From Gordonibacter urolithinfaciens (lineage in GTDB: Bacteria; Actinomycetota; Coriobacteriia; Coriobacteriales; Eggerthellaceae): 64,000 nt of DNA. Shown in pieces: positions 1 through 64,000 of the stretch. The DNA is taken from contig NZ_LT900217.1 of assembly GCF_900199375.1 (NCBI RefSeq), forward strand, positions 2,790,001 to 2,854,000, read 5' to 3'. The position numbers were made by a program, and so were the translations under genes. Below the pieces are notes generated by a model. The model was not told where the DNA came from, ran no database searches, and saw only the letters and a list, made by a program, of their open reading frames with translations. Every line of letters starts with the position of its first letter. The stretch's first letter is position 1.

Positions 1-1
1 G

Positions 2-1159
2 CGCGCGCCCGAGCTGGTGGGCCGGCTGGCGCAGGTGTGGGAGCGCTCCGTGCGCGCCACGCACGGGTTCCTCTCCGAGGACGATATCGCGGGCCTGCGC
101 CCGGAGGTGGCCGCGGGCCTCGCTGCCGTCGGGCGCCTTGCGGTAGCCTGGCAGGATGGCGCCGCCGTGGGCTTCGCCGGCGCCCAGGACAGCCATCTGG
201 AGATGCTGTTCGTGGACGATGCCGCGCGCGGCGCCGGTGTGGGCGGCGCGCTGCTCGCCCATGCCGTCAAGCGTTGGGGCGTGCGCACGCTCGACGTGAA
301 CGAGCAGAACCCGCTGGCCGCGGGCTTCTACGAGCGTGCGGGCTTCGTCGTGGTCGGCCGCTCGCCCGTCGACGGCGCGGGCCACCCTTTCCCGCTGCTG
401 CATATGCGCCTCGGGCTGGCGGGGGAGGCGGGTGTTCCCGGGACGGCCGGGGGCTCGACCCGGTCGCCCGCGAGCCCGCCTGCCCAGGGTGCCGGTTTGC
501 CGGGATCGTCCGTACCGTCCCGCAAGGCCGCGGCCCGCGCCGCATCCGCATCCGCCGGCGGTGCCTGGTTCGACAGCGCCGACCCGGCGCTCATGCGCGA
601 CCATATCCGCGCCTGCGAGGTCATGGCGCGCTTCAACGCGCAGCAGGGCATGCTGGACGCCGACCGCATGAAGATGCTGCACGGCTTCCTGGGCGCCGTG
701 GGCGAGGGCTCCTCGCTTTCGACGGGCGCGCAGGTGGACTACGGCTACAACCTGTTTTTGGGAAGGAACTGCTTCTTCAACTTCAACTGCACGTTCCTGG
801 ACGGCGCGCCCATCACGTTCGGCGACGACGTGGGGGTGGGGCCGGGCTGCTCGTTCGTCACGCCGCTGCACCCGCTGCTCGCCCGCGAGCGCGCCCGTTG
901 CGAGGACGCCGGCGGCACCGGGCACGTGTGGGAGCGGAGCCTGCCCATCACGGTGGAGAGCGGCGTGTGGATCGCGGCGAACGTGACCGTGAACGCGGGC
1001 GTGACCATCGGCGAGGGCGCCGTCATCGGCTCCGGCAGCGTGGTGACGAGGGACATCCCGCCCCGCACGCTGGCCTACGGCAATCCCTGCCGCCCCGTGC
1101 GCGCGATCACCGAAGCCGAAAGCGTCGCCGATGCCCTCGCCGAAGCCGGCCTGGTCTGA
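2..1159 (+). CDS. Fused GNAT N-acetyltransferase and maltose/galactoside-type O-acetyltransferase, 5' partial
   Basis: The reading frame is open to the left edge, so the true start lies outside the window; an in-frame GTG sits at 17. The first ~135 residues look like a GNAT acyl-CoA transferase (strand ending LEMLFVDDAARGAG, then GGALLAHAV and NPLAAGFYERAGF). A linker of ~50 residues rich in Gly, Pro, Ala and Ser follows. The C-terminal ~190 residues are a left-handed beta-helix acetyltransferase of the LacA/Maa group: an N-terminal helical cap (HIRACEVMARFNAQQ), hexapeptide turns, the TPLHPLL loop with the expected catalytic His, and the typical end GNPCRPVR. The two parts probably acetylate different acceptors (an amine and a sugar hydroxyl) using acetyl-CoA; substrates cannot be told. 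Separate genes are the usual arrangement, so the fusion is uncommon. Confidence 0.85.
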   Translation, partial: RAPELVGRLAQVWERSVRATHGFLSEDDIAGLRPEVAAGLAAVGRLAVAWQDGAAVGFAGAQDSHLEMLFVDDAARGAGVGGALLAHAVKRWGVRTLDVNEQNPLAAGFYERAGFVVVGRSPVDGAGHPFPLLHMRLGLAGEAGVPGTAGGSTRSPASPPAQGAGLPGSSVPSRKAAARAASASAGGAWFDSADPALMRDHIRACEVMARFNAQQGMLDADRMKMLHGFLGAVGEGSSLSTGAQVDYGYNLFLGRNCFFNFNCTFLDGAPITFGDDVGVGPGCSFVTPLHPLLARERARCEDAGGTGHVWERSLPITVESGVWIAANVTVNAGVTIGEGAVIGSGSVVTRDIPPRTLAYGNPCRPVRAITEAESVADALAEAGLV

Positions 1160-2139
1160 AGCATTGCCGGCAGGGCGGTGCGGTGCGGCGGCGGGGGCGA
1201 ATGCAGAACCGCCCCTTTCTGCACGTTTTTCACCAGATTATTGCGTTTTGGGGCGGCTGCGTCCTCTCGGCGAGCCGTCGGCCCGCCGTCCTCGTGTCTC
1301 TTGGCCGGCGTTTCCCCTGTTCGCGAGTTTCGGACTTGCGCAGAAGCCGTCCGCGGGGGGATGTGCGTGCAACATTCCGGTAAATAGTGTGCAAAAAACC
1401 GCTGCCGGCGATGCTCCTTAATCGCTGAACATTATTTATTGACGATTGCTCAATAATGGAAGCCGAGTTCCGGACCATTCCGGGCCGTTTATTCGACGAG
1501 GCGTCGTGGCGCAAGGCGGGCTCTCGCGGTTGCATGGTCCGAGCCGTGAAGGCGGCTTGACCGCATGGGCGAGCGAGGGCCGAGTCCCGGGTTCGCCCGC
1601 GCCGGGAGCGCGCGGGCTGCCATGGCCTGCACGGCAGAGGGTGCGCGAATTGTGGAGAAAATGTACGACGCAGGTAACTTCTCTTGCCCGCGAATTCATG
1701 TTAGCTTAATCTAACTTACATCGAAAGCGCAACGGAACGGCGCAGGCGAACTCGGAGCGGCTCGGCCGCTGGCAGCCTGCGGGAACGGCTTTCGACCATC
1801 GTCCGCCGACCCGGCGGCGGAGGCTCCTCTCGTCTGGCCATCCGCCGCACCTCCTAGCGGAGGGAAGATCCCCCCTCTTCCCTCCGCTTCTCCTGTTTTG
1901 AAGCGAAATAGCCGGCGGCGGCTCGGCAGCAGGTCTGCCGTCCGGGCGGCGCATCCCTGTTGCGAAAGCGCGGGCGGTCGGCAGAAGGCGGGAGGAGCCT
2001 GCGCTCTCGCATGCGTTCGTCTCGCCTCGACGGCCCGGCGGTTTTCGTTGATAATGGAGACGGATCCAGCACAGGGCATGTGTGCAAAGCGCGTGCGGAA
2101 GGGTGCGCCGAGGGCGCGCGGGAAGGGGGATTGGCCGGC
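1160..2139. other. Long intergenic region without convincing gene
   Basis: Nearly 1 kb separates the acetyltransferase from the response regulator. Short open frames on both strands lack ribosome-binding sites and the G/C-rich third codon position of neighbours. The only ordered features seen are two AT-rich dyads. One lies at 1436-1456 and is listed separately. The other is at 1700-1715 (GTTAG, six bases, CTAAC), inside the AT-richest stretch and about 430 bp before the regulator gene. The region may be a decayed gene plus a promoter area; no coding remnant was recognised with confidence. Confidence 0.5.
1436..1456. promoter_or_regulatory. AT-rich inverted repeat resembling the DUF4143-ATPase operator
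   Basis: Seven-base arms TTATTGA and TCAATAA are perfectly complementary around CGATTGC. The right half (TTGCTCAATA) is identical to half of the 22-bp palindrome at 49447-49468 in front of the DUF4143 ATPase. An ATG overlaps the right arm at 1456 and opens a 34-codon frame beginning MEAEFR, like the MAEFRR start of that ATPase, then stops at 1560. This could be a decayed relative of that gene with its operator; the coding claim is weak. Confidence 0.45.
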
Positions 2140-2841
2140 TTGGACGCGAGCAGCATTCTCATCGTGGAGGACGACCCCGACATCAACGCCCTGCTCGCCA
2201 AGATCATGGCGCGCGCCGGGCACGAGCCGACGCGGGCGTACTCGGGCACCGAGGCGCTGCTGCACTTCGAGCGCGGATCGTTCGACCTCATGCTGCTGGA
2301 CCTCATGCTGCCCGGCGCCAGCGGGGGAGAGCTCATCGCGCACCTGCGCGGCGAACGGGGGCTCGACCTGCCGGTCATCGTGGTGTCGGCGAAGGCGGGC
2401 CTGGCGGACAAGGTGGACGCGCTCGCCCTGGGGGCCGACGACTACATCGTGAAGCCGTTCGAGCCCGACGAGGTGGCGGCGCGCGTGCAAGCCGTGCTGC
2501 GCCGGTACCGCGGCGGCGCGCCCTCGCCGCCCGGCGGCGCCGGCCCCGTGTTAGAGCATCGGGGCCTGCGGCTGGACGCGTCCGCCCGGCGCGTGACGCT
2601 CGCCGGCGCCGAGATAACGCTCACGGCGCACGAGTTCGACCTCCTGCAGACGCTCATGCAGGCTCCCGACAAGGTGTTCTCGCGCGAGCGCCTGTACGAG
2701 CTGGTGTGGAAGTGCGGCTACTATGGCGAGGAGAACGCCATCAACGTGCACGTGAGCAACATCCGCAAGAAGCTGGCTGCCGTCGACCCGGACGGGGAGT
2801 ACATCAAGACCGTCTGGGGCATCGGCTTCAAGCTGGCGTGA
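2140..2841 (+). CDS. OmpR/PhoB-family response regulator of ABC-transporter module 1
   Basis: A 233-residue two-domain regulator. The receiver has the acidic pair in LIVEDDPD, phosphoacceptor Asp54 in MLLDLMLPG, and the conserved Lys in VVSAKAG and VKPFEPDE. The C-terminal winged helix ends SNIRKKL...GIGFKLA, typical of OmpR/PhoB DNA-binding domains. TTG at 2140 is preferred as start because GGAAGGGGGA lies nine bases upstream and the protein then begins directly at the receiver fold; TTG 2131 is an alternative. It is followed after 261 bp by an ABC ATPase, permease and histidine kinase on the same strand. By analogy with BceRS/SpaRK-like systems it probably activates the transporter promoter, where three 11-bp repeats are seen. 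Confidence 0.93.
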   Translation: MDASSILIVEDDPDINALLAKIMARAGHEPTRAYSGTEALLHFERGSFDLMLLDLMLPGASGGELIAHLRGERGLDLPVIVVSAKAGLADKVDALALGADDYIVKPFEPDEVAARVQAVLRRYRGGAPSPPGGAGPVLEHRGLRLDASARRVTLAGAEITLTAHEFDLLQTLMQAPDKVFSRERLYELVWKCGYYGEENAINVHVSNIRKKLAAVDPDGEYIKTVWGIGFKLA

Positions 2842-3009
2842 GCGGCCGGACGCGTGGGGATGCGCCCGGGCCGTGCGGGGGCGTCCGATTCGGGCTCGGT
2901 GCCGGTTTGCCGCACCGGCCTCCCGCCAAGCCCGCCGCATCGGCTGCCTCGCCGGCCGAGCGTCGCGCCCCTGCCCGCCATGCCGCCGCGCGGCCCCTGC
3001 GCCTTTACG

Positions 3010-3042
3010 CTTTCCTTAACCTTTCTTGAGGACTTATTAAGC
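3010..3042 (+). promoter_or_regulatory. Tandem 11-bp repeats before ABC module 1, likely response-regulator site
   Basis: Three consecutive 11-mers (CTTTCCTTAAC, CTTTCTTGAGG, ACTTATTAAGC) lie ~60-90 bp before the ABC ATPase start, in an AT-rich patch of otherwise GC-rich DNA. A one-helical-turn spacing of similar units is typical for OmpR-family dimers. A related CTTTCTTAA string occurs in the matching place before module 2 (minus strand, near 15745-15765). Binding is inferred. Confidence 0.5.
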
Positions 3043-3102
3043 GCCCGTAGCGTAAGGTTCTCCCCATGGTCGGCGAATGCGAGAAAGAGGAGAAGCGACC
3101 CG

Positions 3103-4053
3103 ATGGAAAATGTGATAGAGACAAGGGGCCTCACCAAGCGCTACGGCAGCTTTGCCGCGCTCGACGACGTGGGCGTGACCGTGCGGCGCGGAGAGGTGTT
3201 CGGCTTGGTGGGCGACAATGGGGCGGGGAAGTCCACCCTTTTCAAGTTGCTGTGCGGCCTGGCTTTTCCCACGATTGGCGAGATTCGGCTCTTCGGCGAG
3301 CACTCTCCACGCGAGCTTGAGCGCCAGAGGGCGCGCATCGGTTGCATTATCGAGCAGCCTGGTTTCTACCCGCACTTAAGCGTGGAGAGGAATCTGGAGT
3401 GCTGCCGCATCCAGAAGGGCGTGCCCGGCAAGAACGCGACTGACAGGATGCTCGAGGAGGTAGGGCTGGCCTATGCGAGAGACCGCACCTGCAAGGACCT
3501 GTCGATGGGAATGAAGCAGCGCTTGGGCCTGGCGATGGCGCTCATCGGCGAGCCCGAGGTGCTCATCTTGGACGAGCCGGCGAGCGGTCTCGACCCCAGC
3601 GGCATCGTGGAGATGCGCACCCTGCTGCAACGCCTCAACCGCGAGAAGGGCATCACCGTGGTGCTGTCGAGCCACCACTTGGCGGAGCTGGAGCAGATGG
3701 CCACCGTCTACGCCTTCCTGTCGCATGGAAGGCTCTTGGAGCAGGTGGGCGCCGAGGAGTTGCGGGAGCGGTGTGCGGACCGCATCGAGATAGCAGTGTC
3801 CGACGCCGCGTGTTACACGGTGCTGTTGGAGCGTGAGCTGGGATGCACGACGTACCAGGTGCTCGGCGACGGCACGGTGAGCATCGCGAACCCGCGCTTG
3901 GACATGGAGGCGTACAGCGGCCTCGCCAGCGCGCACGGCCTGTCCATTCTGAAACTGGAGCGGCGGCGCCTGTCGCTGGAACAATATTACCTCGATATGA
4001 AGGACAAGGTGGATCCCTGGAGCTGGGATGCGCCGGAGATGGGGGTGGCATGA
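3103..4053 (+). CDS. ABC transporter ATP-binding protein, module 1
   Basis: A 316-residue ABC ATPase of the BcrA/antibiotic-export type. Visible motifs: Walker A GDNGAGKST, Q-loop in the IIEQPG segment, signature LSMGMKQRLG, Walker B VLILDEPASGLDP and a switch His in SSHHLAELE. About 90 residues follow the ABC core, as in this subfamily. ATG 3103 has an AGGAGAAG-rich ribosome site 8-15 bases upstream. The stop overlaps the permease start as ATGA. With the permease it should form a homodimeric or heterodimeric exporter, probably for a peptide antibiotic or lipid-II-type compound given the kinase and regulator beside it; the substrate is not shown by the sequence. Confidence 0.93.
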   Translation: MENVIETRGLTKRYGSFAALDDVGVTVRRGEVFGLVGDNGAGKSTLFKLLCGLAFPTIGEIRLFGEHSPRELERQRARIGCIIEQPGFYPHLSVERNLECCRIQKGVPGKNATDRMLEEVGLAYARDRTCKDLSMGMKQRLGLAMALIGEPEVLILDEPASGLDPSGIVEMRTLLQRLNREKGITVVLSSHHLAELEQMATVYAFLSHGRLLEQVGAEELRERCADRIEIAVSDAACYTVLLERELGCTTYQVLGDGTVSIANPRLDMEAYSGLASAHGLSILKLERRRLSLEQYYLDMKDKVDPWSWDAPEMGVA

Positions 4054-4823
4054 TGCTGAACTACCTGAAGGGCGAGGCGTACCGTATCGCGCACGGCCGC
4101 GCGGCATACCTGTTCACCGGCACGCTCTGCGCCATCGTGCTGGCGGCCAACGTGCTGTTGTGGGCCATGTCCTCCACGCCCGGCTTTCCCTACGCCACGG
4201 TGCGTTTCTCCATGAGCAACCTCGTCTCGATGCTGCCTCTTCTGTTCTATATGGCTGGCTTGCTGGTGTGGGTGCTGTTCGCCGACGACCGGAAAGACGG
4301 CACGCTCAAGAACGCCATCGCGCATGGCTGCTCGCGGCGCGACCTGTTCCTGGGGAAGTGCCTCGTGGCGACGGTGCTCGGGCTCGCCATCCTGGCCGTG
4401 GTCCTGGCCGTGTACGTGGGCAGCGCGGTGCTTCTGCTGGAGGGGTCGACCGAGGCCGTGGCCATTCTGCTCGAAGGCGTGGCGTCGGCGCTGCCATTCA
4501 CCGCGGCCTGCGTTGTGCTGGGCGTTGCGGTATGCTCTGCGTTGCCGAAGACCGTCACCGCGTTCTTGGTATGGGTGGCCGTCGTGAGCGTCGTCCCGGC
4601 GGTGCTGAACGTGATCGGCCTGGGCGTCGAGCCGGTGGCCCGGCTGGCAAGCTGGCTGCCCGCGAACTTCTTTGCGAACGAGGTGGCCATCAACCAGAGC
4701 GGCCTGGCGCAGTTTCTGTGGGATACGCCTGAAGGATTGGCGAAGTGCCTGATCGCCGGGATTGCGGGCATCGCAGTGTTCGGCGCCGTGGGCTTATGGC
4801 GTGCGGGCAAGGCGGAGCTGTAG
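4050..4823 (+). CDS. ABC-2 type membrane permease, module 1
   Basis: A 257-residue integral membrane protein starting at the ATGA overlap with the ATPase. It has six hydrophobic segments: a first one after MMLNYLKGEAYRIAHGRAAY, then around residues 60, 105, 145, 175 and the C-terminal AGIAGIAVFGAVGLW. The cytoplasmic loop DDRKDGTLKNAIAHGCSR matches the conserved loop between the second and third helices in ABC-2/BcrB permeases (D.K.GTLKN......R). It should pair with the upstream ATPase. The histidine kinase follows 27 bp downstream. Confidence 0.88.
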   Translation: MMLNYLKGEAYRIAHGRAAYLFTGTLCAIVLAANVLLWAMSSTPGFPYATVRFSMSNLVSMLPLLFYMAGLLVWVLFADDRKDGTLKNAIAHGCSRRDLFLGKCLVATVLGLAILAVVLAVYVGSAVLLLEGSTEAVAILLEGVASALPFTAACVVLGVAVCSALPKTVTAFLVWVAVVSVVPAVLNVIGLGVEPVARLASWLPANFFANEVAINQSGLAQFLWDTPEGLAKCLIAGIAGIAVFGAVGLWRAGKAEL

Positions 4824-4850
4824 GATCGGGGCATGGGAAGGGGCGCGGGC

Positions 4851-5798
4851 ATGGCAGAGATCGTCCTCGGGGTGCTGCTGGCGGTCGCACTTGCAGCAGC
4901 GGCCTTCCTCGCCGCGCGGTACGCGCTGCTCAAGCGGTCGCTTCGGCAGGCGGATCGGGAGCTGGACGAGATCGTGGGGCATCTGGAGGACAACCGCATC
5001 GTGAGGCTGCCGGCTCCCGACGCCGATTTGGAGGCGCTGCTCGGCACGGTGAACCGTGCGCTTGCGGGCATACGCGCGCAGGCGGCGGCCTGCGCGCGGC
5101 ACGAGGCGGAGCTCAAGGCGCAGGTCGAGCACGTGAGCCACGACCTGCGCACGCCGCTCACGTCCATCCGGGGGTACCTGGCGCTCGTGGACGACGCGGC
5201 CCTCGATGCCGAGGCGCGCGAGGCGCTCGGCACGGTCAGGCGCAAGGCGGCGTCGCTCGAGCGGCTGGTGGCGCAGTTCTACGAGCTGTCCCGCCTGCAG
5301 GGCGATGATGTCCCGCTGGAGCTGGGGCCGGTGGACGTGGGCCGCATGTTGCGGGAGTCCGTGGCCGAGCAGTACCGCCTGCTGGCCGACCGGGTCCTGG
5401 ACGTGCGCCTGGACGTGCCGGAGCATGCCGTTTTGGCGCGCGCGAACGGCGAGGCGGTGGAGCGCGTGCTGGCGAACCTGCTGCACAACGCCGGCAAGTA
5501 CGCGAAGACGGCGCTGGAGGTGTCGATGGCCGGGGAGGGCGCGGGCGCTGCGGGGGCCGGCGGCCGCGTGGCGGTCGAGTTCTCCAACGACGCGGAAGGC
5601 CTGTCCGAAAGCGCCCTCTCGCGCCTGTTCCAACCGTTCTTCATGGCGGACGCGTCGCGTGCGCAGGAGGGCTCGGGCCTCGGCCTGGCCATCGCCCGCC
5701 ATCTGCTGGAGCGCATGGGCGGCAGTATCGAGGCGAGCTTGGAGCGGCGCGAGGGAGCGTGCTGGCTGGTGCTCCGCATCGAGCTCCCCGCAGCTTGA
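4851..5798 (+). CDS. Sensor histidine kinase, module 1
   Basis: A 315-residue kinase with one N-terminal membrane helix (residues ~4-25), no extracellular sensor domain, a short linker, and the HisKA box VSHDLRTPLTS with His97. The HATPase_c part shows the N-box LLHNAGKYAK and the G-box GSGLGLAIARHLLERMGG. The start at 4851 is chosen because GGAAGGGG lies seven bases upstream; ATG 4833 in the same frame is possible. Kinases with almost no outside domain that sit next to a permease usually sense through the transporter, so this one probably reports transporter flux to the regulator at 2140. Confidence 0.9.
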   Translation: MAEIVLGVLLAVALAAAAFLAARYALLKRSLRQADRELDEIVGHLEDNRIVRLPAPDADLEALLGTVNRALAGIRAQAAACARHEAELKAQVEHVSHDLRTPLTSIRGYLALVDDAALDAEAREALGTVRRKAASLERLVAQFYELSRLQGDDVPLELGPVDVGRMLRESVAEQYRLLADRVLDVRLDVPEHAVLARANGEAVERVLANLLHNAGKYAKTALEVSMAGEGAGAAGAGGRVAVEFSNDAEGLSESALSRLFQPFFMADASRAQEGSGLGLAIARHLLERMGGSIEASLERREGACWLVLRIELPAA

Positions 5799-5938
5799 GC
5801 GGTTCTCACAAATCGTTCACCTTGGAAAACTTTTTCGTGCCAATGCCGCCGATTCGCGGTACTATGATTCCTGAAAAGTAAACGCAGGCTAACGAAGCCG
5901 GGCGAGGGGGATCGCCGCGGCCGCAAGGAGACGAGACG

Positions 5939-8527
5939 TTGGGCACCCTGAACGACCTTCCCATCGGCAAGACCGCCACCGTGGTGGCGGTGGGCGGCGA
6001 GGGATCGCTGCGCCAGCACTTCCTGGACATGGGCATCATCCCGCAGGCCGACGTGGCCATGGTTAAGCACGCTCCCATGGGCGACCCGGTGGAGGTGCGC
6101 ATCCACGGCTACGAGCTCACGCTGCGCCGCGACGACGCGCGCAAGATCGAGGTGGCCGACGAGCGCGAGGCCGACGCCGAACGCCTCGGCGGCGCGCGGC
6201 CGAGGCGCAGCTTCGCCGAGCGCGTGGAGCACCCGGGCCTCGGCGAGGGCGGCAAGTTCCACGACAGGGACGCCGAGCGCCCGCTGCCCGAGGGCGAGCC
6301 CCTCACGTTCGCGCTCGTGGGCAACCAGAACTGCGGCAAGACCACGCTGTTCAACCAGCTCACCGGCGCGAACCAGCACGTGGGGAACTTCCCGGGCGTC
6401 ACGGTGGACCGCAAGGACGGCCGCGTGCGCGGGCATGCGGAGGCCACCGTCACCGACCTGCCGGGCATCTACTCGCTGTCGCCGTACTCCAGCGAGGAGG
6501 TGGTCACGCGGCAGTTCTTGCTGGACGAGCGACCGCGCGGCATCATCAACATCGTTGACGCCACGAACGTGGAGCGCAACCTGTACTTGACCATGCAGCT
6601 GCTCGAGCTGGGCGTACCCATGGTGGTGGCCCTGAACATGATGGACGAGGTGGAGGGCAACGGCGGCACCATCCGCGTGAACGAGATGGAGAAGCTGCTG
6701 GGCGTGCCCGTGGTGCCCATCTCCGCGTCCAAGAACGAGGGTATCGGCGAGCTCGTGGACCATGCGCTGCATGTGGCGCGCTACCAGGAGCCGCCCGTCT
6801 GCCAGGACTTCTGCGCAGCCGACGCGCACGGCGGCGCCGTGCACCGCTGCCTGCACGGCATCATGGCGCTCGTGGGCGACCATGCCGAGCGTGCAGGCAT
6901 CCCCGTGCGGTTCGCTGCCAGCAAGCTGGCCGAGGGCGACGCGCTCGTGTTGGAGAAGCTTGCCCTCGACGAGAACGAGAAGCACCTGCTGGGGCACATC
7001 GTGCGCCAGCTGGAGGACGAGCGCGGCCTGGACCGCGCGGCGGCCATCGCCGACATGCGGTTCGCCTTCATCGAGCGCGTGTGCGACGAGTGCGTGGTAC
7101 GCCCCCGGGTAAGCCGCGAGCATGCGCGCAGCATGGCGCTCGACAAGCTGCTCACCGGCACGTTCACGGCCATCCCCGCGTTCGTGGCCATCATGGCGCT
7201 CGTGTTCTGGCTCACGTTCAACGTGGTGGGCGCGTGGCTGTCGGAGATGCTGGAGGCCGGCATCGGCTGGCTCACCGACGTCGTGGCGAACGCGCTCGCG
7301 GCGGCGCAGGTGAACGAGGTGCTGCAGTCGCTCGTCATCGACGGCGTGTTCAACGGCGTGGGCAGCGTGGTGGGATTTTTGCCCACTATCGTCACGCTGT
7401 TCTTCTTCCTGTCGCTTCTGGAGGACTCGGGCTACATGGCGCGCGTTGCGTTCGTGATGGACAAGCTGCTGCGCAAGATCGGGCTGTCCGGGCGCTCCAT
7501 CGTGCCCATGCTCGTGGGCTTCGGCTGCACGGTGCCCGCGGTCATGGCGGCGCGCACGCTGCCGTCGGAGCGCGACCGCAAGATGACCATCATGCTCACG
7601 CCGTTCATGAGCTGCTCGGCGAAGCTGCCCATCTACGCGTTCTTCACGGCGGCGTTCTTCCCGGCTTCCGGGGCCGCGGTCATGGTGGGGCTGTACTTCG
7701 GCGGCATGGCGGTGGGCGTGCTGGCGGCGCTGCTCATGCGCAAGAGCCTGTTCTCCGGCGAGGCGGTGCCGTTCGTCATGGAGCTGCCGAACTACCGCAT
7801 GCCCAGCGCCCGCAACGTGGGCCAGCTTCTGTGGGAGAAGGCGAAGGACTTCCTGGAGCGCGCGTTCACCATCATCTTCATAGCCACCATCGTCATCTGG
7901 TTCCTGCAGACGTTCGACTTCGGGCTGAACGTGGTGGCGGACTCGGCCGACAGCATGCTGGCCGTGGTGGCCGGGTGGATCGCGCCGGTGTTCGCGCCGC
8001 TCGGGTTCGACGACTGGCGCATCTCCACGGCGCTCGTCACGGGCGTCATGGCGAAGGAGAGCGTGGTGTCCACGCTGTCCGTGCTATTCGGGTCGACGGC
8101 CAGCCTCGTGGCGGCCCTCACGCCGCTCGCGGCGCTGGGCCTTCTGGTGTTCTGCCTGCTGTACACGCCGTGCGTGGCGGCCATCGCCTCGGTGAGGCGC
8201 GAGCTGGGCGGGCGCTGGGCGCTGGCCATGGTGTTCGGCCAGTTCGCCGTGGCCTGGCTGGCCGCGCTCGCGGTGCGCGGGGCGGGTCTCGCGATGGGGC
8301 TGCCGGCGGGGGAGGCGTGGAGCGTCGCCGTGGGAGCCGTGGTCGCCGTGGCCGTGGCGCTGGTGCTGCGCCGCATGGCGCGCCGCCGCCGCGCGGGGGC
8401 CGGCGGCTGCGGCGGTGGTTGCAGCGCGGCGTCCTGCGCGGGATGCGCGAGCGCGGGGACGTGCGGGCGCGACGAGGCGGCCGAAGCGCAGGCGGACGAG
8501 GCCTCTGCGGACGCGACGCGCCCGTAG
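5939..8527 (+). CDS. feoB: Ferrous iron transporter: FeoA-FeoB fusion with Cys-rich tail
   Basis: 862 residues. Residues ~1-75 form a FeoA SH3-like domain (LPIGKTATVVAV...LDMGIIP...VRIHGYELTLR). A cytosolic GTPase domain follows with G1 GNQNCGKTT, G3 DLPGIYSL and G4 NMMD. The membrane part contains the two FeoB cores: GCTVPAVMAARTL before TPFMSCSAKLPIYAF, and SVLF...LLYTPCVAAI near the end. The last ~45 residues are charged and carry six cysteines (GGCGGGCSAASCAGCASAGTC), like the separate FeoB-associated Cys-rich proteins. TTG 5939 has AAGGAGACGAG upstream. It imports Fe(II) with GTP hydrolysis. The gap of 140 bp before it holds AT-rich DNA and a GGCTAAC half-site, too little to name a regulator. 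Confidence 0.96.
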   Translation: MGTLNDLPIGKTATVVAVGGEGSLRQHFLDMGIIPQADVAMVKHAPMGDPVEVRIHGYELTLRRDDARKIEVADEREADAERLGGARPRRSFAERVEHPGLGEGGKFHDRDAERPLPEGEPLTFALVGNQNCGKTTLFNQLTGANQHVGNFPGVTVDRKDGRVRGHAEATVTDLPGIYSLSPYSSEEVVTRQFLLDERPRGIINIVDATNVERNLYLTMQLLELGVPMVVALNMMDEVEGNGGTIRVNEMEKLLGVPVVPISASKNEGIGELVDHALHVARYQEPPVCQDFCAADAHGGAVHRCLHGIMALVGDHAERAGIPVRFAASKLAEGDALVLEKLALDENEKHLLGHIVRQLEDERGLDRAAAIADMRFAFIERVCDECVVRPRVSREHARSMALDKLLTGTFTAIPAFVAIMALVFWLTFNVVGAWLSEMLEAGIGWLTDVVANALAAAQVNEVLQSLVIDGVFNGVGSVVGFLPTIVTLFFFLSLLEDSGYMARVAFVMDKLLRKIGLSGRSIVPMLVGFGCTVPAVMAARTLPSERDRKMTIMLTPFMSCSAKLPIYAFFTAAFFPASGAAVMVGLYFGGMAVGVLAALLMRKSLFSGEAVPFVMELPNYRMPSARNVGQLLWEKAKDFLERAFTIIFIATIVIWFLQTFDFGLNVVADSADSMLAVVAGWIAPVFAPLGFDDWRISTALVTGVMAKESVVSTLSVLFGSTASLVAALTPLAALGLLVFCLLYTPCVAAIASVRRELGGRWALAMVFGQFAVAWLAALAVRGAGLAMGLPAGEAWSVAVGAVVAVAVALVLRRMARRRRAGAGGCGGGCSAASCAGCASAGTCGRDEAAEAQADEASADATRP

Positions 8528-8587
8528 CGTGCGGAAGACCTCCTGTGCGATCCTCGTTCCTCCCTTCTTCGACATTTCGACCCCTCC

Positions 8588-8744
8588 GAGTCACCGTTTT
8601 GGTCGCTTTGAAGCTCGCTCGGCTCCGATGAGGGTGATCACGGTTACATCGAACTGGTCAAACGCGATCTGGCGCCTTGGAGTGCCATGAAGAGTAAGTT
8701 CTCGGCCCGGTCAAAACACTTCAGAGCGATCGAAACGGTGACTC
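8588..8744. repeat. 157-bp element bounded by 26-bp imperfect inverted repeats
   Basis: The left end GAGTCACCGTTTTGGTCGCT plus TTGAAG (8588-8613) matches the reverse complement of 8719-8744 at 23 of 26 bases. No open frame with coding character lies inside. The size and design resemble a non-autonomous mobile element, or the DNA of a very long RNA hairpin. It sits in the otherwise empty 540-bp gap between feoB and ahpC. No target duplication is evident. Confidence 0.5.
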
Positions 8745-8945
8745 AGGGGACGTTTTTCCATGAGGTTGATCGACGCGTTGCGTCGGAAACTCGCTAGCTG
8801 ATGCGAGTGAGACGGCGAGTCGTGGCTCGCGTTCTTTCTGTGCACGCCCCGAGGGATGGTCCAGTGCCTCGGGGTGTACCTGCAACGGAAAAAAGAGAAC
8901 CGCAAACGACGCCTCGCCGCCGCCGTGGAGATTCTTGGAAGATGC

Positions 8946-8978
8946 CCATAAATGTTGCAAATTGAGTAGCAAATATGG
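8946..8978. promoter_or_regulatory. AT-rich dyad upstream of ahpC
   Basis: An interrupted inverted repeat (CCATA...TTGC, ten bases, GCAA...TATGG) stands in an AT-rich patch 90-120 bp before the ahpC start. It could be an operator or part of the promoter of the peroxiredoxin gene. It does not match a classical PerR or OxyR site. Confidence 0.3.
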
Positions 8979-9068
8979 GAAAGTAAACCAAGGAAAACAA
9001 GTAAGGCGAGCCGCCACGTGTGCGAACGGCCGCGTGCCGCCCGCCGAACGAAGCGAAGGAGCGATACC

Positions 9069-9632
9069 ATGTCCATGATCAACCGCGAGATCGACGATTT
9101 CTCCGTCCAGGCGTTCCAGGACGACGGCTTCGCCACCGTCACGAAGGACGACGTGCTGGGCCACTGGAGCGTGTTCTTCTTCTACCCGGCCGACTTCACG
9201 TTCGTGTGCCCCACGGAGCTTGAGGACCTGGCCGCCCTGTACGACCAGTTCAAAGCCGCCGACTGCGAGATCTACTCCGTGTCGTGCGACACGCATTTTG
9301 CGCACAAGGCCTGGCACGACGCGTCCGAGAACATCAAGAGCCTGCCGTACCCGATGCTGGCCGACCCCACGCACAGGCTGGCCGACATCTTCGACGTGTA
9401 CATCGAGGAGGAGGGCGTGGCCGAGCGCGGCAGCTTCATCGTGAACCCCGAGGGCCGCATCGTGTGCTACGAGGTGAACGCCGGGAACATCGGCCGCAAC
9501 GCCGCCGAGCTTTTGCGCCGCGTGCAGGCGAGCCAGTTCGTGGCCGAGCACGGCGATTCGGTGTGCCCCGCGCGCTGGGTGCCGGGCTCCGAGGTGCTGC
9601 ACCCGGGCATCGACCTGGTGGGCAAGCTGTAG
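9069..9632 (+). CDS. ahpC: Peroxiredoxin AhpC
   Basis: A 187-residue typical 2-Cys peroxiredoxin. The peroxidatic Cys47 is in FYPADFTFVCPTELED and the resolving Cys166 in SVCPARW near the C terminus; Arg in NPEGRIV completes the active site. Length and motifs match AhpC of the enteric/Firmicute type. ATG 9069 has GAAGGAG eight bases upstream. It reduces H2O2, organic peroxides and peroxynitrite in the cytosol. The usual reductase gene ahpF is not next to it, so an unlinked AhpF or thioredoxin-like system must supply electrons. A GC hairpin follows the gene. Confidence 0.97.
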   Translation: MSMINREIDDFSVQAFQDDGFATVTKDDVLGHWSVFFFYPADFTFVCPTELEDLAALYDQFKAADCEIYSVSCDTHFAHKAWHDASENIKSLPYPMLADPTHRLADIFDVYIEEEGVAERGSFIVNPEGRIVCYEVNAGNIGRNAAELLRRVQASQFVAEHGDSVCPARWVPGSEVLHPGIDLVGKL

Positions 9633-9661
9633 CGGACGCAGCAGGCCGGGCGGTGCGCACG

Positions 9662-9692
9662 ACGGGCCTCCGGGACGGTTCCGGGGGCCCGT
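9662..9692 (+). terminator. GC-rich hairpin after ahpC
   Basis: Arms ACGGGCCTCCGG and CCGGGGGCCCGT pair over 11 of 12 positions around a seven-base loop, 30 bp after the ahpC stop. There is no T tract. A TATGAT hexamer at 9695-9700 just behind it may be the -10 box of the next gene. Confidence 0.5.
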
Positions 9693-9737
9693 GGTATGAT
9701 GGGCAGAGCCGATACCCCCTCGAAAAGGAGCACCCCC

Positions 9738-10208
9738 ATGGATGTGACCTTGAGGCCCTTCGAAGACGACGACCTTCCCCGCCTGCGACGATGGCTCGCT
9801 GCCGACCACGTGCGCCCCTGGTTCGAGCAGCCCGAGGACTGGATGGCCGAGGTGGAGGGCCGTCACGGCGAGTACGCCTGGATCAGCCACTTCGTCATCG
9901 AGGCCGACGGCGATCCCGCCGGCTTTTGCCAGCTCTACCCGTTCTCCGCAAGCGGCGAGGATTGGAACGGCGCGCTTCCCGTGGAGGGCACGTACAGCCT
10001 GGACTACCTGCTGGGCGAGCCGACGCTGCTGCGCCGCGGCATTGCCCGTGCGGCGCTCTCGCAGCTGATCGGGCTCATTGCCGCCGAACCCGATGCCGAG
10101 CGCATCATCGTGCAGCCCGATCGGGAGAACGTTGCCTCCCGCGGCCTTCTGCGCGCGCTCGGGTTCTCCTACGACGAGGCCGACGACCTGTTCGCGATGG
10201 ACGTCTGA
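9738..10208 (+). CDS. GNAT-family N-acetyltransferase, AAC(6')-like
   Basis: 156 residues. The N-terminal LRPFEDDDLPRLRRWL and W-rich segment, the central GDPAGFCQLYPF and YLLGEPTLLRRGIARAAL acetyl-CoA site, and the final ENVASRGLLRALGF are typical of AacA4/RimJ-like GNAT enzymes. It could acetylate an aminoglycoside-like amine or a protein N terminus; sequence alone cannot decide and no resistance should be assumed. ATG 9738 follows AAAGGAG by seven bases. It is transcribed in the same direction as the next hydrolase, 47 bp away. Confidence 0.8.
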   Translation: MDVTLRPFEDDDLPRLRRWLAADHVRPWFEQPEDWMAEVEGRHGEYAWISHFVIEADGDPAGFCQLYPFSASGEDWNGALPVEGTYSLDYLLGEPTLLRRGIARAALSQLIGLIAAEPDAERIIVQPDRENVASRGLLRALGFSYDEADDLFAMDV

Positions 10209-10255
10209 CGCATGGGTGCGGCGTCGGGCCCCGCGTTTTCGGGGAGGGATCTTCC

Positions 10256-10945
10256 GTGGAGTTGAACAAGCTGGGTGAGCGGACGTTCTGGCTGCCGCAC
10301 CAGCCGGAGAACGACCGGCCGATGCTCGTGCTCCTCAAGGGCGATCGCCTTGCGCTCGCGGTGGACGCGGGCGCGTCGGCTGTGCATGTCGAGGAGTTCT
10401 ACGCGCAGCTCGACGACGCGGGCCTGCCCCGGCCCGACCTCACGGCGATCACGCACTGGCATTGGGACCACACGTTCGGCATGCACCGCGCGCACGGCCT
10501 CACCGTCGCGTGCCGGCGCACCGGTGAGCTGCTCGCGCAGGCGCGCGCTTCGCTGGCCGATCCCGCCGCCGTCCTGGCGCTCAAGCGGAGCGAGGAGTAT
10601 ATCGCCCGCGAGTACGCCGAGGCCGGAATCGTGGTCGCCCTGCCCGACGTGGTGTTCGACGGCGAGCTCCTCCTCGATCTCGGGGGCCTGACCGCACGCG
10701 TGTTCGCAGCAGCCTCGCCGCATTCCGACGACACGGTGCTCGTGCACGTTCCCGAGGAGGGCCTGCTGTTCCTGGGTGACGCGACGTGCGGCGATCCTTT
10801 CGACGGGTGGCGCGTCGACGAGGAGAGGCTGCGGGCCCTGGTACGCACGATCGAGGGCATCGACTGCGAGACGTGCCTTCTAGGCCATGCCGACCCGCTG
10901 GGCAAGGGCGAGCTGCTGGGCTACCTGGCAACGCTCGCGGGTTGA
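10256..10945 (+). CDS. Metallo-beta-lactamase-fold hydrolase
   Basis: 229 residues with the binuclear-metal motif THWHWDHTFG (HxHxDH type), a further His in AASPHSDDT, Asp in LFLGDATCGD and C-terminal His in LLGHADPL. The fold is that of MBL hydrolases acting on thioesters, lactones or phosphodiesters; the substrate is unknown. GTG 10256 has GGGGAGGG upstream at a good distance. It is probably cotranscribed with the acetyltransferase before it. Confidence 0.85.
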   Translation: MELNKLGERTFWLPHQPENDRPMLVLLKGDRLALAVDAGASAVHVEEFYAQLDDAGLPRPDLTAITHWHWDHTFGMHRAHGLTVACRRTGELLAQARASLADPAAVLALKRSEEYIAREYAEAGIVVALPDVVFDGELLLDLGGLTARVFAAASPHSDDTVLVHVPEEGLLFLGDATCGDPFDGWRVDEERLRALVRTIEGIDCETCLLGHADPLGKGELLGYLATLAG

Positions 10946-11091
10946 GGACGCGCTGCCATCGGGCAGGTAACGGCGGCCGGCTTTCCCCTGCTCGTCCGGC
11001 CGCAGGAGTAACCTTTATGCGGAAGCGGCCGGCCGGCGCCTTGCGCCCCCACGGGCGCGGTGCTGGGCATGCGACGAGAAAGGACGATGCC

Positions 11092-11688
11092 ATGGCCCCG
11101 ATGGATACGGCGGTGCCCGGAACCCTCGTGTGGGGGCATGCGGCGCTCGCAGTGTGCGCGGCGTTGTACCTGGCGTGGTGGTGGACGTTCTTCAATCCCG
11201 CGCTGCCGAAGGCGACGGGGGCTCTGTACGCGATGGGCGTGGGGTTCATCTTGGGCGCGGTAGCGTTCGGCATCGCGGCCGTCGTGTTGCTGGCGATGGG
11301 CTTGGGAGCGCTCGCGGGCGCGCCCCAGGTTGGCGGCGCGGCACCAGGGTGGGTGTTCGCCGTGGGCGGCGTGGCGGCGTATGCGGCGCTCGCCTTCGTC
11401 ACCGTGCGCTTCTTCGGGCGGCCCGTGACCACGGAGCTGCTGCTGTTCGTGCTGTGGGCGGCGCTGGAGCTTGCCGTGCTGAACGCGCTCATGGGCGCAG
11501 GGATGCTTTTCGGCGGCGCGTTCTGGCTGCTCGCGGGCGTGGTCGCGCTTGTGACGGCGGCGAATCTCGTGTGCTACGTGCTGTACTTCCGGCTGCCGCC
11601 CGTGCCCTCGTTTGTCGACGGAGCCGCGCCGCTGGCGGTTGTCGGCGTGCTCTCGGCGGTGCTAGCGGTAGTCATCGCACGGCTGTGA
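11092..11688 (+). CDS. Hypothetical integral membrane protein
   Basis: 198 residues with about six hydrophobic segments, starting with TLVWGHAALAVCAALYLAWWWTFF split over the first helix and ending with PLAVVGVLSAVLAVVIARL. No soluble domain or catalytic motif is visible. ATG 11092 follows GAGAAAGGA at about eight bases. It stands between the hydrolase and the DUF3810 gene on the same strand. The family is not recognised; a role as small permease or membrane scaffold cannot be told apart. Confidence 0.7.
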   Translation: MAPMDTAVPGTLVWGHAALAVCAALYLAWWWTFFNPALPKATGALYAMGVGFILGAVAFGIAAVVLLAMGLGALAGAPQVGGAAPGWVFAVGGVAAYAALAFVTVRFFGRPVTTELLLFVLWAALELAVLNALMGAGMLFGGAFWLLAGVVALVTAANLVCYVLYFRLPPVPSFVDGAAPLAVVGVLSAVLAVVIARL

Positions 11689-11759
11689 GCGCGTCGACCG
11701 GCTTGTGGCCGCGTGGGGTACAATGAGGGCGGCCGTGCTGCGCCGACTTGCGAAGGAAC

Positions 11760-12887
11760 ATGAGGAAGTACCTGCTCAAACGCATGCTGTTCATACCTTT
11801 AGGGATCGTCGCCCTTGCGGCGACGGCGTTCGCGCAGGCGAATCCCGAGGCAGCCGAATGGTACGCGCAAACGGTGTACCCCGCGGCGTCCTCGGCCGTG
11901 GGATTCCTGCCGTCGCTCGTCGGCTTCTCGGTGGCCGAGTGGGTGGCGGCGCTGTTCCTGCTGTTCTGCCTGGGGTACGTCGGGTACTGGGTTCGCAAGG
12001 TCGCCGTGAGCAAGGGCGAGCGCGGTATGATGGCATACCGCGGGATCATGGGCGCGGCAGCCGTCGCTTGCGTCGCGCTTTTCGCCTTCACGTTCCTCTG
12101 CGGGCTGAACTACCACCGCTACACCTTCACGCAGCACGCCGGCTACGATCTGGCGGAGGAGGGGGCCGATCCGGCCGAGCGCCAGGAGGAGCTCGTGCGC
12201 CTGGCCTCGTCGCTCGCCGAGGGCCTCGGGCGCGAGCGCGCAGAGCTCGGCAACGATGTCGACCTGTTCGCCGCCGAGCCGGGGGAGTTCGAGCGCTACT
12301 CGCAAGAATCGGTGGCCGCCATGCGCAAGCTCGCGGAGCGCTACCCTGCGCTCGAGCGGCCGCTGTACTCGCCGCCCAAGCCGGTGCTCGCGTCCAAGCT
12401 GATGTCGTATGCGAACATCGGCGGCATGTTCTTCCCGTTCACCATGGAGTCGAACATCAACGTGGACAACCCGTTCTTCACGGTGCCGTGGACGATGGCC
12501 CACGAGCTGGCGCACCAGTGCGGCTTCATGCGCGAGGACGAGGCGAACTTCATCGCGTACCTGGCATGCAAGGAATCCGGCGACGCGCTCATGCGCTACA
12601 GCGGCCTGCTGCTGGCCTGCGACAACGCCATGGGCGCGCTGCGGAAGGCCGATCCGGAGGCTGCCACGCAGATCGCCGCCGGCCTTGCGCCTTCGGTGCA
12701 ACGCGACCTGGCCGAGCGCGCGGAGCACTGGGCCCAGTACGAGGGTCCGGTGCAGGAGGCCTCCAACGCCGCCAACGATGCGTACCTCAAGGCCAACAAC
12801 CAATCCGACGGCATGCGGAGCTACGGCCGCATGGTCGACCTGCTGCTCGCCGAGCAGAGGGCGGGGGAGGGCGATCCGCCGAGCTAG
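11760..12887 (+). CDS. DUF3810 membrane-anchored putative zinc metalloprotease
   Basis: 375 residues. Three hydrophobic segments fill the first ~115 residues; the rest is a soluble domain with a zincin-like site WTMAHELAHQCG followed by an acidic pair REDEANF, which fits HExxH plus a downstream Glu. The order (membrane helices, then SKLMSYANIGGMFFPFTMESNI, then the metal site) is that of DUF3810. Function of the family is unknown; proteolysis at the outer membrane face is an inference from the motif. A TACAAT hexamer at 11719-11724 is a likely -10 box. The start at 11760 has AAGGA unusually close; TTG 11748 is an alternative. Confidence 0.85.
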   Translation: MRKYLLKRMLFIPLGIVALAATAFAQANPEAAEWYAQTVYPAASSAVGFLPSLVGFSVAEWVAALFLLFCLGYVGYWVRKVAVSKGERGMMAYRGIMGAAAVACVALFAFTFLCGLNYHRYTFTQHAGYDLAEEGADPAERQEELVRLASSLAEGLGRERAELGNDVDLFAAEPGEFERYSQESVAAMRKLAERYPALERPLYSPPKPVLASKLMSYANIGGMFFPFTMESNINVDNPFFTVPWTMAHELAHQCGFMREDEANFIAYLACKESGDALMRYSGLLLACDNAMGALRKADPEAATQIAAGLAPSVQRDLAERAEHWAQYEGPVQEASNAANDAYLKANNQSDGMRSYGRMVDLLLAEQRAGEGDPPS

Positions 12888-13001
12888 CGCCCCGCTTCAT
12901 CCCGCTGCGTCATCCTGCGTCATCCGGCACTGCGCCATGCAGCAGCTCGGCCGGCAGAACTGCGGGATTGATGCTGCGAGGGGGATCGGCTCGACGCCGT
13001 T

Positions 13002-13880
13002 TCACTCCGGGAACGCCAGCTCCACGGTGAGCACGTCGCCGTCCAGGCGGGCGGTGGCCTCGATGCGCAGGGCGCGCGACAGCTGGGCGACGATGGCAAG
13101 GCCGAGGCCGCTGCCCCCGCCGCCGCGCGCGGCGTCTCCCTGGTAGAAGCGCTCGAACAGGCGATCGGCGTCCATGCCGTCCGGGTCGGCCACGCGGTTC
13201 GCGAACGCGACCGTGCGTCCCTCCTGCACGATGCGCGGGGGCTCGCACCCGTAGCGCAGCGCGTTCACGGCGAGGTTGCGGAAGATGCGGGCGAGGGCGT
13301 CGGCGTTCGAGTCGGCCACGAGCGGCTCGTCGGCAAGCCGGATGCCGGGCTCCCACCCGCGCTCCTTGAACTGGCCGTACAACGAGGCCAGCGACTCGGC
13401 GAGCACCTGGCCCACGTCCACGGGCTCGCGCTCGATGCGATGGTCGGGGTCCTGCACCTGGGCGTAGGCGTACAGCTGGTCCAGCAGTCCGCCCACGTCT
13501 TCCAGGCGGCGCGACACCACGTCCAGGTACCGGGCGCGCAGGGCCTCGTCCTCCTCGGCCGCCAGCAGCTGCGCGTAGCCCTGAGCCCCCGCGAGCGGCG
13601 TGCGGATGTCGTGCGAGAGGTAGGTGAGGCCGCGGCGCAGCTCGCGCTTGGCCTCCTCGGCGGCGACGCGCTCGCCTTGGTGGCGGTCGATCTGCCGGTT
13701 CACCGCCTGCGCCAGCTGCACGAAACCGCGCGTGCGCACGGACAGCGCGACGCGGGCGTTGCTCGCCGACTCCCGGTTCACGAGGAACCGCGCAATGGCC
13801 CGCAGCTGCGCCTCCGAGCGGGCAAGCTGGACGGCGAGCGCAACGACGGCGACGGCGAGCAGAACGACCGCGGCTTCCAT
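13002..13880 (-). CDS. Sensor histidine kinase, module 2
   Basis: 292 residues: one N-terminal membrane helix, a helical linker, the HisKA box YLSHDIRTPLAGAQGY with His90, N-box FRNLAVNALRYG, and G-box GGSGLGLAIVAQLSR. It lacks an outside sensor domain like the kinase of module 1 and is last in a minus-strand gene set with ABC permease and ATPase. ATG 13880 is preceded by AGGAAGGA and begins three bases after the permease stop, so translation is probably coupled. It should phosphorylate the regulator at 15903-16607. Confidence 0.9.
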   Translation of the reverse strand: MEAAVVLLAVAVVALAVQLARSEAQLRAIARFLVNRESASNARVALSVRTRGFVQLAQAVNRQIDRHQGERVAAEEAKRELRRGLTYLSHDIRTPLAGAQGYAQLLAAEEDEALRARYLDVVSRRLEDVGGLLDQLYAYAQVQDPDHRIEREPVDVGQVLAESLASLYGQFKERGWEPGIRLADEPLVADSNADALARIFRNLAVNALRYGCEPPRIVQEGRTVAFANRVADPDGMDADRLFERFYQGDAARGGGGSGLGLAIVAQLSRALRIEATARLDGDVLTVELAFPE

Positions 13881-13883
13881 GGC

Positions 13884-14756
13884 CTAGACGTCCTTCCTCT
13901 TGAGGACCAGGGCGCAGAGCGCTCCGGCGACGGCGATGAACGCCGCGCCCACGAGCGCGATGTGCCCCGCGCCGAGGGGGCCGCCGAGCCCGAGGGAGAG
14001 CGAGCCCATGCAGGACGACAGCGTGTAGTCGGCGAGGAACGAGATGCTCGGAATCAGCATGCCCAGCCCCTGGATCCCCAGCGTCACCAGGCCCGAGGCC
14101 AGCAGGATGCCGATGCCGATGCCCGCCGCCATCTTGCGGGTGACCCAAACAGCAAGCGCCGTCAGCATGCCGAAGCCCGCGGCCACGACCGCGACGAGCA
14201 CGCCCCACAGCGCGAAGTCGGGCAGGGGGGAGGATGCGAGCTCGAGGCCCGTCACGGCGGCCGTGGCGAGCGTCGCTGCGACGATCATCACGGTGAACAG
14301 CGCCGCGAGCACGAGTATCTCCACGATGCGCGCGCCGAGGAACGCGAGGCGGCTCGGCTGCACGGTGAACACGTTCTTGCTGAAGCCGCTCTCGAACTCC
14401 GCGGCAAGGAAGATGGCGAGGAACACGACGAACAGGCAGGAGAGCCCGCCTCCGCCGAGGAACACGTTGCCCACGAGCGCCTCCGGCGTCATGCCCTGGG
14501 CAAGTTGCGTCACCAGGGCGTTCGTCTCGGCGAGGTCGTCCGCGCTCGGGCCGCTCCCGTTCGAGAAGCCGATGTGCACGCCCGTCGGCGCGCCGCTTGC
14601 GCTGGCTGCCTGCATCGACTGCACGAACGCGGGATCGGTGATGTAGGCCATGGTGGCTGCGCTGATAACGGCCAGCACCGTGATGACGGCAAGGAATATC
14701 CACAGCGACTTGCCGTGCACGAGCCGGTAAAGGTCCATCCTCAGAATATTAGCCAC
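13884..14756 (-). CDS. ABC-2 type permease, module 2
   Basis: 290 residues. An N-terminal MDLYRLVHGKSLWIF precedes the first membrane helix; an ~80-residue outside loop follows (TDPAFVQSMQAAS through ALVTQLAQGM), then five more helices. The loop SGFSKNVFTVQPSRLAFLGA matches the conserved cytoplasmic loop of ABC-2 permeases (E.E..F.KN). It overlaps the upstream ATPase gene by eight bases. The large outside loop differs from the compact module 1 permease and may be the ligand-contact part. Confidence 0.88.
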   Translation of the reverse strand: MANILRMDLYRLVHGKSLWIFLAVITVLAVISAATMAYITDPAFVQSMQAASASGAPTGVHIGFSNGSGPSADDLAETNALVTQLAQGMTPEALVGNVFLGGGGLSCLFVVFLAIFLAAEFESGFSKNVFTVQPSRLAFLGARIVEILVLAALFTVMIVAATLATAAVTGLELASSPLPDFALWGVLVAVVAAGFGMLTALAVWVTRKMAAGIGIGILLASGLVTLGIQGLGMLIPSISFLADYTLSSCMGSLSLGLGGPLGAGHIALVGAAFIAVAGALCALVLKRKDV

Positions 14757-15660
14757 GGTACTCAGCCCCCATCATCTCAACGAAGAACTCCTCCAGGTCG
14801 CGCCGGTGCGCGTACAAGCCGCGGACGGCGATGCCCTGCTCGTTCAGGACCGCGCCCACCGCTCCCGCGTCCGCCCCGCCGAAGACGCGGATGGCGCCGT
14901 CGGGCATGGACTGGAAGCGCAGGCCCGCGAAGCGCTCCTGCAGCACGGCCAGCGCGAGCGTCGGGTTCGCGGCCTCCAGCTGCAGGAAATCGCTGCATTC
15001 CTGGTCGACCTCGGCGGCGGACATCTCGCGCACCATGCGGCCCTCGCGGATGACGCCGTAGCGCGTGGCCATCTTCCCCAGCTGCTCCAACACGTGCGAG
15101 CTCACCACCACGGTGATGCCGCGCTCGTCGTTGAGGCGCATGATGAGCCGGCGGATCTCGCGGGCGCCCTCGGGGTCCAGGCCGTTGAGCGGCTCGTCGA
15201 GCAGCAGCAGGTCGGGGCTGCCCAAGAGCGCGAGCGCGAGCCCCAGTCGCTGCTTCATGCCCATGGAGAAGTTCTTCGTCGCCTTGGAGCCCACGCTGCC
15301 CAGGCCGGTGAGGTCCAGCAGGCCGTGCACCTTGTCCTTGGGGTCGGCCAGGCCCAGCGCGAGCGCCTTCATCATGAGGTTGTCGGTTGCGCTCATGGAG
15401 CCGTACAGCCCCGGCGACTCGATGAGCGCGCCGATGCGCCGGCTCGCGCTCGCCTCGCGCGGCTGCATGCCGAACACGCGCACCTCGCCGCCCGTGGGTG
15501 CGGCGAGCCCCGCGAGCATCCTCATCACCGTCGATTTGCCCGCCCCGTTGCGGCCGACGAACCCGTAGATATCGCCTTGGCCCACATGCATGTCGAACTG
15601 GTGGACGGCCATCTTGCTGCCGAAGGCCTTCGAGAGCCCGTTGGTTTCGATCACGTTCAC
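14749..15660 (-). CDS. ABC transporter ATP-binding protein, module 2
   Basis: 303 residues with Walker A GRNGAGKST, signature FSMGMKQRLG, Walker B LLLLDEPLNGLDPEG and switch segment SSHVLEQL. GTG 15660 is chosen because AAAGGAGCGGG lies upstream and the protein then begins VNVIETNGLSKAFGS, in line with family starts. It is the first gene of a three-gene unit ATPase-permease-kinase. Its closest relative within the window is the module 1 ATPase (3103-4053), with the same SMGMKQRLGLA stretch. Confidence 0.92.
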   Translation of the reverse strand: MNVIETNGLSKAFGSKMAVHQFDMHVGQGDIYGFVGRNGAGKSTVMRMLAGLAAPTGGEVRVFGMQPREASASRRIGALIESPGLYGSMSATDNLMMKALALGLADPKDKVHGLLDLTGLGSVGSKATKNFSMGMKQRLGLALALLGSPDLLLLDEPLNGLDPEGAREIRRLIMRLNDERGITVVVSSHVLEQLGKMATRYGVIREGRMVREMSAAEVDQECSDFLQLEAANPTLALAVLQERFAGLRFQSMPDGAIRVFGGADAGAVGAVLNEQGIAVRGLYAHRRDLEEFFVEMMGAEYRG

Positions 15661-15793
15661 GTTCCCGCTCCTTTCCGATCGTCGGATCGTTCTCTGACTG
15701 CCAACCACGATACGGAAAAGGCGTTCAGCAATTCGCTTCGAAACCATTAAGAAAGTGCTAAGTTTGCCGTGCGAGGGGCGTGACAGGGGGGGC

Positions 15794-15887
15794 GTGACAG
15801 GGGGACGGGGATAACGTCACGTTCCGCGATGCGCTGCAACTGAGCGAAACGAAGGGGAACGTGACGTTATCCCCGTCCCCCTGTCAC
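15794..15887. repeat. Perfect 32-bp inverted repeat with 30-bp loop
   Basis: The left arm begins GTGACAGGGGGACGGGG and ends CGTCACGTTCC (15794-15825); 15856-15887 is its exact reverse complement. A partial direct copy of GCGTGACAGGGGG lies just before the left arm, and GGTCCCTGTC just after the right arm. The element occupies the gap between the module 2 response-regulator gene and its ABC genes. It could be a dispersed palindromic repeat or a strong transcription barrier; no gene lies inside. Confidence 0.85.
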
Positions 15888-15902
15888 GGTCCCTGTCTCG
15901 CC

Positions 15903-16607
15903 TCATTCGGCCAGTTTGAAGCCGATGCCCCAAACCGTCTCGATGTAGCCGTCGGTGCCGGAGGGCTTGAGCTTGCCGCGGATGTTGCTCACATGCACGT
16001 TCACGGCCTTCTCCTCCACGAACGCCTCCTCGTTCCAGGCCGCCTGGAACAGCTCCCGCTTGGTGAACACCTTCTTGGGCCGGCGCACGAGGGCCTCCAC
16101 GATGCCGAACTCCAGGCGCGTGAGCCTCACGGGATCGCCGGCGGCTGTGAGCGTGCGGGCTTCGGCATCGAGCACCCAGTCCTTGAACCGTAGCGTGCCC
16201 GAGCTGCGCCCCGCCCCGCGGGAAGCGTGGCGCAGCTGCACGGACACGCGCGCGAGCAGCTCGTCGAGGTCGAAGGGCTTGGCCAGGTAGTCGTCGGCCC
16301 CCAGCTTCAGAAGCTCCACCTTGTCGCCCGTATCGGCGCGCGCCGATACCACGATGACGGGCACGTCGCTGCGCGCGCGTATCTCGCGCACGAGCTCCTC
16401 GCCTGAGGAGCCCGGCAGCATGAGGTCGGTGATGACGAGGTCGTACGGCGCCTCGCCCGCGGCGGCCCCCGCTTTCAGCAGGAGCCGCGCCTCGCTTCCC
16501 GAGAACGCCTGCGCGCAGGCGTAGCCCGCCCGCGCGAGCGCGGCGGCCACCACGTTGTTGATGTCCTCGTCGTCCTCGACGACGAGGATGCGGGCTGCGT
16601 GTTCCAT
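15903..16607 (-). CDS. OmpR/PhoB-family response regulator, module 2
   Basis: 234 residues. The receiver has VVEDDEDI, phosphoacceptor Asp61 in LVITDLMLPG and Lys in LAKPFDLDE; the winged helix ends SNIRGKL...GIGFKLAE. ATG 16607 gives the usual family start MEHAARILVVEDD. It is separated by ~240 bp, including the long palindrome, from the ABC ATPase of the same strand. Gene order regulator, gap, ATPase, permease, kinase is the same as in module 1, so the two sets are probably paralogous modules for different ligands. Confidence 0.92.
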   Translation of the reverse strand: MEHAARILVVEDDEDINNVVAAALARAGYACAQAFSGSEARLLLKAGAAAGEAPYDLVITDLMLPGSSGEELVREIRARSDVPVIVVSARADTGDKVELLKLGADDYLAKPFDLDELLARVSVQLRHASRGAGRSSGTLRFKDWVLDAEARTLTAAGDPVRLTRLEFGIVEALVRRPKKVFTKRELFQAAWNEEAFVEEKAVNVHVSNIRGKLKPSGTDGYIETVWGIGFKLAE

Positions 16608-17013
16608 ACGCGTATTGTAGCCCAACCGGGCCTGGCAGGGCGCCACTCTTTCCCCGCCCTGTTCCCGTTCCCGCCCCGATCCCGTACCGGCTCGCCCGCG
16701 CATTCGCACAAGCCCCGCATCCGCGTTCGCACACGCCCGCGTACCCGCGCTCGCTCCCGCCCACGTCCCAACCCCCCCCCGCACCCTCCCCGCCTTCGCC
16801 CATATCGCCCAAGGAGGGCAGGCTCCCTGTCCGCGCATCGCATGCCGCATTGGCTCGCAAGGGAGCGCGCCCCCTGCGCGCAGGCGGGCTTATCCGCACC
16901 CGCTCCCGCCTCGCCCCGACCCCCGCTCCGACTCCCGTCCACGCTAGCGGCCAAAGGCGGGGGCGGGAAGCGCCAGGGTTTCGGGGGTGTTGGTTCTTAC
17001 GGGCCGGCCCGCC
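16608..17013. other. Pyrimidine-rich intergenic region
   Basis: About 400 bp of C-rich plus-strand sequence with repeated CCCGC/CGCCC runs. Open frames exist only because stop codons are rare in such sequence. No ribosome site or recognisable protein is seen. It separates the module 2 regulator from the inverted-repeat element at 17014. Confidence 0.5.
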
Positions 17014-17174
17014 GGCACCATAATCACCGGTTTTCGACGGAATGCCTTCCCCTCGGGCCGCGCCTTCCGAAATGCCGTTCTGCGACGAGGGGAAACGTCG
17101 GACCACCTCGCTTGCGCCCCGCTTGCCGCCAGCCTCTGCTTCCCAATCTGTAAAAATGCGGTGATTACTGTGCC
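17014..17174. mobile_element. 161-bp non-autonomous element, copy 1
   Basis: The left end GGCACCATAATCACCGGTTT (17014 onward) and the right end CGGTGATTACTGTGCC (to 17174) form terminal inverted repeats of ~25 bp with a few mismatches. The inside has no open frame. A second element with almost the same ends and length lies at 18529-18690. Read in reverse complement, copy 1 shares with copy 2 a core GTTTCCCCT at the same internal position, so the two appear to lie in opposite orientation. A MITE-like nature is inferred. Confidence 0.7.
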
Positions 17175-17191
17175 GATGCGCGGCCTGCTGG

Positions 17192-17197
17192 TAGAAT
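17192..17197 (+). promoter_or_regulatory. Possible -10 box (TAGAAT)
   Basis: TAGAAT stands ~130 bp before the start of the nuclease-like gene, directly after the right end of element copy 1. No good -35 hexamer is seen 16-18 bp upstream. Confidence 0.3.
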
Positions 17198-17325
17198 AGC
17201 GGCACCACGGAGCCAGTGCAGGCGCTCTTCGCCTCGGCGAGCAGCCCATTGCAGGAACGGCGTGCCCCCCGTTCCCCTACCACGCTTGCAAGATCCTCTT
17301 AGCAAAGGGCTTGCAAGGAGGTTCC

Positions 17326-18340
17326 ATGCCCGTCTCCTCCCATCCTGACCGTGAGCGCGCGCCTATCATCTTCGGACACAAGACCGCCTTGGCCATCCTG
17401 CGCTCGGCGGCCCCCCGGACGCTTCCGCCGGTTGCGGGGAAAGCACGGGTGCTTCCCAGCCGCGCTCCGGCGAGGGGCGAGGTCGAGGCCGCCATCGAGC
17501 ATCTCGAGGCCTCATACCCGGATCTGCGCCTCGAAAGGCCTGCGCACGTGCTCGTTGGAAGCGCTGCGCTGGGGCGGCCTTCGAAGGCTGTCAAGTCACA
17601 TTCGCTGACCGTCCCTCTTTCGGGCACATCGTTTTACCGGTTGGGCGACGGCGTCTTCGCCTGCGTGCCGGCCCTCGCCTTTGTCCAGGAAGCCGCCCGG
17701 GGGAAGAGCCTGGTCGCCATACTCGAGCTTGGGTACGAGTTGTGTGGAACGTACCGGACCCGGCGCACAGGGGCCGCAGCTGCCTATGGGGTAGAGCCCC
17801 TGGCATCCGTCAGGTCGTTGGGCGGCTATGCGGCGCGGAACGCCTCGGTCGACGGTGCGCGCAAGGTCGGCCGTGCCCTTCGCTACCTTGCCGACGGCTC
17901 GGCCTCGGCGCGGGAGACGAAACAGGCCCTCGTCTTGGGGCTGCCCCATCGCCACGGGGGCTACGGCCTGGGAATCCCCCCATATGAACTACGAGGTCGG
18001 GGCGAGCAGGGCGGCCGAATCCCTCACCGGTAAGAAGTCGTTCCGCATGGATTTGTGCTGGCCGGAGCGGAAGCTCGATGTGGAGTACCAGAGCAGGGAG
18101 TGGCACGAGGGGGAGGCAAGCCGCGTCTCCGACTCGAGGAGGGCGAACGCCCTCATGTCCATGGGCTGGACGGTGGTGGGGGTGACGAACGACGAGCTCG
18201 ACAGCTTCGCGGCGACCGAGGCGATAGCGCAAACGCTCCGCCGGCACCTGGGCAAGCGCGCGCAGATACGTACGTCCAACTACCATGGGCGCAAGCTGGA
18301 GCTGCGCAGGCAGCTGGGCCTCCCGATAGGATACGAGTAA
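17326..18340 (+). pseudogene. Frameshifted DUF559/Vsr-type nuclease-like gene
   Basis: ATG 17326 follows AAGGAGG by four bases. The frame runs to the C6 tract at 17976-17981 and would there enter a short junk tail (stop at 18033). The other frame continues from MNYEVGASRAAESL to a stop at 18340 with full coding character. Removing one C joins them into 337 residues. The C-terminal part (FRMDLCWPERKLDVEYQS..WHEG...RRANALMSMGWTVVGVT) has the layout of DUF559/Vsr-like restriction-fold endonucleases: an acidic residue before a hydrophobic strand, then E-x-Q. The N-terminal ~170 residues resemble the helical/AbiEi-like front seen in such actinobacterial proteins, but this is uncertain. It lies between the two 161-162 bp elements. 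Confidence 0.7.
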
Positions 18341-18528
18341 CTGAAGGCGGCGTGGCAGCGACTCCGCCCGACGCGCCGCCCGCCCCCCCCTGCACCCGGT
18401 TGCCGTGGCACCGCCCGGCGCCCCTCTGCACCCGCTGTCCGTGGCGCCCCCCCCCTCCCTGCATGGCCCGGTGCGGGGGAGGGGCGGGCGGGCGATGCAT
18501 CGCTCTTCGAGCGCCATGACGCCCCGTT
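18341..18528. other. C-rich intergenic sequence with imperfect direct repeats
   Basis: Two ~27-bp units (CCCCTGCACCCG.TTG.CGTGG and CCCCTCTGCACCCGCTG.CCGTGG) and several homopolymer C runs of seven to nine bases. No gene is seen. Confidence 0.5.
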
Positions 18529-18690
18529 GGCACAGTAATCACCGGTTTTCGACATGCGCGCGGCCTGGGACAGCGCGATGGGGCCCGAAGGCCGCCTCTT
18601 TCGGGTGTTTCCCCTGGTTGTTCGTAACGCCGAAGGCGAGACCCGCTCTGCTGACGCGGCCCGCTGTAGAAAACCGGTGATTACTGTGCC
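18529..18690. mobile_element. 162-bp non-autonomous element, copy 2
   Basis: The left end GGCACAGTAATCACCGGTTT and the right end AAACCGGTGATTACTGTGCC are exact inverse copies; pairing extends ~25 bp with a single mismatch (TTTTCGAC versus TTTTCTAC). The inside carries no gene. Ends and length match the element at 17014-17174. The better-preserved ends suggest this copy is younger. Confidence 0.75.
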
Positions 18691-18698
18691 GCACGATG

Positions 18699-18729
18699 CG
18701 CTTCGCACTGCGCTGCGCAGCGCGAAGCG
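18699..18729 (-). terminator. Hairpin downstream of the DUF6320-like gene
   Basis: CGCTTCGC and GCGAAGCG pair around an inner CTGCG...CGCAG stem, 44 bp beyond the stop of the minus-strand gene ending at 18773. No T tract, so the terminator call is tentative. Confidence 0.4.
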
Positions 18730-18772
18730 GTGGCGGATGCGACGGACGCGCGCGCCTGCGCGCGCCGCGCCG

Positions 18773-19429
18773 TCACGCGGAGAACAGCTTGCGCACCTCG
18801 GCCACGAGCTGCTTGCGGGTGAACACGAGCAGGGCCAGCAGCAGCACGCTGGCCGTGAGCGCGCTCACGTTGGCCGGCACGTCCCATGTGGCCAGGCCCA
18901 AGGCCACGAGTGCGAGCGGGATCAGCCCCAGCACCACGTCGAACAGCAGGTACTTCGCGTAGCCCGACACGAACGTGCCGCGGAACACGGCCACGAGCAC
19001 GGCGTCGAACACGAGCGCCACCAGGCAGATGCCGGGTATGACGAACGTCGTGACCACGGGGTTTCGCGTGATGAGGTACCACAGCGCCGCGATGGCCAGC
19101 AGGATGAGGAAGTAGCGCACCACCACGCGCAGGAAGTCGGGCGTATGCACGAGGATGTTGCGCACGAACAGGTAGTTCACCACGAGGCCCAGGCACACGG
19201 TGAGCACGATGTCGCCCGGCAAGCCCAGCAGCCGCCCCAGGAACAGCATGGCCAGCAGGCACGCGCCGCTCACGAACGCCAGCACGCTCAACGCCACGGC
19301 GCCCGACTTGCGCACCTCGTTTCTGGGGAACGCCGACGGCTCGGCCTTGCCCGAGAGCTCTGCCTGGCAGAGCGGGCACCGGTCCAGGTCGCCCGTGAAC
19401 GACACGCCGCACTTGCCGCACCGCTTCAT
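18773..19429 (-). CDS. Zinc-ribbon membrane protein (DUF6320-like)
   Basis: 218 residues. The N terminus MKRCGKCGVSFTGDLDRCPLC is a four-Cys zinc ribbon. After a short linker six membrane helices follow (from AVALSVLAFVSGACLLAM to VSALTASVLLLALLVF), ending with a basic tail. Its start overlaps the stop of the acyltransferase gene as ATGA, so the two are translationally coupled. Proteins of this layout are found beside acyltransferase and esterase genes in many anaerobes; the family role is unknown. It may tether or regulate its partner enzymes at the membrane. Confidence 0.82.
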   Translation of the reverse strand: MKRCGKCGVSFTGDLDRCPLCQAELSGKAEPSAFPRNEVRKSGAVALSVLAFVSGACLLAMLFLGRLLGLPGDIVLTVCLGLVVNYLFVRNILVHTPDFLRVVVRYFLILLAIAALWYLITRNPVVTTFVIPGICLVALVFDAVLVAVFRGTFVSGYAKYLLFDVVLGLIPLALVALGLATWDVPANVSALTASVLLLALLVFTRKQLVAEVRKLFSA

Positions 19430-20943
19430 CGCCCGGCCTCCTTACGCTTCGCCTTCTGGTCGCTGTCCGAGCCAGCCTTTCGCGCAGCCCTCGTTTTCCG
19501 CGCCGCCTTCTCCCCGTGCTCCGGCTCTGCCAGCGCGGCCCCCGTCTCGCGCCCTACTTCCGCCCCGTCGGCCCGCGCCCCGCGCGCGGCCTTCGCCTTG
19601 CGCTTCGACGTTTCGCGCTCGGGTGTCCCGCCGCGGGCGGGCGCCTGGCCGCGGGCGCGCTTCACCGAGGCCTCCAGCCTTGCCTCCAGGCGGTCCTCGG
19701 CAACCTCCTCGCTCGTCTTGTTGATGTTGATGAGCCCCTCGATGCCGCAGCCCGAGAAGTACCGGACGAAGTTCTTCACCACGTCGGGGTTCGAATACGC
19801 CGTGGATATGCCGATGCTCAGGTCGTCGCCGAACGAGCACAAAAGGAAGTTCAGCCCGGTGGTGGACGTCAGGAGGTTGAGGTCGCGCACATACGGGGCC
19901 ACCCGCGCGTCCACGGAGATGCGCCCCAGGTTCGAGAGCGTCGTGGTGGTCTCGCGCGCCGTGAAGCGGCTGGCCAGCTCAAGCAGGGCGTCCTTCACGA
20001 ACAGGGGGGCCAGGCGCAGAAGCGGGTTCTTCTCCAGCGCTATCATGCGGTTCATGCGGGGCTTGAGGCTCTCGGGGTCGGTGGCCACGCGCAGCTGCTC
20101 CTGCACCTTCGCGGCCACCTGCTCCACGGGCTCGTCCTCATCGCCGGGCACGTAGGACACGAACGCCAGCCCGAAGAAGTTCTTGGTAGTGGTGGACTTG
20201 AAATGCTGCCGCAGGTCCACGGGCACGTCCAGGCGGATGGCGCGGTGGCGCTCGCGCCGGGGCATCTCGGCGCGGATGGCGCACATGATGGCCGCGATGA
20301 CGAGCGACGTCAGGCTCACGCCGTGCCCGCGCGCAAGGTCGAGCACCGGGCGGACGGGAAGGTGGTACTCCAGGTACGTGGGGTCCGCCGCATCGCGCCA
20401 GCCGGTGAGCCGGTAGACCTTGGGCGCGCGCGTGGGGGCCGCCTTGTCGCGCTCGAAGTACTTGTCGAAGCTGTCCTCGGCCTTCTGGTGGTCCGAGCCG
20501 TCGTACTCCTGCGGCAGTCCCTCCACGCCGTAGCGCTCCTCCACGTAGGCGTAGAGCAGGGCCTTGAAGAAGCTCAGCGACCCGCGCCCGTCGGACACCA
20601 TGTGCGACACTTCCAGGTTGATGCGAGCGCGGTAGTAGCTCACGCGGATGAGCACGCTCTTCGCGTCCACGTGCAGGCCGTAGCAGATGGGCAGGTTCTC
20701 CTCGTGCACGGCGGGCGGCTGGGGAGCCTGCTCCAGGTAGTGCCAGAACATGCCGCTGCGCAGGCACACGTTGAAGCCGGGGAACATCTCCGCCGTGCGG
20801 TCGAGCGCGCGCTGCAGCGCCGCCGGGTCCACGTCGTCGGCCATCGTCGCCGCGTAGCGGAACACCGTCTGGGCGGAGCTGCCCGCCTGCGACGAGTAGA
20901 ACTTCCCTACGTTGTCTAGTCGGTACCAAGCAGTCCGAGCCAC
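19426..20943 (-). CDS. Condensation/alcohol-acetyltransferase-like acyltransferase with basic tail
   Basis: 505 residues. The active motif HMVSDGRGS (HxxxD..G) in LEVSHMVSD is that of CoA- or thioester-dependent acyltransferases (AATase, condensation, wax-ester groups); a later DVPVDLRQHF segment and the C-terminal NLG.ISVD block also fit. Residues ~415-505 form an Ala/Lys/Arg-rich, probably disordered, tail not expected in the family. GTG 20943 has GGAAGGCGAA upstream and overlaps the end of the esterase gene by 28 bases. The product is unknown; with an esterase and membrane zinc ribbon it may build or modify an envelope lipid or ester. Confidence 0.85.
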   Translation of the reverse strand: MARTAWYRLDNVGKFYSSQAGSSAQTVFRYAATMADDVDPAALQRALDRTAEMFPGFNVCLRSGMFWHYLEQAPQPPAVHEENLPICYGLHVDAKSVLIRVSYYRARINLEVSHMVSDGRGSLSFFKALLYAYVEERYGVEGLPQEYDGSDHQKAEDSFDKYFERDKAAPTRAPKVYRLTGWRDAADPTYLEYHLPVRPVLDLARGHGVSLTSLVIAAIMCAIRAEMPRRERHRAIRLDVPVDLRQHFKSTTTKNFFGLAFVSYVPGDEDEPVEQVAAKVQEQLRVATDPESLKPRMNRMIALEKNPLLRLAPLFVKDALLELASRFTARETTTTLSNLGRISVDARVAPYVRDLNLLTSTTGLNFLLCSFGDDLSIGISTAYSNPDVVKNFVRYFSGCGIEGLININKTSEEVAEDRLEARLEASVKRARGQAPARGGTPERETSKRKAKAARGARADGAEVGRETGAALAEPEHGEKAARKTRAARKAGSDSDQKAKRKEAGR

Positions 20944-21935
20944 GTCGGTTCGCCTTCCTGCACGAGCGGGTCGCCATCGAGGAATTGCTTGATGATGCGG
21001 TACGTGTCCTTCACGATGTTGAACACGGTGGGGTACAGCAGGTAGCCGTGCACGGCGTCCAGCATGCGGTAGCACTGCACGTCGCCGCCGTCGTCGGCCA
21101 GGCGCTGGGCGTACACCTCGCCCTCGTCGCGCAGGGGGCAGTACTCGGCCGTGACCACGAGGGTGCGCGGCTGGCGGGAGAGGTCGCCCTCCAGCAGCGG
21201 CGCGAAGTAGGGACGGTGCAGGTCGGCGGGCGACGAGGCGTACAGTTCCATGTAGCCGCGTATGTCGCGCGACGAGAGCAGGTAGTCCTCGCCGTTGTCC
21301 CTCACGGAGTCGAAGAACGAGGTGGCGGGATCATGGTCGTTGTACGTCACGGGGTAGAGCAGCATCTGCGTGCGGGGGAGGAACTCCCCGCGGTCGCGGG
21401 CCATGAGCGACACCACGGCAGCCAGGTTCCCTCCGGCGCTGTCGCCGAAGAGCACGATATGGTCGGGGTCCACGTCGGCCAAAAGCTCGCCCGCGTGCAG
21501 CTGGCGGGCCACCTCGTAGCAGTCCTCGGGAGCCTGGGGAAAGCGATGCTCGGGCGCGCGGCGGTAGTCCACCGACACCACGCGCCGCTCCAGGCGCAGC
21601 GCCATCGTGCTGCAGGCGTCGGTGTAGAAGTCCACGTCGCCGTTCACCCAGCCGCCGCCGTGGAAGAACAGCACGGTGCCGCGGAAGTCCTCCGTGACCT
21701 TGAAGCCCTCGGCCAACGAGAAGTCGATGTCGAGCGGGGTGAACACGCGCAGGGGGAGCGCGCAGCCGTCGGGCATGGGGGCCGTGATGTCGTCGATGCG
21801 GCAGCGCGGGTTGGGGATGGCGAGCCTGGCGCTCAGGTCCTCGGCCACGCGCTGCGCCTTGTAGAACTCCTTGATGTCCGGCCGAAGCCGCGTTGCCGCC
21901 TTGAAGGCGGCGAGCACCGCCTTGTTGATGGGCAT
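20916..21935 (-). CDS. Alpha/beta hydrolase, HSL-family esterase
   Basis: 339 residues with the oxyanion-hole motif FFHGGGWVNGD, nucleophile elbow LFGDSAGGNLAA (Ser), the acid in the PLRDEGEVYA segment and the His in LDAVHGYLLY. This is the hormone-sensitive-lipase (alpha/beta hydrolase fold-3) group, which cleaves short-chain esters. ATG 21935 follows GGGAAAGGA by eight bases. It is the first gene of a three-gene minus-strand operon (esterase, acyltransferase, zinc-ribbon protein) with overlapping ends. Confidence 0.92.
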   Translation of the reverse strand: MPINKAVLAAFKAATRLRPDIKEFYKAQRVAEDLSARLAIPNPRCRIDDITAPMPDGCALPLRVFTPLDIDFSLAEGFKVTEDFRGTVLFFHGGGWVNGDVDFYTDACSTMALRLERRVVSVDYRRAPEHRFPQAPEDCYEVARQLHAGELLADVDPDHIVLFGDSAGGNLAAVVSLMARDRGEFLPRTQMLLYPVTYNDHDPATSFFDSVRDNGEDYLLSSRDIRGYMELYASSPADLHRPYFAPLLEGDLSRQPRTLVVTAEYCPLRDEGEVYAQRLADDGGDVQCYRMLDAVHGYLLYPTVFNIVKDTYRIIKQFLDGDPLVQEGEPTWLGLLGTD

Positions 21936-22326
21936 GTATGCCGTCCTTTCCCGGGGTGGCGGCGCCGCTGCCGGGTCGTCCTGCGCGGCAGCGGCGCCGC
22001 GATTCCCTCGCGTGCCATCGTAGCACAAGCGCGCCGCAGCGTGGGGCGTGCTGCGCGGGCCCCACGGCCCCGGCATGCGGCGAGCCCCGCGCCGGTGGCT
22101 GCGAACTGCCTTTCGGCGGCGTGGCAGGCGCCTTGAGGTTGCATGTCCGCAACGGTTCGGCCGCCCCCCGGCGGCCGCGCTTAGACTGGTCGGCGATAGC
22201 CCCGCGCGCCGCGCGGGGTTCGGCGGCGGAGCCTGTCGGTCGCGCGTGCCGCGGGCGCATCTCGCGCGCGTGCGCCCGCGGTGCTTTGCGGGCGGCGGCA
22301 TGGGCAGGACGAGGAAAGGCGGTGCG
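21936..22326. other. Divergent promoter region, esterase operon / MFS gene
   Basis: 390 bp between opposite genes. On the minus strand TACGAT (22017-22022) may be the -10 box of the esterase operon. On the plus strand TTAGACT near 22181 may serve the MFS gene. A dyad GTTGC-six bases-GCAAC at 22138-22153 lies between them and could be an operator. No coding frame is supported. Confidence 0.4.
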
Positions 22327-23730
22327 GTGCGGACGACGGTGAAGGCGGGTGGCAAGGAGGCGCGTGCGCAGCTCCCGCTGCTGCTCGCGTGCTCGTTTGC
22401 CGCCTCGTTCGCGCAGAGCATGATGAACATCGCCCTGCCGCAGGTAGCGGACGAGTTCGGCGTGACGCTCTCCACGGCGAACTGGCTCGTGACCGGCTAC
22501 ATGGTAGTGGCCGCCACGTCCATCGCGCTCGCGGCGTTCCTGCTGCGGCGCCTGGGGCTGCGCACGGTGTTCCTCATAGGCTGCGGCGCGCTTGCCTTGG
22601 GAAGCGGGCTGGCCCTGCTCGCCCCCGACTTCTGGGTGCTTTTGGCGGGGCGGCTCGTGCAGGCCGTGTGCACCGGCCTGTTCTACCCTGCCGTGACCAG
22701 CTTCATCATGGCGAACTCCGATCCGGCCAGGCGCGGCACGCACCTGGCCATGAACAGCGGCACCGTGGCGGCGGGCCTTGCCGTGAGCCCCGTAGCGTCC
22801 GGCCTGGTGCTCACGGGGCTCGGCCGGCACGCGCTGTTCGCCTTGCCCCTCGCCTTGGCGGTGCTGCTGCTTGCCGTGGGGTTCTTCCGCCTGCGCGAGG
22901 TGGGGCCGCGCGGCGCGGGCGCGGTCGACCCCTTGAGCGTGGTGCTGGGCCTGGTGGGCCTGGGGGCGCTCGTCTACGGGCTGGGCGAGGTGTTCCGCGA
23001 CCCGCTGCCGTCGCTCGCAGTGCTGGCGGCCGGCGTGGCGGTGCTGGGCCTGTTCGCCTGGCGCCAGCTGGCCCTGAAGGACCCGCTTCTCAACTTGAGG
23101 CCGCTCGGGAACCCCGGGTTCGCCGTGGGCGAGCTGCTGGTCATGCTGGGCATGATGGCATCGTTCTCGCTCAGCATCCTGCTGCCGTTGTACTACGAGG
23201 GGGCGCTGGGGTTCTCCGCGTTCCTCGCCGGCACGCTGCTGGCCGGGCCGGTGCTGGCGAACGCGCTGTCCGACGTCGTGGGCGGACGGCTGCTTGATAG
23301 GAGGGGCATCTGGCCCCTTGTGCCCTTCGGCTTCGCCTTGACGGCGCTCGGACTGGCGGGCGTCGCGCTCGCGGCGGGACGGCCGCTGCTCGCGCTGGTC
23401 GTGCTGGCCTCCGCCGTGGCCTACGTGGGGCTCGGCCTGGTGGTGGCGCCCTCGAAGACCACGGCGCTCGTCCAGCTTCCGTCGAGCCTGTACGCGCATG
23501 CCTCGTCCATCAACTCGGCGTTCATCCAGATAGCCTCGGCCATCGGCTCGTCGCTGTTCGTGGGCGTGCTGTCCGCCGACGTGCTCGCCGGCACGTCGCG
23601 CGGCTTGGCTAAGGCGGCTGCCTACGATGAGGGGTTCGCGCACACCATGGAGATCGCCATCGGCATCGCCGTGGCGAGCCTGCTCGTGTCGCTGGTCTAC
23701 GCGTACCGCCTGCGTCGCCGGAAGGGCTGA
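22327..23730 (+). CDS. Major facilitator superfamily multidrug exporter
   Basis: 467 residues, about 12-14 membrane helices. The first helix contains CSFAASFAQSMMNIALPQVADEF and the next begins STANWLVTGYMV, the pattern of DHA2/EmrB-type drug:proton antiporters. Motif A-like LLRRLGLRTVFLIG is visible. GTG 22327 is chosen because GAGGAAAGG lies eight bases upstream; ATG 22300 is in frame too. It is transcribed away from the esterase operon. Substrates cannot be predicted from sequence. Confidence 0.88.
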   Translation: MRTTVKAGGKEARAQLPLLLACSFAASFAQSMMNIALPQVADEFGVTLSTANWLVTGYMVVAATSIALAAFLLRRLGLRTVFLIGCGALALGSGLALLAPDFWVLLAGRLVQAVCTGLFYPAVTSFIMANSDPARRGTHLAMNSGTVAAGLAVSPVASGLVLTGLGRHALFALPLALAVLLLAVGFFRLREVGPRGAGAVDPLSVVLGLVGLGALVYGLGEVFRDPLPSLAVLAAGVAVLGLFAWRQLALKDPLLNLRPLGNPGFAVGELLVMLGMMASFSLSILLPLYYEGALGFSAFLAGTLLAGPVLANALSDVVGGRLLDRRGIWPLVPFGFALTALGLAGVALAAGRPLLALVVLASAVAYVGLGLVVAPSKTTALVQLPSSLYAHASSINSAFIQIASAIGSSLFVGVLSADVLAGTSRGLAKAAAYDEGFAHTMEIAIGIAVASLLVSLVYAYRLRRRKG

Positions 23731-23870
23731 TGTCGCGGCCGGCGGGCGCCGGGCCGGTCATGGCGCTCAGCGGCGCGCCCGCGGGGGGGGGCGGAGCGCC
23801 GCTGCGAGTGCGCGAGGGTGCGGAACGCAGGCGCCGGTGCGGGCTGGGTGCCGGCTGCAGCCGGCGGCGC

Positions 23871-24674
23871 CTATCCCTCGATGGCGTCGATGGCGTTTAC
23901 CACGGCGCCGCGGAAGGCGTCCTTCTCGAGCGAGGCGACGCCCTTGATGGTGGTGCCGCCCGGCGAGCACACGGCGTCCTTCATGGCGCCGGGGTGCGTG
24001 CCCGTCTCCAGATGCAGCTTCGCGGTGCCCATCATCATCTGGGCGGCCAGGCGGTACGCGGCAGCGCGCGGCAGCCCGTGCTTCACGCCGGCGTCGCCCA
24101 GCGCCTCCAGGAACATGGCCGCGAAGGCGGGGCCGCAGCCGGCGATGGCGCTGGCGGTGGACAGCAGCTTGCCGTCCACCCATTCGATGAGAGCCACCTG
24201 GCCGAACAGCTCCTCGAAAGCCGCAAGCTCGGCATCGTCGAGGGAATGGCGCTGCTCGCAGGCCACCACGCCCGCACCCACGGCGATGGGCGTGTTGGGG
24301 ATGGTGCTCAGGTGGTGCGTGCCGGGCGCGAGGACCTCCTCGTAGAGCTCGAAGCCGCAGCCGGCGGCCACCGAGATCACGGCCTTGCCGGGCGCGGCCA
24401 GCATGTCGCGCACGGGCTCGAGCACCTGCGCCACGAGGTGCGGCTTCACGGCTACCACCACGAAGTCGCTCGCCTGAACCACGTCCTGCGCCGTCTCGCA
24501 GGCGTGCGCGCCCAGCGCGGCCGTGCTCGCCTGCAGCTTGTCGAAATGCGCGGCGGTCGCGTAGATGCGCCCGCCCGGCAGCGCGCCCGCCTCCACGAGC
24601 CCCCTTGCCATGGCCTGCGCCATGTTCCCGAATCCGATGAAGCCCAACGAGGGGGCGTTGACCTGGTCTGCCAT
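23871..24674 (-). CDS. proC: Pyrroline-5-carboxylate reductase
   Basis: 267 residues. The N-terminal Rossmann motif GFIGFGNMAQAMA binds NAD(P)H; VVVAVKPHLVAQVL and STIPNTPIAVGAG are family blocks, and the C-terminal SPGGTTIKGVASLE is the ProC signature. It makes L-proline from pyrroline-5-carboxylate in the cytosol. ATG 24674 has AAAGAGGA upstream. A TACAAT -10 box on the minus strand (24713-24718) gives a leader of ~35 nt. It stands alone. Confidence 0.97.
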   Translation of the reverse strand: MADQVNAPSLGFIGFGNMAQAMARGLVEAGALPGGRIYATAAHFDKLQASTAALGAHACETAQDVVQASDFVVVAVKPHLVAQVLEPVRDMLAAPGKAVISVAAGCGFELYEEVLAPGTHHLSTIPNTPIAVGAGVVACEQRHSLDDAELAAFEELFGQVALIEWVDGKLLSTASAIAGCGPAFAAMFLEALGDAGVKHGLPRAAAYRLAAQMMMGTAKLHLETGTHPGAMKDAVCSPGGTTIKGVASLEKDAFRGAVVNAIDAIEG

Positions 24675-25032
24675 AGGGTCCTCTTTCCGTCGCGTCTGAA
24701 AGCGTTTCCCCGATTGTACGGCACGCGGGCCCGTAGGTGGTCCGAGATGGCGAACCGGCGGCCTGCTCGTCAGCAAAACTGCACGCTTGGGCGGGCAGCC
24801 TGTTCGGATTCGGGCGGACGGGGCGTTCGGCCCTGCTCGCGCCGGCTCGGTCGGGGGGGGCGCCCGGCACGCCTGCCGCGTTCCTCGCGCGAGCCCCTGC
24901 AGGCGCTCTGCATGCGGGGGCACGGCTGCACGCGGGCGGCCGCCGGCGTTCCGGGCGCTGCAGGGAGGGCGCGGGTGCGCCCTGGCGTGCTACACTTGCC
25001 GGCGACGGCATTCCCCGAGAGAAAGGATCGCG
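24675..25032. other. Divergent intergenic region, proC / VOC gene
   Basis: About 360 bp. The -10 boxes TACAAT (minus, 24713-24718) for proC and TACACT (plus, 24991-24996) for the VOC gene are visible, both without good -35 hexamers. No gene is supported between them. Confidence 0.45.
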
Positions 25033-25407
25033 ATGATCGACCATATGAGCGTGAAGGTGAAGGACGTCGAGGGAGCCAAGGCCTTCTACGCGGCGGCCCT
25101 GGAGCCGCTCGGCTACGTGCGGGGCATCGAGTATCCCGGCGGTCTGCAGCTGCACGTGGAGGGCGAGCCGGGCGATATGTGGGTGGCCCCGCTGCCCGAG
25201 GGCGCCGAGCCCGTCCCCGCGCATGTCGCCTTCCTCGCAGAGGACGCCGCCCAGGTGAGGGCCTTCTACGAGGCGGCGCTCGCCGCCGGCGGCACCGACA
25301 ACGGAGCCCCCGGCCCTCGCGACTACCATCCCGGCTACTACGCAGCGTTCGTCTACGACCCCGAGGGCAACAACATCGAGGCCGTGATCCATGACTACGC
25401 CGAGTAG
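25033..25407 (+). CDS. VOC-family (glyoxalase/dioxygenase-fold) protein
   Basis: 124 residues with the paired beta-alpha-beta-beta-beta units of the vicinal oxygen chelate fold: IDHMSVKVKDVEGAKAFY at the front and HVAFLAEDAAQVRAFYEAAL in the second half, ending DPEGNNIEAVIHD. His4 and the final Glu are at metal-ligand positions. ATG 25033 follows GAAAGGA. Such single-domain proteins act as glyoxalase-like isomerases, resistance binders or stress proteins; no specific role is evident. A perfect hairpin follows. Confidence 0.88.
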   Translation: MIDHMSVKVKDVEGAKAFYAAALEPLGYVRGIEYPGGLQLHVEGEPGDMWVAPLPEGAEPVPAHVAFLAEDAAQVRAFYEAALAAGGTDNGAPGPRDYHPGYYAAFVYDPEGNNIEAVIHDYAE

Positions 25408-25437
25408 CGGCGCGGGCCTAGGTCGCTAACGGAGCTT

Positions 25438-25469
25438 AGAGGCCCGGGGCTCGAAAATCCCGGGCCTCT
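25438..25469. terminator. Perfect 11-bp hairpin after the VOC gene
   Basis: AGAGGCCCGGG and CCCGGGCCTCT are exact inverse copies around a ten-base loop, 30 bp after the stop. No T tract follows, so factor-independent termination is plausible but not certain. Confidence 0.55.
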
Positions 25470-25492
25470 CATGGTGGAAGCTCTGCGCTCTG

Positions 25493-25538
25493 GCAGCAGT
25501 ATTCGTTGCTAGACAATGATAGCAACGAATACTGCTGC
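25493..25538. repeat. Perfect 19-bp inverted repeat with 8-bp loop
   Basis: The arm GCAGCAGTATTCGTTGCTA (25493-25511) recurs as an exact inverse copy at 25520-25538. It begins 24 bp after the hairpin behind the VOC gene and ends nine bases before the ATG of a small unknown gene. Its AT content stands out from the surroundings. Its position right in front of an ATG resembles the palindrome at 49447-49468, suggesting an operator or a translation-blocking hairpin. Confidence 0.75.
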
Positions 25539-25547
25539 TAATGATCG

Positions 25548-25865
25548 ATGGCAACGGAGCGAACCGTCATCTCCGCGCTTGCGCCCTGCGAGCAGTACGG
25601 CGCAAGCGCCTTCGTGCCGGCGGCCAAGGGCATCGCGCGCTTCAAGATGCTCGATGCCAAGGAGTTTGCCGAGTGCTACTTTGTCGGTACCTTTGCGAGC
25701 GCCGCGTTGGCCATCCTCGTATCGTCGTCTATCCGGGAGGAGCTCGTATTGAGCCAGCGGGTTCTCGCCGCCAAGGCCGCGAGCCGGCAGCCAGATTCGT
25801 GGTCCGACGTGGATGAAGTCGAGAGACGCGAAACGTTGCATTGCGAAATGCGGCGACGTGGCTGA
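25548..25865 (+). CDS. Small protein of unknown function behind the palindrome
   Basis: 105 codons starting ATG at 25548. The third codon position is mostly G/C, as in real genes here, while the other frames lack this. The sequence (MATERTVISALAPCEQYGAS..., with a hydrophobic TFASAALAILVSSS in the middle) is not recognised. No good ribosome site is seen; the palindrome occupies the upstream space. It may be the remaining front of a longer gene, since the DUF4143 ATPase of this window has a palindrome in the same place, but no ATPase motif is present. Confidence 0.45.
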   Translation: MATERTVISALAPCEQYGASAFVPAAKGIARFKMLDAKEFAECYFVGTFASAALAILVSSSIREELVLSQRVLAAKAASRQPDSWSDVDEVERRETLHCEMRRRG

Positions 25866-25923
25866 AGCTGACGCCATCTGGAACGGTCGCCTTGCCCCGA
25901 TGAAGAGCGCCGGACTTCCGTGC

Positions 25924-25929
25924 TATGAT
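25924..25929 (+). promoter_or_regulatory. -10 box TATGAT before queD
   Basis: TATGAT lies 36 bp before the queD start. The -35 region (TGAAGA at 25901) is poor. Confidence 0.4.
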
Positions 25930-25964
25930 GCGGCAAACGACGCGGCGAAGGCGAAGGAGCATGC

Positions 25965-26393
25965 ATGTACGGACTGAAGACCGAGGCCAGCTTCGATTCG
26001 GCCCATTTTCTCACCGACTACTACGGCAAGTGCGAGAATCTGCACGGCCACCGTTGGCGCGCGGTGGTGCATCTGGCGGTGGACGACCTGCAAACCGAGG
26101 GCACGATGAAGGGCATGGTGCTCGACTTCGGCGTGTTCAAGCGCGCGGTGCGCGAGCTGGCCGACGCGCTGGACCACACCTTCCTCGTGGAGGAGGGCTC
26201 GCTCGCCCCGGCGACGCTGGCGGCGCTCGAGGCCGAGGGGTTCAGCCTGTTCATCGTGCCCTTCCGCACCACGGCGGAGAACCTGGCGCGCTACTTCTGC
26301 GACTGCCTGGCGGAGCAGGGGCTTCCCGTGTCCCAGGTGGAGATGTACGAGACGCCGAACAACTGCGTCGTCTACCGCCCGCTGCAGCGCTGA
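25965..26393 (+). CDS. queD: 6-carboxy-5,6,7,8-tetrahydropterin synthase (QueD/PTPS family)
   Basis: 142 residues. Zinc ligands are in FDSAHFL and LHGHRWR; the catalytic Cys is in YYGKCENLHGH; the later Asp/His pair is in ALDHTFL, and the C-terminal VEMYETPNN carries the pterin-anchoring Glu. It converts dihydroneopterin triphosphate to carboxy-tetrahydropterin for queuosine, or acts as a PTPS paralogue. No other queuosine gene is adjacent. ATG 25965 has GCGAAGGAG upstream. Confidence 0.93.
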   Translation: MYGLKTEASFDSAHFLTDYYGKCENLHGHRWRAVVHLAVDDLQTEGTMKGMVLDFGVFKRAVRELADALDHTFLVEEGSLAPATLAALEAEGFSLFIVPFRTTAENLARYFCDCLAEQGLPVSQVEMYETPNNCVVYRPLQR

Positions 26394-26408
26394 CGGGAAG
26401 GGGTCGCC

Positions 26409-27170
26409 GTGGGCAAGAAAGCCGCGCTCTTTTTACAGTCGGCGAAGCAGGTCGGAGGGCTCATGGCGATGGCCGTTCGCTACAACGGCAAGGAGCCCGA
26501 CAAGCGCAAGGGGGCCTCGCAGGAGGAGTACGCCCTGCCGTTCGAGGGTGCTTGGACGGTGGTCAACGGCGGCGTGGACAAGGAGACGTCGCATTCATGG
26601 GGCGTGCTCACCCAGCGCTACGCCTACGACTTCGTGGTGCTCGACGACGAGGGGCGCAACTGCCCGCCCGACGCCGATCCGGCCGATCCTGCCTCGTACT
26701 ACTGCTACGGCTTGCCGGTGCTTGCGCCCGCCGACGGCGTCGTGGCGGAAGTGGGGACGTCGTGCCCGAATGCGCAGATCATGCTTGATGAGACGGTGCA
26801 CTTCGGCGGCGGTGACATTCGCGGCAACTACGTTCTCATCGACCACGGGAACGACGAGTTCTCGTGCCTGTGCCATCTGAGGCCGGGCGGCGTGCTGGTG
26901 GAGGCGGGCCGGCACGTGCAACGCGGGCAGCGTGTCGGATTCTGCGGAAGCTCGGGCTGCAGCTCGCATCCGCACCTGCACTTTCATATCCAGAAGGGGC
27001 AGAGCTTCTACACTTCGCCGGGCGTGCCCGTGCGGTTCGCGGGCGTCGCGGCCGCGCCTGCGCCGAACTATGCTGCGGCCGATCCGAGGCCGGTTCCGCC
27101 GGCGGCCTACGACGACTTCCCTCCGTTCCTCACGCGCGGCCTGAGGGTGGAGCCCTCGGGAGGGGAATAG
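26409..27170 (+). CDS. M23/LytM-domain protein with altered first metal site
   Basis: 253 residues starting GTG 26409 after GGAAGGGG. The domain has GVLTQRYAYDFV, PVLAPADGVVAEVG, NYVLIDHGN, VLVEAGRHVQRGQRVGFCG and HPHLHFHIQKG, the order of an M23 (lysostaphin-type) fold. The normal first motif HxGxD reads RYAYD here, so one zinc ligand is replaced; the second site HLHFH is intact. No signal peptide is evident. It may be an inactive or differently active peptidoglycan-binding relative. It follows queD by 15 bp and is probably cotranscribed. Confidence 0.85.
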   Translation: MGKKAALFLQSAKQVGGLMAMAVRYNGKEPDKRKGASQEEYALPFEGAWTVVNGGVDKETSHSWGVLTQRYAYDFVVLDDEGRNCPPDADPADPASYYCYGLPVLAPADGVVAEVGTSCPNAQIMLDETVHFGGGDIRGNYVLIDHGNDEFSCLCHLRPGGVLVEAGRHVQRGQRVGFCGSSGCSSHPHLHFHIQKGQSFYTSPGVPVRFAGVAAAPAPNYAAADPRPVPPAAYDDFPPFLTRGLRVEPSGGE

Positions 27171-27189
27171 GCCCGGCAGCCCCCTTGAC

Positions 27190-28095
27190 TCACTCCCAGA
27201 AGCCGCGGGCGGCGTCGAGGATGTCGGCGGCGGGCAGGAAGGTGGCCTCCGCGATGTCGGCCCCCGTCTCGTCGAGGAAGCGCCTTACCAGGTGGTATCC
27301 GCAGGCGTAGCCGGCGCAGTAGGGGACGCCGCGCGTGGGGTAGCCCATGAGCGCGGCCGTCTCGTCGCCGTAGAGGTAGGCGGACAGCTCGGCGAGGCCC
27401 TGTGCTTCCAGGCCTGCGCGCACGAGCGGCTTCACCTGCGCGAGCGCCTCCGGCGTGGTGCGCGTGACCCACGGCCCCGCCAGCTCCTCGCCGAACAGCT
27501 CCACGGCGAAGTTCTCGGCCAGGCCCTCGCTCACCAGCATCTCCCCGAGCGCGATGTCGTCTCTCCACTTCACGAACTGGAAGCGCACGTTGTGGTTCGC
27601 CTCGTGCGCGAGCGCGGCGGGCAGGCGGCGCATCGTCGACTCGTTCGGGTCGAGCCAGGCGAGGATGGATCCGGGGATGCCGCCGTCGCCGCAGTAGCCC
27701 TCGCTCGCGCGCACGACGGGATGGCCGGGGTTCGCCAGCAGCACGGTGAAGCGGTAGTCCTGCCGCGGAAGCTCGATGCCGCGTGCGGAGAAGCGCGAGA
27801 GCGAGCGCTCGACGGAGCGCCGGCACGCGTCCCAGAAGGCGTCGTCGCCGAGGAGGCGCACGGCTTCGGCGCGGTTTTCGTCCACCTGGGCGGGCGGCAG
27901 GATGCCGAGCATCTCGCTGGCCATGACCACGTCGTAGCCGCCGGGTTCCGCCGCCTTGAGCGGCACGCGGTAGCAGTCCCATTTCTCCTTGAAGGGGGCC
28001 ATGAGCTCGTAGCGGTACAGGTCGCCGCGCTTGCCGGCGGGCGCGGCCATCATGGCGCGGTAGGCTGCGTCGGAGCGAACGGGTTGCACGTTCAT
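27190..28095 (-). CDS. DUF2268 putative zinc-dependent protease
   Basis: 301 residues with the zincin motif ALAHEANHNVRF (HExxH) and a downstream Glu in VSEGLAENFAVELFG, the arrangement of DUF2268 (YjaZ-like) proteins. The first ~120 residues contain the family block LPRQDYRFTVLLANP. Substrates are unknown. ATG 28095 has AAAGGAC upstream. It converges with the M23-like gene, the stops being ~20 bp apart, and diverges from the sigma-factor gene. Confidence 0.85.
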   Translation of the reverse strand: MNVQPVRSDAAYRAMMAAPAGKRGDLYRYELMAPFKEKWDCYRVPLKAAEPGGYDVVMASEMLGILPPAQVDENRAEAVRLLGDDAFWDACRRSVERSLSRFSARGIELPRQDYRFTVLLANPGHPVVRASEGYCGDGGIPGSILAWLDPNESTMRRLPAALAHEANHNVRFQFVKWRDDIALGEMLVSEGLAENFAVELFGEELAGPWVTRTTPEALAQVKPLVRAGLEAQGLAELSAYLYGDETAALMGYPTRGVPYCAGYACGYHLVRRFLDETGADIAEATFLPAADILDAARGFWE

Positions 28096-28286
28096 GAGGT
28101 GTCCTTTCTGTCGGGTGCGCGCCCCATGCTACGGCCTCACGCCGCGTGAGGGTCAAGGGGGAGTCTGGTTCCGCCGCCGGATGCCGGATCGTTGGGGGGG
28201 GGGCGGGCGATCCGGGTTTTTTCACCGGCGCCCGCACGGATCGCGGGTAGGATTCGTTATACAGGGCAGAGGAGGTGAAGCGGGGC

Positions 28287-28790
28287 TTGAAGAATCGGTT
28301 GCGGGACGGCGAGGCGTTCGATCGCTTGGTCGAGGAGCACTACGACGACGTGCTGGCGTACTGCCGACGGCATGCGCCGTCCTACGACGACGCGCCGGAC
28401 GTGGCGCAGGAGACATTCCTGCGCTTCGTGCGCAGCGGGTGCTCGCCGTCGGACGGCAAGCCGCTCGCGTACCTGTTCACCATCGCGCGCAACCTCTGCA
28501 TCGACGCGGCGCGCGCGAAGCGGCCGCCCGCCGCCCCGCTCGACGTGGACGTGCCCGACCGCTCGCCCGACGCCGACCCGGCGGCCGCGTGCGCGGGCAG
28601 CGAGGTGGGTGCGCTGGTGGAGGCGCTCGATCCCGACCTGCGGGAGGTGGTGGAGCTGCGCTTCGACCAGGGATTCAAGGTGGGTGAGATTGCCAGCGTG
28701 CTGGGCGTGTCGCGGTTCGCGGTGAACCGCCGGCTCAACAGGGCGCTGGCCGAGCTGAAGCGGGGGCTGGAAGGAAGGGAAGGCTCATGA
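28287..28790 (+). CDS. ECF-type RNA polymerase sigma factor
   Basis: 167 residues: region 2 (DRLVEEHYDDVLAYCRRH...DDAPDVAQETFLRFV and YLFTIARNLCIDAARA) and region 4 (LREVVELRFDQGFKVGEIAS and SRFAVNRRLNRALAELKRGL). TTG 28287 is preferred because GAGGAGGTGA, nearly complementary to the 16S end, lies nine bases before it; GTG 28275 overlaps that site. The next gene overlaps as ATGA and encodes a membrane protein, the place where an anti-sigma factor is expected. The following ABC genes are likely targets or partners. Confidence 0.93.
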   Translation: MKNRLRDGEAFDRLVEEHYDDVLAYCRRHAPSYDDAPDVAQETFLRFVRSGCSPSDGKPLAYLFTIARNLCIDAARAKRPPAAPLDVDVPDRSPDADPAAACAGSEVGALVEALDPDLREVVELRFDQGFKVGEIASVLGVSRFAVNRRLNRALAELKRGLEGREGS

Positions 28791-29587
28791 GCGGCGAAAT
28801 GGGAAAACGCGAGGTCGAGCAGCTGCTGCGGGCGCACTACCGCGCCGAGCGCGGCGGGCCGGACGCGGATGCCAAGGCCGCGACCCTCGCGGCCGTGCGC
28901 GCCGAGGCGGCCCTGCCGGCGCGCGGGGCGGTGCAGCCGATGTCGTTCGCCGGATTCGTGGCCGCGCAGGCGCGCTTCATCCGCCCGCAGGTGTGGGCGG
29001 CCCAGCTCGCGCTCGTGGCCGCCATGGTGGCGCTCTGCCTGCTCGGCGACAGCGCCCCGCGCGACCTCTCGCTCGCCTCGGGCGTGCTGGCGGCGGCGAC
29101 GGTGCTCGTGGGCCTGCCGGATCTGCTGTCCAGCGCCGCCAACCGCGTGGCCGAGCTCGAGTACGCCTGCCGCTTCGACAGCCGGGCGGTCGCGCTCGCG
29201 CGGCTCATCGTGCTGGGATGCTCGGACGTGGCGGTGCTCACGGCCATCGTGCTCTCGGCCCCGCTTCTGCTGGGGGCCGATCCCTTCGCCTCGCTCGTGC
29301 ATGCCTGTGCCCCGTACTTCCTCTCGTGCGCGGGGGCGCTCGTGCTCGTGCGCCGCTGCCCGCCGTCGCAGGCGCTGCCGCTCGGCTTCGCGTGGACGCT
29401 CTTGGTGATGGCGGCGGCCTATGCGGCGTTCTCCCTGGTGCCGGACGCGTACGCCCAGGCCTCGGCGTGGGCGTGGGCGCTCGTGGCGGCGGCCTCGGCC
29501 GCGTGGGCCGCCCGCGAGGCGCGCGCGTGGCTCGGCTGCATCGCGGGCGGGCTCGACAAGCTCGCGTCCTCCTCGACCCTACGATAG
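28787..29587 (+). CDS. Membrane protein coupled to the sigma factor, putative anti-sigma partner
   Basis: 266 residues. The N-terminal ~65 residues are soluble (REVEQLLRAHYRAER...DADAKAATLAAV), then six hydrophobic segments follow from VWAAQLALVAAMVALCLLG onward. No zinc anti-sigma HxxxCxxC motif is seen. Translational coupling to the sigma gene suggests control of it, but the protein may instead be part of the ABC system 21 bp downstream. The family is not recognised. Confidence 0.75.
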   Translation: MSGEMGKREVEQLLRAHYRAERGGPDADAKAATLAAVRAEAALPARGAVQPMSFAGFVAAQARFIRPQVWAAQLALVAAMVALCLLGDSAPRDLSLASGVLAAATVLVGLPDLLSSAANRVAELEYACRFDSRAVALARLIVLGCSDVAVLTAIVLSAPLLLGADPFASLVHACAPYFLSCAGALVLVRRCPPSQALPLGFAWTLLVMAAAYAAFSLVPDAYAQASAWAWALVAAASAAWAAREARAWLGCIAGGLDKLASSSTLR

Positions 29588-29608
29588 CGAAAGAAAGGAG
29601 CAACCTCC

Positions 29609-30529
29609 ATGGAACTGACGATTGACCGGCTGAGCAAGCAGTTCGGGTCGAAGATCGCCGTCGACCGCGTGTCGGCGACCCTCGGGCCCGGCGTGTACGG
29701 CCTTCTGGGCGCGAACGGCGCGGGCAAGACCACCCTCATGCGCATGGTGTGCGACGTGCTGCGACCCACGTCCGGCGAGATCCGCTTCGACGGCCGCGAC
29801 GTGCGCGCGCTCGGCGACGGGTACCGTGCCTGCCTGGGCTACCTGCCGCAGGATTTCGGCTACTACCCCGATTTCACGGCGCTCGACTTCATGCTGTACC
29901 TGGCCGCGCTCAAGGGCATCGACCGCCACGCGGCGCGCCGTCGCTCGCTCGAGCTGCTGGAGACGGTGGGGCTCGCCGACGTGGCCCGCGTCAAGGTGCG
30001 CACGTTCTCCGGCGGCATGAAGCAGCGCCTCGGCATCGCGCAGGCCGTGCTGAACGACCCAGCCGTCCTCGTGCTCGACGAGCCCACGGCCGGGCTCGAT
30101 CCGAAGGAGCGTGTGCGCTTCCGCAACCTCATCGCCAGCTTCGCGCAGGACAAGATCGTCGTCCTGTCCACGCACATCGTGTCGGATGTGGAGTACGTCG
30201 CCGACGAGATCCTGGTCATGCGCGCGGGCTCTTTCATCATGCGCGGCGCGCCGGCCGAGGTGGTGGCCACCGTTGCGGGGAAGGTGTGGGAGTGCCACGT
30301 TGACGTGCGGCAGGCCGAAGCGCTGGCCGCGACGAGCTGCGTGGGCAACGTCCACTACGCCGCCGACGGCCATGCGGTGGCGCGCGTCGTGGCAGACGAG
30401 CCCCCCGTGCCGTGCGCGCGCCCGCTCGAGCCGACGCTGGAGGACGTGTACCTCCATGTGTTCCGAGACGAGGCGATGGAGCCCGTCGAGCCCGTTGCAT
30501 CCGTTTCCCAAGGAGGCCGACATGCTTGA
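29609..30529 (+). CDS. ABC transporter ATP-binding protein, sigma-linked exporter
   Basis: 306 residues. Walker A GANGAGKTT, Q-loop LGYLPQDFGYYP, signature FSGGMKQRLG, Walker B VLVLDEPTAGLDPKE and switch STHIVSD. The C-terminal extension after ~215 is typical of drug or lantibiotic-export ATPases. ATG 29609 has AAAGGAG upstream. It overlaps the permease gene by eight bases. With the sigma factor and membrane protein it forms a four-gene unit. Confidence 0.93.
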   Translation: MELTIDRLSKQFGSKIAVDRVSATLGPGVYGLLGANGAGKTTLMRMVCDVLRPTSGEIRFDGRDVRALGDGYRACLGYLPQDFGYYPDFTALDFMLYLAALKGIDRHAARRRSLELLETVGLADVARVKVRTFSGGMKQRLGIAQAVLNDPAVLVLDEPTAGLDPKERVRFRNLIASFAQDKIVVLSTHIVSDVEYVADEILVMRAGSFIMRGAPAEVVATVAGKVWECHVDVRQAEALAATSCVGNVHYAADGHAVARVVADEPPVPCARPLEPTLEDVYLHVFRDEAMEPVEPVASVSQGGRHA

Positions 30530-31787
30530 CCTGGTGAAGTTCGAGTTCAAGAAGCTGCTCGCGCGGCGCACGTCGCAGATGGTGAGCGCGGGCATCATGG
30601 CGCTGCTCTGCGTGATCATGGCGCTCAACGTGGTGCAGACGAAGACGTCGTCGAGCACGGGAGAGATTCTGGGCGGCACCGCCGCCATTGCCCAGCAGAA
30701 GGCGCGCGCCGAGGCGCACGAGGGCGTGCTCACCGTCGAGCGCGTGCAGGAGGAGGTGGCCGCGTATCGGGCGCTCGCGTTCTCGAAGGTCGATCCGGCC
30801 CAGGTGGAGGGCCTGAGCGCCGAGGCCGCGTACGCCGTCATGAAGGAGGCTTACGACGAGGACGAGTTCCGCGCCATCTACGACACGTACTACTCGTACC
30901 TGCTCTCGCCGTGGATCGCGGGCTCGATGGAGCAGTACCAAGTGGCGGCGCAGTTGGGCGACGAGGACGTCGCCGGCTTCTACGGGGCCGTCGCGGATTC
31001 GCTGCAGCGTGCGCTCGACGACGGCATGGGCGGCACCTGGGCGTACTCGGACGCCGAGCGCGCCTATTGGACGGAGAAGCAGGCCGCGGTGGGCGAGCCG
31101 CTCTCGTACGGCTACGCCGGCGGATGGGGCGACGTGCTGGCGTGCCTCGGCTTCCTCTCGTTCGCGATGGTGGCGGTGTGCGTGGTGCTGACGCCCGTGT
31201 TCGCCGGCGAGTACCAGGACCGCACCGACGCCGTGCTGCTGGCTGCGCGCTACGGGCGCTCCAAGCTGGTGGCGGCGAAGATCGTCGCGTCGCTTCTGTT
31301 CGCCACCGCGTACTATGCGCTGGCGACGGCCGTCATCGTGGGCGTGGCGCTCGCGTTCTTCGGCGCGGAGGGCGGCGATCTGCCCGTGCAGGTGCTGGCC
31401 CTCGGCATCCCCTACGACCTCACGACGGCCGAGGCCGCGTGGACGGCGATCGGGCTCGGCTACCTCATGACGCTCGGCCTCGCGGCCCTCACGCTGCTGC
31501 TATCGTCGAAGCTGCGCTCCCAGCTGGCCATCTTCGCCGTGTGCGCCGCGCTTGTCTTCCTTCCCGGCATGATCCCCTCGGGCGGCAGCGGCGCGATCCT
31601 GCACGCGCTCTACCTGTTCCCGATCAACGCGTTGAACGACCAGGTGCTCTACAACTCGCTCGTGTCGTATCCCCTAGGGCCGCTTGTGATCGACCTGGTG
31701 GGACTGCTCGCGATCCTGTACGCGGTCGTGCTGGCCGTTTGCGCGCCCCTCGCCGCCCGCGCCTTCCGGCGACACCAGGTGATGTAG
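30522..31787 (+). CDS. ABC transporter permease, sigma-linked exporter
   Basis: 421 residues. A first helix (SQMVSAGIMALLCVIMALNVV) is followed by a ~170-residue outside domain rich in charged helices (residues ~45-215), then five helices from LACLGFLSFAMVAVCVV to the C terminus. The loop FAGEYQDRTDAVLLAARYGR is the ABC-2 permease loop (E...T......R). AAGGAGG stands before ATG 30522. The large outside domain suggests contact with an extracellular peptide or cell-wall ligand. Confidence 0.88.
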   Translation: MLDLVKFEFKKLLARRTSQMVSAGIMALLCVIMALNVVQTKTSSSTGEILGGTAAIAQQKARAEAHEGVLTVERVQEEVAAYRALAFSKVDPAQVEGLSAEAAYAVMKEAYDEDEFRAIYDTYYSYLLSPWIAGSMEQYQVAAQLGDEDVAGFYGAVADSLQRALDDGMGGTWAYSDAERAYWTEKQAAVGEPLSYGYAGGWGDVLACLGFLSFAMVAVCVVLTPVFAGEYQDRTDAVLLAARYGRSKLVAAKIVASLLFATAYYALATAVIVGVALAFFGAEGGDLPVQVLALGIPYDLTTAEAAWTAIGLGYLMTLGLAALTLLLSSKLRSQLAIFAVCAALVFLPGMIPSGGSGAILHALYLFPINALNDQVLYNSLVSYPLGPLVIDLVGLLAILYAVVLAVCAPLAARAFRRHQVM

Positions 31788-31802
31788 GGGCGCTGCCGTC
31801 GG

Positions 31803-31808
31803 TATAAT
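31803..31808 (+). promoter_or_regulatory. -10 box TATAAT before vanZ-like gene
   Basis: A consensus TATAAT lies 43 bp before the VanZ start, 15 bp after the permease stop. The -35 position (TGATGT, 31780-31785) is poor. It indicates that the VanZ gene has its own promoter. Confidence 0.5.
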
Positions 31809-31850
31809 GGAGGTTGACGTAAGCGGGTGCGGCGAAAGGCGGGTGCGGCG

Positions 31851-32420
31851 ATGCTGGAGCGGGGATTCGTGGTCGTGCCGACAGGCGTTGCGCTCGTGGC
31901 GGTTCTGGTCGTGTGTTTTGTGCGCCGAACAGGGGCGAGACGGACGTGCCTTTACCTGGCGCTTACCGCCTATGTGGGCGCGGTGGCGGCGGTGACGCTG
32001 TTCCCGCTGCCGGTTGAGGGCGGGATGGGCTATGCGCCTACTTGGGGGATCTCGTACAATCTCGTGCCTTTCGCCGGCATCGCGCGCACGGTGGCTGATG
32101 CGGCGCAAACCGGCTGGTGGTGGTCGATCGCGACCATCATCGTGGGCGGCAACGTGCTCATGTTCGTGCCGCTGGGACTCATGCTTCCGCTGCTGTCCGA
32201 CCGCCTGCGCCGGCTGCCTGCGGCGGCGCTCGTCCTCGCAGCCTGCTCGGTTGCCATCGAGCTCGCGCAGTTGGTCGTGGGGCTCGCCGTGGCAGGTTAC
32301 CTGTACCGCGTCGTGGACGTGGACGACGTCATCCTCAACGTCGCCGGCGGCCTGATCGGCTTCGGCCTGTGGAAGGCGTGGGAGCGCCTTGCCGCACGTA
32401 AGCGGGACGAACTCGTTTAA
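31851..32420 (+). CDS. VanZ-family membrane protein
   Basis: 189 residues with four to five membrane helices. Family blocks are YNLVPFAGIARTV after the second helix, NVLMFVPLGLMLPLL, and the C-terminal VDVDDVILNVAGGLIGFGLW. VanZ proteins are linked with low-level teicoplanin resistance and other envelope functions, but most chromosomal members are uncharacterised. ATG 31851 has GAAAGG 11 bases upstream, and there is an in-frame GTG at 31827. Confidence 0.9.
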   Translation: MLERGFVVVPTGVALVAVLVVCFVRRTGARRTCLYLALTAYVGAVAAVTLFPLPVEGGMGYAPTWGISYNLVPFAGIARTVADAAQTGWWWSIATIIVGGNVLMFVPLGLMLPLLSDRLRRLPAAALVLAACSVAIELAQLVVGLAVAGYLYRVVDVDDVILNVAGGLIGFGLWKAWERLAARKRDELV

Positions 32421-32500
32421 GGCTTGGCGGATGACAGTCTGCGGCTCCGGCTCTGCGGGCTTTGCTACGGAATTCGGGCGCCTGTGTCAAAAAACGAGCA

Positions 32501-32623
32501 GTTTGGCAAACCTCCTCCAAGGCCGCTACGCTTCCAGAAAACGTGAGCTAGGGAAACGCGGTCTGGCTTCTCGCGTCGCGTCGTTCAAGCTGCTTTTCGA
32601 TTGCCAAACCGGCCGTTTTCTGG
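32501..32623. other. Interleaved inverted repeats in the vanZ-sufU gap
   Basis: GTTTGGCAA (32501-32509) pairs with TTGCCAAAC (32601-32609), and CCAGAAAACG (32534-32543) pairs with CGTTTTCTGG (32614-32623). The order a-b-a'-b' would form a pseudoknot in RNA rather than nested hairpins. No gene lies here. It could be an RNA element or an intergenic repeat. Confidence 0.4.
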
Positions 32624-32644
32624 CAGAAGGCCCCAGTTTTGGCG

Positions 32645-33091
32645 TCACCGCGCCTCGCGTCCTGCTGCCGTTTCCTTCTCCAACAGCTTCTCCAGCGTCC
32701 TCCAGGCCAGCTCGGCGCACTTGACGCGGGCGGGCATGCGGGAGATGGTCGCCAGCTCGGCGGCCTCGTCGAGGTCTTCGCGTTCCTCGTCGGTGAGCGG
32801 GCGGCCCTTGATCATGTCGAGGTAGAGGCCGCTCAGGCGGCGCGCTTCGTCGACCGTCTCGCCGGTGACGAGGTCGGCCATCATGTCGGCGGCCGCCTGG
32901 CTCACGGCGCAGCCGTGGCCGGTGAAAGCGGCTTCCTCGATCACGTCGCCGTTGAGGCGCAGCGCCAGCGTCAGCTCGTCGCCGCAGCTGGGGTTCACGC
33001 CGTCGTGCGTGCACGTGGGCTCGTCCATCTCGTACTTGTAGTCGGGATGCGCGTTGTGCTCCATGAGCGCCGCGGTGTAGATGCTAGCCAT
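32645..33091 (-). CDS. sufU: Iron-sulfur assembly scaffold/sulfur-transfer protein SufU
   Basis: 148 residues of the IscU fold. Three conserved cysteines are in NPSCGDELTL, GHGCAVSQAAADMM and RVKCAEL, with the Asp after the first Cys; the ~20-residue insertion between the second and third cysteines marks SufU rather than IscU. SufU in Gram-positive bacteria is a zinc-dependent acceptor of persulfide from SufS. It overlaps the end of sufS by eight bases and is the last gene of sufCBDSU. Confidence 0.95.
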   Translation of the reverse strand: MASIYTAALMEHNAHPDYKYEMDEPTCTHDGVNPSCGDELTLALRLNGDVIEEAAFTGHGCAVSQAAADMMADLVTGETVDEARRLSGLYLDMIKGRPLTDEEREDLDEAAELATISRMPARVKCAELAWRTLEKLLEKETAAGREAR

Positions 33092-34316
33092 TGAAGGTCC
33101 TCCAAACGGTGTCCAAGCCGGCGATGAGCGCGTCGATATCGCCCTCGTCGTTGTAGAACGCGAGCGACGCGCGGCAGCACGATTCCACCCCGAGCCATGC
33201 GAGTAGGGGCTGGGCGCAGTGATGTCCGGCGCGGATGGCCACGTTGCGCTCGTCGAGGATGCTGGCCACGTCGTGCGGGTGGATGCCGCGCACGTTGAAG
33301 CTGATGGCGCCGTGGTGCTGCGCCGGGTCGGGGTGGCCGATGATCTCGAGGTACGGCAGCGCCGCCATGCGCTCCATGGCCGTGCGCACGAGCGCCTGCT
33401 CGCGCGCCTGCAGCGCGTTCCAGCCGATGCCCTCGAGGTAGCCGAGCGCGGCGGCGGTGCCCACGATGCCGGCGGCGTCCTGCGTGCCGGCCTCGAACTT
33501 CTCGGGCACCGGGGCCCATACGGCCCCGTCCTGCGTGACCGACGAGATCATCTCGCCGCCCGTGAGGAAGGGCGGCATGGCCTCCAGCAGGTCGAGCTTG
33601 CCCCACAGCACGCCCACGCCGAAGGGCCCGAGCGCCTTGTGCGCCGAGAATGCGAAGAAATCGCAGCCGAGCTCCTGCACGTTCACGGGCATATGCGGCA
33701 CCGATTGCGCGCCGTCCACCACCATGAAGCCCCCGTGCGCGTGCACGCGCCGGGCCATGGCCGGAACAGGGTTCTCGATGCCGAGGACGTTCGACACCTG
33801 CGCGGCGGCGACGATCTTCGTGCGCGGGCCGATCTTCGCGTCGAGCTCCGCCTCCGAGATCACGCCGTCCTCGTCGGGGAAGAGGTACACGAGGCGCGCG
33901 CCCGCGGCGCGGCAAGCCTGTTGCCAAGGGATGAGGTTCGAGTGGTGCTCCATGATGGTGATGCACACCTCGTCGCCCGGCTCGAGCACGGTGGGCGCGA
34001 AGGCGAGCGCCACGAGGTTGAGCGCCTCGCTCGCGTTGCGGCAGAACACGATCTCGCGCGCGTCGGCGGCCCCGATGAACCGCGCGACGTGGGCGCGGGC
34101 CTCCTCGATGGCCTCGGTGGCCTCCACCGACAGGCGGTAGAGGCCGCGCAGCGCGTTCGCGTTCATGGTCTCGTAGAAGTCGCGCTGCGCGTCGAGGGCG
34201 ACGGCGGGGCGCTGGGCCGTGGCCGCGCTGTCGAGGAAGGCGAGGTCGGGGTTGGCCGCCAGCAGGGGGAAGTCCTGCTTGTAGGGGTTCGCGGCGATAT
34301 CGATCGGGTTGATCAT
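33084..34316 (-). CDS. sufS: Cysteine desulfurase SufS
   Basis: 410 residues, type II cysteine desulfurase. PLP-binding Lys is in FFAFSAHKALGP, the catalytic Cys in IRAGHHCAQPLLAW, and His in ITIMEHHSNLIPWQ. Further family marks are LDSAATAQRP and the C-terminal SCCRASLAFYN. It removes sulfur from cysteine as persulfide and passes it to SufU. ATG 34316 overlaps the sufD stop as ATGA. The upstream coding context and gene order fix its role in SUF. Confidence 0.97.
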   Translation of the reverse strand: MINPIDIAANPYKQDFPLLAANPDLAFLDSAATAQRPAVALDAQRDFYETMNANALRGLYRLSVEATEAIEEARAHVARFIGAADAREIVFCRNASEALNLVALAFAPTVLEPGDEVCITIMEHHSNLIPWQQACRAAGARLVYLFPDEDGVISEAELDAKIGPRTKIVAAAQVSNVLGIENPVPAMARRVHAHGGFMVVDGAQSVPHMPVNVQELGCDFFAFSAHKALGPFGVGVLWGKLDLLEAMPPFLTGGEMISSVTQDGAVWAPVPEKFEAGTQDAAGIVGTAAALGYLEGIGWNALQAREQALVRTAMERMAALPYLEIIGHPDPAQHHGAISFNVRGIHPHDVASILDERNVAIRAGHHCAQPLLAWLGVESCCRASLAFYNDEGDIDALIAGLDTVWRTFNG

Positions 34317-35760
34317 GCGACGGCCTCCTCTATGTCGATCCCGCGCGCGGCGGCGAGGCGGGCGACGGCGGTTCGGGTGCGTTCGTCGGGCGCGTCGATG
34401 GCCGCTCCTTGATACGTGGCGGTGATGAACAGGCGCTCGGCGTCGTCGGGCGAGATTCCGCGACTGGCCAGGTAGAGCAGCTGCTCGGGGCGTATGTGGC
34501 CGATGGTGGCTCCATGGTTGCCGGCCACGTCGTCCTCGTCGCAGAGGATGACGGGCACGGTGCGGTTCACCACGCGCTCGTCGGCCAAAAGCACCGTCTC
34601 CTGCTCGGAGCCGACGGAGCCCTTGCAACCGTGCACGAGCTCGATGGTGCCGCGCAGCGTCTTGCTCGAGCGGCCAGCCAGCACGCCGTTCGCGTCGAGG
34701 TTGCAGACGGTGCGGCGCCCGCGCTGGTGGACGACGTAGTTGAAGTCGCGCTGCTGGTCGCCGCGGGCCAGGTAGCGCGTGTCGATGTCGAGGCGCGCGT
34801 CGTCGCCGCGCAGGTCGGCGTCGAGCCCGGTGTAGGAGCGGCCCGCGCCCAGCACGGTGTGGCGCACCTGCACGCGGGCGCGCTCGTCGGCCACGATGCC
34901 CGCGTCGTCGAGGGCGATCCACGAGTCGTCGAGCGTCTGCGTGCTCATGATGTCCACGCGCGCGTCGGCACCCGCGAACACACGCAGCCGCGTGCCCACG
35001 ACGCCCGCGCCCGGTGCGGGCGAATCGAGCGCGATGGCGAGCGACAGCGACGAGCCCGGAGCGGCAACGACGTCGATGGCGGCCGCGTTGGCCGCGCCGT
35101 CCACGCCCTCGACGCGCACCGTGGCGCAGGTGCGCTCGCCAGGGCGCGTGGCGAACACGATGGGCTCGCCCGCCACGAACTCGAGGTACTCCCGCGCCTC
35201 GTCCCCCATGCCCGTGGCGAACACGTCGGAAGGAGCGAGGTAAAGGTTCTCAAGCGCCTGCTGCTGGTAGAGGGAGAGAGCCCCGTCCTCTATGGCTGCA
35301 GACGGATTCGCCTGGTCGTTAACCTGCGAAAGAGCTCCGCTTTCCATGGCTGCAGGGAGGACTTCTTGATCATCAACCTGGTGCGCAGCCGACGTCGGGA
35401 CGCTTGCGGGTTCAACTGCGGAGTCACCGCGATCGGCCGCGCGCTTGTTGGTCTCATCCCCGAGCTCGCCTGCGGCCATGGAGGGGGGAGGGTTACCCGC
35501 GGACGTGATGGGCGAGGTAGCCACGGGAAGGGGGTCGGCCGTGCGCATGTTGATCGCACCCTCAAAGGCACCTGCGTCCATGGCCTCCAAAGCGGCGTCG
35601 AACGCATCGGCTTCCCCTCGCAGCCCTTCCTCGCATGACACTTCCGCCTTTTGGGCGGCGCTCAGCTCGGCGGGCAGCTCTATGTCCGCATCGTTCATCT
35701 TCAGCCGGTGCCACGTGGGGGCGGGCATCGCGTTCGCGTGTTCTATCGTGAGGGTTCCCA

Positions 35761-35761
<1 letters not shown>
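34313..35761 (-). CDS. sufD: SufD, with a repeat-containing N-terminal insertion
   Basis: 482 residues. The C-terminal ~310 residues are the SufB/SufD beta-helix core (IDTRYLARGDQQRDFNYVVHQ, ANGVLAGRSSKTLRGTIEL, GNHGATIGHIRPEQLLYLAS RGIS). It partners with SufB and SufC in the SufBC2D scaffold. Residues ~50-165 are an acidic, Ala/Asp/Ser-rich low-complexity stretch, including two adjacent 18-residue repeats (VDDQEVLPAAMESGALSQ and VNDQANPSAAIEDGALSL; about 35278-35385). Such a stretch is unusual in SufD. Start at 35761 overlaps the sufB stop by one base. Confidence 0.95.
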
Positions 35762-37176
<1,415 letters not shown>

Positions 37177-37185
37177 GCGGGCCTC

Positions 37186-37953
37186 CTAGCGCTCGATCTG
37201 CTCGAATTGCTCGAAGCCCTGCTCGTCGATGGCGTCGATGAGCGACGCGTCGCCCTCGGCAGCCATGCGGCCGCGCACCATGACGTGCACGCGGTCGACG
37301 TCGAGGTGCTCGAGGATGCGCGTGTTGTGGGTGATCACCACGAGCGCGCCGCCGGTCGAGCGGCGGTACGCGTCGATGCCGCGGGACACCACGCCGAGCG
37401 CGTCCACGTCGAGGCCCGAGTCCGTCTCGTCGAGGATGGCCAGCTTGGGAGCGAGCAGCAGCAATTGCAGCATCTCGAGCTTCTTCTTCTCGCCGCCCGA
37501 AAAGCCCACGCCCAACTCGCGGTCGAGGTAGGCCGGGTCCATGTCCAGCTCGTCGGCCAGCGCGCGCACGTGCTTGCGGAACTGCTTGCCCTTGAGGTCG
37601 CCGGCGCCCTCGCGGCCCGCCATCGTGGCGCGCAGGAAGCTGGACAGCGGCACGCCGGGGATCTCGACGGGCGCCTGGAAGCTGAGGAACAGCCCCGCGC
37701 GCGAGCGCTTGTCGGGGGAGAGGTCGGTGATGTCCTGGCCGTCGAACTCGACCGTGCCGCCGTCCACCGTGTAGGCGTTGTCGCCCATGACGACGTGACC
37801 GAGCGTGGACTTGCCCGCGCCGTTCGGGCCCATGATGACATGGGTCTCGCCTGCGCCCACGTCGAGGTCGATGCCGTGCAGGATGGGGGTTTCGTCGGCC
37901 GAGGCGGAAAGCCCGCGGACGGAGAGGAGCGTATCGCGCGTCGTGGTCGTCAT
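37186..37953 (-). CDS. sufC: SufC, ATPase of the SufBCD complex
   Basis: 255 residues: Walker A GPNGAGKST, signature FSGGEKKKLEMLQ, Walker B LAILDETDSGLDVDA and switch His in VVITHNTRIL; SufC has this D-E-T-D-S-G-L-D form. First gene of sufCBDSU. ATG 37953 has GAAAGGCAC upstream. The promoter in the 178-bp divergent region is overlapped by the repeats described for the Rrf2/IscR-type regulator. Confidence 0.98.
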   Translation of the reverse strand: MTTTTRDTLLSVRGLSASADETPILHGIDLDVGAGETHVIMGPNGAGKSTLGHVVMGDNAYTVDGGTVEFDGQDITDLSPDKRSRAGLFLSFQAPVEIPGVPLSSFLRATMAGREGAGDLKGKQFRKHVRALADELDMDPAYLDRELGVGFSGGEKKKLEMLQLLLLAPKLAILDETDSGLDVDALGVVSRGIDAYRRSTGGALVVITHNTRILEHLDVDRVHVMVRGRMAAEGDASLIDAIDEQGFEQFEQIER

Positions 37954-37978
37954 GTGCCGTGCCTTTCTTTAATCATAT

Positions 37979-38050
37979 AAGTTTGCTAGGATTAAGATAA
38001 GGGCAAGCGGGAAATTGTCAAGACTTAATCCTACTTGTTTGCTAGAATTT
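37979..38050. promoter_or_regulatory. suf promoter with TAGGATTAAG-type operator repeats
   Basis: On the minus strand TTGACA (38016-38021) and TATCTT (37994-37999) stand 17 bp apart, a near-consensus promoter for sufC. A 10-bp inverted repeat (TAGGATTAAG at 37987-37996, CTTAATCCTA at 38024-38033) brackets it, one arm overlapping the -10 box and one just upstream of -35. The string GTTTGCTAGGATT (37981) returns as GTTTGCTAGAATT (38037), 56 bp away. The layout suggests repression by the adjacent Rrf2-family regulator of both its own gene and suf. Confidence 0.75.
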
Positions 38051-38131
38051 ACAAAAGCGATTGGATGGCCAGGGGCGCAGGACGCGTTTGGGGTAGGCTG
38101 GACGTGGTTGCGGGATGGGAAAGGACGAAAG

Positions 38132-38539
38132 ATGCTCGTGTCGACGAAGGGACGCTATGCGCTGCGGCTCATGGTGTGCGTGGCGCAGGCGGGCGTGGAG
38201 GGCAAGGTGGCCCTGCGCGAGGTGTCGGAGCGCGAGGACATCTCGCTCAAGTACCTCGAGCAGCTGGCGAGGCCGCTCGTGCAGGCGGGCCTGCTGCGCA
38301 GCGTCCGAGGAAAAGGCGGCGGCTACGCGCTGGCCCGGGAGGCGGCGTCCGTGCGTGCAGGCGACGTGCTGCGAGCCGTCGAGGGGACCACGGCGCCCGT
38401 GGCGTGCCTCGACTTGGAGGAGGGCATGGCCTGCCCGCGCGCGGGGGAGTGCACCACCGTGCGCTTCTGGGCCGGACTCGACGACGTTATCGAGCGCTAT
38501 GTCGACGGGGTCACGCTCGCCGACCTGGCCGGCGCGTGA
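38132..38539 (+). CDS. Rrf2-family Fe-S regulator, IscR/SufR type
   Basis: 135 residues starting ATG 38132 after GGAAAGGACG. The N-terminal winged helix (STKGRYALRLMVCVA...ISLKYLEQLARPLVQAGLLRSVRGKGGGYALAR) is IscR-like. Three cysteines in VACLDLEEGMACPRAGECTTV occupy the cluster-binding region, with spacing close to IscR. Loss or gain of an Fe-S cluster should change its DNA binding. It is divergent from sufCBDSU, so it most likely controls Fe-S assembly according to cluster demand. Confidence 0.93.
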   Translation: MLVSTKGRYALRLMVCVAQAGVEGKVALREVSEREDISLKYLEQLARPLVQAGLLRSVRGKGGGYALAREAASVRAGDVLRAVEGTTAPVACLDLEEGMACPRAGECTTVRFWAGLDDVIERYVDGVTLADLAGA

Positions 38540-38759
38540 CTCCGCGCGAAGGCAACGCCGCCCGGGCCGTAGTCCGGAAGATGCCGATGTCCGCGGACGC
38601 TCTTCAGCGCGGCGCAGGTTCGGTGGCGCCTGCAAGGCTGTCGGCACGCTATGCGGTCGGCGCGCCCCGGCCGCTAGAACGGCAACGACCCGGGTACGCA
38701 TCGCCTCCACCCGCGCTCCGTCGGCTGCGCGGTGCGGGGCGGCTGCTATACTGCATGGC
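38540..38759. promoter_or_regulatory. Gap with a leaderless-type -10 box (TATACT, 38747-38752)
   Basis: TATACT ends seven bases before the ATG at 38760, and there is no ribosome-binding sequence. Transcription would begin at or next to the ATG, so a leaderless message is likely. The rest of the gap shows no gene. Confidence 0.45.
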
Positions 38760-39477
38760 ATGAAAAACCTCGCATGGCAGACATCCCAGGGCTCCCGCAT
38801 CGTGCGCGTCGGCGTCGTGCGCAGCGCCTGCTATGCGGTGGAGGCGGGCGACGGCCGGCGCTTCCTGGTGGACACGGCCGTGCCCCGGCGAGCGCGCGGC
38901 GATCGAGGCGCAGCTCGAAAGGCTCGGCTTCAACGCGTTCGACGCCATCCTGCTCACGCATGCCCACGGCGACCACGCCGGCAACGCGGCTGCCTGGAGC
39001 CGGCGGTTCGGCTGCCCCGTCTTCGCCCCGGAGGGCGAGGCCGACCAGGTGCGGGCCGGCCGCTGCGTCCTGCCCGCCGGTGCCACGCCGCTCGGCGCGG
39101 CCGTGATGGCGGTGCAGCGCCGCCTGCATGTCTGCGAGGCGTTCGAGCCGGTTCCCGACGTGCGCCCCCTGCCGCTCGACGAGGGCGCCTTCGGATCTTG
39201 CCTTAAGGTGGTAGCAACGCCCGGCCACACGGAGTGCTCTGCGAGCTTCGTGGTCGATGGAGAGGCGGCCCTCGTGGGCGACGCGCTCATCCACCGCGGG
39301 AGGTCCGTCTTCCCGCCGTTCGCCGACCGGCCGGAGCGCGTGGGGGACGCATGGCACACCCTGCTCGGCACCGGCGCGGAAACGTTCCTGTGTGCCCACG
39401 GCGGCCCCGTTGGCCGCGCGCTGCTCGAGCGGAGCCTCGAGGCGCTCGAGCGTTCGGGCCGCAGCGGGCGCGCCTGA
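38760..39477 (+). pseudogene. Frameshifted metallo-beta-lactamase-fold hydrolase
   Basis: From ATG 38760 (MKNLAWQTSQGSRIVRVG...FLVDTAVP) the frame runs into a C4 tract at 38883-38886 and then leaves the coding frame. The continuation (ERAAIEAQLERLGFNAFDAI) is one base off and runs to the stop at 39477. With three Cs the gene gives 238 residues. Metal motif THAHGDHAGN, later His in VVATPGHTECS, Asp in ALVGDALIHRG and the final His in FLCAHGG are all intact. It is thus a typical MBL hydrolase apart from the shift, which may be a sequence error. Confidence 0.75.
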
Positions 39478-39582
39478 CCCTCGAGGCGCGCGCCCGCCGT
39501 CGCGGGCCATTTGCCTGTACCGCGTCGCTCCGCCGCAGTGCCCCGCGCTCGGCGTATCGGGTGCGGCGGGCGCTCTTCGCGG

Positions 39583-39611
39583 TTGACGCGCGGCGGGGCG
39601 CCCGGTATGAT
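39583..39611 (+). promoter_or_regulatory. Strong promoter upstream of the DUF1062 leader
   Basis: TTGACG (39583-39588) and TATGAT (39606-39611) are exactly 17 bp apart. Transcription should begin near 39618, about 405 nt before the DUF1062 start, so the message has a long leader. Confidence 0.7.
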
Positions 39612-39617
39612 GGCGAG

Positions 39618-40022
39618 CCGGGCCGCACGGCCCGCAAACCCGATCGACAAGGTCTCTTCCATGACTGTTCCTCCCAACCGGTAAACCACGCGATACATCC
39701 GTCCCATCCGCTGCCGCGCAACGTGCGGCCGCCTTGCGATGGGCGACATCCGTCCGCCCGGCCGACAAGCGGCACGCGGTCGGTTCCTTGCGAGCTATGA
39801 TCGCCCGTCCGGTGCACCGCCTCCTGCGGCGCTTCCGGCGGACGGTGCCTGCTCCCCTGGGCCGGCGCGCAAGCACACGGCCGCATCGCGGACGGGCCCA
39901 CCGGCCGAACCGGACGATCAGAGAGGCTTACCCTATGAAAAAGCTGAATAACGGCGTGGTGCCGCCTGTGCCTGCCTTCCGAATCGAGCATATTCGAATT
40001 GCGAAGGAAGGCAGCAACCATC
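39618..40022 (+). promoter_or_regulatory. Long 5' leader of the DUF1062 gene with SD-sequestering hairpin
   Basis: The leader holds a seven-codon frame (MTVPPNR, 39661-39684) and a later ATG at 39935 opening MKKLNNGVVPPVPAFRIEHI, which runs over the DUF1062 start in another frame to 40099. TGCCTTCCGAAT (39973-39984) pairs with ATTCG (39992-39996) and GGAAGGCA (40006-40013); the right arm is the ribosome site GAAGGAAGG of the DUF1062 gene. Reading the upstream frame would disrupt this hairpin. This resembles translational attenuation and is inferred only. Confidence 0.45.
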
Positions 40023-40099
40023 ATGAACACGATTGTATGGCGCGTGGAGGCGACCGGCGCGCCGGTCGCGCTGCGCCCTTGTGGAACCTGCGGTGCTGA
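39935..40099 (+). CDS. Putative leader peptide overlapping the DUF1062 start
   Basis: 54 codons beginning MKKLNNGVVPPVPAFRIEHI; a weak AGAGG lies ~11 bases upstream. The first ~30 codons cross the hairpin that covers the next gene's ribosome site. The part beyond 40023 is overlapped by the DUF1062 gene in another frame. The proline-containing VVPPVPAF could slow ribosomes. No similarity is recognised. Confidence 0.35.
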   Translation: MKKLNNGVVPPVPAFRIEHIRIAKEGSNHHEHDCMARGGDRRAGRAAPLWNLRC

Positions 40100-40586
40100 C
40101 GCGAAGTTCACGTCCACGGGCATGTTCCGTGTGAATGCCCAGAAGAAGCGGTTAGACGTGTGGCTCGTCTACCGATGCGCCACGTGCGGGAACGTGTGGA
40201 ACAGCGCCGTGATAAGCCGCATGCGCCCGGGAGGCATCGACCGGGAGGAGCTCGGGCGGTTCACGGGCAACGATCCTGCGACGGCGCTGCGGTGCGCGCT
40301 CGACGTCGGCCTGCTCAGGCGCAACGGCGCGCGCCGGGGCAAGGTCGCCTTCGCCGTCGAGGGCGACCTGCCCGACGGCCGCGAGGACTGCCGGGTCGAG
40401 ATCGACGGCGGAGGCCTTGCGGGCCTGCGCCTGGCCGAGGTGCTGCGGGCCAAGCTGGGCGTTTCGCGCAGCGGTCTCGCGCGCCTCGTGGAGGCGGGCG
40501 ACGTGAGCGCCGACGACGGAGCCGACGTCCTCGCCGCGAAGCTCCGCCCGCACCAAGCAATCATCCTGCGCCCACGGCGGAGCTGA
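40023..40586 (+). CDS. DUF1062 zinc-ribbon protein
   Basis: 187 residues. The N-terminal half has a four-Cys ribbon (LRPCGTCGADAKFTSTGMFR and LVYRCATCGNVWNSAV), followed by basic segments; the C-terminal EVLRAKLGVSRSGLARLVEAGDV looks like an RNA-binding S4-type unit. This combination is DUF1062. ATG 40023 has GAAGGAAGG 12 bases upstream. A T-rich terminator follows at once. The family role is unknown; binding to RNA or ribosome is inferred from the S4-like end. Confidence 0.88.
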   Translation: MNTIVWRVEATGAPVALRPCGTCGADAKFTSTGMFRVNAQKKRLDVWLVYRCATCGNVWNSAVISRMRPGGIDREELGRFTGNDPATALRCALDVGLLRRNGARRGKVAFAVEGDLPDGREDCRVEIDGGGLAGLRLAEVLRAKLGVSRSGLARLVEAGDVSADDGADVLAAKLRPHQAIILRPRRS

Positions 40587-40608
40587 CGGGCCGCCGCAGG
40601 GCTACGGC

Positions 40609-40650
40609 GGGAGGGGGAGGGGAAGCACTTGGCTCCCCCTCCCATTTTTT
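40609..40650 (+). terminator. Rho-independent terminator after the DUF1062 gene
   Basis: GGGAGGGGGAG (40609-40619) pairs perfectly with CTCCCCCTCCC (40633-40643), followed by ATTTTTT. Confidence 0.9.
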
Positions 40651-41070
40651 CTCCCTTCCACGACAGCCGCCCGCCTCCATCGGAAACCTCGGCGGCGGGG
40701 GCGCCGTGCGCCGAGGCGCCTCGCGTCATCGCGTACCTTTATCCTCTGCCCTCCATGCCGCGCCCCGTCCCGCATTGCATCCTGCGTAGCGGCGTTCCGC
40801 CTCTGCGAAGGTTATGCGCCGGCAACGATTCCCCCTTCGAAAATCCGCTCGCGGCCGAAATCGAACCGGCCGAAGGGCGGCGCGCCGGGGGTTCCTTGAC
40901 CTTGTAATCGTTGCAACCCCCATGATGGGCCCACGGCGGCCGGTGCCGGAGCACCCTGCGATCCCCGAGCACCGGCCGTCCTCTGCAGAACCCGTCCAGA
41001 CCGATCGACGACGAGACCCCCAACGAAGATAGAGGAACAAGACATGAGCTGACCGCGAAGGAGGCACGCC
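40651..41070. other. Intergenic region before the unknown gene at 41071
   Basis: About 420 bp. The sequence is G/C-rich without coding support. TTGACC near 40896 is a possible -35 hexamer, but no -10 box is well placed. A minimal frame (ATG AGC TGA) lies at 41044. Nothing else was recognised. Confidence 0.35.
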
Positions 41071-41730
41071 ATGAACGCGAAGAAGAAAGCAACCGATACG
41101 ACGAAGCCCGCAACGAGTACCGTCTCCAACCGTCCCCGCGCCGCTTTGAGCGCCCTGTTGGTCCAGACCGCGCACGCCGAGGCGCGCCGTCCGGCCCCGT
41201 CCGGCTCCCGCAGGCTCGACCCGCTGGCCCGCATCTTCGACGCGAACGCCAGCCGCGCCGCCAAGATCGCGGCCGTGTCCCGGCTCGCCGACCCGGTGCC
41301 GCTCGTTACCCTTGCCGCCAGCGATGCGCCCGCCTACCTGCGGAGAAACGCGCTGCTGCGCCTCGACGAGCTCATGGACGGCCGCCCGCTCGCCCGCACC
41401 GACCTCGAGCGCCTCGTGCCGTGCCTGCGCGACAAGGAGCTCATCGCCTTCGCCGTCGTGCTCATGGACATCGCCGACTTCGACTGGTGCGCCCGCTGCG
41501 ACGAGGGCACGGTGGACGCGCTCTGCCTCGCCCTGCACGAGTGCCAGGGCCTGCACGAGACCGTGCTGCTCGAGGACACGTTCGCGCATCTTGTCCACAC
41601 CCGCCCGGACCTGGGCCGGAACCTGCGCGCCTGCAGTCCCGGCCCCCTGCACCTGAAGGCCATGTACCAGCCCGTCGTCGCCCACAACGTGGTGTACGTC
41701 GACCTCGCTCGCGAGGACAACGTCGCCTAG
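41071..41730 (+). CDS. Hypothetical protein, possible HEAT-like helical repeats
   Basis: 219 residues, ATG 41071 after AAGGAGG. The first ~45 residues are basic and Ser/Thr/Ala-rich and probably unfolded. The rest consists of amphipathic helices (RIFDANASRAAKIAAVSRL, PAYLRRNALLRLDELMDG, DKELIAFAVVLMDIADFDW) resembling HEAT/armadillo-type repeats. No catalytic motif is seen and the family is not recognised. It lies 63 bp before acetyl-CoA synthetase on the same strand and may be cotranscribed. Confidence 0.75.
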   Translation: MNAKKKATDTTKPATSTVSNRPRAALSALLVQTAHAEARRPAPSGSRRLDPLARIFDANASRAAKIAAVSRLADPVPLVTLAASDAPAYLRRNALLRLDELMDGRPLARTDLERLVPCLRDKELIAFAVVLMDIADFDWCARCDEGTVDALCLALHECQGLHETVLLEDTFAHLVHTRPDLGRNLRACSPGPLHLKAMYQPVVAHNVVYVDLAREDNVA

Positions 41731-41793
41731 GCCGCGCCCGCGACGATTCCGCGCTTTCCGCCCCCCCCCAAGACGAGTAGAAGGGACCCTATC

Positions 41794-43785
41794 ATGGAGC
41801 ATAACACCCGCGCCGCCTTCATCAGGCAAATGCTCAAGGACGAGAGCACGATCGAGCCGTCCCCCGAGTTCAGCTACAAGGCCCTCGTGAAGAGCCGCCA
41901 GGACTACGACGAGCTGTACCGCCGCTCGATCGACGAGCCCGAGGCGTTCTGGGGCCAGATGGCCCGTGAGACGCTGGACTGGTACCGTCCATGGGACGCG
42001 GTGGAGGAGTACGACTTCGAGTCGGCCCGCCCCTTCGTCCGCTACTTCCGCGGCGCCGAGCTCAACGCGTCCGCCAACTGCCTCGACCGGCACCTGGAGG
42101 GCCCGCGCCGCAACAAGGCGGCCCTCATCTGGCAGGGCGAGCCTTCCGAAGAGGTCGAGGTGTACACCTACCAGCGCCTGCACCGCGAGGTGTGCAAGGC
42201 CGCCAACGTCCTCAAGGACCTGGGCGTGAAGAAGGGCGACCGCGTGGTGCTCTACCTTCCCATGATTCCCCAGCTGGCCATCGCCATGCTGGCGTGCGCC
42301 CGCATCGGCGCCGTGCACTGCGTCGTGTTCAGCGGCCTGTCCGCCGATGCGCTGCGCGACCGCATCCTCGACTCGGGCGCTCGCGTGGTGGTCACGGCCA
42401 ACTACGGCTACCGGTCGGGCAAGATCCTGCACCTCAAGGACCTCTGCGACAAGGCGCTCGGCCAGTGTCCCCAGGTGAAGAGCTGCATCGTCGTGCGCCG
42501 CATCGAGAAGCGCACCGAGATGGCCGCCGAGCGCGACCTGTGGTGGGACGACCTCCTGGCCGGCGCCGCCCCCTCCTGCGAGCCTGCGCGCATGGAGGCG
42601 AACGAGCCGCTGTTCGTGCTCTACACCAGCGGCAGCACGGCCAAGCCGAAGGGCATCGTCCACGGCACCGGCGGCTACCTGCTGTACGCCTCGCTCACCA
42701 TGAAGTACGTGTTCGACCTGAAGGAGACGGACATCTACTGGTGCACGGCCGACGCGGGGTGGATCACGGGGCACTCGTACCTCGTGTACGGGCCGCTCGC
42801 CAACGGCGCCACGTCGCTCATGTTCGAGGGCGTGCCCAGCTACCCGAAGCCCGACCGCTTCTGGGAGGTCGTGGAGAAGTTCGGCGTGAACATCCTCTAC
42901 ACGGCCCCCACGGCCATCCGCTCCATGATGAAGGATGGCGAGCGGTGGGTGAACGGCCATGACATCAGCAGCCTGCGCCTTCTGGGGTCGGTGGGCGAGC
43001 CCATCACGTCGAAGGCGTGGCTGTGGTACTACTCCGCCGTCGGGCGGGGCCGCTGCCCCATCGCCGACACGTGGTGGCAGACGGAGACGGGCGGCGTCAT
43101 GATCACGTCGCTGCCGGGCGCGGTGGACATGAAGCCGGGGTCGGCGGCCCTGCCGTTCTTCGGCGTGGCTCCGCGCGTCGTGCGCCCCGACGGGAGCGAG
43201 GCCGTGCCGAACGAGCCCGGAAGCCTCGTGCTCACGCGACCCTGGCCGGGCATGATGCTGGGCGTGTTCCAGAACGAGACCGCGTTCAAGGACGTGTACT
43301 TCCCCCAGCCGGGCCGCTACCTCACCGGTGACGGCGCCTACCGCGACGAGGACGGCTACCTCTGGATCACCGGCCGCATCGACGACGTCATCAACGTGTC
43401 GGGCCACCGCATCGGCACGGCCGAGGTGGAGAGCGCGCTCGTGTCGTACCTGCAGGTGGCCGAGGCGGCGGTCGTGGGCTGCCCGCACCCCGTGAAGGGC
43501 GAGGGCATCTACGCCTACGTCACGGTGAAGGAGGGCACGGTCATCAACGATGATTTGCGCTCCCAGCTGGTGCGCCACGTGCGCGAGAGCATCGGGCCCA
43601 TCGCCACGCCCGACCACATCCACTTCACGGCCGCGCTGCCGAAGACCCGCAGCGGCAAGATCATGCGCCGCATCCTGCGCAAGATAGCCGCGCAGGAGAC
43701 CGAGGACCTGTGCGACATCTCCACGCTGTCCGAGCCCTCGGTGGTGTACGACCTGATAGAGGAGACGAAGCGCCTGAGCGCCTAA
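41794..43785 (+). CDS. acs: Acetyl-CoA synthetase (acyl-CoA synthetase, AMP-forming)
   Basis: 663 residues, full length. ATP-binding A3 motif YTSGSTAKPKGIVHG, acyl-site WWQTETGG, A8 motif GRIDDVINVSGHRIGTAEVESAL and the acetylation-site Lys in PKTRSGKIMRRILRKIA are all present. The N-terminal domain has FRGAELNASANCLDRHL. It activates acetate (or a small related acid) to the CoA ester through the adenylate. ATG 41794 has AGAAGGG upstream. A palindromic hairpin follows the stop. Confidence 0.96.
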   Translation: MEHNTRAAFIRQMLKDESTIEPSPEFSYKALVKSRQDYDELYRRSIDEPEAFWGQMARETLDWYRPWDAVEEYDFESARPFVRYFRGAELNASANCLDRHLEGPRRNKAALIWQGEPSEEVEVYTYQRLHREVCKAANVLKDLGVKKGDRVVLYLPMIPQLAIAMLACARIGAVHCVVFSGLSADALRDRILDSGARVVVTANYGYRSGKILHLKDLCDKALGQCPQVKSCIVVRRIEKRTEMAAERDLWWDDLLAGAAPSCEPARMEANEPLFVLYTSGSTAKPKGIVHGTGGYLLYASLTMKYVFDLKETDIYWCTADAGWITGHSYLVYGPLANGATSLMFEGVPSYPKPDRFWEVVEKFGVNILYTAPTAIRSMMKDGERWVNGHDISSLRLLGSVGEPITSKAWLWYYSAVGRGRCPIADTWWQTETGGVMITSLPGAVDMKPGSAALPFFGVAPRVVRPDGSEAVPNEPGSLVLTRPWPGMMLGVFQNETAFKDVYFPQPGRYLTGDGAYRDEDGYLWITGRIDDVINVSGHRIGTAEVESALVSYLQVAEAAVVGCPHPVKGEGIYAYVTVKEGTVINDDLRSQLVRHVRESIGPIATPDHIHFTAALPKTRSGKIMRRILRKIAAQETEDLCDISTLSEPSVVYDLIEETKRLSA

Positions 43786-43801
43786 CGGTTTCCACGAAGG
43801 A

Positions 43802-43825
43802 GAGGGGCCCGCGCGCGGGCCCCTC
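43802..43825. terminator. Perfect 24-nt palindrome after acs
   Basis: GAGGGGCCCGCG is followed directly by its inverse copy. It lies 17 bp behind the acs stop and ~90 bp from the converging MerR gene. There is no T tract; it could act in both directions. Confidence 0.6.
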
Positions 43826-43913
43826 CTCATGCCAGCCGGGCGTGCTCCTCTTCTCGGCCGGCCTGTCGCGTGCGTACGCGGACGGCTGCGGCATCCCCGG
43901 AACCCGGCGCCCC

Positions 43914-44774
43914 CTACGCCCCACCGCCCCTTTCGGCGGCGTCCTCCACGTCCACGAGCACCGAGATGTGCAGAAGGTAGTCGTCGGCCGAGTCCGACAT
44001 CAGGTACGAGTTCATGTCCAGCTCGTACAGCGGCCCCCGCATCAGGAAGCCCTCGCGCTCCACGTAGGCCAGCAGCTTCTCGTACGAGCGCTCCACCGTG
44101 CTCGTGCCGCCCTGGTGCAGCACGACCGCGTAGTTGCCCTTCGGCTTGCATTCTACGCGGTCCCCGAGGCACGCGGCGTCGCGGGGCGGCGATATCCAGG
44201 TGACGAGCTTGGTGTAGTAGAACTCGGAGGGGTCGTCCAGATCGGGGATGTCGATGACGCGCCCCAAGGGGAACGTGGCCACGCCCGCCCTGTTGCGGCA
44301 GAAGTCCGAATGCTCGCTCACGGCCTGTGCGTAGGCCTGCTGCGAGCGCTCGCGGCGCACCTCGGTCGTGAGGAACCACGTCTCGTCCCAGTACGACAGC
44401 CGCGGCTGCTCTTTGGGGAACGTCACGGCCCGCTGGGTGAGGTAGCGCATCTTCTCCATCATGCCGATGCGGGCGTCCAGGATGTCGCGCTGCTGCCCCA
44501 TGCGGTCGATGCTCGTCTGGATGCTGTCCAGGAACAGTTGGGTCGTGCGGTTGTCCAGGTACTCCTTGATCTCCTTGGTGGACATGCCCGCGTCCATGAA
44601 GAAGCGCACGACGTCGAACAGGTACAGCTGCTTGAGCGAGTAGTAGCGGTAGCCGTTGCCCCGCACCTCCTTGGGCTTGAGCAGGCCGATCTTGTCGTAG
44701 TGCACCAGAAGCTCCCGGCTGACGTTGCACATCTGGGCGAACTCGCCGGTGGAGAGGAGCAGGGGATGCTGCAT
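43914..44774 (-). CDS. MerR-family regulator with GyrI-like effector domain
   Basis: 286 residues. The N-terminal MerR domain reads LLSTGEFAQMCNVSRELLVHYDKIGLLKP...GYRYYSLKQLYLFDVVRFF, then a coiled dimer helix, then a ~150-residue C-terminal domain of the kind that binds hydrophobic ligands (BmrR/GyrI-like: RVECKPKGNYAVVLHQGG, YVEREGFLMRGPLYEL). ATG 44774 has AAGGAGG eight bases upstream. It faces acs and is upstream-divergent from the macrodomain operon, so either may be a target. The ligand is unknown. Confidence 0.88.
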   Translation of the reverse strand: MQHPLLLSTGEFAQMCNVSRELLVHYDKIGLLKPKEVRGNGYRYYSLKQLYLFDVVRFFMDAGMSTKEIKEYLDNRTTQLFLDSIQTSIDRMGQQRDILDARIGMMEKMRYLTQRAVTFPKEQPRLSYWDETWFLTTEVRRERSQQAYAQAVSEHSDFCRNRAGVATFPLGRVIDIPDLDDPSEFYYTKLVTWISPPRDAACLGDRVECKPKGNYAVVLHQGGTSTVERSYEKLLAYVEREGFLMRGPLYELDMNSYLMSDSADDYLLHISVLVDVEDAAERGGGA

Positions 44775-44989
44775 GGCGACCTCCTTATGCCGCCGGTCGT
44801 CGGAGATCGCTTCGCAGCGGCTCCGGCCGGGCGGCTCGTCCGGGCGGCTCGGGGGCGCGCCCGGGCTTGCCATTTCGGGGATTCTACCATGCGGCGGCGG
44901 CGTCGCGCCTGATGGTCAGGGGAGCGTAGCCGATCCTCCCGCCAGTGCCCGGCAGCGTCCCGTCTGCCGGGCCGGCAGGAACGCGGGCA

Positions 44990-45018
44990 TTGCGGAGCGG
45001 ATCGGAAAGGCGCATACT
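44990..45018 (+). promoter_or_regulatory. Promoter of the macrodomain-sirtuin operon
   Basis: TTGCGG (44990-44995) and CATACT (45013-45018) are 17 bp apart; the start codon is 24 bp behind the -10 box. Confidence 0.5.
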
Positions 45019-45041
45019 CGGGCCAGGCGAAAGGGGCTCTT

Positions 45042-45998
45042 ATGGTGCAAGCTAACGTGTCGTGCGCGGCGGGCGGCGCGCGCGGGCGGGACGAGGACGT
45101 GGCGTACCTGGTGCGGTACCTCCGGGAAGAGCGGGGCCTCGTGCAGGCACCTGCCGAGGGCCGGCCCTTCGACGAGGCGTTCGCCGAGTTCCGGGCGCTC
45201 GTCAACACGCGCGAGCCGCGCCCGGCGGACGAGCGGTTCCTGGCGGTGCAGGACCGGCTGCTGCGCGGCCTCATTGCGCAGGCGGGCATCGCGCGCGTCG
45301 CCGAGCTGCCGCCGACGCCGGTCGACGCGCGGCTTTCCGTGTGGCGCGGCGACATAACCACGCTCGAGGCGGACGCCATCGTGAACGCGGCGAACAGCGC
45401 GCTCCTGGGCTGCTGGCTGCCGGGACACCACTGCATCGACAACGCCATCCACACGTTCGCCGGCGTGCAGCTGCGCATGGCGTGCGCCGCGCTCATGGAG
45501 CGGCACGGGCATGCGGAGCCCACCGGCCGCGTGCAGGTCACGGACGCGTACAACCTGCCCGCCCGCTGGGTGCTGCACACGGTGGGCCCCATCGCCGACG
45601 GCGCGCCCACCGAACGGCACCGGCGCGAGCTGGCCTCGTGCTACGAGAGCTGCCTCGAAGCCGCCGCGGCGTGCGGGTGCCGCACGGTCGCCTTCTGCTG
45701 CGTGTCCACCGGCACGTTCGGCTTCCCGCAAAGGGAGGCTGCCGAGATAGCCGTGGGCACGGTGCGCTCTTGGCTCGACCGACATGCCGGGGAGGGCGCG
45801 GATGCCGTCGGCGGCACTCGCGGCGCCGACGGCGGGGCGGCTCGGGGCGCTGCAAGCGGCTCGGGAGCGGCAGGTTCGGCGAACGCTTCCGGCCCAGGCA
45901 GCTCCCCGGAGGCGCCCGGTGCGCCCAGCGGCCTCAAGGTGGTGTTCAACGTGTTCGGCGACGAGGACGAGGCGATCTACCATGACCTGCTCGGCTAG
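45042..45998 (+). CDS. Zinc-dependent macrodomain ADP-ribosyl hydrolase (Zn-Macro)
   Basis: 318 residues. A helical N-terminal region (~75) precedes the macrodomain: VWRGDITTLEADAIVNAANS (ADP-ribose binding), then LLGCWLPGHHCIDNAIH, in which Cys, His and Cys match the zinc loop of Zn-Macro enzymes such as those of Staphylococcus and Streptococcus. Later CVSTGTFGFPQREAAEIA is the diphosphate loop. An Ala/Gly/Ser-rich insert of ~50 residues lies before the last strand (LKVVFNVFGDEDEAIY). Zn-Macros remove ADP-ribose from Asp on protein targets. The gene is first in an operon with a SirTM sirtuin. Confidence 0.92.
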   Translation: MVQANVSCAAGGARGRDEDVAYLVRYLREERGLVQAPAEGRPFDEAFAEFRALVNTREPRPADERFLAVQDRLLRGLIAQAGIARVAELPPTPVDARLSVWRGDITTLEADAIVNAANSALLGCWLPGHHCIDNAIHTFAGVQLRMACAALMERHGHAEPTGRVQVTDAYNLPARWVLHTVGPIADGAPTERHRRELASCYESCLEAAAACGCRTVAFCCVSTGTFGFPQREAAEIAVGTVRSWLDRHAGEGADAVGGTRGADGGAARGAASGSGAAGSANASGPGSSPEAPGAPSGLKVVFNVFGDEDEAIYHDLLG

Positions 45999-46842
45999 CG
46001 GCGGGGACGCGGCGCGCGCCGCCGAGCTGCTCCAAGGCGCGCGCCGCGTGCTCATCGGCGCCGGCGCCGGCCTGTCTGCGGCGGCGGGGCTCTCCTACGG
46101 CGGCGAGCGCTTCGTGCGGAACTTCGCCCCCTTCATCGAGAAGTACGGCATGACCGACATGTACGCGGCGGGCTTCTACCCGTTCCCGTCCGAGGAGGCG
46201 CGCTGGGGCTACTGGGCGCGCCACGTGTGGGTCAACCGCCACGAGCCGGGGGCGCTGCCGCTGTACCGCGCGCTGCGCGCGTTCGCCCGGGAGCGCGACA
46301 GCTTCGTCATCACCACGAACGTGGACGCCCAGTTCGAGAAGGCGGGCTTCCCGCCCGAGCGCCTGTTCGCCACGCAAGGCGACTACGGCCTCTTGCAGTG
46401 CGCCCGCGGCTGCCACGATGCGCTCTACCCGAACCGCGAGCTCGTGGCCCAGATGCTCGCGCGCACCGAGGACTGCCTCGTGCCGTCCGACCTCGTGCCG
46501 GCCTGCCCCGTGTGCGGCGGCCCGATGGCCGTGCACCTGCGCGTGGACGGCCATTTCGTGGAAGACACGGCTTGGCGCGCCGCGCAGGAGCGCTACCGCC
46601 GCTTCGTCGAGGGCATGGTGCGCGAGCCCGCCGTGCTGCTGGAGCTGGGCGTGGGATGGAACACGCCGGGCATCGTCCGCTTCCCGTTCGAGGCGCTGGC
46701 CCGCGCGACGGGAGCCCCGCTCGTGCGCTTGAACTACGATGACGCGCACCTGCCCGAGGGCGTGCCGGGCGTGGGCCTGCAGGGCGACATCGCCGAGCTG
46801 TGGCCGCGGATCGCGAGCGCGGCGGAGAGGGGGAAGCTATGA
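45982..46842 (+). CDS. Macrodomain-linked sirtuin (SirTM), protein ADP-ribosyltransferase
   Basis: 286 residues overlapping the macrodomain gene by 17 bases. The NAD motif GAGAGLSAAAGLSYGGERF and TTNVDAQFEKAG are sirtuin-like. In place of the catalytic His of deacetylases the sequence reads ATQGDYG, with Gln at that position, as described for class M sirtuins. Four cysteines (LQCARGC and ACPVC) form the zinc site. SirTM enzymes ADP-ribosylate a lipoyl-carrier GcvH-L in known operons; no GcvH-L or LplA gene is present here, so the target in this organism is open. Confidence 0.92.
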   Translation: MTCSASGGDAARAAELLQGARRVLIGAGAGLSAAAGLSYGGERFVRNFAPFIEKYGMTDMYAAGFYPFPSEEARWGYWARHVWVNRHEPGALPLYRALRAFARERDSFVITTNVDAQFEKAGFPPERLFATQGDYGLLQCARGCHDALYPNRELVAQMLARTEDCLVPSDLVPACPVCGGPMAVHLRVDGHFVEDTAWRAAQERYRRFVEGMVREPAVLLELGVGWNTPGIVRFPFEALARATGAPLVRLNYDDAHLPEGVPGVGLQGDIAELWPRIASAAERGKL

Positions 46843-47465
46843 CGGTCGACGCAGATTTCTGCCTTCGGTACCTACGCGAGGTGCGCGACGTGGCCTTCGC
46901 CACCGTCGACGAGGACGGCCTGCCCGCCGTGCGCGTCATCGACGTCATGATGGTGGAGGGCGGCCGGCTTTATTTCGTGGCCGCGCGCGGCAAGGCGTTC
47001 TACGGACAGGTCATGCGCACGCGCTATGCGGCGATCGTAGGACAGTCGCCCGGCTACCGCACGTGCCGGCTTCGCGGTCCGGTGGAGCATCCCGACGATC
47101 CGGCCGAGCAGCGCCGGCTCGTCGACCGCGTGTTCGAGCTCAACCCCTCCATGGAAGAGCTCTACCCCGGCGATTCGCGCTACGTGCTGGAGGCGTTCTA
47201 CCTGGAGCGGGGCCAGGGAGAGTTCTTCGACCTGGGCCGCCGCCCCCTTTTCCGCGCACCGTTCGCACTGGGCGGCGGCCCCGTCGCGCGCGAGGGTTTC
47301 GCGGTCTCGGACGCCTGCACCGGCTGCGGCGCCTGCTTCGCGGCTTGTCCACAGGGCTGCATCGCGCCGCGGCCCGACGGCCGCGCCCTCATCGAGCAGC
47401 AGGCGTGCCTCCACTGCGGCCGCTGCCGCGAGGTGTGCCCGTCGGACGCCATCGCGTCGCGGTAG
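46839..47465 (+). CDS. Pyridoxamine-phosphate-oxidase-like flavin domain fused to 2x[4Fe-4S] ferredoxin
   Basis: 208 residues starting at an ATGA overlap with the sirtuin gene. Residues 1-~150 are a PNPOx/split-barrel flavin-binding domain (VAFATVDEDGLPAVRVIDVM, LYFVAARGKAFYGQV). The C-terminal ~55 residues carry two clusters, ACTGCGACFAACPQGC and ACLHCGRCREVCPSDA. It could be a ferredoxin-linked flavin reductase or redox sensor. The tight coupling suggests that it supplies or reports redox state for the ADP-ribosylation pair. Such a partner is not part of the classic SirTM operons that I know. Confidence 0.9.
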   Translation: MTVDADFCLRYLREVRDVAFATVDEDGLPAVRVIDVMMVEGGRLYFVAARGKAFYGQVMRTRYAAIVGQSPGYRTCRLRGPVEHPDDPAEQRRLVDRVFELNPSMEELYPGDSRYVLEAFYLERGQGEFFDLGRRPLFRAPFALGGGPVAREGFAVSDACTGCGACFAACPQGCIAPRPDGRALIEQQACLHCGRCREVCPSDAIASR

Positions 47466-47506
47466 CGGGGCGTCCTCCTGCGCTCCCGGTTCGCTCTTCT
47501 TTTCAG

Positions 47507-47512
47507 GTAGAA
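47507..47512 (+). promoter_or_regulatory. -10 box TAGAAT before the pentapeptide gene
   Basis: TAGAAT lies 27 bp before the start codon. The -35 hexamer is poor (TTCGCT region near 47490). Confidence 0.35.
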
Positions 47513-47538
47513 TGATGGGGACAGAAAGAGGCTGCCCC

Positions 47539-48210
47539 ATGAAGAACTCCCCGATACCCCATCCCGCCAACCCGGCCGTGCCCGGCGAGCTGGCGGCGGT
47601 GGACGCGCTCGCCGCATGGATCGAGCGCGAGATGGACGGCGACCCGCTCGTCGCGCACGTGCTCGTCGCAGGCGACGCAGCCGTGCGCGCCGACTTCTCG
47701 CTGCTCGAGCTGTCCGAATCGCGCGTCGAGGGCTGCCGGTACGCGGCCTGCGACTTCTCCCGCGCCTCGTTCGCCGACGTGGCGTTCTCCGGCTGCGATT
47801 TCTCCAACAGCGATTTCTCCGAGGCGAACTTCACGCGCTGCACGTTCTCCTCGTGCAAGTTCACGGGAGCGAACTTCACCGAGGCCGTGCTCGCCCGCAC
47901 CGAGCTGCGCGACTCCACGCTGTCCTACGCGTCGCTCGCGAAGGCCAGGCTGACCGACGTGCTCGCGCGTGCTGACGATTTCTCGCACGCCGACCTGTCC
48001 GAGGCGCGACTTGCGCGCACCGCCTTCGACGACGTGCGCTTCACGGGAACGAGCTTCTTCCGCACCTCGCTCGCCGGCATCGACTTCACAACCTGCCAGC
48101 TGGCCGATATCGTGCTCTCCGACGCCATGGGCGAGCTCAAGGGCTGCCGCATGGACCTCTACCAGGCCGCCGGCATCGCCCAGCGCCTCGGCGTGGTCAT
48201 CGCCGACTGA
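47539..48210 (+). CDS. Pentapeptide-repeat protein
   Basis: 223 residues. From about residue 60 on, five-residue units of the type A(D/N)F(S/T)x repeat with few breaks: CDFSRASFADVAFSGCDFSN, then SDFSEANFTRCTFSSCKFTG and so on to FTTCQLADIVL. This folds as a right-handed quadrilateral beta-helix. Some members (Qnr, McbG) protect DNA gyrase, but most are uncharacterised. The start at 47539 has AAAGAGG eight bases upstream. It stands alone and converges with the DUF4143 ATPase gene. Confidence 0.93.
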   Translation: MKNSPIPHPANPAVPGELAAVDALAAWIEREMDGDPLVAHVLVAGDAAVRADFSLLELSESRVEGCRYAACDFSRASFADVAFSGCDFSNSDFSEANFTRCTFSSCKFTGANFTEAVLARTELRDSTLSYASLAKARLTDVLARADDFSHADLSEARLARTAFDDVRFTGTSFFRTSLAGIDFTTCQLADIVLSDAMGELKGCRMDLYQAAGIAQRLGVVIAD

Positions 48211-48252
48211 CGGCGCAGTCCGGAGGCTGTCGGTCGGCGATGCCGGTCGATA

Positions 48253-49436
48253 TCACCCGAAAAGCGGCACCTCGCCCGAAAGGAACCGCTCAAGCGGGCA
48301 TTCCGCCGATCCCACGACGAGGGTTCGGGCTTCGGGGAAGCGGTTGACGAACGCCGCGAGTCCCTTAAGCGACTTAACGCGGCCGCTCTTCACCTCGACG
48401 GCGACGCTCTCGCCTGCTTGGGAGATGACGAAATCGACTTCGCTCGTGCCTTCTCGCCACCAGTGCACGTCGAAGCGGCGTTCGTTGGCCTGCGCGAGCA
48501 GGTAGGCACCCACAGCGCTCTCGACCAGGTGTCCTTTGCGTTCGGGGTCGGTGAGGAGGAAGTCGCGATAGGGCCCGTATGTGGCGGTCATGAGGGACGT
48601 GTCGTACACCATGAGTCGCGGCGAGCTCGCCTTTTCTCTGATGAGTTTCGGATCGTACTTTTGCAGGCCACGCAAAAGCCCTGCGCTTCCCAGCAAGTCG
48701 AGGTAATGGGCGATGGTCGTGGTGTTGCCCGCATCGTCCATCTGCCCGAGTATCTTGCGGTACGAGAGCTCTTGCCCCGAATAGGGCGCGCCGATTTGGA
48801 ACAGCTTGCGCATGAGCGCCGGCTTGCGTACCGCGTCGAGGGCGATGACGTCTTTCGCGATGCTCGGGTCGATGACCGAGTCGTTCATGTAGGCAAGCCA
48901 TCGCTGCTGGTCCTGCCTGAGCGGGGCGCTTCCGGGATAACCTCCGAAGTGCAGGAACTCGTCGAGCGTATATCCGAACGCCTCCCGGCACTCGGCGAAG
49001 CTCCAGTGAGTGCTGCGAATGACTTCGAAACGCCCGGTCAAACCTTCCGTCAACCCTTTTTGCATCAGCGGGGAAGACGATCCGGACAGCATGACGCGCA
49101 GGTCGATGCCGCTCCAAGCGTCCTCGTCCCACAGCTCTTTGACTGCGGCAGACCATTGGTCGACCAGCTGCACCTCGTCGATAACGAGCAAGGCGCTGGG
49201 CGAGTCGGGTGTTACCAGGTTGCGAGCCTGCACCCACTGGGCACGCAGCCAGTCACGGCTCGATGAGTCGATGCTGGCAAGCGCAATGTGGCGTGGGAGA
49301 TCCACCTGCTCCAGCGCCTGCCTGATGGCGGTGGACTTTCCGGTTTGGCGCGGGCCTAGAGCATTTGGATGTAGCGTCGGGTCTCGTTCATGCGCGAGAC
49401 GAGTGTGGACACCACAGGTCTACGGAACTCTGCCAT
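48253..49436 (-). pseudogene. Frameshifted AAA-type ATPase with DUF4143
   Basis: ATG 49436 follows AGGAGGAAATC and codes MAEFRRPVVSTLVSRMNETR, then meets a TAG at about 49357. Inserting one base near 49357-49360 joins it to GPRQTGKSTAIRQALEQVDL, restoring Walker A and the downstream frame to 48253. The rest is intact: Walker B LLVIDEVQLV, sensor VMLSGSSSPL, the DUF4143 winged-helix region (LMRKLFQIGAPYSGQELSY) and the nuclease-like end RFDVHWWREGTSEVDFVI...VAVEVKSGR. The corrected protein has 394 residues. It may be truly broken or carry a sequence error. A 22-bp perfect palindrome lies 11 bp upstream of the start. Confidence 0.85.
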
Positions 49437-49773
49437 GATTTCCTCCTATTGAGCAAATTTGCTCAATAGACAAAAAGGCATGCCGAACGTCATCGGCAGG
49501 CTGCCGGCATCGCCCAGCGTGTCGGCGCGGCCGTCGTCTACTGGCGGCGCACGGGTCGGGGCACATCGGGCTGTGCTCGCGGCCGCAATCGCAAAGGCCG
49601 TGTGAACCCTGCCCCTGCTTGCCGCGCGCCTCGATCTCGTCATGGGCCTCGATGATGGCCTTCTTGACCGCCTTCTTCACCACCAGGTATCCGATGGCTG
49701 CGAACAGTGCGATTATCAGTGGGTAGACGACCAAGATCAGCAGCTCCGGCACCCCCATGCCCAGTATTCTCAT
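49420..49773 (-). CDS. Small membrane protein, copy A, with Cys-rich C-terminal extension
   Basis: ATG 49773 begins MRILGMGVPELLILVVYPLI, one membrane helix, then GYLVVKKAVKKAIIEAHDEI EARGKQG. This front is almost identical to copy B (51155-51322), which stops after GKQG. Copy A instead reads on for ~60 residues, including GLCDCGREHSPMCPDPC, and ends inside the ATPase start region, crossing the palindrome. The Cys cluster looks meaningful, but the last ~30 residues may be non-coding read-through. Function unknown. Confidence 0.6.
   Translation of the reverse strand: MRILGMGVPELLILVVYPLIIALFAAIGYLVVKKAVKKAIIEAHDEIEARGKQGQGSHGLCDCGREHSPMCPDPCAASRRRPRRHAGRCRQPADDVRHAFLSIEQICSIGGNHGRVP
49447..49468. 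promoter_or_regulatory. 22-bp perfect palindromic operator before the DUF4143 ATPase
   Basis: Two TATTGAGCAAA half-sites meet as an uninterrupted palindrome directly upstream of the ATPase ribosome-binding site. Half of it recurs in the 1436-1456 dyad. Self-regulation by the ATPase's winged-helix region is a plausible but unproven reading. Confidence 0.7.
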
Positions 49774-50106
49774 GTCATCCGCCTTTCCCTCGGTGGCGAC
49801 GATCATACCATCTTTCCGTTCTGCCTTATGCCCTCGTACGCGATCGCCCGGCCCCGCGACCGTCCTGCCCGGTGACCGTCCCCAAAGAACAACCTCGCTC
49901 GCGGTCGCCTGCACCGGCTCCCATTGCCCGGTGATTGGTAAAAGCTCGCTCGCACCGCTTTCGATAACGCTGCCGCGTTGCCGGTGTGTTGACCGGCGGT
50001 GTGAAAGCTGTTGGTTGCCTGCGTCTGCGACCGCGCGGGACAATGGGGACGTCGATCCCGATGCAGCCGCGGCAGCCTGCTGCGCGCCGCAGGAAGCGAG
50101 GTCCCC
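49774..50106. other. Intergenic region before the Rieske gene
   Basis: 330 bp. GACAAT at 50039-50044 could be a -10 box for the Rieske gene. On the other strand lies the promoter area of small membrane protein A. No further gene is supported. Confidence 0.35.
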
Positions 50107-51090
50107 ATGATCCCGAACCAGTGGTACGCCGTCCTGTCGTCCTCCGAGGTGAGGCGCGGCCGCCCCGTGGGCGCCGTGCGCTTCGGGCGGCGCCTAGTGT
50201 TCTGGCGCGACGGTGAGGGCAACGTGGCCTGCCTCGACGGCACGTGCTGCCACCGCGGTGCGGATCTCGCGGAGGGGCGCGTGGAAGGCGGGCACGTGCA
50301 CTGCCCGTTCCACGGCCTGCGCTATGCCGCCGACGGGCGCGTGGTGGCCATACCGGCGAACGGCCTCGAGGTCGAAGTGCCCGAGAACTTCCGCGTGCGC
50401 CCGTGGCTCGCGGTGGATGCGTTCGGCTTCATCTGGGTGTTCTACGGCAAGCCCGAGGACGCACCGGACGACCTGCCGATGTTCGACGAGTTCCGCGGCG
50501 GCTTCCCCTACGCCGAGCGCTCCGAGGTGTGGGACGTGCATTACTCGAGGGCCATCGAGAACCAACTCGACGTGATCCACCTGCCTTTCGTCCATCCGAA
50601 CACCATCGGGCGCGGCCATAAGACGCTCGTGAACGGCCCCGTCACGATGTGGGACGACGAGACGCTCACGTTCTACGTGAAGAACGAGCCCGACCACGGC
50701 CAAGAGCCGCAGGCGGCGGACGAGATCGAGGATTGGCAGGAGCTGAACAGCCTGCAGTACCGCGTGCCGAACCTCTGGCAGAACCGAATCTCGGACGACT
50801 TGCGCATCATGGCCGCGTTCGCGCCCGTTGATGACGAGCACACGAAGATCTACCTGCGTCTCTACCAGCGCATGGTGAAGGCGCCGGTGCTGCGCGGCCT
50901 CGTGTGCGCGGCCGGCAACGTGGCGAACGGCGTGATCCTGCACCAAGATCGCCGCGTGGTGCTCACCCAGCGCCCGAAGAAGACCGAGCTTCAGATGGGC
51001 GAGAACCTCCTGCGCGGCGACAAGCCCGTCCTCGAGTTCCGCTCCCGCCGCGACGAGCTCAAGAAGGCCGCGGAGGTAGGGAAGAGGTAA
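50107..51090 (+). CDS. Rieske-type ring-hydroxylating/demethylating oxygenase, catalytic subunit
   Basis: 327 residues. The Rieske motif is CCHRGADL and HCPFHGLRY (C-H, 17 residues apart, C-H). The mononuclear iron site reads ENQLDVIHLPFVHPNT, i.e. D-x2-H-x4-H, as in alpha subunits of Rieske oxygenases. FPYAERSEVWDVHYSRAIEN precedes it. Such enzymes use O2 and electrons from a reductase for hydroxylation or demethylation; no reductase gene is adjacent. That is surprising if the host is an anaerobe. ATG 50107 has AGGAAGCGAGG upstream. It is flanked by two paralogous small membrane-protein genes on the other strand. Confidence 0.93.
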   Translation: MIPNQWYAVLSSSEVRRGRPVGAVRFGRRLVFWRDGEGNVACLDGTCCHRGADLAEGRVEGGHVHCPFHGLRYAADGRVVAIPANGLEVEVPENFRVRPWLAVDAFGFIWVFYGKPEDAPDDLPMFDEFRGGFPYAERSEVWDVHYSRAIENQLDVIHLPFVHPNTIGRGHKTLVNGPVTMWDDETLTFYVKNEPDHGQEPQAADEIEDWQELNSLQYRVPNLWQNRISDDLRIMAAFAPVDDEHTKIYLRLYQRMVKAPVLRGLVCAAGNVANGVILHQDRRVVLTQRPKKTELQMGENLLRGDKPVLEFRSRRDELKKAAEVGKR

Positions 51091-51154
51091 CCCCTCAGGA
51101 GGGATGTCTGTGCGGATCGCCGACTAGCAGCCCGATGACTCGTGGCCCCGGGCG

Positions 51155-51322
51155 TCACCCCTGCTTGCCGCGCGCCTCGATCTCGTCGTGGGCCTCGATG
51201 ATGGCCTTCTTGACCGCCTTCTTCACCACCAGGTACCCGACGGTGGCGAGCAATGCGATGACCAGCACGTACATCAAAACTATCATCAGCTCCGGAACCC
51301 CCCCCATGCCCGCTATCCTCAT
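51155..51322 (-). CDS. Small membrane protein, copy B
   Basis: 55 residues, too short for most gene callers. ATG 51322 follows AAAGGCGG. It reads MRIAGMGGVPELMIVLMYVL, a single membrane helix, then GYLVVKKAVKKAIIEAHDEI and EARGKQG, stop. DNA matching copy A is nearly exact over ~80 bp (the KKAVKK to GKQG part), so one copy derives from the other. The amphipathic basic-acidic helix after the membrane part may contact a partner. The gene lies just downstream of the Rieske gene, on the opposite strand. Confidence 0.75.
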   Translation of the reverse strand: MRIAGMGGVPELMIVLMYVLVIALLATVGYLVVKKAVKKAIIEAHDEIEARGKQG

Positions 51323-51606
51323 GGCAACCGCCTTTCCCTCGGCGCGCAGATCATACTGTCTTTCTCCCGGCGGCGCTGCGCGTCCTGCGGGAAGGCGCTT
51401 CGGGGCCGGTCCGTGCCCCCGCGCTTTGCCGAGGGCTGGCGTGCTGCGCCCATCTGCGATAACATACGGGTAACGAAACGAGGCGCTTCGCTGCGGAAGC
51501 CCGGACCGGCTTCCGGGAGGCCCCGAATGCCACCTGGCGGGAACCGCGCCGTCCGTCCGGCGCCGTCCGGCTTGCGCGCGCCGCAGTAAGAGAAAGGCTG
51601 GCTGCC

Positions 51607-52953
51607 ATGAGCACCACCGCTCCCGCGCGCTCCGCCCTGCTGCTGCGCCGTGCGCTTTGCGCCGCCGCGCTCGCCCTCGCGCTCGCTGCGGCGGCCTGCT
51701 TGCTTGCCTGCGCTTCGCAGGAGTCCTCCGACGGCAACGGCCTTGTGAGGTCCTACGACGACCAGGAGACGGTCACGCTGTCGTTCTTCGCGCTGTCCGC
51801 CGTGCCCGGCATGTGGCCGGACGATATCGTGTCCTTAGATGGGTCGACCATCCACGTGGTGGAGGACCATGCCGACTACTACGCCAAGGGGACGACGCAG
51901 GAGTCGTACCGGGGCTTCCTCGCCTCCCGCCTCGCCGAGAACAGCGTGGACGCCTACATCGTGCCCGCCGAGGACGTCATCGACTTCGACCGTCACGGCT
52001 ACCTGATGGACCTCTCCGGCCTCGACGCGGCCTCCACGCTGTCGGTTGATGCGCTTGCCCAGAGCACCTACGACGGCAAGGTCTTCTCCATCCCGCTCTC
52101 CTACACCGGCTTCGGCTTCATCTGGAACAAGGACATGCTCGACGCGCACGGCCTGTCCGTCCCGGAGGACCTCGGGCAGTTCCTGCACGTCTGCGAGACT
52201 CTGAAGGCCGCCGGCATCACGCCGTACGTGGCCAACAACGATTTCGCGCTCACGGCGCCGGCCATGGCGGTGGGCTTTGCCGACCTGTACGCCAGCGACG
52301 ACGCCGAGCAGCTGTTGGCCGACCTGTCCAGCGGCGCGACGCCGGTGAGCACGTACATGGAGAAGGGTTTCGCGTTCGTGGAGATGCTTGCCGACAAGGG
52401 CTACCTCGACGTCGACCGGACGCTCTCCACGGCGCCGAACAACGATGTGGAGCCGTTCCTCGCGCAAGAGGGCGCCTTCGTGTGCGGCCTTGTGGGCCGC
52501 CCCGGCCTTGCGGACGCCGAGTTCGCCACGGCGGGCACCGCCATGCCCGTGCTCGACGAGGGCTCCGTGGCCGTGGTGGGGGCCGACCGGCGCATGGCCA
52601 TCAACCCGAGCAGCGAGAAGCGCGAATACGCCGTGGAGGCCATCGAGGCGCTGTGCGCGCCTGACAACCTGAAGCGCATCGCCGGCATCAAGGGCCAGCT
52701 CACGCCCCTCGCCGACGACGAATCGAACGCGGCGGGGGAGGCCTACGCGTCCTTGGTGGAAACCGTGCGCAGCGGCAACCAGATTCCCAACCAGGACTTC
52801 CGCCTGCACTTCAACACGTGGGCGAGCATCAGGGACCTGTGCCGCGAGCTCCTGGCGGGATCCTCGGCCCACGACGTGGCGCTGCGCTACGACGACATGC
52901 AGCGGGCCGAGGTGGCGCAGTACGACGCCCAGGCCCCGTCGGCGGCGGAATAG
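51607..52953 (+). CDS. Solute-binding lipoprotein of a sensory phosphorelay (family 1 type)
   Basis: 448 residues. A long basic/hydrophobic signal peptide ends in a lipobox (LLACAS), predicting lipid anchoring. The mature part has the two-lobe order of family 1 extracellular solute-binding proteins: VDAYIVPAEDVIDFDRHGYL, DGKVFSIPLSYTGFGFIWNK, MLDAHGLSVPEDLGQFLHVC. No permease or ATPase gene is near; a hybrid kinase with an extracellular sensor follows six bases after the stop. It therefore probably presents a ligand (sugar-like or peptide) to the kinase, as in known periplasmic-protein-dependent kinases. ATG 51607 has AGAAAGG upstream. Confidence 0.88.
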   Translation: MSTTAPARSALLLRRALCAAALALALAAAACLLACASQESSDGNGLVRSYDDQETVTLSFFALSAVPGMWPDDIVSLDGSTIHVVEDHADYYAKGTTQESYRGFLASRLAENSVDAYIVPAEDVIDFDRHGYLMDLSGLDAASTLSVDALAQSTYDGKVFSIPLSYTGFGFIWNKDMLDAHGLSVPEDLGQFLHVCETLKAAGITPYVANNDFALTAPAMAVGFADLYASDDAEQLLADLSSGATPVSTYMEKGFAFVEMLADKGYLDVDRTLSTAPNNDVEPFLAQEGAFVCGLVGRPGLADAEFATAGTAMPVLDEGSVAVVGADRRMAINPSSEKREYAVEAIEALCAPDNLKRIAGIKGQLTPLADDESNAAGEAYASLVETVRSGNQIPNQDFRLHFNTWASIRDLCRELLAGSSAHDVALRYDDMQRAEVAQYDAQAPSAAE

Positions 52954-52959
52954 CCTGCG

Positions 52960-55668
52960 ATGGCCGACTCCGGGAACACCGGCCTGCCGGGCAAGCTGCG
53001 CAGACGCGCCGCTGCGAGGAACGTCCTCGCCGCCGCCGTGTTCCTGGCGGCCCTCATGGCAGCGTCCTTCGGGTCGGGCCTCCTCATCGACCGCATCACG
53101 TCGTCCGTCCGCGACATCGGCTACGACCACCTGGTCAGCTCCACGAAGGCGGTCGCCCAGAACGTCGACGACCGCCTGACGGCCGACCGCGCCGCGCTGT
53201 CGCGGTTCGCCGATGCGGCGGCGGGCCTGTCCGCCGGGCAGATCGCGGCCGAGCTGCCCATGTTCGCCGCCACCCAGGACTTCCCCGCGGTGTACGTCCT
53301 CTTCGCGGACGGCACCGGCTTCGACGCCGCCGGGAACCCCGTGCTCGCCACCGACCTGCCCGCGCCCGTGACCGCGCTGGAAGGGGAGCCGGGCGTGTCG
53401 GGAGACTACTTCGACTCCTCGGGCTTCATGCGCTCGCTCATCCAGGCCCCCATCGAGCGGGACGGCCAGGTGACGGGGGCCGTCTGCGCCGAGCTCATCC
53501 CCCAGCGCTACTACGCCGAGGACATGTTCGCGTTCTGGAAGGGAAGCGGCCGCGCATTCGTCGTCTCCGCCGACGACGGCAGCTGGGTGGTGAACGGGCC
53601 GCTGTCCGACATGCTCCCCGGAGGCTTGTCCACGGTCTACGAGGCCCTCGGCAGAACCGACGGCGGGCAGGAGCTGGCCGACGGGCTGCGCGCGAGCATG
53701 GCGTCCAGCGGCAGCGACATCTTCCGCGTCTCGTACGACGGGCGCACGTCCTACCTCTGCCTGGCGAAGAGCGCCGCGAACCCCTCCTGGCGCGTCATGA
53801 CGTTGCTTCCCGCCGACGAGCTCAACCGGGAGAGCGATTCGGTCGCCGCGCTGCTGCGCGTCACGCAGGTCGTGCTCGTGGTGGGGCTGGCCGTGGCTTT
53901 CGCGGCCCTGGCGTTCTACGGCCGGCAGAAGCAGCGCCGCCGCATCGAGCGCGTGAAAAGCGAGCAAGAGCGCACGATCCGCGACCAGGACCGTCGGCTG
54001 TCCGAGATCGCCCGTCGTGAGTATGACTGCCAGGTGGTCATCGACCTTGATGATCAGACCTGCCGCGTGGAGCCGTATGGCGAGGGCATGTGGAAGTCGT
54101 TCCCGCTCGCTGGCAAGTTCGTGCCCTACCGCGATCTGTACGAAGAAACGCGCACCTACCTCGATGATGCCGACGTGCCCCGGTTCGAGGAGCTCCTCGA
54201 ACCGGGGCGGCTGTTCGCGCGTTTCCAATCCTCGACGAGCGCCGTTCCGCAGTTCCGTTTCCATGTGAGCGGGGGCGAGGGGGACGTGTGGGTCGAGTGC
54301 TCCGTCTACTTTTCCGAGGCCGATGGCGCCCGGCGCGCCTGCATCATGTGCAAGGACGTGACGGCCGCGGTGCTGGCCCAGCAGGAGATCGAGCGGGCGG
54401 GGCAGGAGCGCGAGCAGCGCCTGACCGAGCTGCAGATGATGCGCGACACGCTGCAGGAGGCCCTGCGCAGCGCCGAGCAGGCGAACTCCGCGAAGAGCCG
54501 CTTCCTCTCGAGCGTGTCCCACGACATCCGCACGCCCATGAACGCCATCGTCTGCATGACCGACCTCGCCGCCCAGCAGGCCGACGATCCCGCGAAGGTG
54601 CGCGAGTGCCTGTCGGAGGTGTCGCATTCGTCGCACCACCTGCTCGACCTCATCAACGACATCCTGGACTTCTCGAAGATCGAGAGCGGAAAGCTCTCGC
54701 TCGTGCCGGAGGACTTCGACCTGCGCGCCCTCGCCGACCAGACGGTGGCCATCGTCAGGCCGTTGTGCGCCGAGCGCGGCCAGACGCTCGACGTCAGCGT
54801 GGACGTGCGGCACCCCCGCCTCGTTGGCGATCCCGTGCGGCTGCGCCAGGTGCTCATCAACCTGCTGAACAACGCGTGCAAGTACACGCCCGAGGGCGGC
54901 CGCATCGCCTTCTCCGTCGACGAGGTGAGGGGTGCGGGCGCGCAGGAGGGCGCGGCGTACGCCTCCTTCAGGTTCGTCGTGGCCGACAACGGCATCGGCA
55001 TCGCCGCCGAGAACCTGGACGGCATCTTCGGGGCGTTCGAGCGCGAGGTCGACTCGACGGTGAACGCCATCGAGGGCACGGGCCTGGGGCTTGCCATCAC
55101 GAAGAGCATCGTGCAGGCCATGGGCGGCACGATCGGCGTCAAGAGCGAGAGGGGCCGTGGCGCCGAGTTCACGGTCATCGCGTCGTTCAAGCGCTGCGAG
55201 CCCGACGAAGGGGCGAAAGGGCCGGCTGGCGCTTCCGGCGAGGAGCCCTGCGCCGACGCCCCGGCTGCCGTGCTCGGCTGCTCCGGGATGCGGTTCCTCG
55301 TGGCCGACGACCATCCCGTGAACCGGAAGATCGTCGGGAAGATGCTCGCGGCCGCCGGCGCCGCGTCCGACTTCGCCGAGAACGGCAGGCAGGCGGTGGA
55401 GCTGTTCGAGGGCTCCGAGCCGGGCACGTACGATGCCGTCCTCATGGACGTGCGGATGCCCGTGATGGACGGCTACGCGGCGACGCGCGCCATACGCGCC
55501 GGGGGCCACCCCGACGCGCGCACCGTCCGCATCGTGGCCATGACGGCGAACGCGTTCGCCGAGGACCGACAGGCATCCCTCGATGCCGGCATGGACGCCC
55601 ACGTCGACAAGCCGCTCGAGGCGAAGAGCCTCGCCGCTGCGCTGAACTCGCCCTTGAGGAGGCACTGA
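52960..55668 (+). CDS. Hybrid sensor histidine kinase with extracellular Cache-like domain and receiver
   Basis: 902 residues. Membrane helix ~20-42; outside sensor ~45-290 of dCache type (GYDHLVSSTKAVAQNVDDRL at its start, VSYDGRTSYLCLAKSAANPS near its end); helix ~300-325; PAS-like segment (CQVVIDLDDQTCRVEP); coiled coil; HisKA SSVSHDIRTPMNAIVCM; N-box LLNNACKYTPEGG; G-box GTGLGLAITKSIVQAMGG; receiver FLVADDHPVNRKIVGKML with Asp in DAVLMDVRMPVMDG. It is the signal input of the four-gene relay. Its stop shares one base with the next ATG. Confidence 0.93.
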   Translation: MADSGNTGLPGKLRRRAAARNVLAAAVFLAALMAASFGSGLLIDRITSSVRDIGYDHLVSSTKAVAQNVDDRLTADRAALSRFADAAAGLSAGQIAAELPMFAATQDFPAVYVLFADGTGFDAAGNPVLATDLPAPVTALEGEPGVSGDYFDSSGFMRSLIQAPIERDGQVTGAVCAELIPQRYYAEDMFAFWKGSGRAFVVSADDGSWVVNGPLSDMLPGGLSTVYEALGRTDGGQELADGLRASMASSGSDIFRVSYDGRTSYLCLAKSAANPSWRVMTLLPADELNRESDSVAALLRVTQVVLVVGLAVAFAALAFYGRQKQRRRIERVKSEQERTIRDQDRRLSEIARREYDCQVVIDLDDQTCRVEPYGEGMWKSFPLAGKFVPYRDLYEETRTYLDDADVPRFEELLEPGRLFARFQSSTSAVPQFRFHVSGGEGDVWVECSVYFSEADGARRACIMCKDVTAAVLAQQEIERAGQEREQRLTELQMMRDTLQEALRSAEQANSAKSRFLSSVSHDIRTPMNAIVCMTDLAAQQADDPAKVRECLSEVSHSSHHLLDLINDILDFSKIESGKLSLVPEDFDLRALADQTVAIVRPLCAERGQTLDVSVDVRHPRLVGDPVRLRQVLINLLNNACKYTPEGGRIAFSVDEVRGAGAQEGAAYASFRFVVADNGIGIAAENLDGIFGAFEREVDSTVNAIEGTGLGLAITKSIVQAMGGTIGVKSERGRGAEFTVIASFKRCEPDEGAKGPAGASGEEPCADAPAAVLGCSGMRFLVADDHPVNRKIVGKMLAAAGAASDFAENGRQAVELFEGSEPGTYDAVLMDVRMPVMDGYAATRAIRAGGHPDARTVRIVAMTANAFAEDRQASLDAGMDAHVDKPLEAKSLAAALNSPLRRH

Positions 55669-57371
55669 TGAAACGCACCGTTCTCGTTGTCGACGACAAC
55701 GCCGTCAACCGCCGGCTCTTGGCCCGCATCCTCGCCGACGACTACCTCGTCGCCGAGGCGGCCGACGGGCGGGAGGCGCTCGAGCGGCTGCGGGACGACC
55801 CGGCCGGCGTGTCGGCCGTGCTCTTGGACATCGTCATGCCCGTCATGGACGGTTACGCCGTCCTCGAGGCCATGCAGGCCGACCCGGACCTCGCGCGCAT
55901 CCCCGTCATCGTCACCACCCAGCAAGAGGGCGACGAATCCGAGGTCCAGGCCCTCTCGCGCGGTGCGAGCGACTTCCTCTCCAAGCCCTACAAGCCCCTC
56001 ATCATCAAGCATCGCCTGACGAACATCATCAAGGACCGGGAATCCGCCGCCTTCATCAACCTGGTCGAGCGCGACCGGCTCACTGGCGCCTTCAGCAAGG
56101 AGTTCTTCTACCATGCCTGCGAGGAGCTGCTGGCGTCCGAACAGGAAATTGCGTACGACGTCGTCTGCGCGGACATCGAGCGTTTCAAGCTGGTCAACGA
56201 CCTGCACGGGGTGTCCGTCGGGGATGCGCTGCTGCGGCACGTGGCGGCCGAGCTGGCCGAGACCGAGGGCGTGGAGGCGTGCGGGCGGCTCGGCTCGGAC
56301 AAGTTCGGCGTGCTCGTGCGCCGCAGGGACGGGCTGGAAGGGCTTCTGGAGGGGCTCTCGACGCGCATCGGGGCGTTCGACCCGCGCATGAGCATCGTCA
56401 TGCGCTACGGCGTGTACCAGGTGGCCGACCGCAGCATCCCGCCCAGCGCCATGTGCGACCTGGCGGGCATCGCCATCGAGTCCGTCAAGGGGCGCTTCGA
56501 CGCGCGCGTGGCGTACTACGACGACTCGCTGCGCGACAAGATGATCTTCGAGCAGCGGATGACGGCCAGCCTCGGGGACGCCATCGCCGACGGGCAGTTC
56601 GAGATGTACCTGCAGCCGAAATGCGAGATCGGCACCGGCAAGGTGGTGGGGGCCGAGGCGCTCGTGCGGTGGAATCACCCCACCGAGGGGTTCCTGTCCC
56701 CGGCCGTGTTCATCCCTCTTTTCGAGCGCAACGGCTTCATCGCCGAGCTCGACCACTTCGTCTTCGACCAGGCTTGCAAGAAGCTCGAGCAATGGCAGGC
56801 GGAGGGGAAGGAGCCGTGCAGCATATCGGTGAACGTCTCGCGCGCCGACCTGTACGCGTCCGACCTGCCCAGCAGGCTGCTCGGCATCGCGAGGGAGCAC
56901 GGCGTGGACCCCGGGCTGCTGCACCTCGAGATAACCGAGACGGCCTACACCGAGGACCCGGAGCAGATCAGCAGCAGCATCGGCCGCTTGAAGGACAACG
57001 GGTTCACCGTGGAGATGGACGACTTCGGCACGGGCTACTCGTCGCTCAACATGCTCACCGAGCTTCCCATCGACGTGCTGAAGCTGGACATGCGCTTCAT
57101 GCAGGACGACGCCCTGCACCGCAAGCGCGCCGTGGTGAGGTTCGTCGTCGGCCTCGCCCGCGAGCTCGACCTCACCGTCGTGGCCGAGGGCGTCGAGACC
57201 GAGGAGCAGGCGCAGCTTCTCGCCAGCTGCTCATGCGACTACGCCCAAGGCTACCTCTACGCTCGGCCGATGCCCGCGGCCGAGTTCGACCGGTTCCGCG
57301 AGCGGGTGGGCACGAGCGAGCTGGCTGCGGGACTCGGCGCCGACGAGGCGGGGGAGGGGAGGCGCCCATGA
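55668..57371 (+). CDS. REC-GGDEF(degenerate)-EAL response regulator, cyclic-di-GMP phosphodiesterase
   Basis: 567 residues. Receiver ~1-125 (VLVVDDNAVNRRLLARIL, Asp in VLLDIVMPVMDG, Lys in FLSKPYKP). A GGDEF fold follows, but the signature reads GRLGSDKFGVL, so synthase activity is unlikely. The EAL domain ~310-545 is complete: AEALVRWNHP, EITETAY, MDDFGTGYSSLNML, LKLDMRFM, VVAEGVETEEQ. It should break down cyclic-di-GMP when phosphorylated or released. The GSDKF site may bind GTP as an allosteric switch. It overlaps the kinase gene before and the Hpt gene after. Confidence 0.95.
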   Translation: MKRTVLVVDDNAVNRRLLARILADDYLVAEAADGREALERLRDDPAGVSAVLLDIVMPVMDGYAVLEAMQADPDLARIPVIVTTQQEGDESEVQALSRGASDFLSKPYKPLIIKHRLTNIIKDRESAAFINLVERDRLTGAFSKEFFYHACEELLASEQEIAYDVVCADIERFKLVNDLHGVSVGDALLRHVAAELAETEGVEACGRLGSDKFGVLVRRRDGLEGLLEGLSTRIGAFDPRMSIVMRYGVYQVADRSIPPSAMCDLAGIAIESVKGRFDARVAYYDDSLRDKMIFEQRMTASLGDAIADGQFEMYLQPKCEIGTGKVVGAEALVRWNHPTEGFLSPAVFIPLFERNGFIAELDHFVFDQACKKLEQWQAEGKEPCSISVNVSRADLYASDLPSRLLGIAREHGVDPGLLHLEITETAYTEDPEQISSSIGRLKDNGFTVEMDDFGTGYSSLNMLTELPIDVLKLDMRFMQDDALHRKRAVVRFVVGLARELDLTVVAEGVETEEQAQLLASCSCDYAQGYLYARPMPAAEFDRFRERVGTSELAAGLGADEAGEGRRP

Positions 57372-57703
57372 CCGCGTCCATCGGGGAGCTGCGTGCGTGC
57401 GGGGCCGATGTCGACGGGGCGTTGGAGCGCTTCATGGACGACGAGGAGCTCTACTTGGAATGCCTGGCCCTGTTCCGCGACGATCCGGCTCGCGCCGGGC
57501 TTGCGACCGCCGTGGCGGCGGGCGATGCACGGGCCGCGTTCGAGGCGGGCCACACGCTGAAGGGCGTCGCCGCGAACCTCGGCCTCGTCCCCGTGTCCGC
57601 CGTGCTGTCGGAGTGGGTGGAGCTTTTGCGCGCCGGTTCGCTCGAAGGCGCTGCGGCGCGCCTCCAAGCGCTCGACCGCGCCTTCGAGGATCTTCCCCTG
57701 TAG
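57368..57703 (+). CDS. Hpt phosphotransfer protein
   Basis: 111 residues. The phosphorylatable His is in AGHTLKGVAANLGL, the classic Hpt helix; the preceding FMDDEELYLECLALF is the usual first helix. It starts at an ATGA overlap with the phosphodiesterase gene. It probably carries phosphate between the hybrid kinase's receiver and the REC domain of the phosphodiesterase. A strong palindrome follows the stop. Confidence 0.93.
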   Translation: MTASIGELRACGADVDGALERFMDDEELYLECLALFRDDPARAGLATAVAAGDARAAFEAGHTLKGVAANLGLVPVSAVLSEWVELLRAGSLEGAAARLQALDRAFEDLPL

Positions 57704-57704
57704 C

Positions 57705-57738
57705 CGAAGGCCCCCGCTCGCGCGAGCGGGGGCCTTCG
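57705..57738. terminator. Strong hairpin between hpt and ahcY
   Basis: Arms CGAAGGCCCCCGCTCG and CGAGCGGGGGCCTTCG are exact inverse copies around a two-base loop, between converging genes. It probably stops transcription from both sides, although the T tract is missing. Confidence 0.75.
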
Positions 57739-57760
57739 CAGCGAACCGGCGCGGCGCGCC

Positions 57761-59026
57761 TTACAGCGTCTCGAAGTTCCAGCTGCTCATGTACTTGATC
57801 TGCTCCTCGGTGAGCTCGTCGATCTCGATGCCGAGCGTCTCCAGCTTCACGCGGGCCACGCCGTCGTCGATGGCGGCCGGCACGTCGTACACCTTGTTCT
57901 CCAGCTCGCCGGCGTGGAGGTAGAGGTACTCGGCGGCGAGCGCCTGGTTCGCGAAGCTCATGTCCATCACGGATGCAGGATGGCCCTCGGCGCACGACAG
58001 GTTCACGAGGCGCCCCTGCGCCAGCACGATGACCGTGCGGCCGTCGGCCAGCGTGTACTCCTCCACGAGCGGCTTGATCTCCTCCTTCTTCACCGCGTGC
58101 TCCTCGAGCCACACCAGGTTGATCTCGGAGTCGAAGTGCCCGGAGTTGCAGACGATGGCGCCGTCCTTCATGTTCTCGAAGGCGGGCGCGTCCACCACCT
58201 TGCAGTTGCCCGTCACGGTCACCCACACGTCGGCGAAGCGCGCCGCCTCGGCCGCGGGCATCACCTCGTAGCCCTCCATGTGCGCCTCGAGCGCCTTCAG
58301 CGGGTCCACCTCGCACACGATCACGCGCATGCCCATGCCCTTCGCGCGCAGCGCCAGGCCGCTTCCGCAGTAGCCGTAGCCCGAGATGACGATGGTGCGT
58401 CCGCACATGAGGCGGTTCGTGGCGCGGATGATGCCGTCGAGCGTGGACTGGCCGGTGCCGTAGTGGTTGTCGAAGCAGTGCTTGGTGTTGGCGTCGTTGA
58501 TGTTGAACACGGGGTAGGCGAGCGTCCCCTCGGCGGCCATGGACATGAGGCGCACGACGCCTGTCGTGGTCTCCTCGGTGCCGCCCACCACGTGCACCAG
58601 CTTGTCAGTGAAGCGTGTGTGCAGCGCCGTGTCGAGGTCGGCGCCGTCGTCCATGATGATCTGCGGGTCGGTGGCGATGACGGCCTCGATATGGCGGTTG
58701 TAGGTGTCGGCGTCCTCGCCGGCGACGGCGAACACGCTTATGCCGAAGTCGCGCACGAGCGCGGCGGCCGTGTCGTCCTGGGTGGACAGCGGGTTGCTGG
58801 CGCAGAGCGTCACCTGCGCGCCGGACGCGACGAGCGCCCGCATGAGGTTCGCCGTCTCGGTGGTCACGTGCATGCACGCGCCGATGCGCACGCCCTCCAG
58901 GGGGCGCTCCCGCTCGAAGCGCTCGCGGATGCGGGCGAGCACGGGCATGTCGCGGTCGGCCCACATGATGCGGGCAAGGCCCTCGTCGGCCAGCGCGATG
59001 TCTTTGATGTCGTGGTTCTCGGGCAT
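57761..59026 (-). CDS. ahcY: S-adenosylhomocysteine hydrolase
   Basis: 421 residues. The substrate part has GACMHVTTETANLMRAL and the Lys/Asp/Asn site FNINDANTKHCFDNHYGTGQ. The NAD domain has ISGYGYCGSGLALRAKGMG, and the C terminus SFANQALAAEYLYLH is conserved. It splits S-adenosylhomocysteine to homocysteine and adenosine in the methyl cycle. The length fits the shorter form lacking the 40-residue insertion. ATG 59026 has AGGGAGG upstream; a TACAAT -10 box lies on the minus strand at 59071-59076. Confidence 0.97.
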   Translation of the reverse strand: MPENHDIKDIALADEGLARIMWADRDMPVLARIRERFERERPLEGVRIGACMHVTTETANLMRALVASGAQVTLCASNPLSTQDDTAAALVRDFGISVFAVAGEDADTYNRHIEAVIATDPQIIMDDGADLDTALHTRFTDKLVHVVGGTEETTTGVVRLMSMAAEGTLAYPVFNINDANTKHCFDNHYGTGQSTLDGIIRATNRLMCGRTIVISGYGYCGSGLALRAKGMGMRVIVCEVDPLKALEAHMEGYEVMPAAEAARFADVWVTVTGNCKVVDAPAFENMKDGAIVCNSGHFDSEINLVWLEEHAVKKEEIKPLVEEYTLADGRTVIVLAQGRLVNLSCAEGHPASVMDMSFANQALAAEYLYLHAGELENKVYDVPAAIDDGVARVKLETLGIEIDELTEEQIKYMSSWNFETL

Positions 59027-59384
59027 GGAAAAGCCTCCCTGGGTACGGAAAACGGCACAGTTCGCCCTCTATTGTACGCCAGCGCACACGCGATCACGAG
59101 CGGGAGATCCGGGGCGTTTGTGGAGTTCGTATGCACAACGTTTGTGAATCCTCGGCTTTTCCCGCGCAAAAAAACGGAAGAATCGGTAACGAACGGACTC
59201 CCCGTTGGGACGGGCGGCTGCGAAGTGGCTATAATCGTCCGAGCTTGCGAACTCGCACGACGGCACACGCACCACAACCACACCAGGCAGCAGCAGGGGG
59301 CGCCGAAGCCCTTGGGCCTGCGTGCGAGCGAGCAGAGGACGGCCGTCAGCAAGGCAGTGACGGCCCGTAAAAGGAGCAAACGGA
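59027..59384. promoter_or_regulatory. Divergent promoter region ahcY / glycosyltransferase with structured leader
   Basis: For ahcY (minus) TACAAT lies at 59071-59076. For the glycosyltransferase (plus) a consensus TATAAT stands at 59230-59235 with TTGGGA 19 bp before it. The ~143-nt leader contains CTCGCACG (59252-59259) pairing with CGTGCGAG (59321-59328), and GGCCGTC (59341-59347) pairing with GACGGCC (59359-59365), the latter hairpin lying just before the ribosome site AAAGGAG. No known riboswitch pattern was recognised. Confidence 0.6.
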
Positions 59385-60707
59385 GTGCTAGACCAATTCT
59401 TCTCGCAGATTTCGTTCGTCGACATCTTCAACTTCTGCGTGTTTCTCACCTTCAGCATCTGCTATACGTACCAGCTCTACTACGTGTTCGTGGTGCTCAC
59501 GCGCAAGCCCAAGAAGCTCGTTGCGAAGAAGAACCACCGGTTCGCCGCCGTCATCTCGGCCCGCAACGAGAGTGCCGTCATCGGCGACCTCCTCCACTCC
59601 ATCAAGGTGCAGAACTATCCGCAGGAGCTCATCGACGTGTTCGTCATCGCCGACAACTGCACTGACGACACGGCCGACGTGGCCCGCGAGGCCGGCGCCA
59701 TCGTCTTTCCCCGGCACAACGACAAGGAGGTGGGGAAGGGCTACGCGCTCGACTACGGCTTCCAGGTCATCCGCGAGCAGTACGCCGACCGCGGCTACGA
59801 GGCCTACTTCGTGTTCGATGCCGACAACGTGCTCGACGTGAACTACTTCCGCGAGATGAACGCCACGTTCGACCACGGCGCCAAGGCCTCCACCAGCTAC
59901 CGCAACTCCAAGAACTACGACTCCAACTGGATCTCCGCCGGCTACGCCGTATGGTTCCTGCGCGAGGCGAAGTTCCTGTCGCAGGCGCGCCTCACGCTCA
60001 ACACGAGCTGCGTCGTGTCGGGCACGGGCTTCTTCGTGGCTGCCGACATCATCGAGCGCGCCGGCGGTTGGAAGTGGCATCTGCTCACCGAGGACATCGA
60101 GTTCTCCACGAACAGCATCCTGGAGGGCGTGCGCATCAGCTACACGCCCACGGCCATCCTCTACGACGAGCAGCCCACGACCTTCCGCGACTCGTGGAAC
60201 CAGCGCTTCCGCTGGGCGAAGGGGTTCTACCAGGTGTTCTGGCATTACGGTGCCCGCCTTGCGAAGGGCGTCGTGGCCAACCCCAAGGGCGCGCGCTTCG
60301 CCTGCTACGACATGCTCATGACCATCGCGCCCGGCATGCTGCTCACTATCGTGTCGGTGCTGTTCAACGGCATCATCATCGCGCTGGCGGCCACGGGCAT
60401 GATGTCCACGGGCATCATGATCGCCTCGTCCATCTCGTCCATCTTCTTCTGCCTGTTCAACTACCTGGTTTTCATGTTCATGTTCGGCGTGCTCACCACG
60501 TTCGTGGAGTGGGATTCCATCCACGCCGCCACGGGCAAGAAGGTGCTCTACATGTTCACCTTCCCGTTCTTCATGCTCACCTACATCCCCATCGCGCTGG
60601 TGGCGCTGGTGAAGAAGTGCAAGTGGAAGCCCATCCAGCACAGCATCTCGGTGGATGTGGCCGAGTTCTCCGACGCTGCCAGCTCCAAGCGCGAGCGCAC
60701 CATGTAG
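59385..60707 (+). CDS. Family 2 glycosyltransferase, processive membrane type
   Basis: 440 residues. An N-terminal membrane helix, then a GT-A domain: AAVISARNESAVIGDLLHSI, the DxD-like YFVFDADNVLD, the TEDIEFS acid and the QRFRW motif (Q-x-x-R-W) of polymerising GT2 enzymes such as cellulose or hyaluronan synthases. Three to four C-terminal helices form the channel part. It probably builds a cell-surface polysaccharide; no partner genes adjoin. GTG 59385 has AAAGGAG eight bases upstream. Confidence 0.92.
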   Translation: MLDQFFSQISFVDIFNFCVFLTFSICYTYQLYYVFVVLTRKPKKLVAKKNHRFAAVISARNESAVIGDLLHSIKVQNYPQELIDVFVIADNCTDDTADVAREAGAIVFPRHNDKEVGKGYALDYGFQVIREQYADRGYEAYFVFDADNVLDVNYFREMNATFDHGAKASTSYRNSKNYDSNWISAGYAVWFLREAKFLSQARLTLNTSCVVSGTGFFVAADIIERAGGWKWHLLTEDIEFSTNSILEGVRISYTPTAILYDEQPTTFRDSWNQRFRWAKGFYQVFWHYGARLAKGVVANPKGARFACYDMLMTIAPGMLLTIVSVLFNGIIIALAATGMMSTGIMIASSISSIFFCLFNYLVFMFMFGVLTTFVEWDSIHAATGKKVLYMFTFPFFMLTYIPIALVALVKKCKWKPIQHSISVDVAEFSDAASSKRERTM

Positions 60708-60735
60708 CAGGCGGCTAAACTGATAGTAACATTGG

Positions 60736-60763
60736 AACGGCGGATCGGAAGGTCCGCCGTTTT
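60736..60763 (+). terminator. Terminator after the glycosyltransferase gene
   Basis: AACGGCGGA and TCCGCCGTT pair perfectly around an eight-base loop and run into TTC; located ~30 bp after the stop. Confidence 0.7.
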
Positions 60764-60779
60764 CGCGTTCAGGGGCGGC

Positions 60780-61514
60780 TTACCACACCCGGGCGAACGT
60801 GAGGCACCAGACGTGGGCGGCGCCGGCGCGGCGCAGGGCATCGGTGGCGTCGAACAGGGTGGCGCCGGTGGTGCAGACGTCGTCCACGAGCAGCAGGCGC
60901 CCCGGCACGGTGGCGCCGGGCAGGGCCTCGAAGCGGCCGGCCGTGTTCTCGAGGCGCGCCCGGCGCGAGAGCGCGCGCTGGTCGCGGGTGCGCGGGCGGG
61001 CGAGGGGGGCCGCCACGGGCAGGTCCAGCCGCTGTGCCAGGCCGCGCGCCAGCAGCTCCGCGTGGTCGAAGCCGCGCCGCCGGCGCGCGGCGGACGTGGC
61101 CGGCACGAACGCCACCGCCTCCGGCCGCCAGGAGGGAGGGCGGGCGCGCGCCATGAGGCAGGCCAGGGGCTCGGCCAGGCGGCGCTCTCCCTGGTCCTTG
61201 TACGTGCGCACGATCCGCGCGGGCGCCTCGCCGAACGTGACGGCGCTCGCGCACCCGTCGTAGGGCACCGTGTCGCGCCCGGCGCGCCCGAGCACCACGG
61301 GGTTGCACTCGCTGCACTGCACCCGCCCGAACGGCGCCCCGCACACCGGGCAGGCACGCCACCAATCCAGATAGGGCAGGGCGCTTCGGCAGGCGTCGCA
61401 CAGCACCTCGCCGGGCGCGTCGCACACGGCGCAGCGCGTGGGCCACAACGTCTCCGCCAGGGCCTCGGCGGCACCGCGGACGTAGAGGCGCGTTCTGTCG
61501 ACTGCGAGGGGCAT
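60780..61514 (-). CDS. comF: ComF-family phosphoribosyltransferase-fold protein
   Basis: 244 residues. The N-terminal zinc ribbon has paired cysteines (PTRCAVCDAPGEVLCDAC and ACPVCGAPF..VQCSEC). The PRTase motif is LLLVDDVCTTGATL, with FVPATSAARRRRGFDHAELL before it. ComF proteins take part in DNA uptake in competent bacteria, but members outside competence loci are common. ATG 61514 has no ribosome site; TATGCT lies six bases before it on the minus strand, so a leaderless message is possible. Confidence 0.92.
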   Translation of the reverse strand: MPLAVDRTRLYVRGAAEALAETLWPTRCAVCDAPGEVLCDACRSALPYLDWWRACPVCGAPFGRVQCSECNPVVLGRAGRDTVPYDGCASAVTFGEAPARIVRTYKDQGERRLAEPLACLMARARPPSWRPEAVAFVPATSAARRRRGFDHAELLARGLAQRLDLPVAAPLARPRTRDQRALSRRARLENTAGRFEALPGATVPGRLLLVDDVCTTGATLFDATDALRRAGAAHVWCLTFARVW

Positions 61515-61870
61515 GTTGCGAGCATAGCGCCGCAACCTTGCCCGCCGACCGTATTCCCGCCGTCGCCGAGCCGCCCGGACCTTGCCCGAACCTGGCGCAG
61601 GCACCGTCCCCGCCTTGCGCCTCCGCCGTCCCCGCCTTGCCGACCCGCCGTGCGGACCTTGCCCGTCGTTCGTGCGGATCTCGCGCAGGCGGGCACGTCC
61701 GGCGCCGATCCTGCTCACAGGGTCCCCCTGCGCGACCCCAACACCGGCCTGCCCGTTTTCGCGAACCTTCCGCGGCAGGGGCGGGCCCTTTCGGATGCTT
61801 CCGGTGATTCTTGTCGTGCGATTCTGCGCGCTGCGCTTCCGGGCGTTTTCCCTATCTGCTAAACTGAACG
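61515..61870. other. C-rich intergenic sequence after comF start
   Basis: Contains imperfect repeats of CCGTCCCCGCCTTGC and long pyrimidine-rich stretches; open frames are without coding support. TAAACT at 61860 could be a -10 box for the following RNA candidate. Confidence 0.4.
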
Positions 61871-61907
61871 GTGCTTCTTTCGAGTCTGTAGTTGCGGGAC
61901 GTCTATC

Positions 61908-62100
61908 CCTAGTCCATGGCAGATGCGGTCGAAAGGATCCACGTAAGTCGAACCGACCTGGTCGGGGAGGCGATCATGGCGCATCCTAGAGGTAAGTCGC
62001 ACCGCCCGTTTACTTATGACGCGGCATACGGCCGCGACGGGCGAGAGGGTAACCGGTGGGAGCTGGGCCCCGGTGCGCGAGTGTGGGGGCAAAGACTAGG
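61908..62100 (+). ncRNA. Candidate structured RNA / leader upstream of the solute-binding lipoprotein
   Basis: CCTAGTC (61908-61914) pairs with GACTAGG (62094-62100) and would close a ~190-nt domain. Inside are the hairpins CCGAC-CTG-GTCGG and GCGGC-ATACG-GCCGC. GTAAGTCGAACCGACC is repeated 47 nt later as GTAAGTCGCACCGCCC, and GTCGAAAGG occurs at both ends. Base composition is more even than in the genes. A frame of 68 codons crosses it (61916-62122), but its third codon positions are not G/C-biased. It lies right before the lipoprotein gene and may be a riboswitch or trans-acting RNA. No Rfam class could be assigned by eye. Confidence 0.45.
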
Positions 62101-62153
62101 TCAGTCGAAAGGGGCGCTTTGAGAGAGAAACAGCGGATGGAGGCACACCGGAA

Positions 62154-63116
62154 ATGAAGCGTATGAAGGCGCTCGTATGCTGCGCGGCAGCCGCCTGCCT
62201 GGCGATGGTGCTGGCAGGATGCTCGTCGCAGCAGAGCTACACCCCTCCCGAGAAGAGCGCGACGGTGTCGTCGCCTGCCATCGGCAAGAGCGGCACGTTG
62301 CGGGTTGGCGTGAACGCGGGGTCGCCGCCGTTGGCCGGCTCGCCTTCGTCCTCGTCGAAGATCGTCGGCATCGACGTCGACGTGGCCGCGGCGCTGGCCG
62401 ACCAGCTGGGCTTGAAGCTGGAGATAGTGGACGTGGGGACCGATCCCGAGGCCGCGCTCAAGGAGGGCAAGGTCGACGTGGCCATGGGCATCGGCTCCGA
62501 GATCGAGGTGCCGTTCTGGAGGTCGCCGGCGTACCTGCCGAAGGGCGTGGCGCTGTTCTCCACCTCGGCGAATGCGACGGTGCCCACCAAGGCGTCGTCC
62601 CCCAAGATCGCGGCCCAGGTGTCCTCCACCAGCTCGTGGCAGGTCACCAACGAGTTCGGCCAGGACGCGCTTGTGTCCGAGAACGACTTGAAGAGCGCGT
62701 TCGCCGCCCTTGCCGACGGCTCCGCCCAGTACGTGGCGGCCGATGCCGTCATCGGCATGTACGCGGCCCACAGCGGCGGCTACGACGCGCAGATCGTGGC
62801 GCTCATGCAGCAGCCCGGCGGTTACTGTGTCGGCATGCTCGAGGCGAACACCGAGCTGCAGGCGGCCGTCAAGGATGCGCTCGCTGCGCTCACCGACGGC
62901 GGCATCGTGTCGGTCATCGAGAAGAAGTGGCTGGGCACGGACATCGACGCCTCGTCGCTCCCGCTCACGACGGGCGCCTCCTCGGCGAAGACGGACGAGT
63001 CCAAGACAAGCGGTGACGAATCGGACGGCGGCGAGAATGCGCCTGCTGCCGAAGATGACGAGGAGGGCAACGTCGAGAGCAACGCCGGCAGGAACGCCGT
63101 GCGGCCCACGGCGTAA
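62154..63116 (+). CDS. Amino-acid-type solute-binding lipoprotein (SBP_bac_3-like)
   Basis: 320 residues. The signal peptide ends in lipobox LAGCSS. The body resembles polar amino-acid-binding proteins: GTLRVGVNAGSPPLAG, KIVGIDVDVAAALADQLGLK, KEGKVDVAMGIG, and DGGIVSVIEKKWLG at the end of the fold. About 45 residues of acidic, Ser/Glu-rich tail follow. No permease or ATPase gene is seen in the window. ATG 62154 has TGGAGG ten bases upstream. A very good terminator follows. Confidence 0.88.
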   Translation: MKRMKALVCCAAAACLAMVLAGCSSQQSYTPPEKSATVSSPAIGKSGTLRVGVNAGSPPLAGSPSSSSKIVGIDVDVAAALADQLGLKLEIVDVGTDPEAALKEGKVDVAMGIGSEIEVPFWRSPAYLPKGVALFSTSANATVPTKASSPKIAAQVSSTSSWQVTNEFGQDALVSENDLKSAFAALADGSAQYVAADAVIGMYAAHSGGYDAQIVALMQQPGGYCVGMLEANTELQAAVKDALAALTDGGIVSVIEKKWLGTDIDASSLPLTTGASSAKTDESKTSGDESDGGENAPAAEDDEEGNVESNAGRNAVRPTA

Positions 63117-63143
63117 GCCTTGTCGAGGAACCCGTTTCCCAAA

Positions 63144-63183
63144 CCGAATGAAAAAGCCCGCTTATGCGGGCTTTTTCATTCGG
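63144..63183. terminator. Bidirectional rho-independent terminator
   Basis: Arms of 18 bases (left CCGAATGAAAAAGCCCGC) pair perfectly around TTAT. The A run on the left and T run on the right give a T tract for both strands, between converging genes. Confidence 0.93.
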
Positions 63184-63239
63184 TAGACTATCCAATCGTT
63201 CGGGAAAGCGCTTCGCGCGCCGTGTGCGCGACGGGGAGG

Positions 63240-64000
63240 CTAGTTCAGGAAGTCCTCCAGGATCTCCTGCTCGGCCTCCTCCTCGGTGAGCCCGAGCGTC
63301 ATGAGCTTGATGATCTGGTCGCCGGCGATCTTGCCGATGGCGGCCTCGTGCACCAGCAGCGCGTCCTCGCTTGCGGCCTCGATGCCGGGGATGGCCGTGA
63401 CCTTCGCCTTGCCCATGATGATGGCGTCGCACTGCACGTGGCCGCGGCAGGCCGCCTCGCCGATCACGAGCGGGTTGAACACCTGCTTGGAGTTGTCCTG
63501 CGCCACCGAGCGCGAGATCACCTGCACGCTGGAGTCGTCGCCCTTGAGCTCCACCTTCATGTTCGAGGTGGCAACCTGGTCGTCGTGCGTGAGCAGCTTC
63601 TCGGTGAGCACGAGCTTCGCGCCCGCGCCCAGCTCGGCGTTCGTGTCGCGCACGGTGGACGACACGCCGCGCAGCTGCGTGAGCTCCATCTCGCAGCTCG
63701 CGTTCTCCTCCATGATGACGTTGGTCATGGGGTTCAGGATGCGCTCGCCGGTGCCCGCGCCCTCGCCGTAGTGCTTCTCCACGTACTTCACATGGCTGTT
63801 CTTGCCGCAGTAGAAGGTGTGGATGCCGTCGTGCTCGGAGGCCTGGTGGCTCTCGTTGTGGATGCCGCAGCCGGCGATGATGGTCACGTCGCAGTCGTCC
63901 TCGATGTAGAACGTGTTGTACACGACGTCCTTCAAGCCCGCCTGCGTCACGATGACGGGGATGTACACCGTCTCGCCCTTCGTGCCGGCCTTGATGCGGA
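63240..64000 (-). CDS. SufB/SufD-family protein, second type (SmsB-like), 5' partial
   Basis: The gene ends at 63240 and is open past the right edge (RIKAGTKGETVYIPVIVTQAG at the edge). The ~250 visible residues are a SufB/D beta-helix: IEDDCDVTIIAGCGIHNESH, VKYVEKHYGEG, FNPLVIGEAACRGHVQCDAI, then EDALLVHEAAIGKIAGDQII KLMTLGLTEEEAEQEIL. It differs from the sufB and sufD of this window and resembles the short SufB-like proteins that pair with a SufC-like ATPase in minimal two-gene systems of anaerobes. Its partner gene, if any, lies outside the window. Confidence 0.88.
   Translation of the reverse strand, partial: RIKAGTKGETVYIPVIVTQAGLKDVVYNTFYIEDDCDVTIIAGCGIHNESHQASEHDGIHTFYCGKNSHVKYVEKHYGEGAGTGERILNPMTNVIMEENASCEMELTQLRGVSSTVRDTNAELGAGAKLVLTEKLLTHDDQVATSNMKVELKGDDSSVQVISRSVAQDNSKQVFNPLVIGEAACRGHVQCDAIIMGKAKVTAIPGIEAASEDALLVHEAAIGKIAGDQIIKLMTLGLTEEEAEQEILEDFLN

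Follow-up and report, generated by a model that had tools for sequence, protein, structure and literature searches.

The stretch analysed here, called the window, comprises 64,000 nucleotides of the Gordonibacter urolithinfaciens genome. Two short elements, W1 and W2, lie on either side of a nuclease-like gene, and a third copy of the element is found near the beginning of the window. The features are listed below; class numbers are the distances in bp from the left end to the central motif and from the motif to the right end.

1220-1393, minus strand: third copy, class 68/87, 170 bp end to end, with a counterpart in G002
about 17014-17174 (161 bp), plus strand: element W1, two inverted ends of about 24 bp and a central motif, class 67/75, with counterparts in G002 and G003
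17083-17097, plus strand: central motif of W1, CGACGAGGGGAAACG
17311-18340, plus strand: nuclease-like gene between W1 and W2, with a DUF559/MTES_1575-like C terminus (sub-threshold)
about 18529-18690 (162 bp), minus strand: element W2, class 68/75, in the opposite orientation to W1, with counterparts in G002 and G003
18606-18620, minus strand: central motif of W2, CAACCAGGGGAAACA

Five genomes of the genus, G000 to G004, were compared, with one genome per species; G000 is the source genome (complete, 3.29 Mb). W1 and W2 were found where the first-pass annotation had placed them, with 161 and 162 bp, and both open with GGCAC..TAATCACCG and close with its inverse. The core word that it had noticed (about CAGGGGAAAC) is indeed common to the two elements at an equal internal distance only when one of them is reversed, as it lies at 17083-17097 on the plus strand and at 18606-18620 on the minus strand. 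GGCACNRTAATCACCG has seven exact matches in G000. Base composition predicts about 0.001 exact occurrences of a 16-mer per genome, which excludes a chance origin of the shared ends. With up to two mismatches, 40 matches were obtained in G000 versus 8 for a reversed control pattern.

The enclosed gene is frameshifted as described: in G000, its reading frame breaks at a run of C, which leaves the gene in two frames, and it is open over 379 codons in G002 and 387 codons in G003. The frameshift may mark a recent pseudogene or an assembly or sequencing error. The restriction-fold C terminus proposed for it finds partial backing, as it matches MTES_1575 (E = 5e-4) and DUF559 (E = 0.0014) and both matches stay below the Pfam curated cut-offs. 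Several paralogues of the gene exist elsewhere in G000, for example, at 126967-128068 and 2393214-2393711. No elements flank the two paralogues that were fetched (L136 and L137; G000 126-129 kb and 2392-2395 kb).

W1, the gene, and W2 are jointly present in G000, G002, and G003, and all three are absent at that locus in G001 and G004. This joint presence and absence is the one observation that would speak for the composite mobile unit suggested earlier. Such a unit is not shown by it, since a collinear arrangement in three of five species that is missing from two fits a cassette as well as a deletion. No second place was seen at which this gene or a transposase is framed by elements, and the other copies are solo.

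Distribution of the element family

A search of the genome and its relatives for further copies with the same ends retrieved solo copies scattered through G000 and the related genomes. Pairing of ends in G000 yielded 12 elements. A profile built from 29 aligned elements then detected further copies, which in G000 were four fetched copies and the third window copy at 1220-1393. G000 hence holds at least 17 copies; all per-genome copy numbers are lower bounds, with the best 20 candidates per genome scored. In total, 74 elements were collected, and removal of 8 close orthologues left 66 non-redundant copies (18 from G000/G002, 10 from G001, 18 from G003, 11 from G084/G085/G087, 5 from G110, and 4 from G007). 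Outside the genus, only the best-scoring matches were taken, of which 20 were fetched.

Ends with at most one mismatch occur in four of the five genus genomes and not in G004. A strict two-end pattern, which accepted any length of 140-170, matched 12 stretches in only three Gordonibacter genomes among 84,980 species genomes, and it had no match in 2.9 million viral contigs. With the patterns and sensitivity used, the ends were not found in 50,697 phage or 72,556 plasmid records either. The profile search over 138 Eggerthellaceae genomes gave matches at E ≤ 0.01 in 46 genomes, which are mostly weak and may be due to chance. At E < 1e-6, nine of the 138 genomes remained, namely G000-G003 and the genomes G007, G084, G085, G087, and G110 of other genera. 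The layout is the same in copies fetched from the latter five, and their end sequences are lineage-specific. Going by these matches, the family is present in other Eggerthellaceae genera besides four Gordonibacter species. We found no description of such elements in the literature on Gordonibacter, Eggerthella, or Coriobacteria, as covered by titles and abstract openings outside subscription journals. The main text of the RepRanger article (PMC12306157) makes no mention of Eggerthella or Gordonibacter.

The position of the elements relative to genes is inconsistent between copies, and no common neighbouring gene was found. Of 30 neighbours compared with Pfam, most are housekeeping, transport, or regulator genes, and no family is common to them. 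An orientation bias of the motif along the replichores was considered and rejected, as 12 of 17 copies in G000 point toward the origin (dnaA at 1.637 Mb), which is not significant, and G001 is mixed.

Spacing, periodicity, and constraint

Each element begins with (G)CACARWAATCACCG followed by a 10-base inner part, together about 24 bp, and the same sequence is found inverted at the opposite end. Between the ends lies a one-way central motif of 15 bp near CGANCWGNGNAAACG, which is asymmetric with partial dyad symmetry. The motif is recognizable in 65 of the 66 non-redundant copies, the exception by score being E06. Different copies mostly have unrelated spacers.

The distance from the left end to the motif is 56-58 bp in 31 copies, 67-68 bp in 33, and 78 bp in one, with no values between. 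From the motif to the right end, it is 66 bp in one copy, 74-77 bp in 54, 86-87 bp in nine, and 96 bp in one, again with no values between. Total lengths are grouped at 139, 146-150, 157-159, and 168-170 bp. A Rayleigh test of the lengths disregards common descent, and its value is not taken as a probability. There are seven combinations of left and right distances; one copy counted as an eighth is a tie of two motif matches and, by our reading, is E10. This element (L043, G000 2588981-2589140) has two good central motifs 32 bp, or three turns, apart.

As detection was by single ends, or by two ends at any length of 140-170, the spacing classes were not imposed by discovery. The seven combinations require at least about six independent length changes, each near a multiple of 10.5 bp; as the copies are related by descent, about six independent changes, and not 65, may underlie the length classes. 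Steps of whole helical turns would be required by B-DNA and not by RNA. The distances show ends and motif separated by whole helical turns, which places all three sites on one face of the helix.

The base composition follows a similar rhythm. Aligned on the ends, A+T content peaks near −25, −15, −4, +6, +16, +26, +36, and +47. This period of about 10.5 bp runs through the unconserved spacers and reaches about 25-30 bp outside the ends. Over the 66 copies, the power at 9.5-11.5 bp was not reached by any of 2000 shuffles, neither inside (24 to 57) nor outside (−60 to −9). The same holds to the right of the motif (0/2000) and to its left (0/2000), where the signal is weaker and peaks at 9 bp instead of 10.5 bp. 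In-phase A+T exceeds out-of-phase A+T in 59 of 66 copies, with the phase set from the same pooled profile. The values are 0.38 versus 0.22 for W1 and 0.27 versus 0.22 for W2. We read the periodicity as a sign that about 200 bp of DNA are wrapped or strongly bent.

Next to spacing, we analysed sequence change between homologous copies. Fifteen pairs were aligned and 12 of them summed, leaving out two pairs with less than 72% identity and the inter-genus pair E05/L196. Changes amounted to 15 of 240 positions in the inner ends, 7 of 180 in the motif, 129 of 1141 in the spacers, and 128 of 716 in the flanks. The motif differs from the spacer with p = 0.0014 and the inner ends with p = 0.02. For end positions 0-13, the low rate (7 of 336) is partly due to ascertainment, as copies were detected through their ends; this effect bears less on the motif, the inner ends, and the spacing. 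Indel columns in the 12 pairs numbered two in end positions 14-23, two in spacers, and eight in flanks (Fisher p = 0.017). In two pairs of deeper divergence, 37 of 95 and 36 of 94 spacer positions had changed, with one and two spacer indel columns, respectively. In E05/L196, 21 of 83 spacer positions had changed, and spacer and motif each had a single indel column. W1 has kept its position in three species despite diverged spacers. These alignments show that, between species, spacer sequence changes more than ends, motif, and spacing. Neither reading offered by the first-pass annotation, MITE insertions or a composite unit, predicts the helical quantization and the apparent selective constraint, and we consider both to be the main result.

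Within single copies, the left arm matches the right arm more closely than the species consensus would account for, at positions 3-7 and 14-23 (0/5000 within-species shuffles). This matching is absent beyond −9 and inside 24. It could come from template switching at inverted repeats or from subfamily descent.

Interpretation and alternatives

On balance, we consider it probable that W1 and W2 belong to a dispersed, non-coding, slowly mobile family of intergenic Eggerthellaceae elements (about 140-170 bp between end motifs) that work as double-stranded DNA and are protein-bound and wrapped. A predicted protein or protein pair would bind the two ends and the central motif simultaneously. The DNA would be bent or wrapped around the binder as a compact loop of about 150-200 bp, comparable to the wrapping of DNA by histones or DNA gyrase. 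With less confidence, we suggest that a MITE-like route dispersed the copies and that they are now retained because the wrapped complex serves the host, for example, by docking gyrase or another architectural protein. As the gene position is inconsistent, a host function is inferred from constraint only. The copy-specific arm matching is not required by simple protein binding and would count against the wrapping model.

A plain MITE moved in trans is a rather unlikely alternative. The body of about 150 bp would bend so that its ends meet on one face, with a bending protein at the centre; there would be no host function, and the visible copies would be those still mobilizable. Such bending would explain the length classes, and Goryshin and colleagues reportedly described in 1994 a length periodicity for short IS50 constructs. 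The elements have the shape of a MITE, with terminal inverted repeats and a length below 200-300 bp (in fact, below 200 bp), and are intergenic, scattered, and patchy between species. E04 occurs only in G000 and G002, and the same gene interval is found without it in three of the five genus species. E08, which resembles a copy from another genus, is present in G000, versus a 45-bp interval at that place common to G001, G002, and G003. Some paralogous copies at different loci share their interior (79% for G1_L092/G1_L218, 75-80% for three G003 copies). Against recent movement, W1 and W2 keep their place in G000, G002, and G003, and E05 is found in the same setting in another genus; E05 is either deleted in G002 or an old insertion.

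Against a plain MITE stand several results. Most copies within a genome share no interior, and individual copies are constrained at the motif between species. No consistent target duplication was seen over 352 combinations of offset and length in 66 copies. The five genus genomes revealed no transposase flanked by such ends; in them, every end (at most one mismatch) has a partner 146-169 bp away. The differing presence of E04 and E08 is what the comparison of empty sites delivered; a clean empty site was found neither there nor at E05 or the G002 copy at 3367 kb, as all intervals differ by more than the element. The proposal of MITE copies at a plastic locus is largely supported by the scattered solo copies, the partly shared interiors, and the patchy E04. 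Since neither a target duplication nor a transposase was found and only some pairs share their interior, we do not file the family as a proven MITE.

Correia or NEMIS elements of Neisseria are among the closest known systems. According to PMC2229807, their 155-bp form has, like the present elements, inverted ends of about 24 bp, a central protein-binding (IHF) site, an intergenic position, and no autonomous gene; target duplications are listed there, and the sequences are described as similar. The Eggerthellaceae elements differ, as their interiors are mostly unrelated, they show no duplication, and their distances come in helical turns.

Less probable is a strong DNA gyrase site akin to BIME-2 or the Mu site, in which gyrase would cut near the central motif and its two C-terminal domains would wrap the phased arms. 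Periodic GC/AT arms around a centre, as looked for in strong gyrase sites, are present here, and the centre is partly dyad-symmetric, flanked by arms with similar periodicity. The E. coli gyrase motif, as described in PMC6379681, spans 130 bp with a centre and two arms and has a GC% period of 10.75 bp, which is compared there with nucleosomes; BIME-2 repeats are enriched in gyrase sites. BIME-2 and the Mu strong gyrase site resemble our elements in intergenic position, palindromic arms, composition phased at about 10.5 bp around a centre, and a proposed architectural role (PMC6379681). However, the gyrase motif is degenerate and lacks ends of the strict 24-bp kind, and the periodic zone of the elements is longer, at about 200 bp. 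REP units are short hairpins, whereas the elements conserve both a 15-bp centre and their strict 24-bp ends. This reading overlaps with the wrapped complex preferred here, for which gyrase would be one candidate protein.

We regard a structured RNA, in which compensatory changes would keep a long terminal stem, as very improbable. When the arms of 29 elements are counted as a helix, 87.7% of cells are paired and 68 double changes occur, which none of 500 shuffles reached, and the copy-specific arm matching would also fit. The non-Watson-Crick arm cells of the 66 copies, however, include as many G-U as A-C combinations (51 of each). Wobble is thus tolerated on neither strand, and the arms are alike as double-stranded sequence, not via RNA pairing. 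This equality led us to reject an RNA hairpin. There is further no conserved interior structure and no Rfam match to an element, and spacing in helical turns has no meaning for RNA. ERIC, RU-1, and other small MITE-like repeats resemble the elements in being short, intergenic, imperfectly palindromic, and dispersed; the RNA-level effects reported for repeats of this type in PMC2229807 are not supported for the Eggerthellaceae elements.

Least probable of all are invertons, where a recombinase would flip about 160 bp between the inverted ends: these ends match in a copy-specific manner and helical phasing is to be expected when short DNA is inverted, but in all collinearly aligned G000/G002 orthologous pairs (one genome per species), the motif points the same way with respect to the flanks.

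For the wrapped, protein-bound element that we favour, the phage attP (lambda intasome) and the GalR/HU repressosome offer parallels, as they combine end or arm sites with a central site in helical register on wrapped or looped DNA of about 110-240 bp. Unlike these, the elements are many scattered copies without an adjacent integrase or a common promoter. A more specific version, which we put forward as tentative and rather doubtful, is a sequence-addressed wrapping site: a dedicated protein would read ends and centre in register and wind about 150-200 bp at tens of fixed intergenic places, similar to a nucleosome, under selection, and spread by transposition.

Repeats dispersed between genes are mostly regarded as RNA hairpins or selfish debris. 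In the present case, sequence comparison by itself yields a double-stranded geometry with three sites in register, periodic composition, and constrained spacing, which makes a nucleoprotein complex predictable and directly testable. If true, a fixed, sequence-addressed architectural site would be added to the chromosome biology of common gut bacteria. The 160-bp element would then also offer a route to its predicted protein.

Some other features were seen around the elements. Sites similar to parS (TGTTTCACGTGAAACA, at most one mismatch) number 33-157 in each of ten Eggerthellaceae genomes (G000-G003, G007, G084, G085, G087, G109, and G110) and are spread over the chromosome. This is far more than the usual handful of parS sites near the origin. 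Exact parS sites lie within 28-76 bp of three of nine G084 elements (loci L190, L192, and L193). An association as a general feature was rejected, as none lies within 400 bp of any other copy checked. A second dispersed repeat ends with GTCAATGGCGGTTTAACRGCGGA exactly 13 bp outside the GCAC end of an element in seven cases from three species (L091, L092 at both ends, L195, L216, L218, and L222), and other copies of this repeat occur without an element. Finally, a selenocysteine tRNA lies near E02 (L035, 975-1067), and a glycine riboswitch lies near an element of G003 (L105, 3049-3145).

Follow-up and report, generated by a model that had tools for sequence, protein, structure and literature searches.

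A SirTM and Zn-Macro gene pair with a conserved PNPOx-ferredoxin partner gene in Gordonibacter urolithinfaciens

Three overlapping genes and their products

The window analysed here is a stretch of 64,000 nucleotides from Gordonibacter urolithinfaciens (contig NZ_LT900217.1, positions 2,790,001 to 2,854,000), taken from a genome that is complete in one contig of 3.29 Mb. Its plus strand carries three genes between positions 45042 and 47465. The first (45042-45998, 318 aa) encodes a zinc-dependent macrodomain (Zn-Macro), a predicted protein-ADP-ribose hydrolase or eraser, and the second (45982-46842, 286 aa) encodes a class M sirtuin (SirTM), a predicted mono-ADP-ribosyltransferase or writer. 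The third (46839-47465, 208 aa) encodes a PNPOx-like split-barrel flavin domain followed by a C-terminal 2[4Fe-4S] ferredoxin, hereafter the fusion. As the original prediction had stated, the first two genes overlap by 17 bp (45982-45998) and the second and third by an ATGA; all of the motifs that it had named are likewise present, namely the zinc loop GCWLPGHHCIDN, the sirtuin site ATQGDYG and two CxxCxxCxxxCP motifs behind the PNPOx domain. The three reading frames, the way they overlap and their family matches are all far beyond what chance would give.

Zn-Macro scores 290.3 bits against the NCBIfam model NF003163 'protein-ADP-ribose hydrolase' (cut-off 272), and its closest PDB sequences are the solved protein-ADP-ribose hydrolases 5kiv, 8rsl and 8rsi (E about 1e-59). 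The zinc loop GCWLPGHHCIDN (CWLPGHHC, residues 124-131; 45411-45434, plus strand) has the Cx4HxC form that is part of the definition of the family (PMC11490716), with C124, H129 and C131 as its zinc loop residues, and is invariant in our alignment of relatives (A2) except at its inner positions. The same alignment shows that the protein keeps the Asp/His dyad (Dx3H, D133-x3-H137), the N115-AAN-118 stretch and the loop-holding residues R51, N55 and N134. The N-terminal extension, a three-helix bundle in the family, also appears to be present, judging from an alignment with 5kiv that begins at residue 20 and from the retention of R51 and N55.

SirTM has no Pfam match; in the PDB its sequence matches only 5a3a (E 3.7e-45), a SIR2 family protein that is the SpySirTM structure, and 8rsn, a macrodomain-SirTM fusion chain. 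Within the ATQGDYG motif, a Gln-Gly pair (Q132-G133; 46375-46380, plus strand) replaces the catalytic His-Gly of sirtuins (alignment A1). Alignment with 5a3a and relatives equates N113, Q132 and R187 with Asn118, Gln137 and Arg192 of SpySirTM, mutation of which abolishes or strongly lowers activity. The phosphate-loop motif of the class, GVGx[NT]TP, is present as GVGWNTP, the zinc cysteines are C140, C144, C175 and C178, and the gene adjoins that of a Zn-Macro, as is characteristic of the class. Because the catalytic residues are kept in both proteins, SirTM and Zn-Macro each look active on sequence and are predicted to be so.

The fusion passes the Pfam cut-off for PNPOx_N (31.0 against 28.1) and those of several Fer4 models. 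Its AlphaFold model (pLDDT 96.6, pTM 0.87) finds its nearest fold in the NimC/NimA split barrel 2ig6 (Z 16.3, rmsd 2.1, 133 residues), and together the domain match and the modelled fold would place the protein among the FMN-binding split barrels, with flavin binding predicted. Residues 1-145 have a fold in common with split barrels of the NimC/NimA and general stress protein 26 types (2ig6, 2hhz, 2fhq), but unlike NimC/NimA-type proteins the fusion adds a C-terminal 2[4Fe-4S] ferredoxin and is co-inherited with SirTM. The two cluster motifs, CTGCGACFAACP (C160-P171) and CLHCGRCREVCP (C190-P201), lie at 47316-47441 on the plus strand (alignment A4); their cysteines (160, 163, 166 and 170; 190, 193, 196 and 200, each set followed by proline) are all invariant across 31 homologues. 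We infer that the protein carries a flavin and two [4Fe-4S] clusters. No pdxH family occurs among the 25 NCBIfam matches listed for the window fusion, and the homologue L131 scored 26.7 bits against the pdxH equivalog, for which the cut-off is 180. A natural fusion of SirTM or Zn-Macro with the third protein was looked for and none was found; the one SirTM frame that is long and extended at its C terminus (L076) also enters unrelated sequence.

Upstream of the operon and divergent from it lies a MerR/GyrI-like regulator gene (43914-44873, minus strand), and directly downstream a gene for a pentapeptide-repeat protein (47512-48210, plus strand), both identified with Pfam. The pentapeptide-repeat neighbour is kept within the genus and not outside it (loci L039, L040, L077 and L099). 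The MerR/GyrI-like gene occupies the same position in genus relatives even where Zn-Macro and SirTM are missing (L039, L077 and L099), and it therefore need not regulate the operon; a role as its dedicated regulator is doubtful. A scan for promoters and terminators gave no useful signal for the ends of the operon.

The locus varies within the genus. In one genome (G001) a MerR-HxlR pair lies on the minus strand, with MBL-like, Zn-Macro, SirTM, fusion and pentapeptide genes on the plus strand; the window locus has the MerR gene and the operon and lacks the HxlR and MBL-like genes. A second genome (G002) lacks Zn-Macro and has only the C-terminal half of SirTM, through either gene loss or a faulty assembly. 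In a third (G004) the MerR, fusion and pentapeptide genes are present without Zn-Macro or SirTM, which indicates that the fusion has a use apart from the pair.

Absence of the known lipoyl target

In Staphylococcus aureus and Streptococcus pyogenes, an extended SirTM operon encodes GcvH-L, Zn-Macro, SirTM, LplA2, OYE and LLM; OYE binds lipoyl-GcvH-L, and the operon has been tied to oxidative stress (PMC4518038). Lipoyl GcvH-L is the only established SirTM substrate, and the targets of other SirTM/Zn-Macro systems are not known (PMC11490716). The complete 3.29 Mb genome was searched for this target. GCV_H gave no match there, in a search that was positive in 13 of 14 control genomes, and LplA-B_cat, the catalytic domain of lipoate ligase and LipB, gave none either. 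The genome holds only two Biotin_lipoyl domains and both have biotin-type sites (EAMKM and EAMKL), so a lipoyl target elsewhere in the genome was rejected. The prediction that gcvH-L and lplA2 are missing is borne out beyond the operon itself, as neither was found linked or elsewhere. Since none of GcvH, lipoate ligase and lipoyl domains is detectable, the known target is not available here. Of 58 SirTM-bearing relatives, 54 are without a full-length GcvH and four have one, and the pair therefore almost always works without GcvH-L in this order.

The window operon resembles the extended operon in its overlapping Zn-Macro and SirTM genes, in their catalytic residues and in the linkage of flavin oxidoreductases to the pair. 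It differs in having no GcvH-L, LplA2, OYE or LLM, in the lack of lipoylation machinery from the genome, and in the nature and place of its redox protein, a PNPOx-2[4Fe-4S] fusion encoded inside the overlapping operon. No OYE or LLM oxidoreductase gene lies among the neighbours checked (acs, MerR, fusion, pentapeptide and AAA/DUF4143). Minimal operons, in which the pair stands alone, are known from the source of MorMacro, Enterococcus faecalis and Treponema pedis (PMC11490716). Like the window they hold the pair without GcvH-L or LplA2, but the window operon has a conserved third gene and none is described for the lone pairs in the literature consulted.

The pair, its enzymology, the lone-pair operons and the oxidoreductase link of the extended operon are already known (PMC4518038, PMC11490716). 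Our literature search found no paper that links SirTM to HxlR, ferredoxin or PNPOx, although a passing mention in earlier work is possible. As far as the literature was searched, what is new is that a PNPOx-ferredoxin protein partners the pair, that it is statistically tied to SirTM, and that DUF24/Rrf2 regulators and ACGX genes recur in the neighbourhood.

Linkage of the fusion gene to SirTM

The distribution of SirTM and the fusion was examined first in a sample of 149 Eggerthellales relatives and then in one of 200 Lachnospiraceae genomes. Of the Eggerthellales, 26 encode the fusion, and SirTM is present in 24 of them (58/149 overall); of the Lachnospiraceae, 45 encode it, and SirTM is present in 44 of them (91/200 overall). 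Fisher tests for this co-occurrence gave 7e-10 and 1.6e-17, respectively, values that ignore shared ancestry. The genes also lie close together. Fusion genes within 5 kb of SirTM number 14 of 27 in the Eggerthellales and 31 of 50 in the Lachnospiraceae (29 of the 31 on the same strand), or 45 of 77 when both samples are pooled (41 of 45 on the same strand); with an expectation of 10 kb/2.5 Mb, the binomial values for linkage are 5e-27 and 1e-61. When fusion genes near ACGX genes are left out, SirTM is still found in 31 of 32 genomes, and 18 of 35 genes lie near it. Gene labels at GC-rich loci such as L039 and L040 were taken from tblastn. Two apparent fusion matches, the first at L060 and the second at L076, proved to be ferredoxin-nitroreductase proteins and were left out.

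The association was also traced on a tree of 132 SirTM genes, built from loci found in a scan with the SirTM alignment alone together with the Eggerthellales loci. Among the loci picked by SirTM alone, a fusion gene lies nearby in 29 of 132, in six arrangements: fusion-SirTM-Zn-Macro (9), fusion-Zn-Macro-SirTM (8), fusion-SirTM (6), Zn-Macro-SirTM-fusion (3), a divergent fusion gene (2) and SirTM-fusion (1). On the tree the association needs 24 changes, and at least 14 gains or losses are forced by well-supported branches; the link has therefore been made and lost repeatedly and is not one inherited block. The neighbour check proposed with the original prediction thus came out in favour of the fusion gene, which is a conserved partner rather than a chance neighbour and is found with the pair across Actinomycetota and Bacillota.

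The partnership is not exclusive. The fusion occurs without a SirTM match in G004, of the same genus, and in one further genome (G316), and on a Methanosphaera plasmid it has no SirTM among its annotated neighbours. About half of the SirTM-bearing Lachnospiraceae (47/91) have no fusion, and SirTM must therefore often act on something else.

A survey of architecture at 127 SirTM loci relied on automatic gene calls, so that its counts are lower bounds. The commonest neighbours are Zn-Macro (at least 80), a DUF24/HxlR regulator (at least 48), an Rrf2 regulator (at least 24) and the fusion (at least 24), followed by NAD(P)H-binding SDR-like proteins (at least 20), SPASM radical SAM proteins (at least 11), PNPOx proteins without a ferredoxin (at least 10), nitroreductases (at least 8) and zinc-ADH/quinone reductases (at least 7). 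The DUF24/HxlR gene is divergent at many such loci. An N-terminal cysteine is present in 48 of 59 HxlR proteins in the stretch examined, several of the others looking cut off by the scan, and it is through such a cysteine that DUF24 regulators respond to quinones, HOCl and diamide (PMC6943732).

The radical SAM proteins at these loci are members of the NCBIfam ACGX system, and peptides with Cys-Gly repeats are encoded next to them. On plasmid NZ_CP135163 of Roseburia sp. 831b, for example, one run encodes a helix-turn-helix regulator, acgA, acgM, a nitroreductase, a 4Fe-4S protein (the fusion), an ADP-ribose hydrolase, Sir2 and DUF1848. In relatives, the ACGX system (TIGR04340; acgA/acgM) sits in operons that also encode SirTM, Zn-Macro and one subtype of the fusion. 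The window genome lacks the system, giving no TIGR04340 match over the cut-off, and its fusion is of the non-ACGX subtype.

These surveys bear on a further claim, that a redox protein takes the place of gcvH-L and lplA2. It holds in that those genes are absent and the fusion is conserved, but replacement is too simple a description. Elsewhere the slot of the fusion is filled by PNPOx proteins without a ferredoxin, nitroreductases, SDR-like proteins, quinone-reductase-like ADHs or ACGX peptide and radical SAM genes, sometimes alongside the fusion. The known extended operon, moreover, already carries OYE and LLM besides GcvH-L (PMC4518038), and in G004 the fusion persists without the pair.

Possible roles of the fusion protein

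The original prediction offered the fusion as target, sensor or electron source of the circuit, and the sequence evidence does not separate these three roles. On balance we favour a SirTM/Zn-Macro writer-eraser pair that works without lipoylation as part of a stress-response module, within which it would be functionally coupled to a flavin/Fe-S redox protein. With NAD+ as donor, SirTM would mono-ADP-ribosylate an acceptor protein at an acidic or thiol side chain, and Zn-Macro would strip the ADP-ribose off again. The fusion could in principle pass low-potential electrons from the ferredoxin pool through its flavin to a small substrate, such as a nitro compound, a quinone or another electrophile. 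It would then be the enzyme of a stress-related redox step, with SirTM and Zn-Macro writing and erasing on a component of that step. By analogy with the proposal for GcvH-L and OYE in S. aureus and S. pyogenes, the modification would most likely gate the step, holding it off normally until the macrodomain releases it under oxidative or electrophile stress.

Several observations argue for such coupling: the catalytic residues of writer and eraser are kept where GcvH, lipoate ligase and lipoyl domains are missing, the co-occurrence and linkage of the fusion with SirTM hold without the ACGX-linked subtype, DUF24/HxlR and Rrf2 regulators stand beside at least 48 and 24 of the 127 loci, respectively, and the known system has its own tie to OYE and oxidative stress. 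Against it stand the 47 Lachnospiraceae with SirTM and no fusion, the persistence of the fusion in G004 and G316 without a SirTM match and on the Methanosphaera plasmid without an annotated SirTM neighbour, the lack in the window of the DUF24 regulator common at related loci, and the neglect of shared ancestry in the Fisher tests. The alternatives below overlap with this explanation, and the probabilities we attach to them are not meant to sum to one.

It is quite possible that the genes share a regulon and nothing else, answering the same redox or electrophile signal through DUF24 or Rrf2 while SirTM and Zn-Macro never touch the fusion. The variety of oxidoreductases at the 127 loci (SDR-like, PNPOx, nitroreductase and ADH, with lower bounds of 20, 10, 8 and 7) is more in line with a stress island than with a single dedicated substrate, and G004 keeps a fusion gene while lacking the pair. 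A shared promoter, however, does not require SirTM to be present in 44 of 45 and 24 of 26 fusion genomes even when the genes lie far apart.

A more tentative version of the coupling makes the fusion itself the ADP-ribose acceptor in the role of GcvH-L, modified by SirTM and released by Zn-Macro so that electron transfer is switched. Regulators aside, no partner of the pair is as tight or as frequent as the fusion; in the window it is translationally coupled to SirTM through the ATGA, SirTM is nearly always present in fusion genomes, and no lipoyl acceptor is available here. As for the acceptor site, all eight cysteines are predicted cluster ligands, and the domain has conserved acidic residues (E128). 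No acceptor residue can be named, however, and the barrel may need its acidic residues for its structure. SirTM without the fusion, which is common, and the fusion without SirTM also count against this version. We put forward with similar hesitation the broader idea that PNPOx-2[4Fe-4S] proteins are specialised SirTM/Zn-Macro substrates in lipoate-free anaerobes, forming a second, lipoate-independent class of target and a direct electron-transfer switch.

Less probably, SirTM modifies some third molecule, either a small carrier or a Cys-rich peptide such as the ACGX peptide of relatives, which the fusion reduces or reads. In those relatives acgA (the Cys-Gly repeat peptide), acgM, the nitroreductase, the fusion, Zn-Macro and SirTM form one run, and the GcvH-L acceptor of the known system bears a redox-active dithiolane. 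Cleavage of S-linked ADP-ribose has also been reported for no hydrolases other than Zn-Macros (PMC11490716). The window itself speaks against this reading, as its genome has no TIGR04340 match, its fusion is non-ACGX and its overlapping genes leave no room for a peptide gene. Least of all can the fusion be a chance neighbour with no functional tie, an option with nothing in its favour beyond imperfect linkage and refuted by the binomial values and by the recurrence of the association in several gene orders.

The lineage has no lipoate machinery and still keeps the pair, together with a third gene that also accompanies it in distantly related bacteria of the Actinomycetota and Bacillota. This gene provides a concrete candidate partner, and the question of the SirTM target can be put to a direct test with three small soluble proteins. 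Were the fusion modified, reversible ADP-ribosylation would be a means of gating low-potential electron flow in gut anaerobes.

One further feature of the window Zn-Macro is a low-complexity insert of about 45 residues, rich in Gly, Ala and Ser, which precedes the last, C-terminal strand (residues about 250-296; 45789-45929, plus strand). In alignment A2 it is absent from the Zn-Macro of other relatives and present in shorter form in a genome of the same genus.

ACGX peptide systems beside SirTM

Operons were found to be shared by the ACGX peptide/radical-SAM system (acgA/acgM, TIGR04340), SirTM, Zn-Macro and a nitroreductase, together with a subtype of the flavin-ferredoxin fusion. Examples are seen at the analysed loci L128, L143, L185, L190, L191, L060 and L071, and on the Roseburia plasmid NZ_CP135163.1 (L207). 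Among the Lachnospiraceae genomes, 22 of the 25 bearing ACGX also encode SirTM (Fisher 5e-6), and 15 of 26 ACGX genes lie within 5 kb of SirTM. One counterpart of the lipoylated acceptor GcvH-L could be a thiol-rich peptide, that of the ACGX system.

A family of approximately 265 residues also recurs next to SirTM (L039:6031-6864, L042:15115-16023, L051:6837-7634, L073, L077, L095 and L188). Its label of 'MBL-like' comes from appearance only, and searches of Pfam and NCBIfam gave no matches for it.

SirTM without a linked eraser, and SirTM copies

Counting only those SirTM loci with sufficient flank, Zn-Macro is absent within 5 kb in about a quarter (22/86), and therefore the predicted writer is often found without a linked eraser. 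Loci given as lacking Zn-Macro over this distance are L040, L041, L042, L047, L051, L053, L059, L063, L067, L073, L082, L090, L114, L117, L130, L133, L142, L143, L145 and L166. At L077, in genome G002 of the same genus as the window, Macro is missing and only the C-terminal half of SirTM is present, joined to an intact fusion gene; this loss and truncation may be an assembly error.

SirTM-like genes were also seen in tandem, two or three per run, with sequences that diverge from the main SirTM group (L048 and L094; Lachnospiraceae G277:C14, G321:C99, G264:C18 and G354:C9).

Variants of the fusion and of Zn-Macro

A second type of ferredoxin-flavin fusion occurs near SirTM, with the 2[4Fe-4S] domain at the N-terminus followed by a nitroreductase-like domain (L060:3502-4395, minus strand; L076:12764-13777, plus strand). 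In Enterococcus raffinosus (L148, about 8853-9377) a stop ahead of the ferredoxin part of the partner gene leaves the PNPOx domain alone.

The fusion is also carried by an archaeal plasmid, pNP174 of Methanosphaera sp. ISO3-F5 (L208). Its neighbours there include a helix-turn-helix regulator and a zinc dehydrogenase as well as pieces of radical SAM/SPASM, and the annotation shows no SirTM in the vicinity.

The Zn-Macro of the window contains a Gly/Ala/Ser-rich insert (45789-45929), which is missing elsewhere and shorter in the same-genus genome G001.
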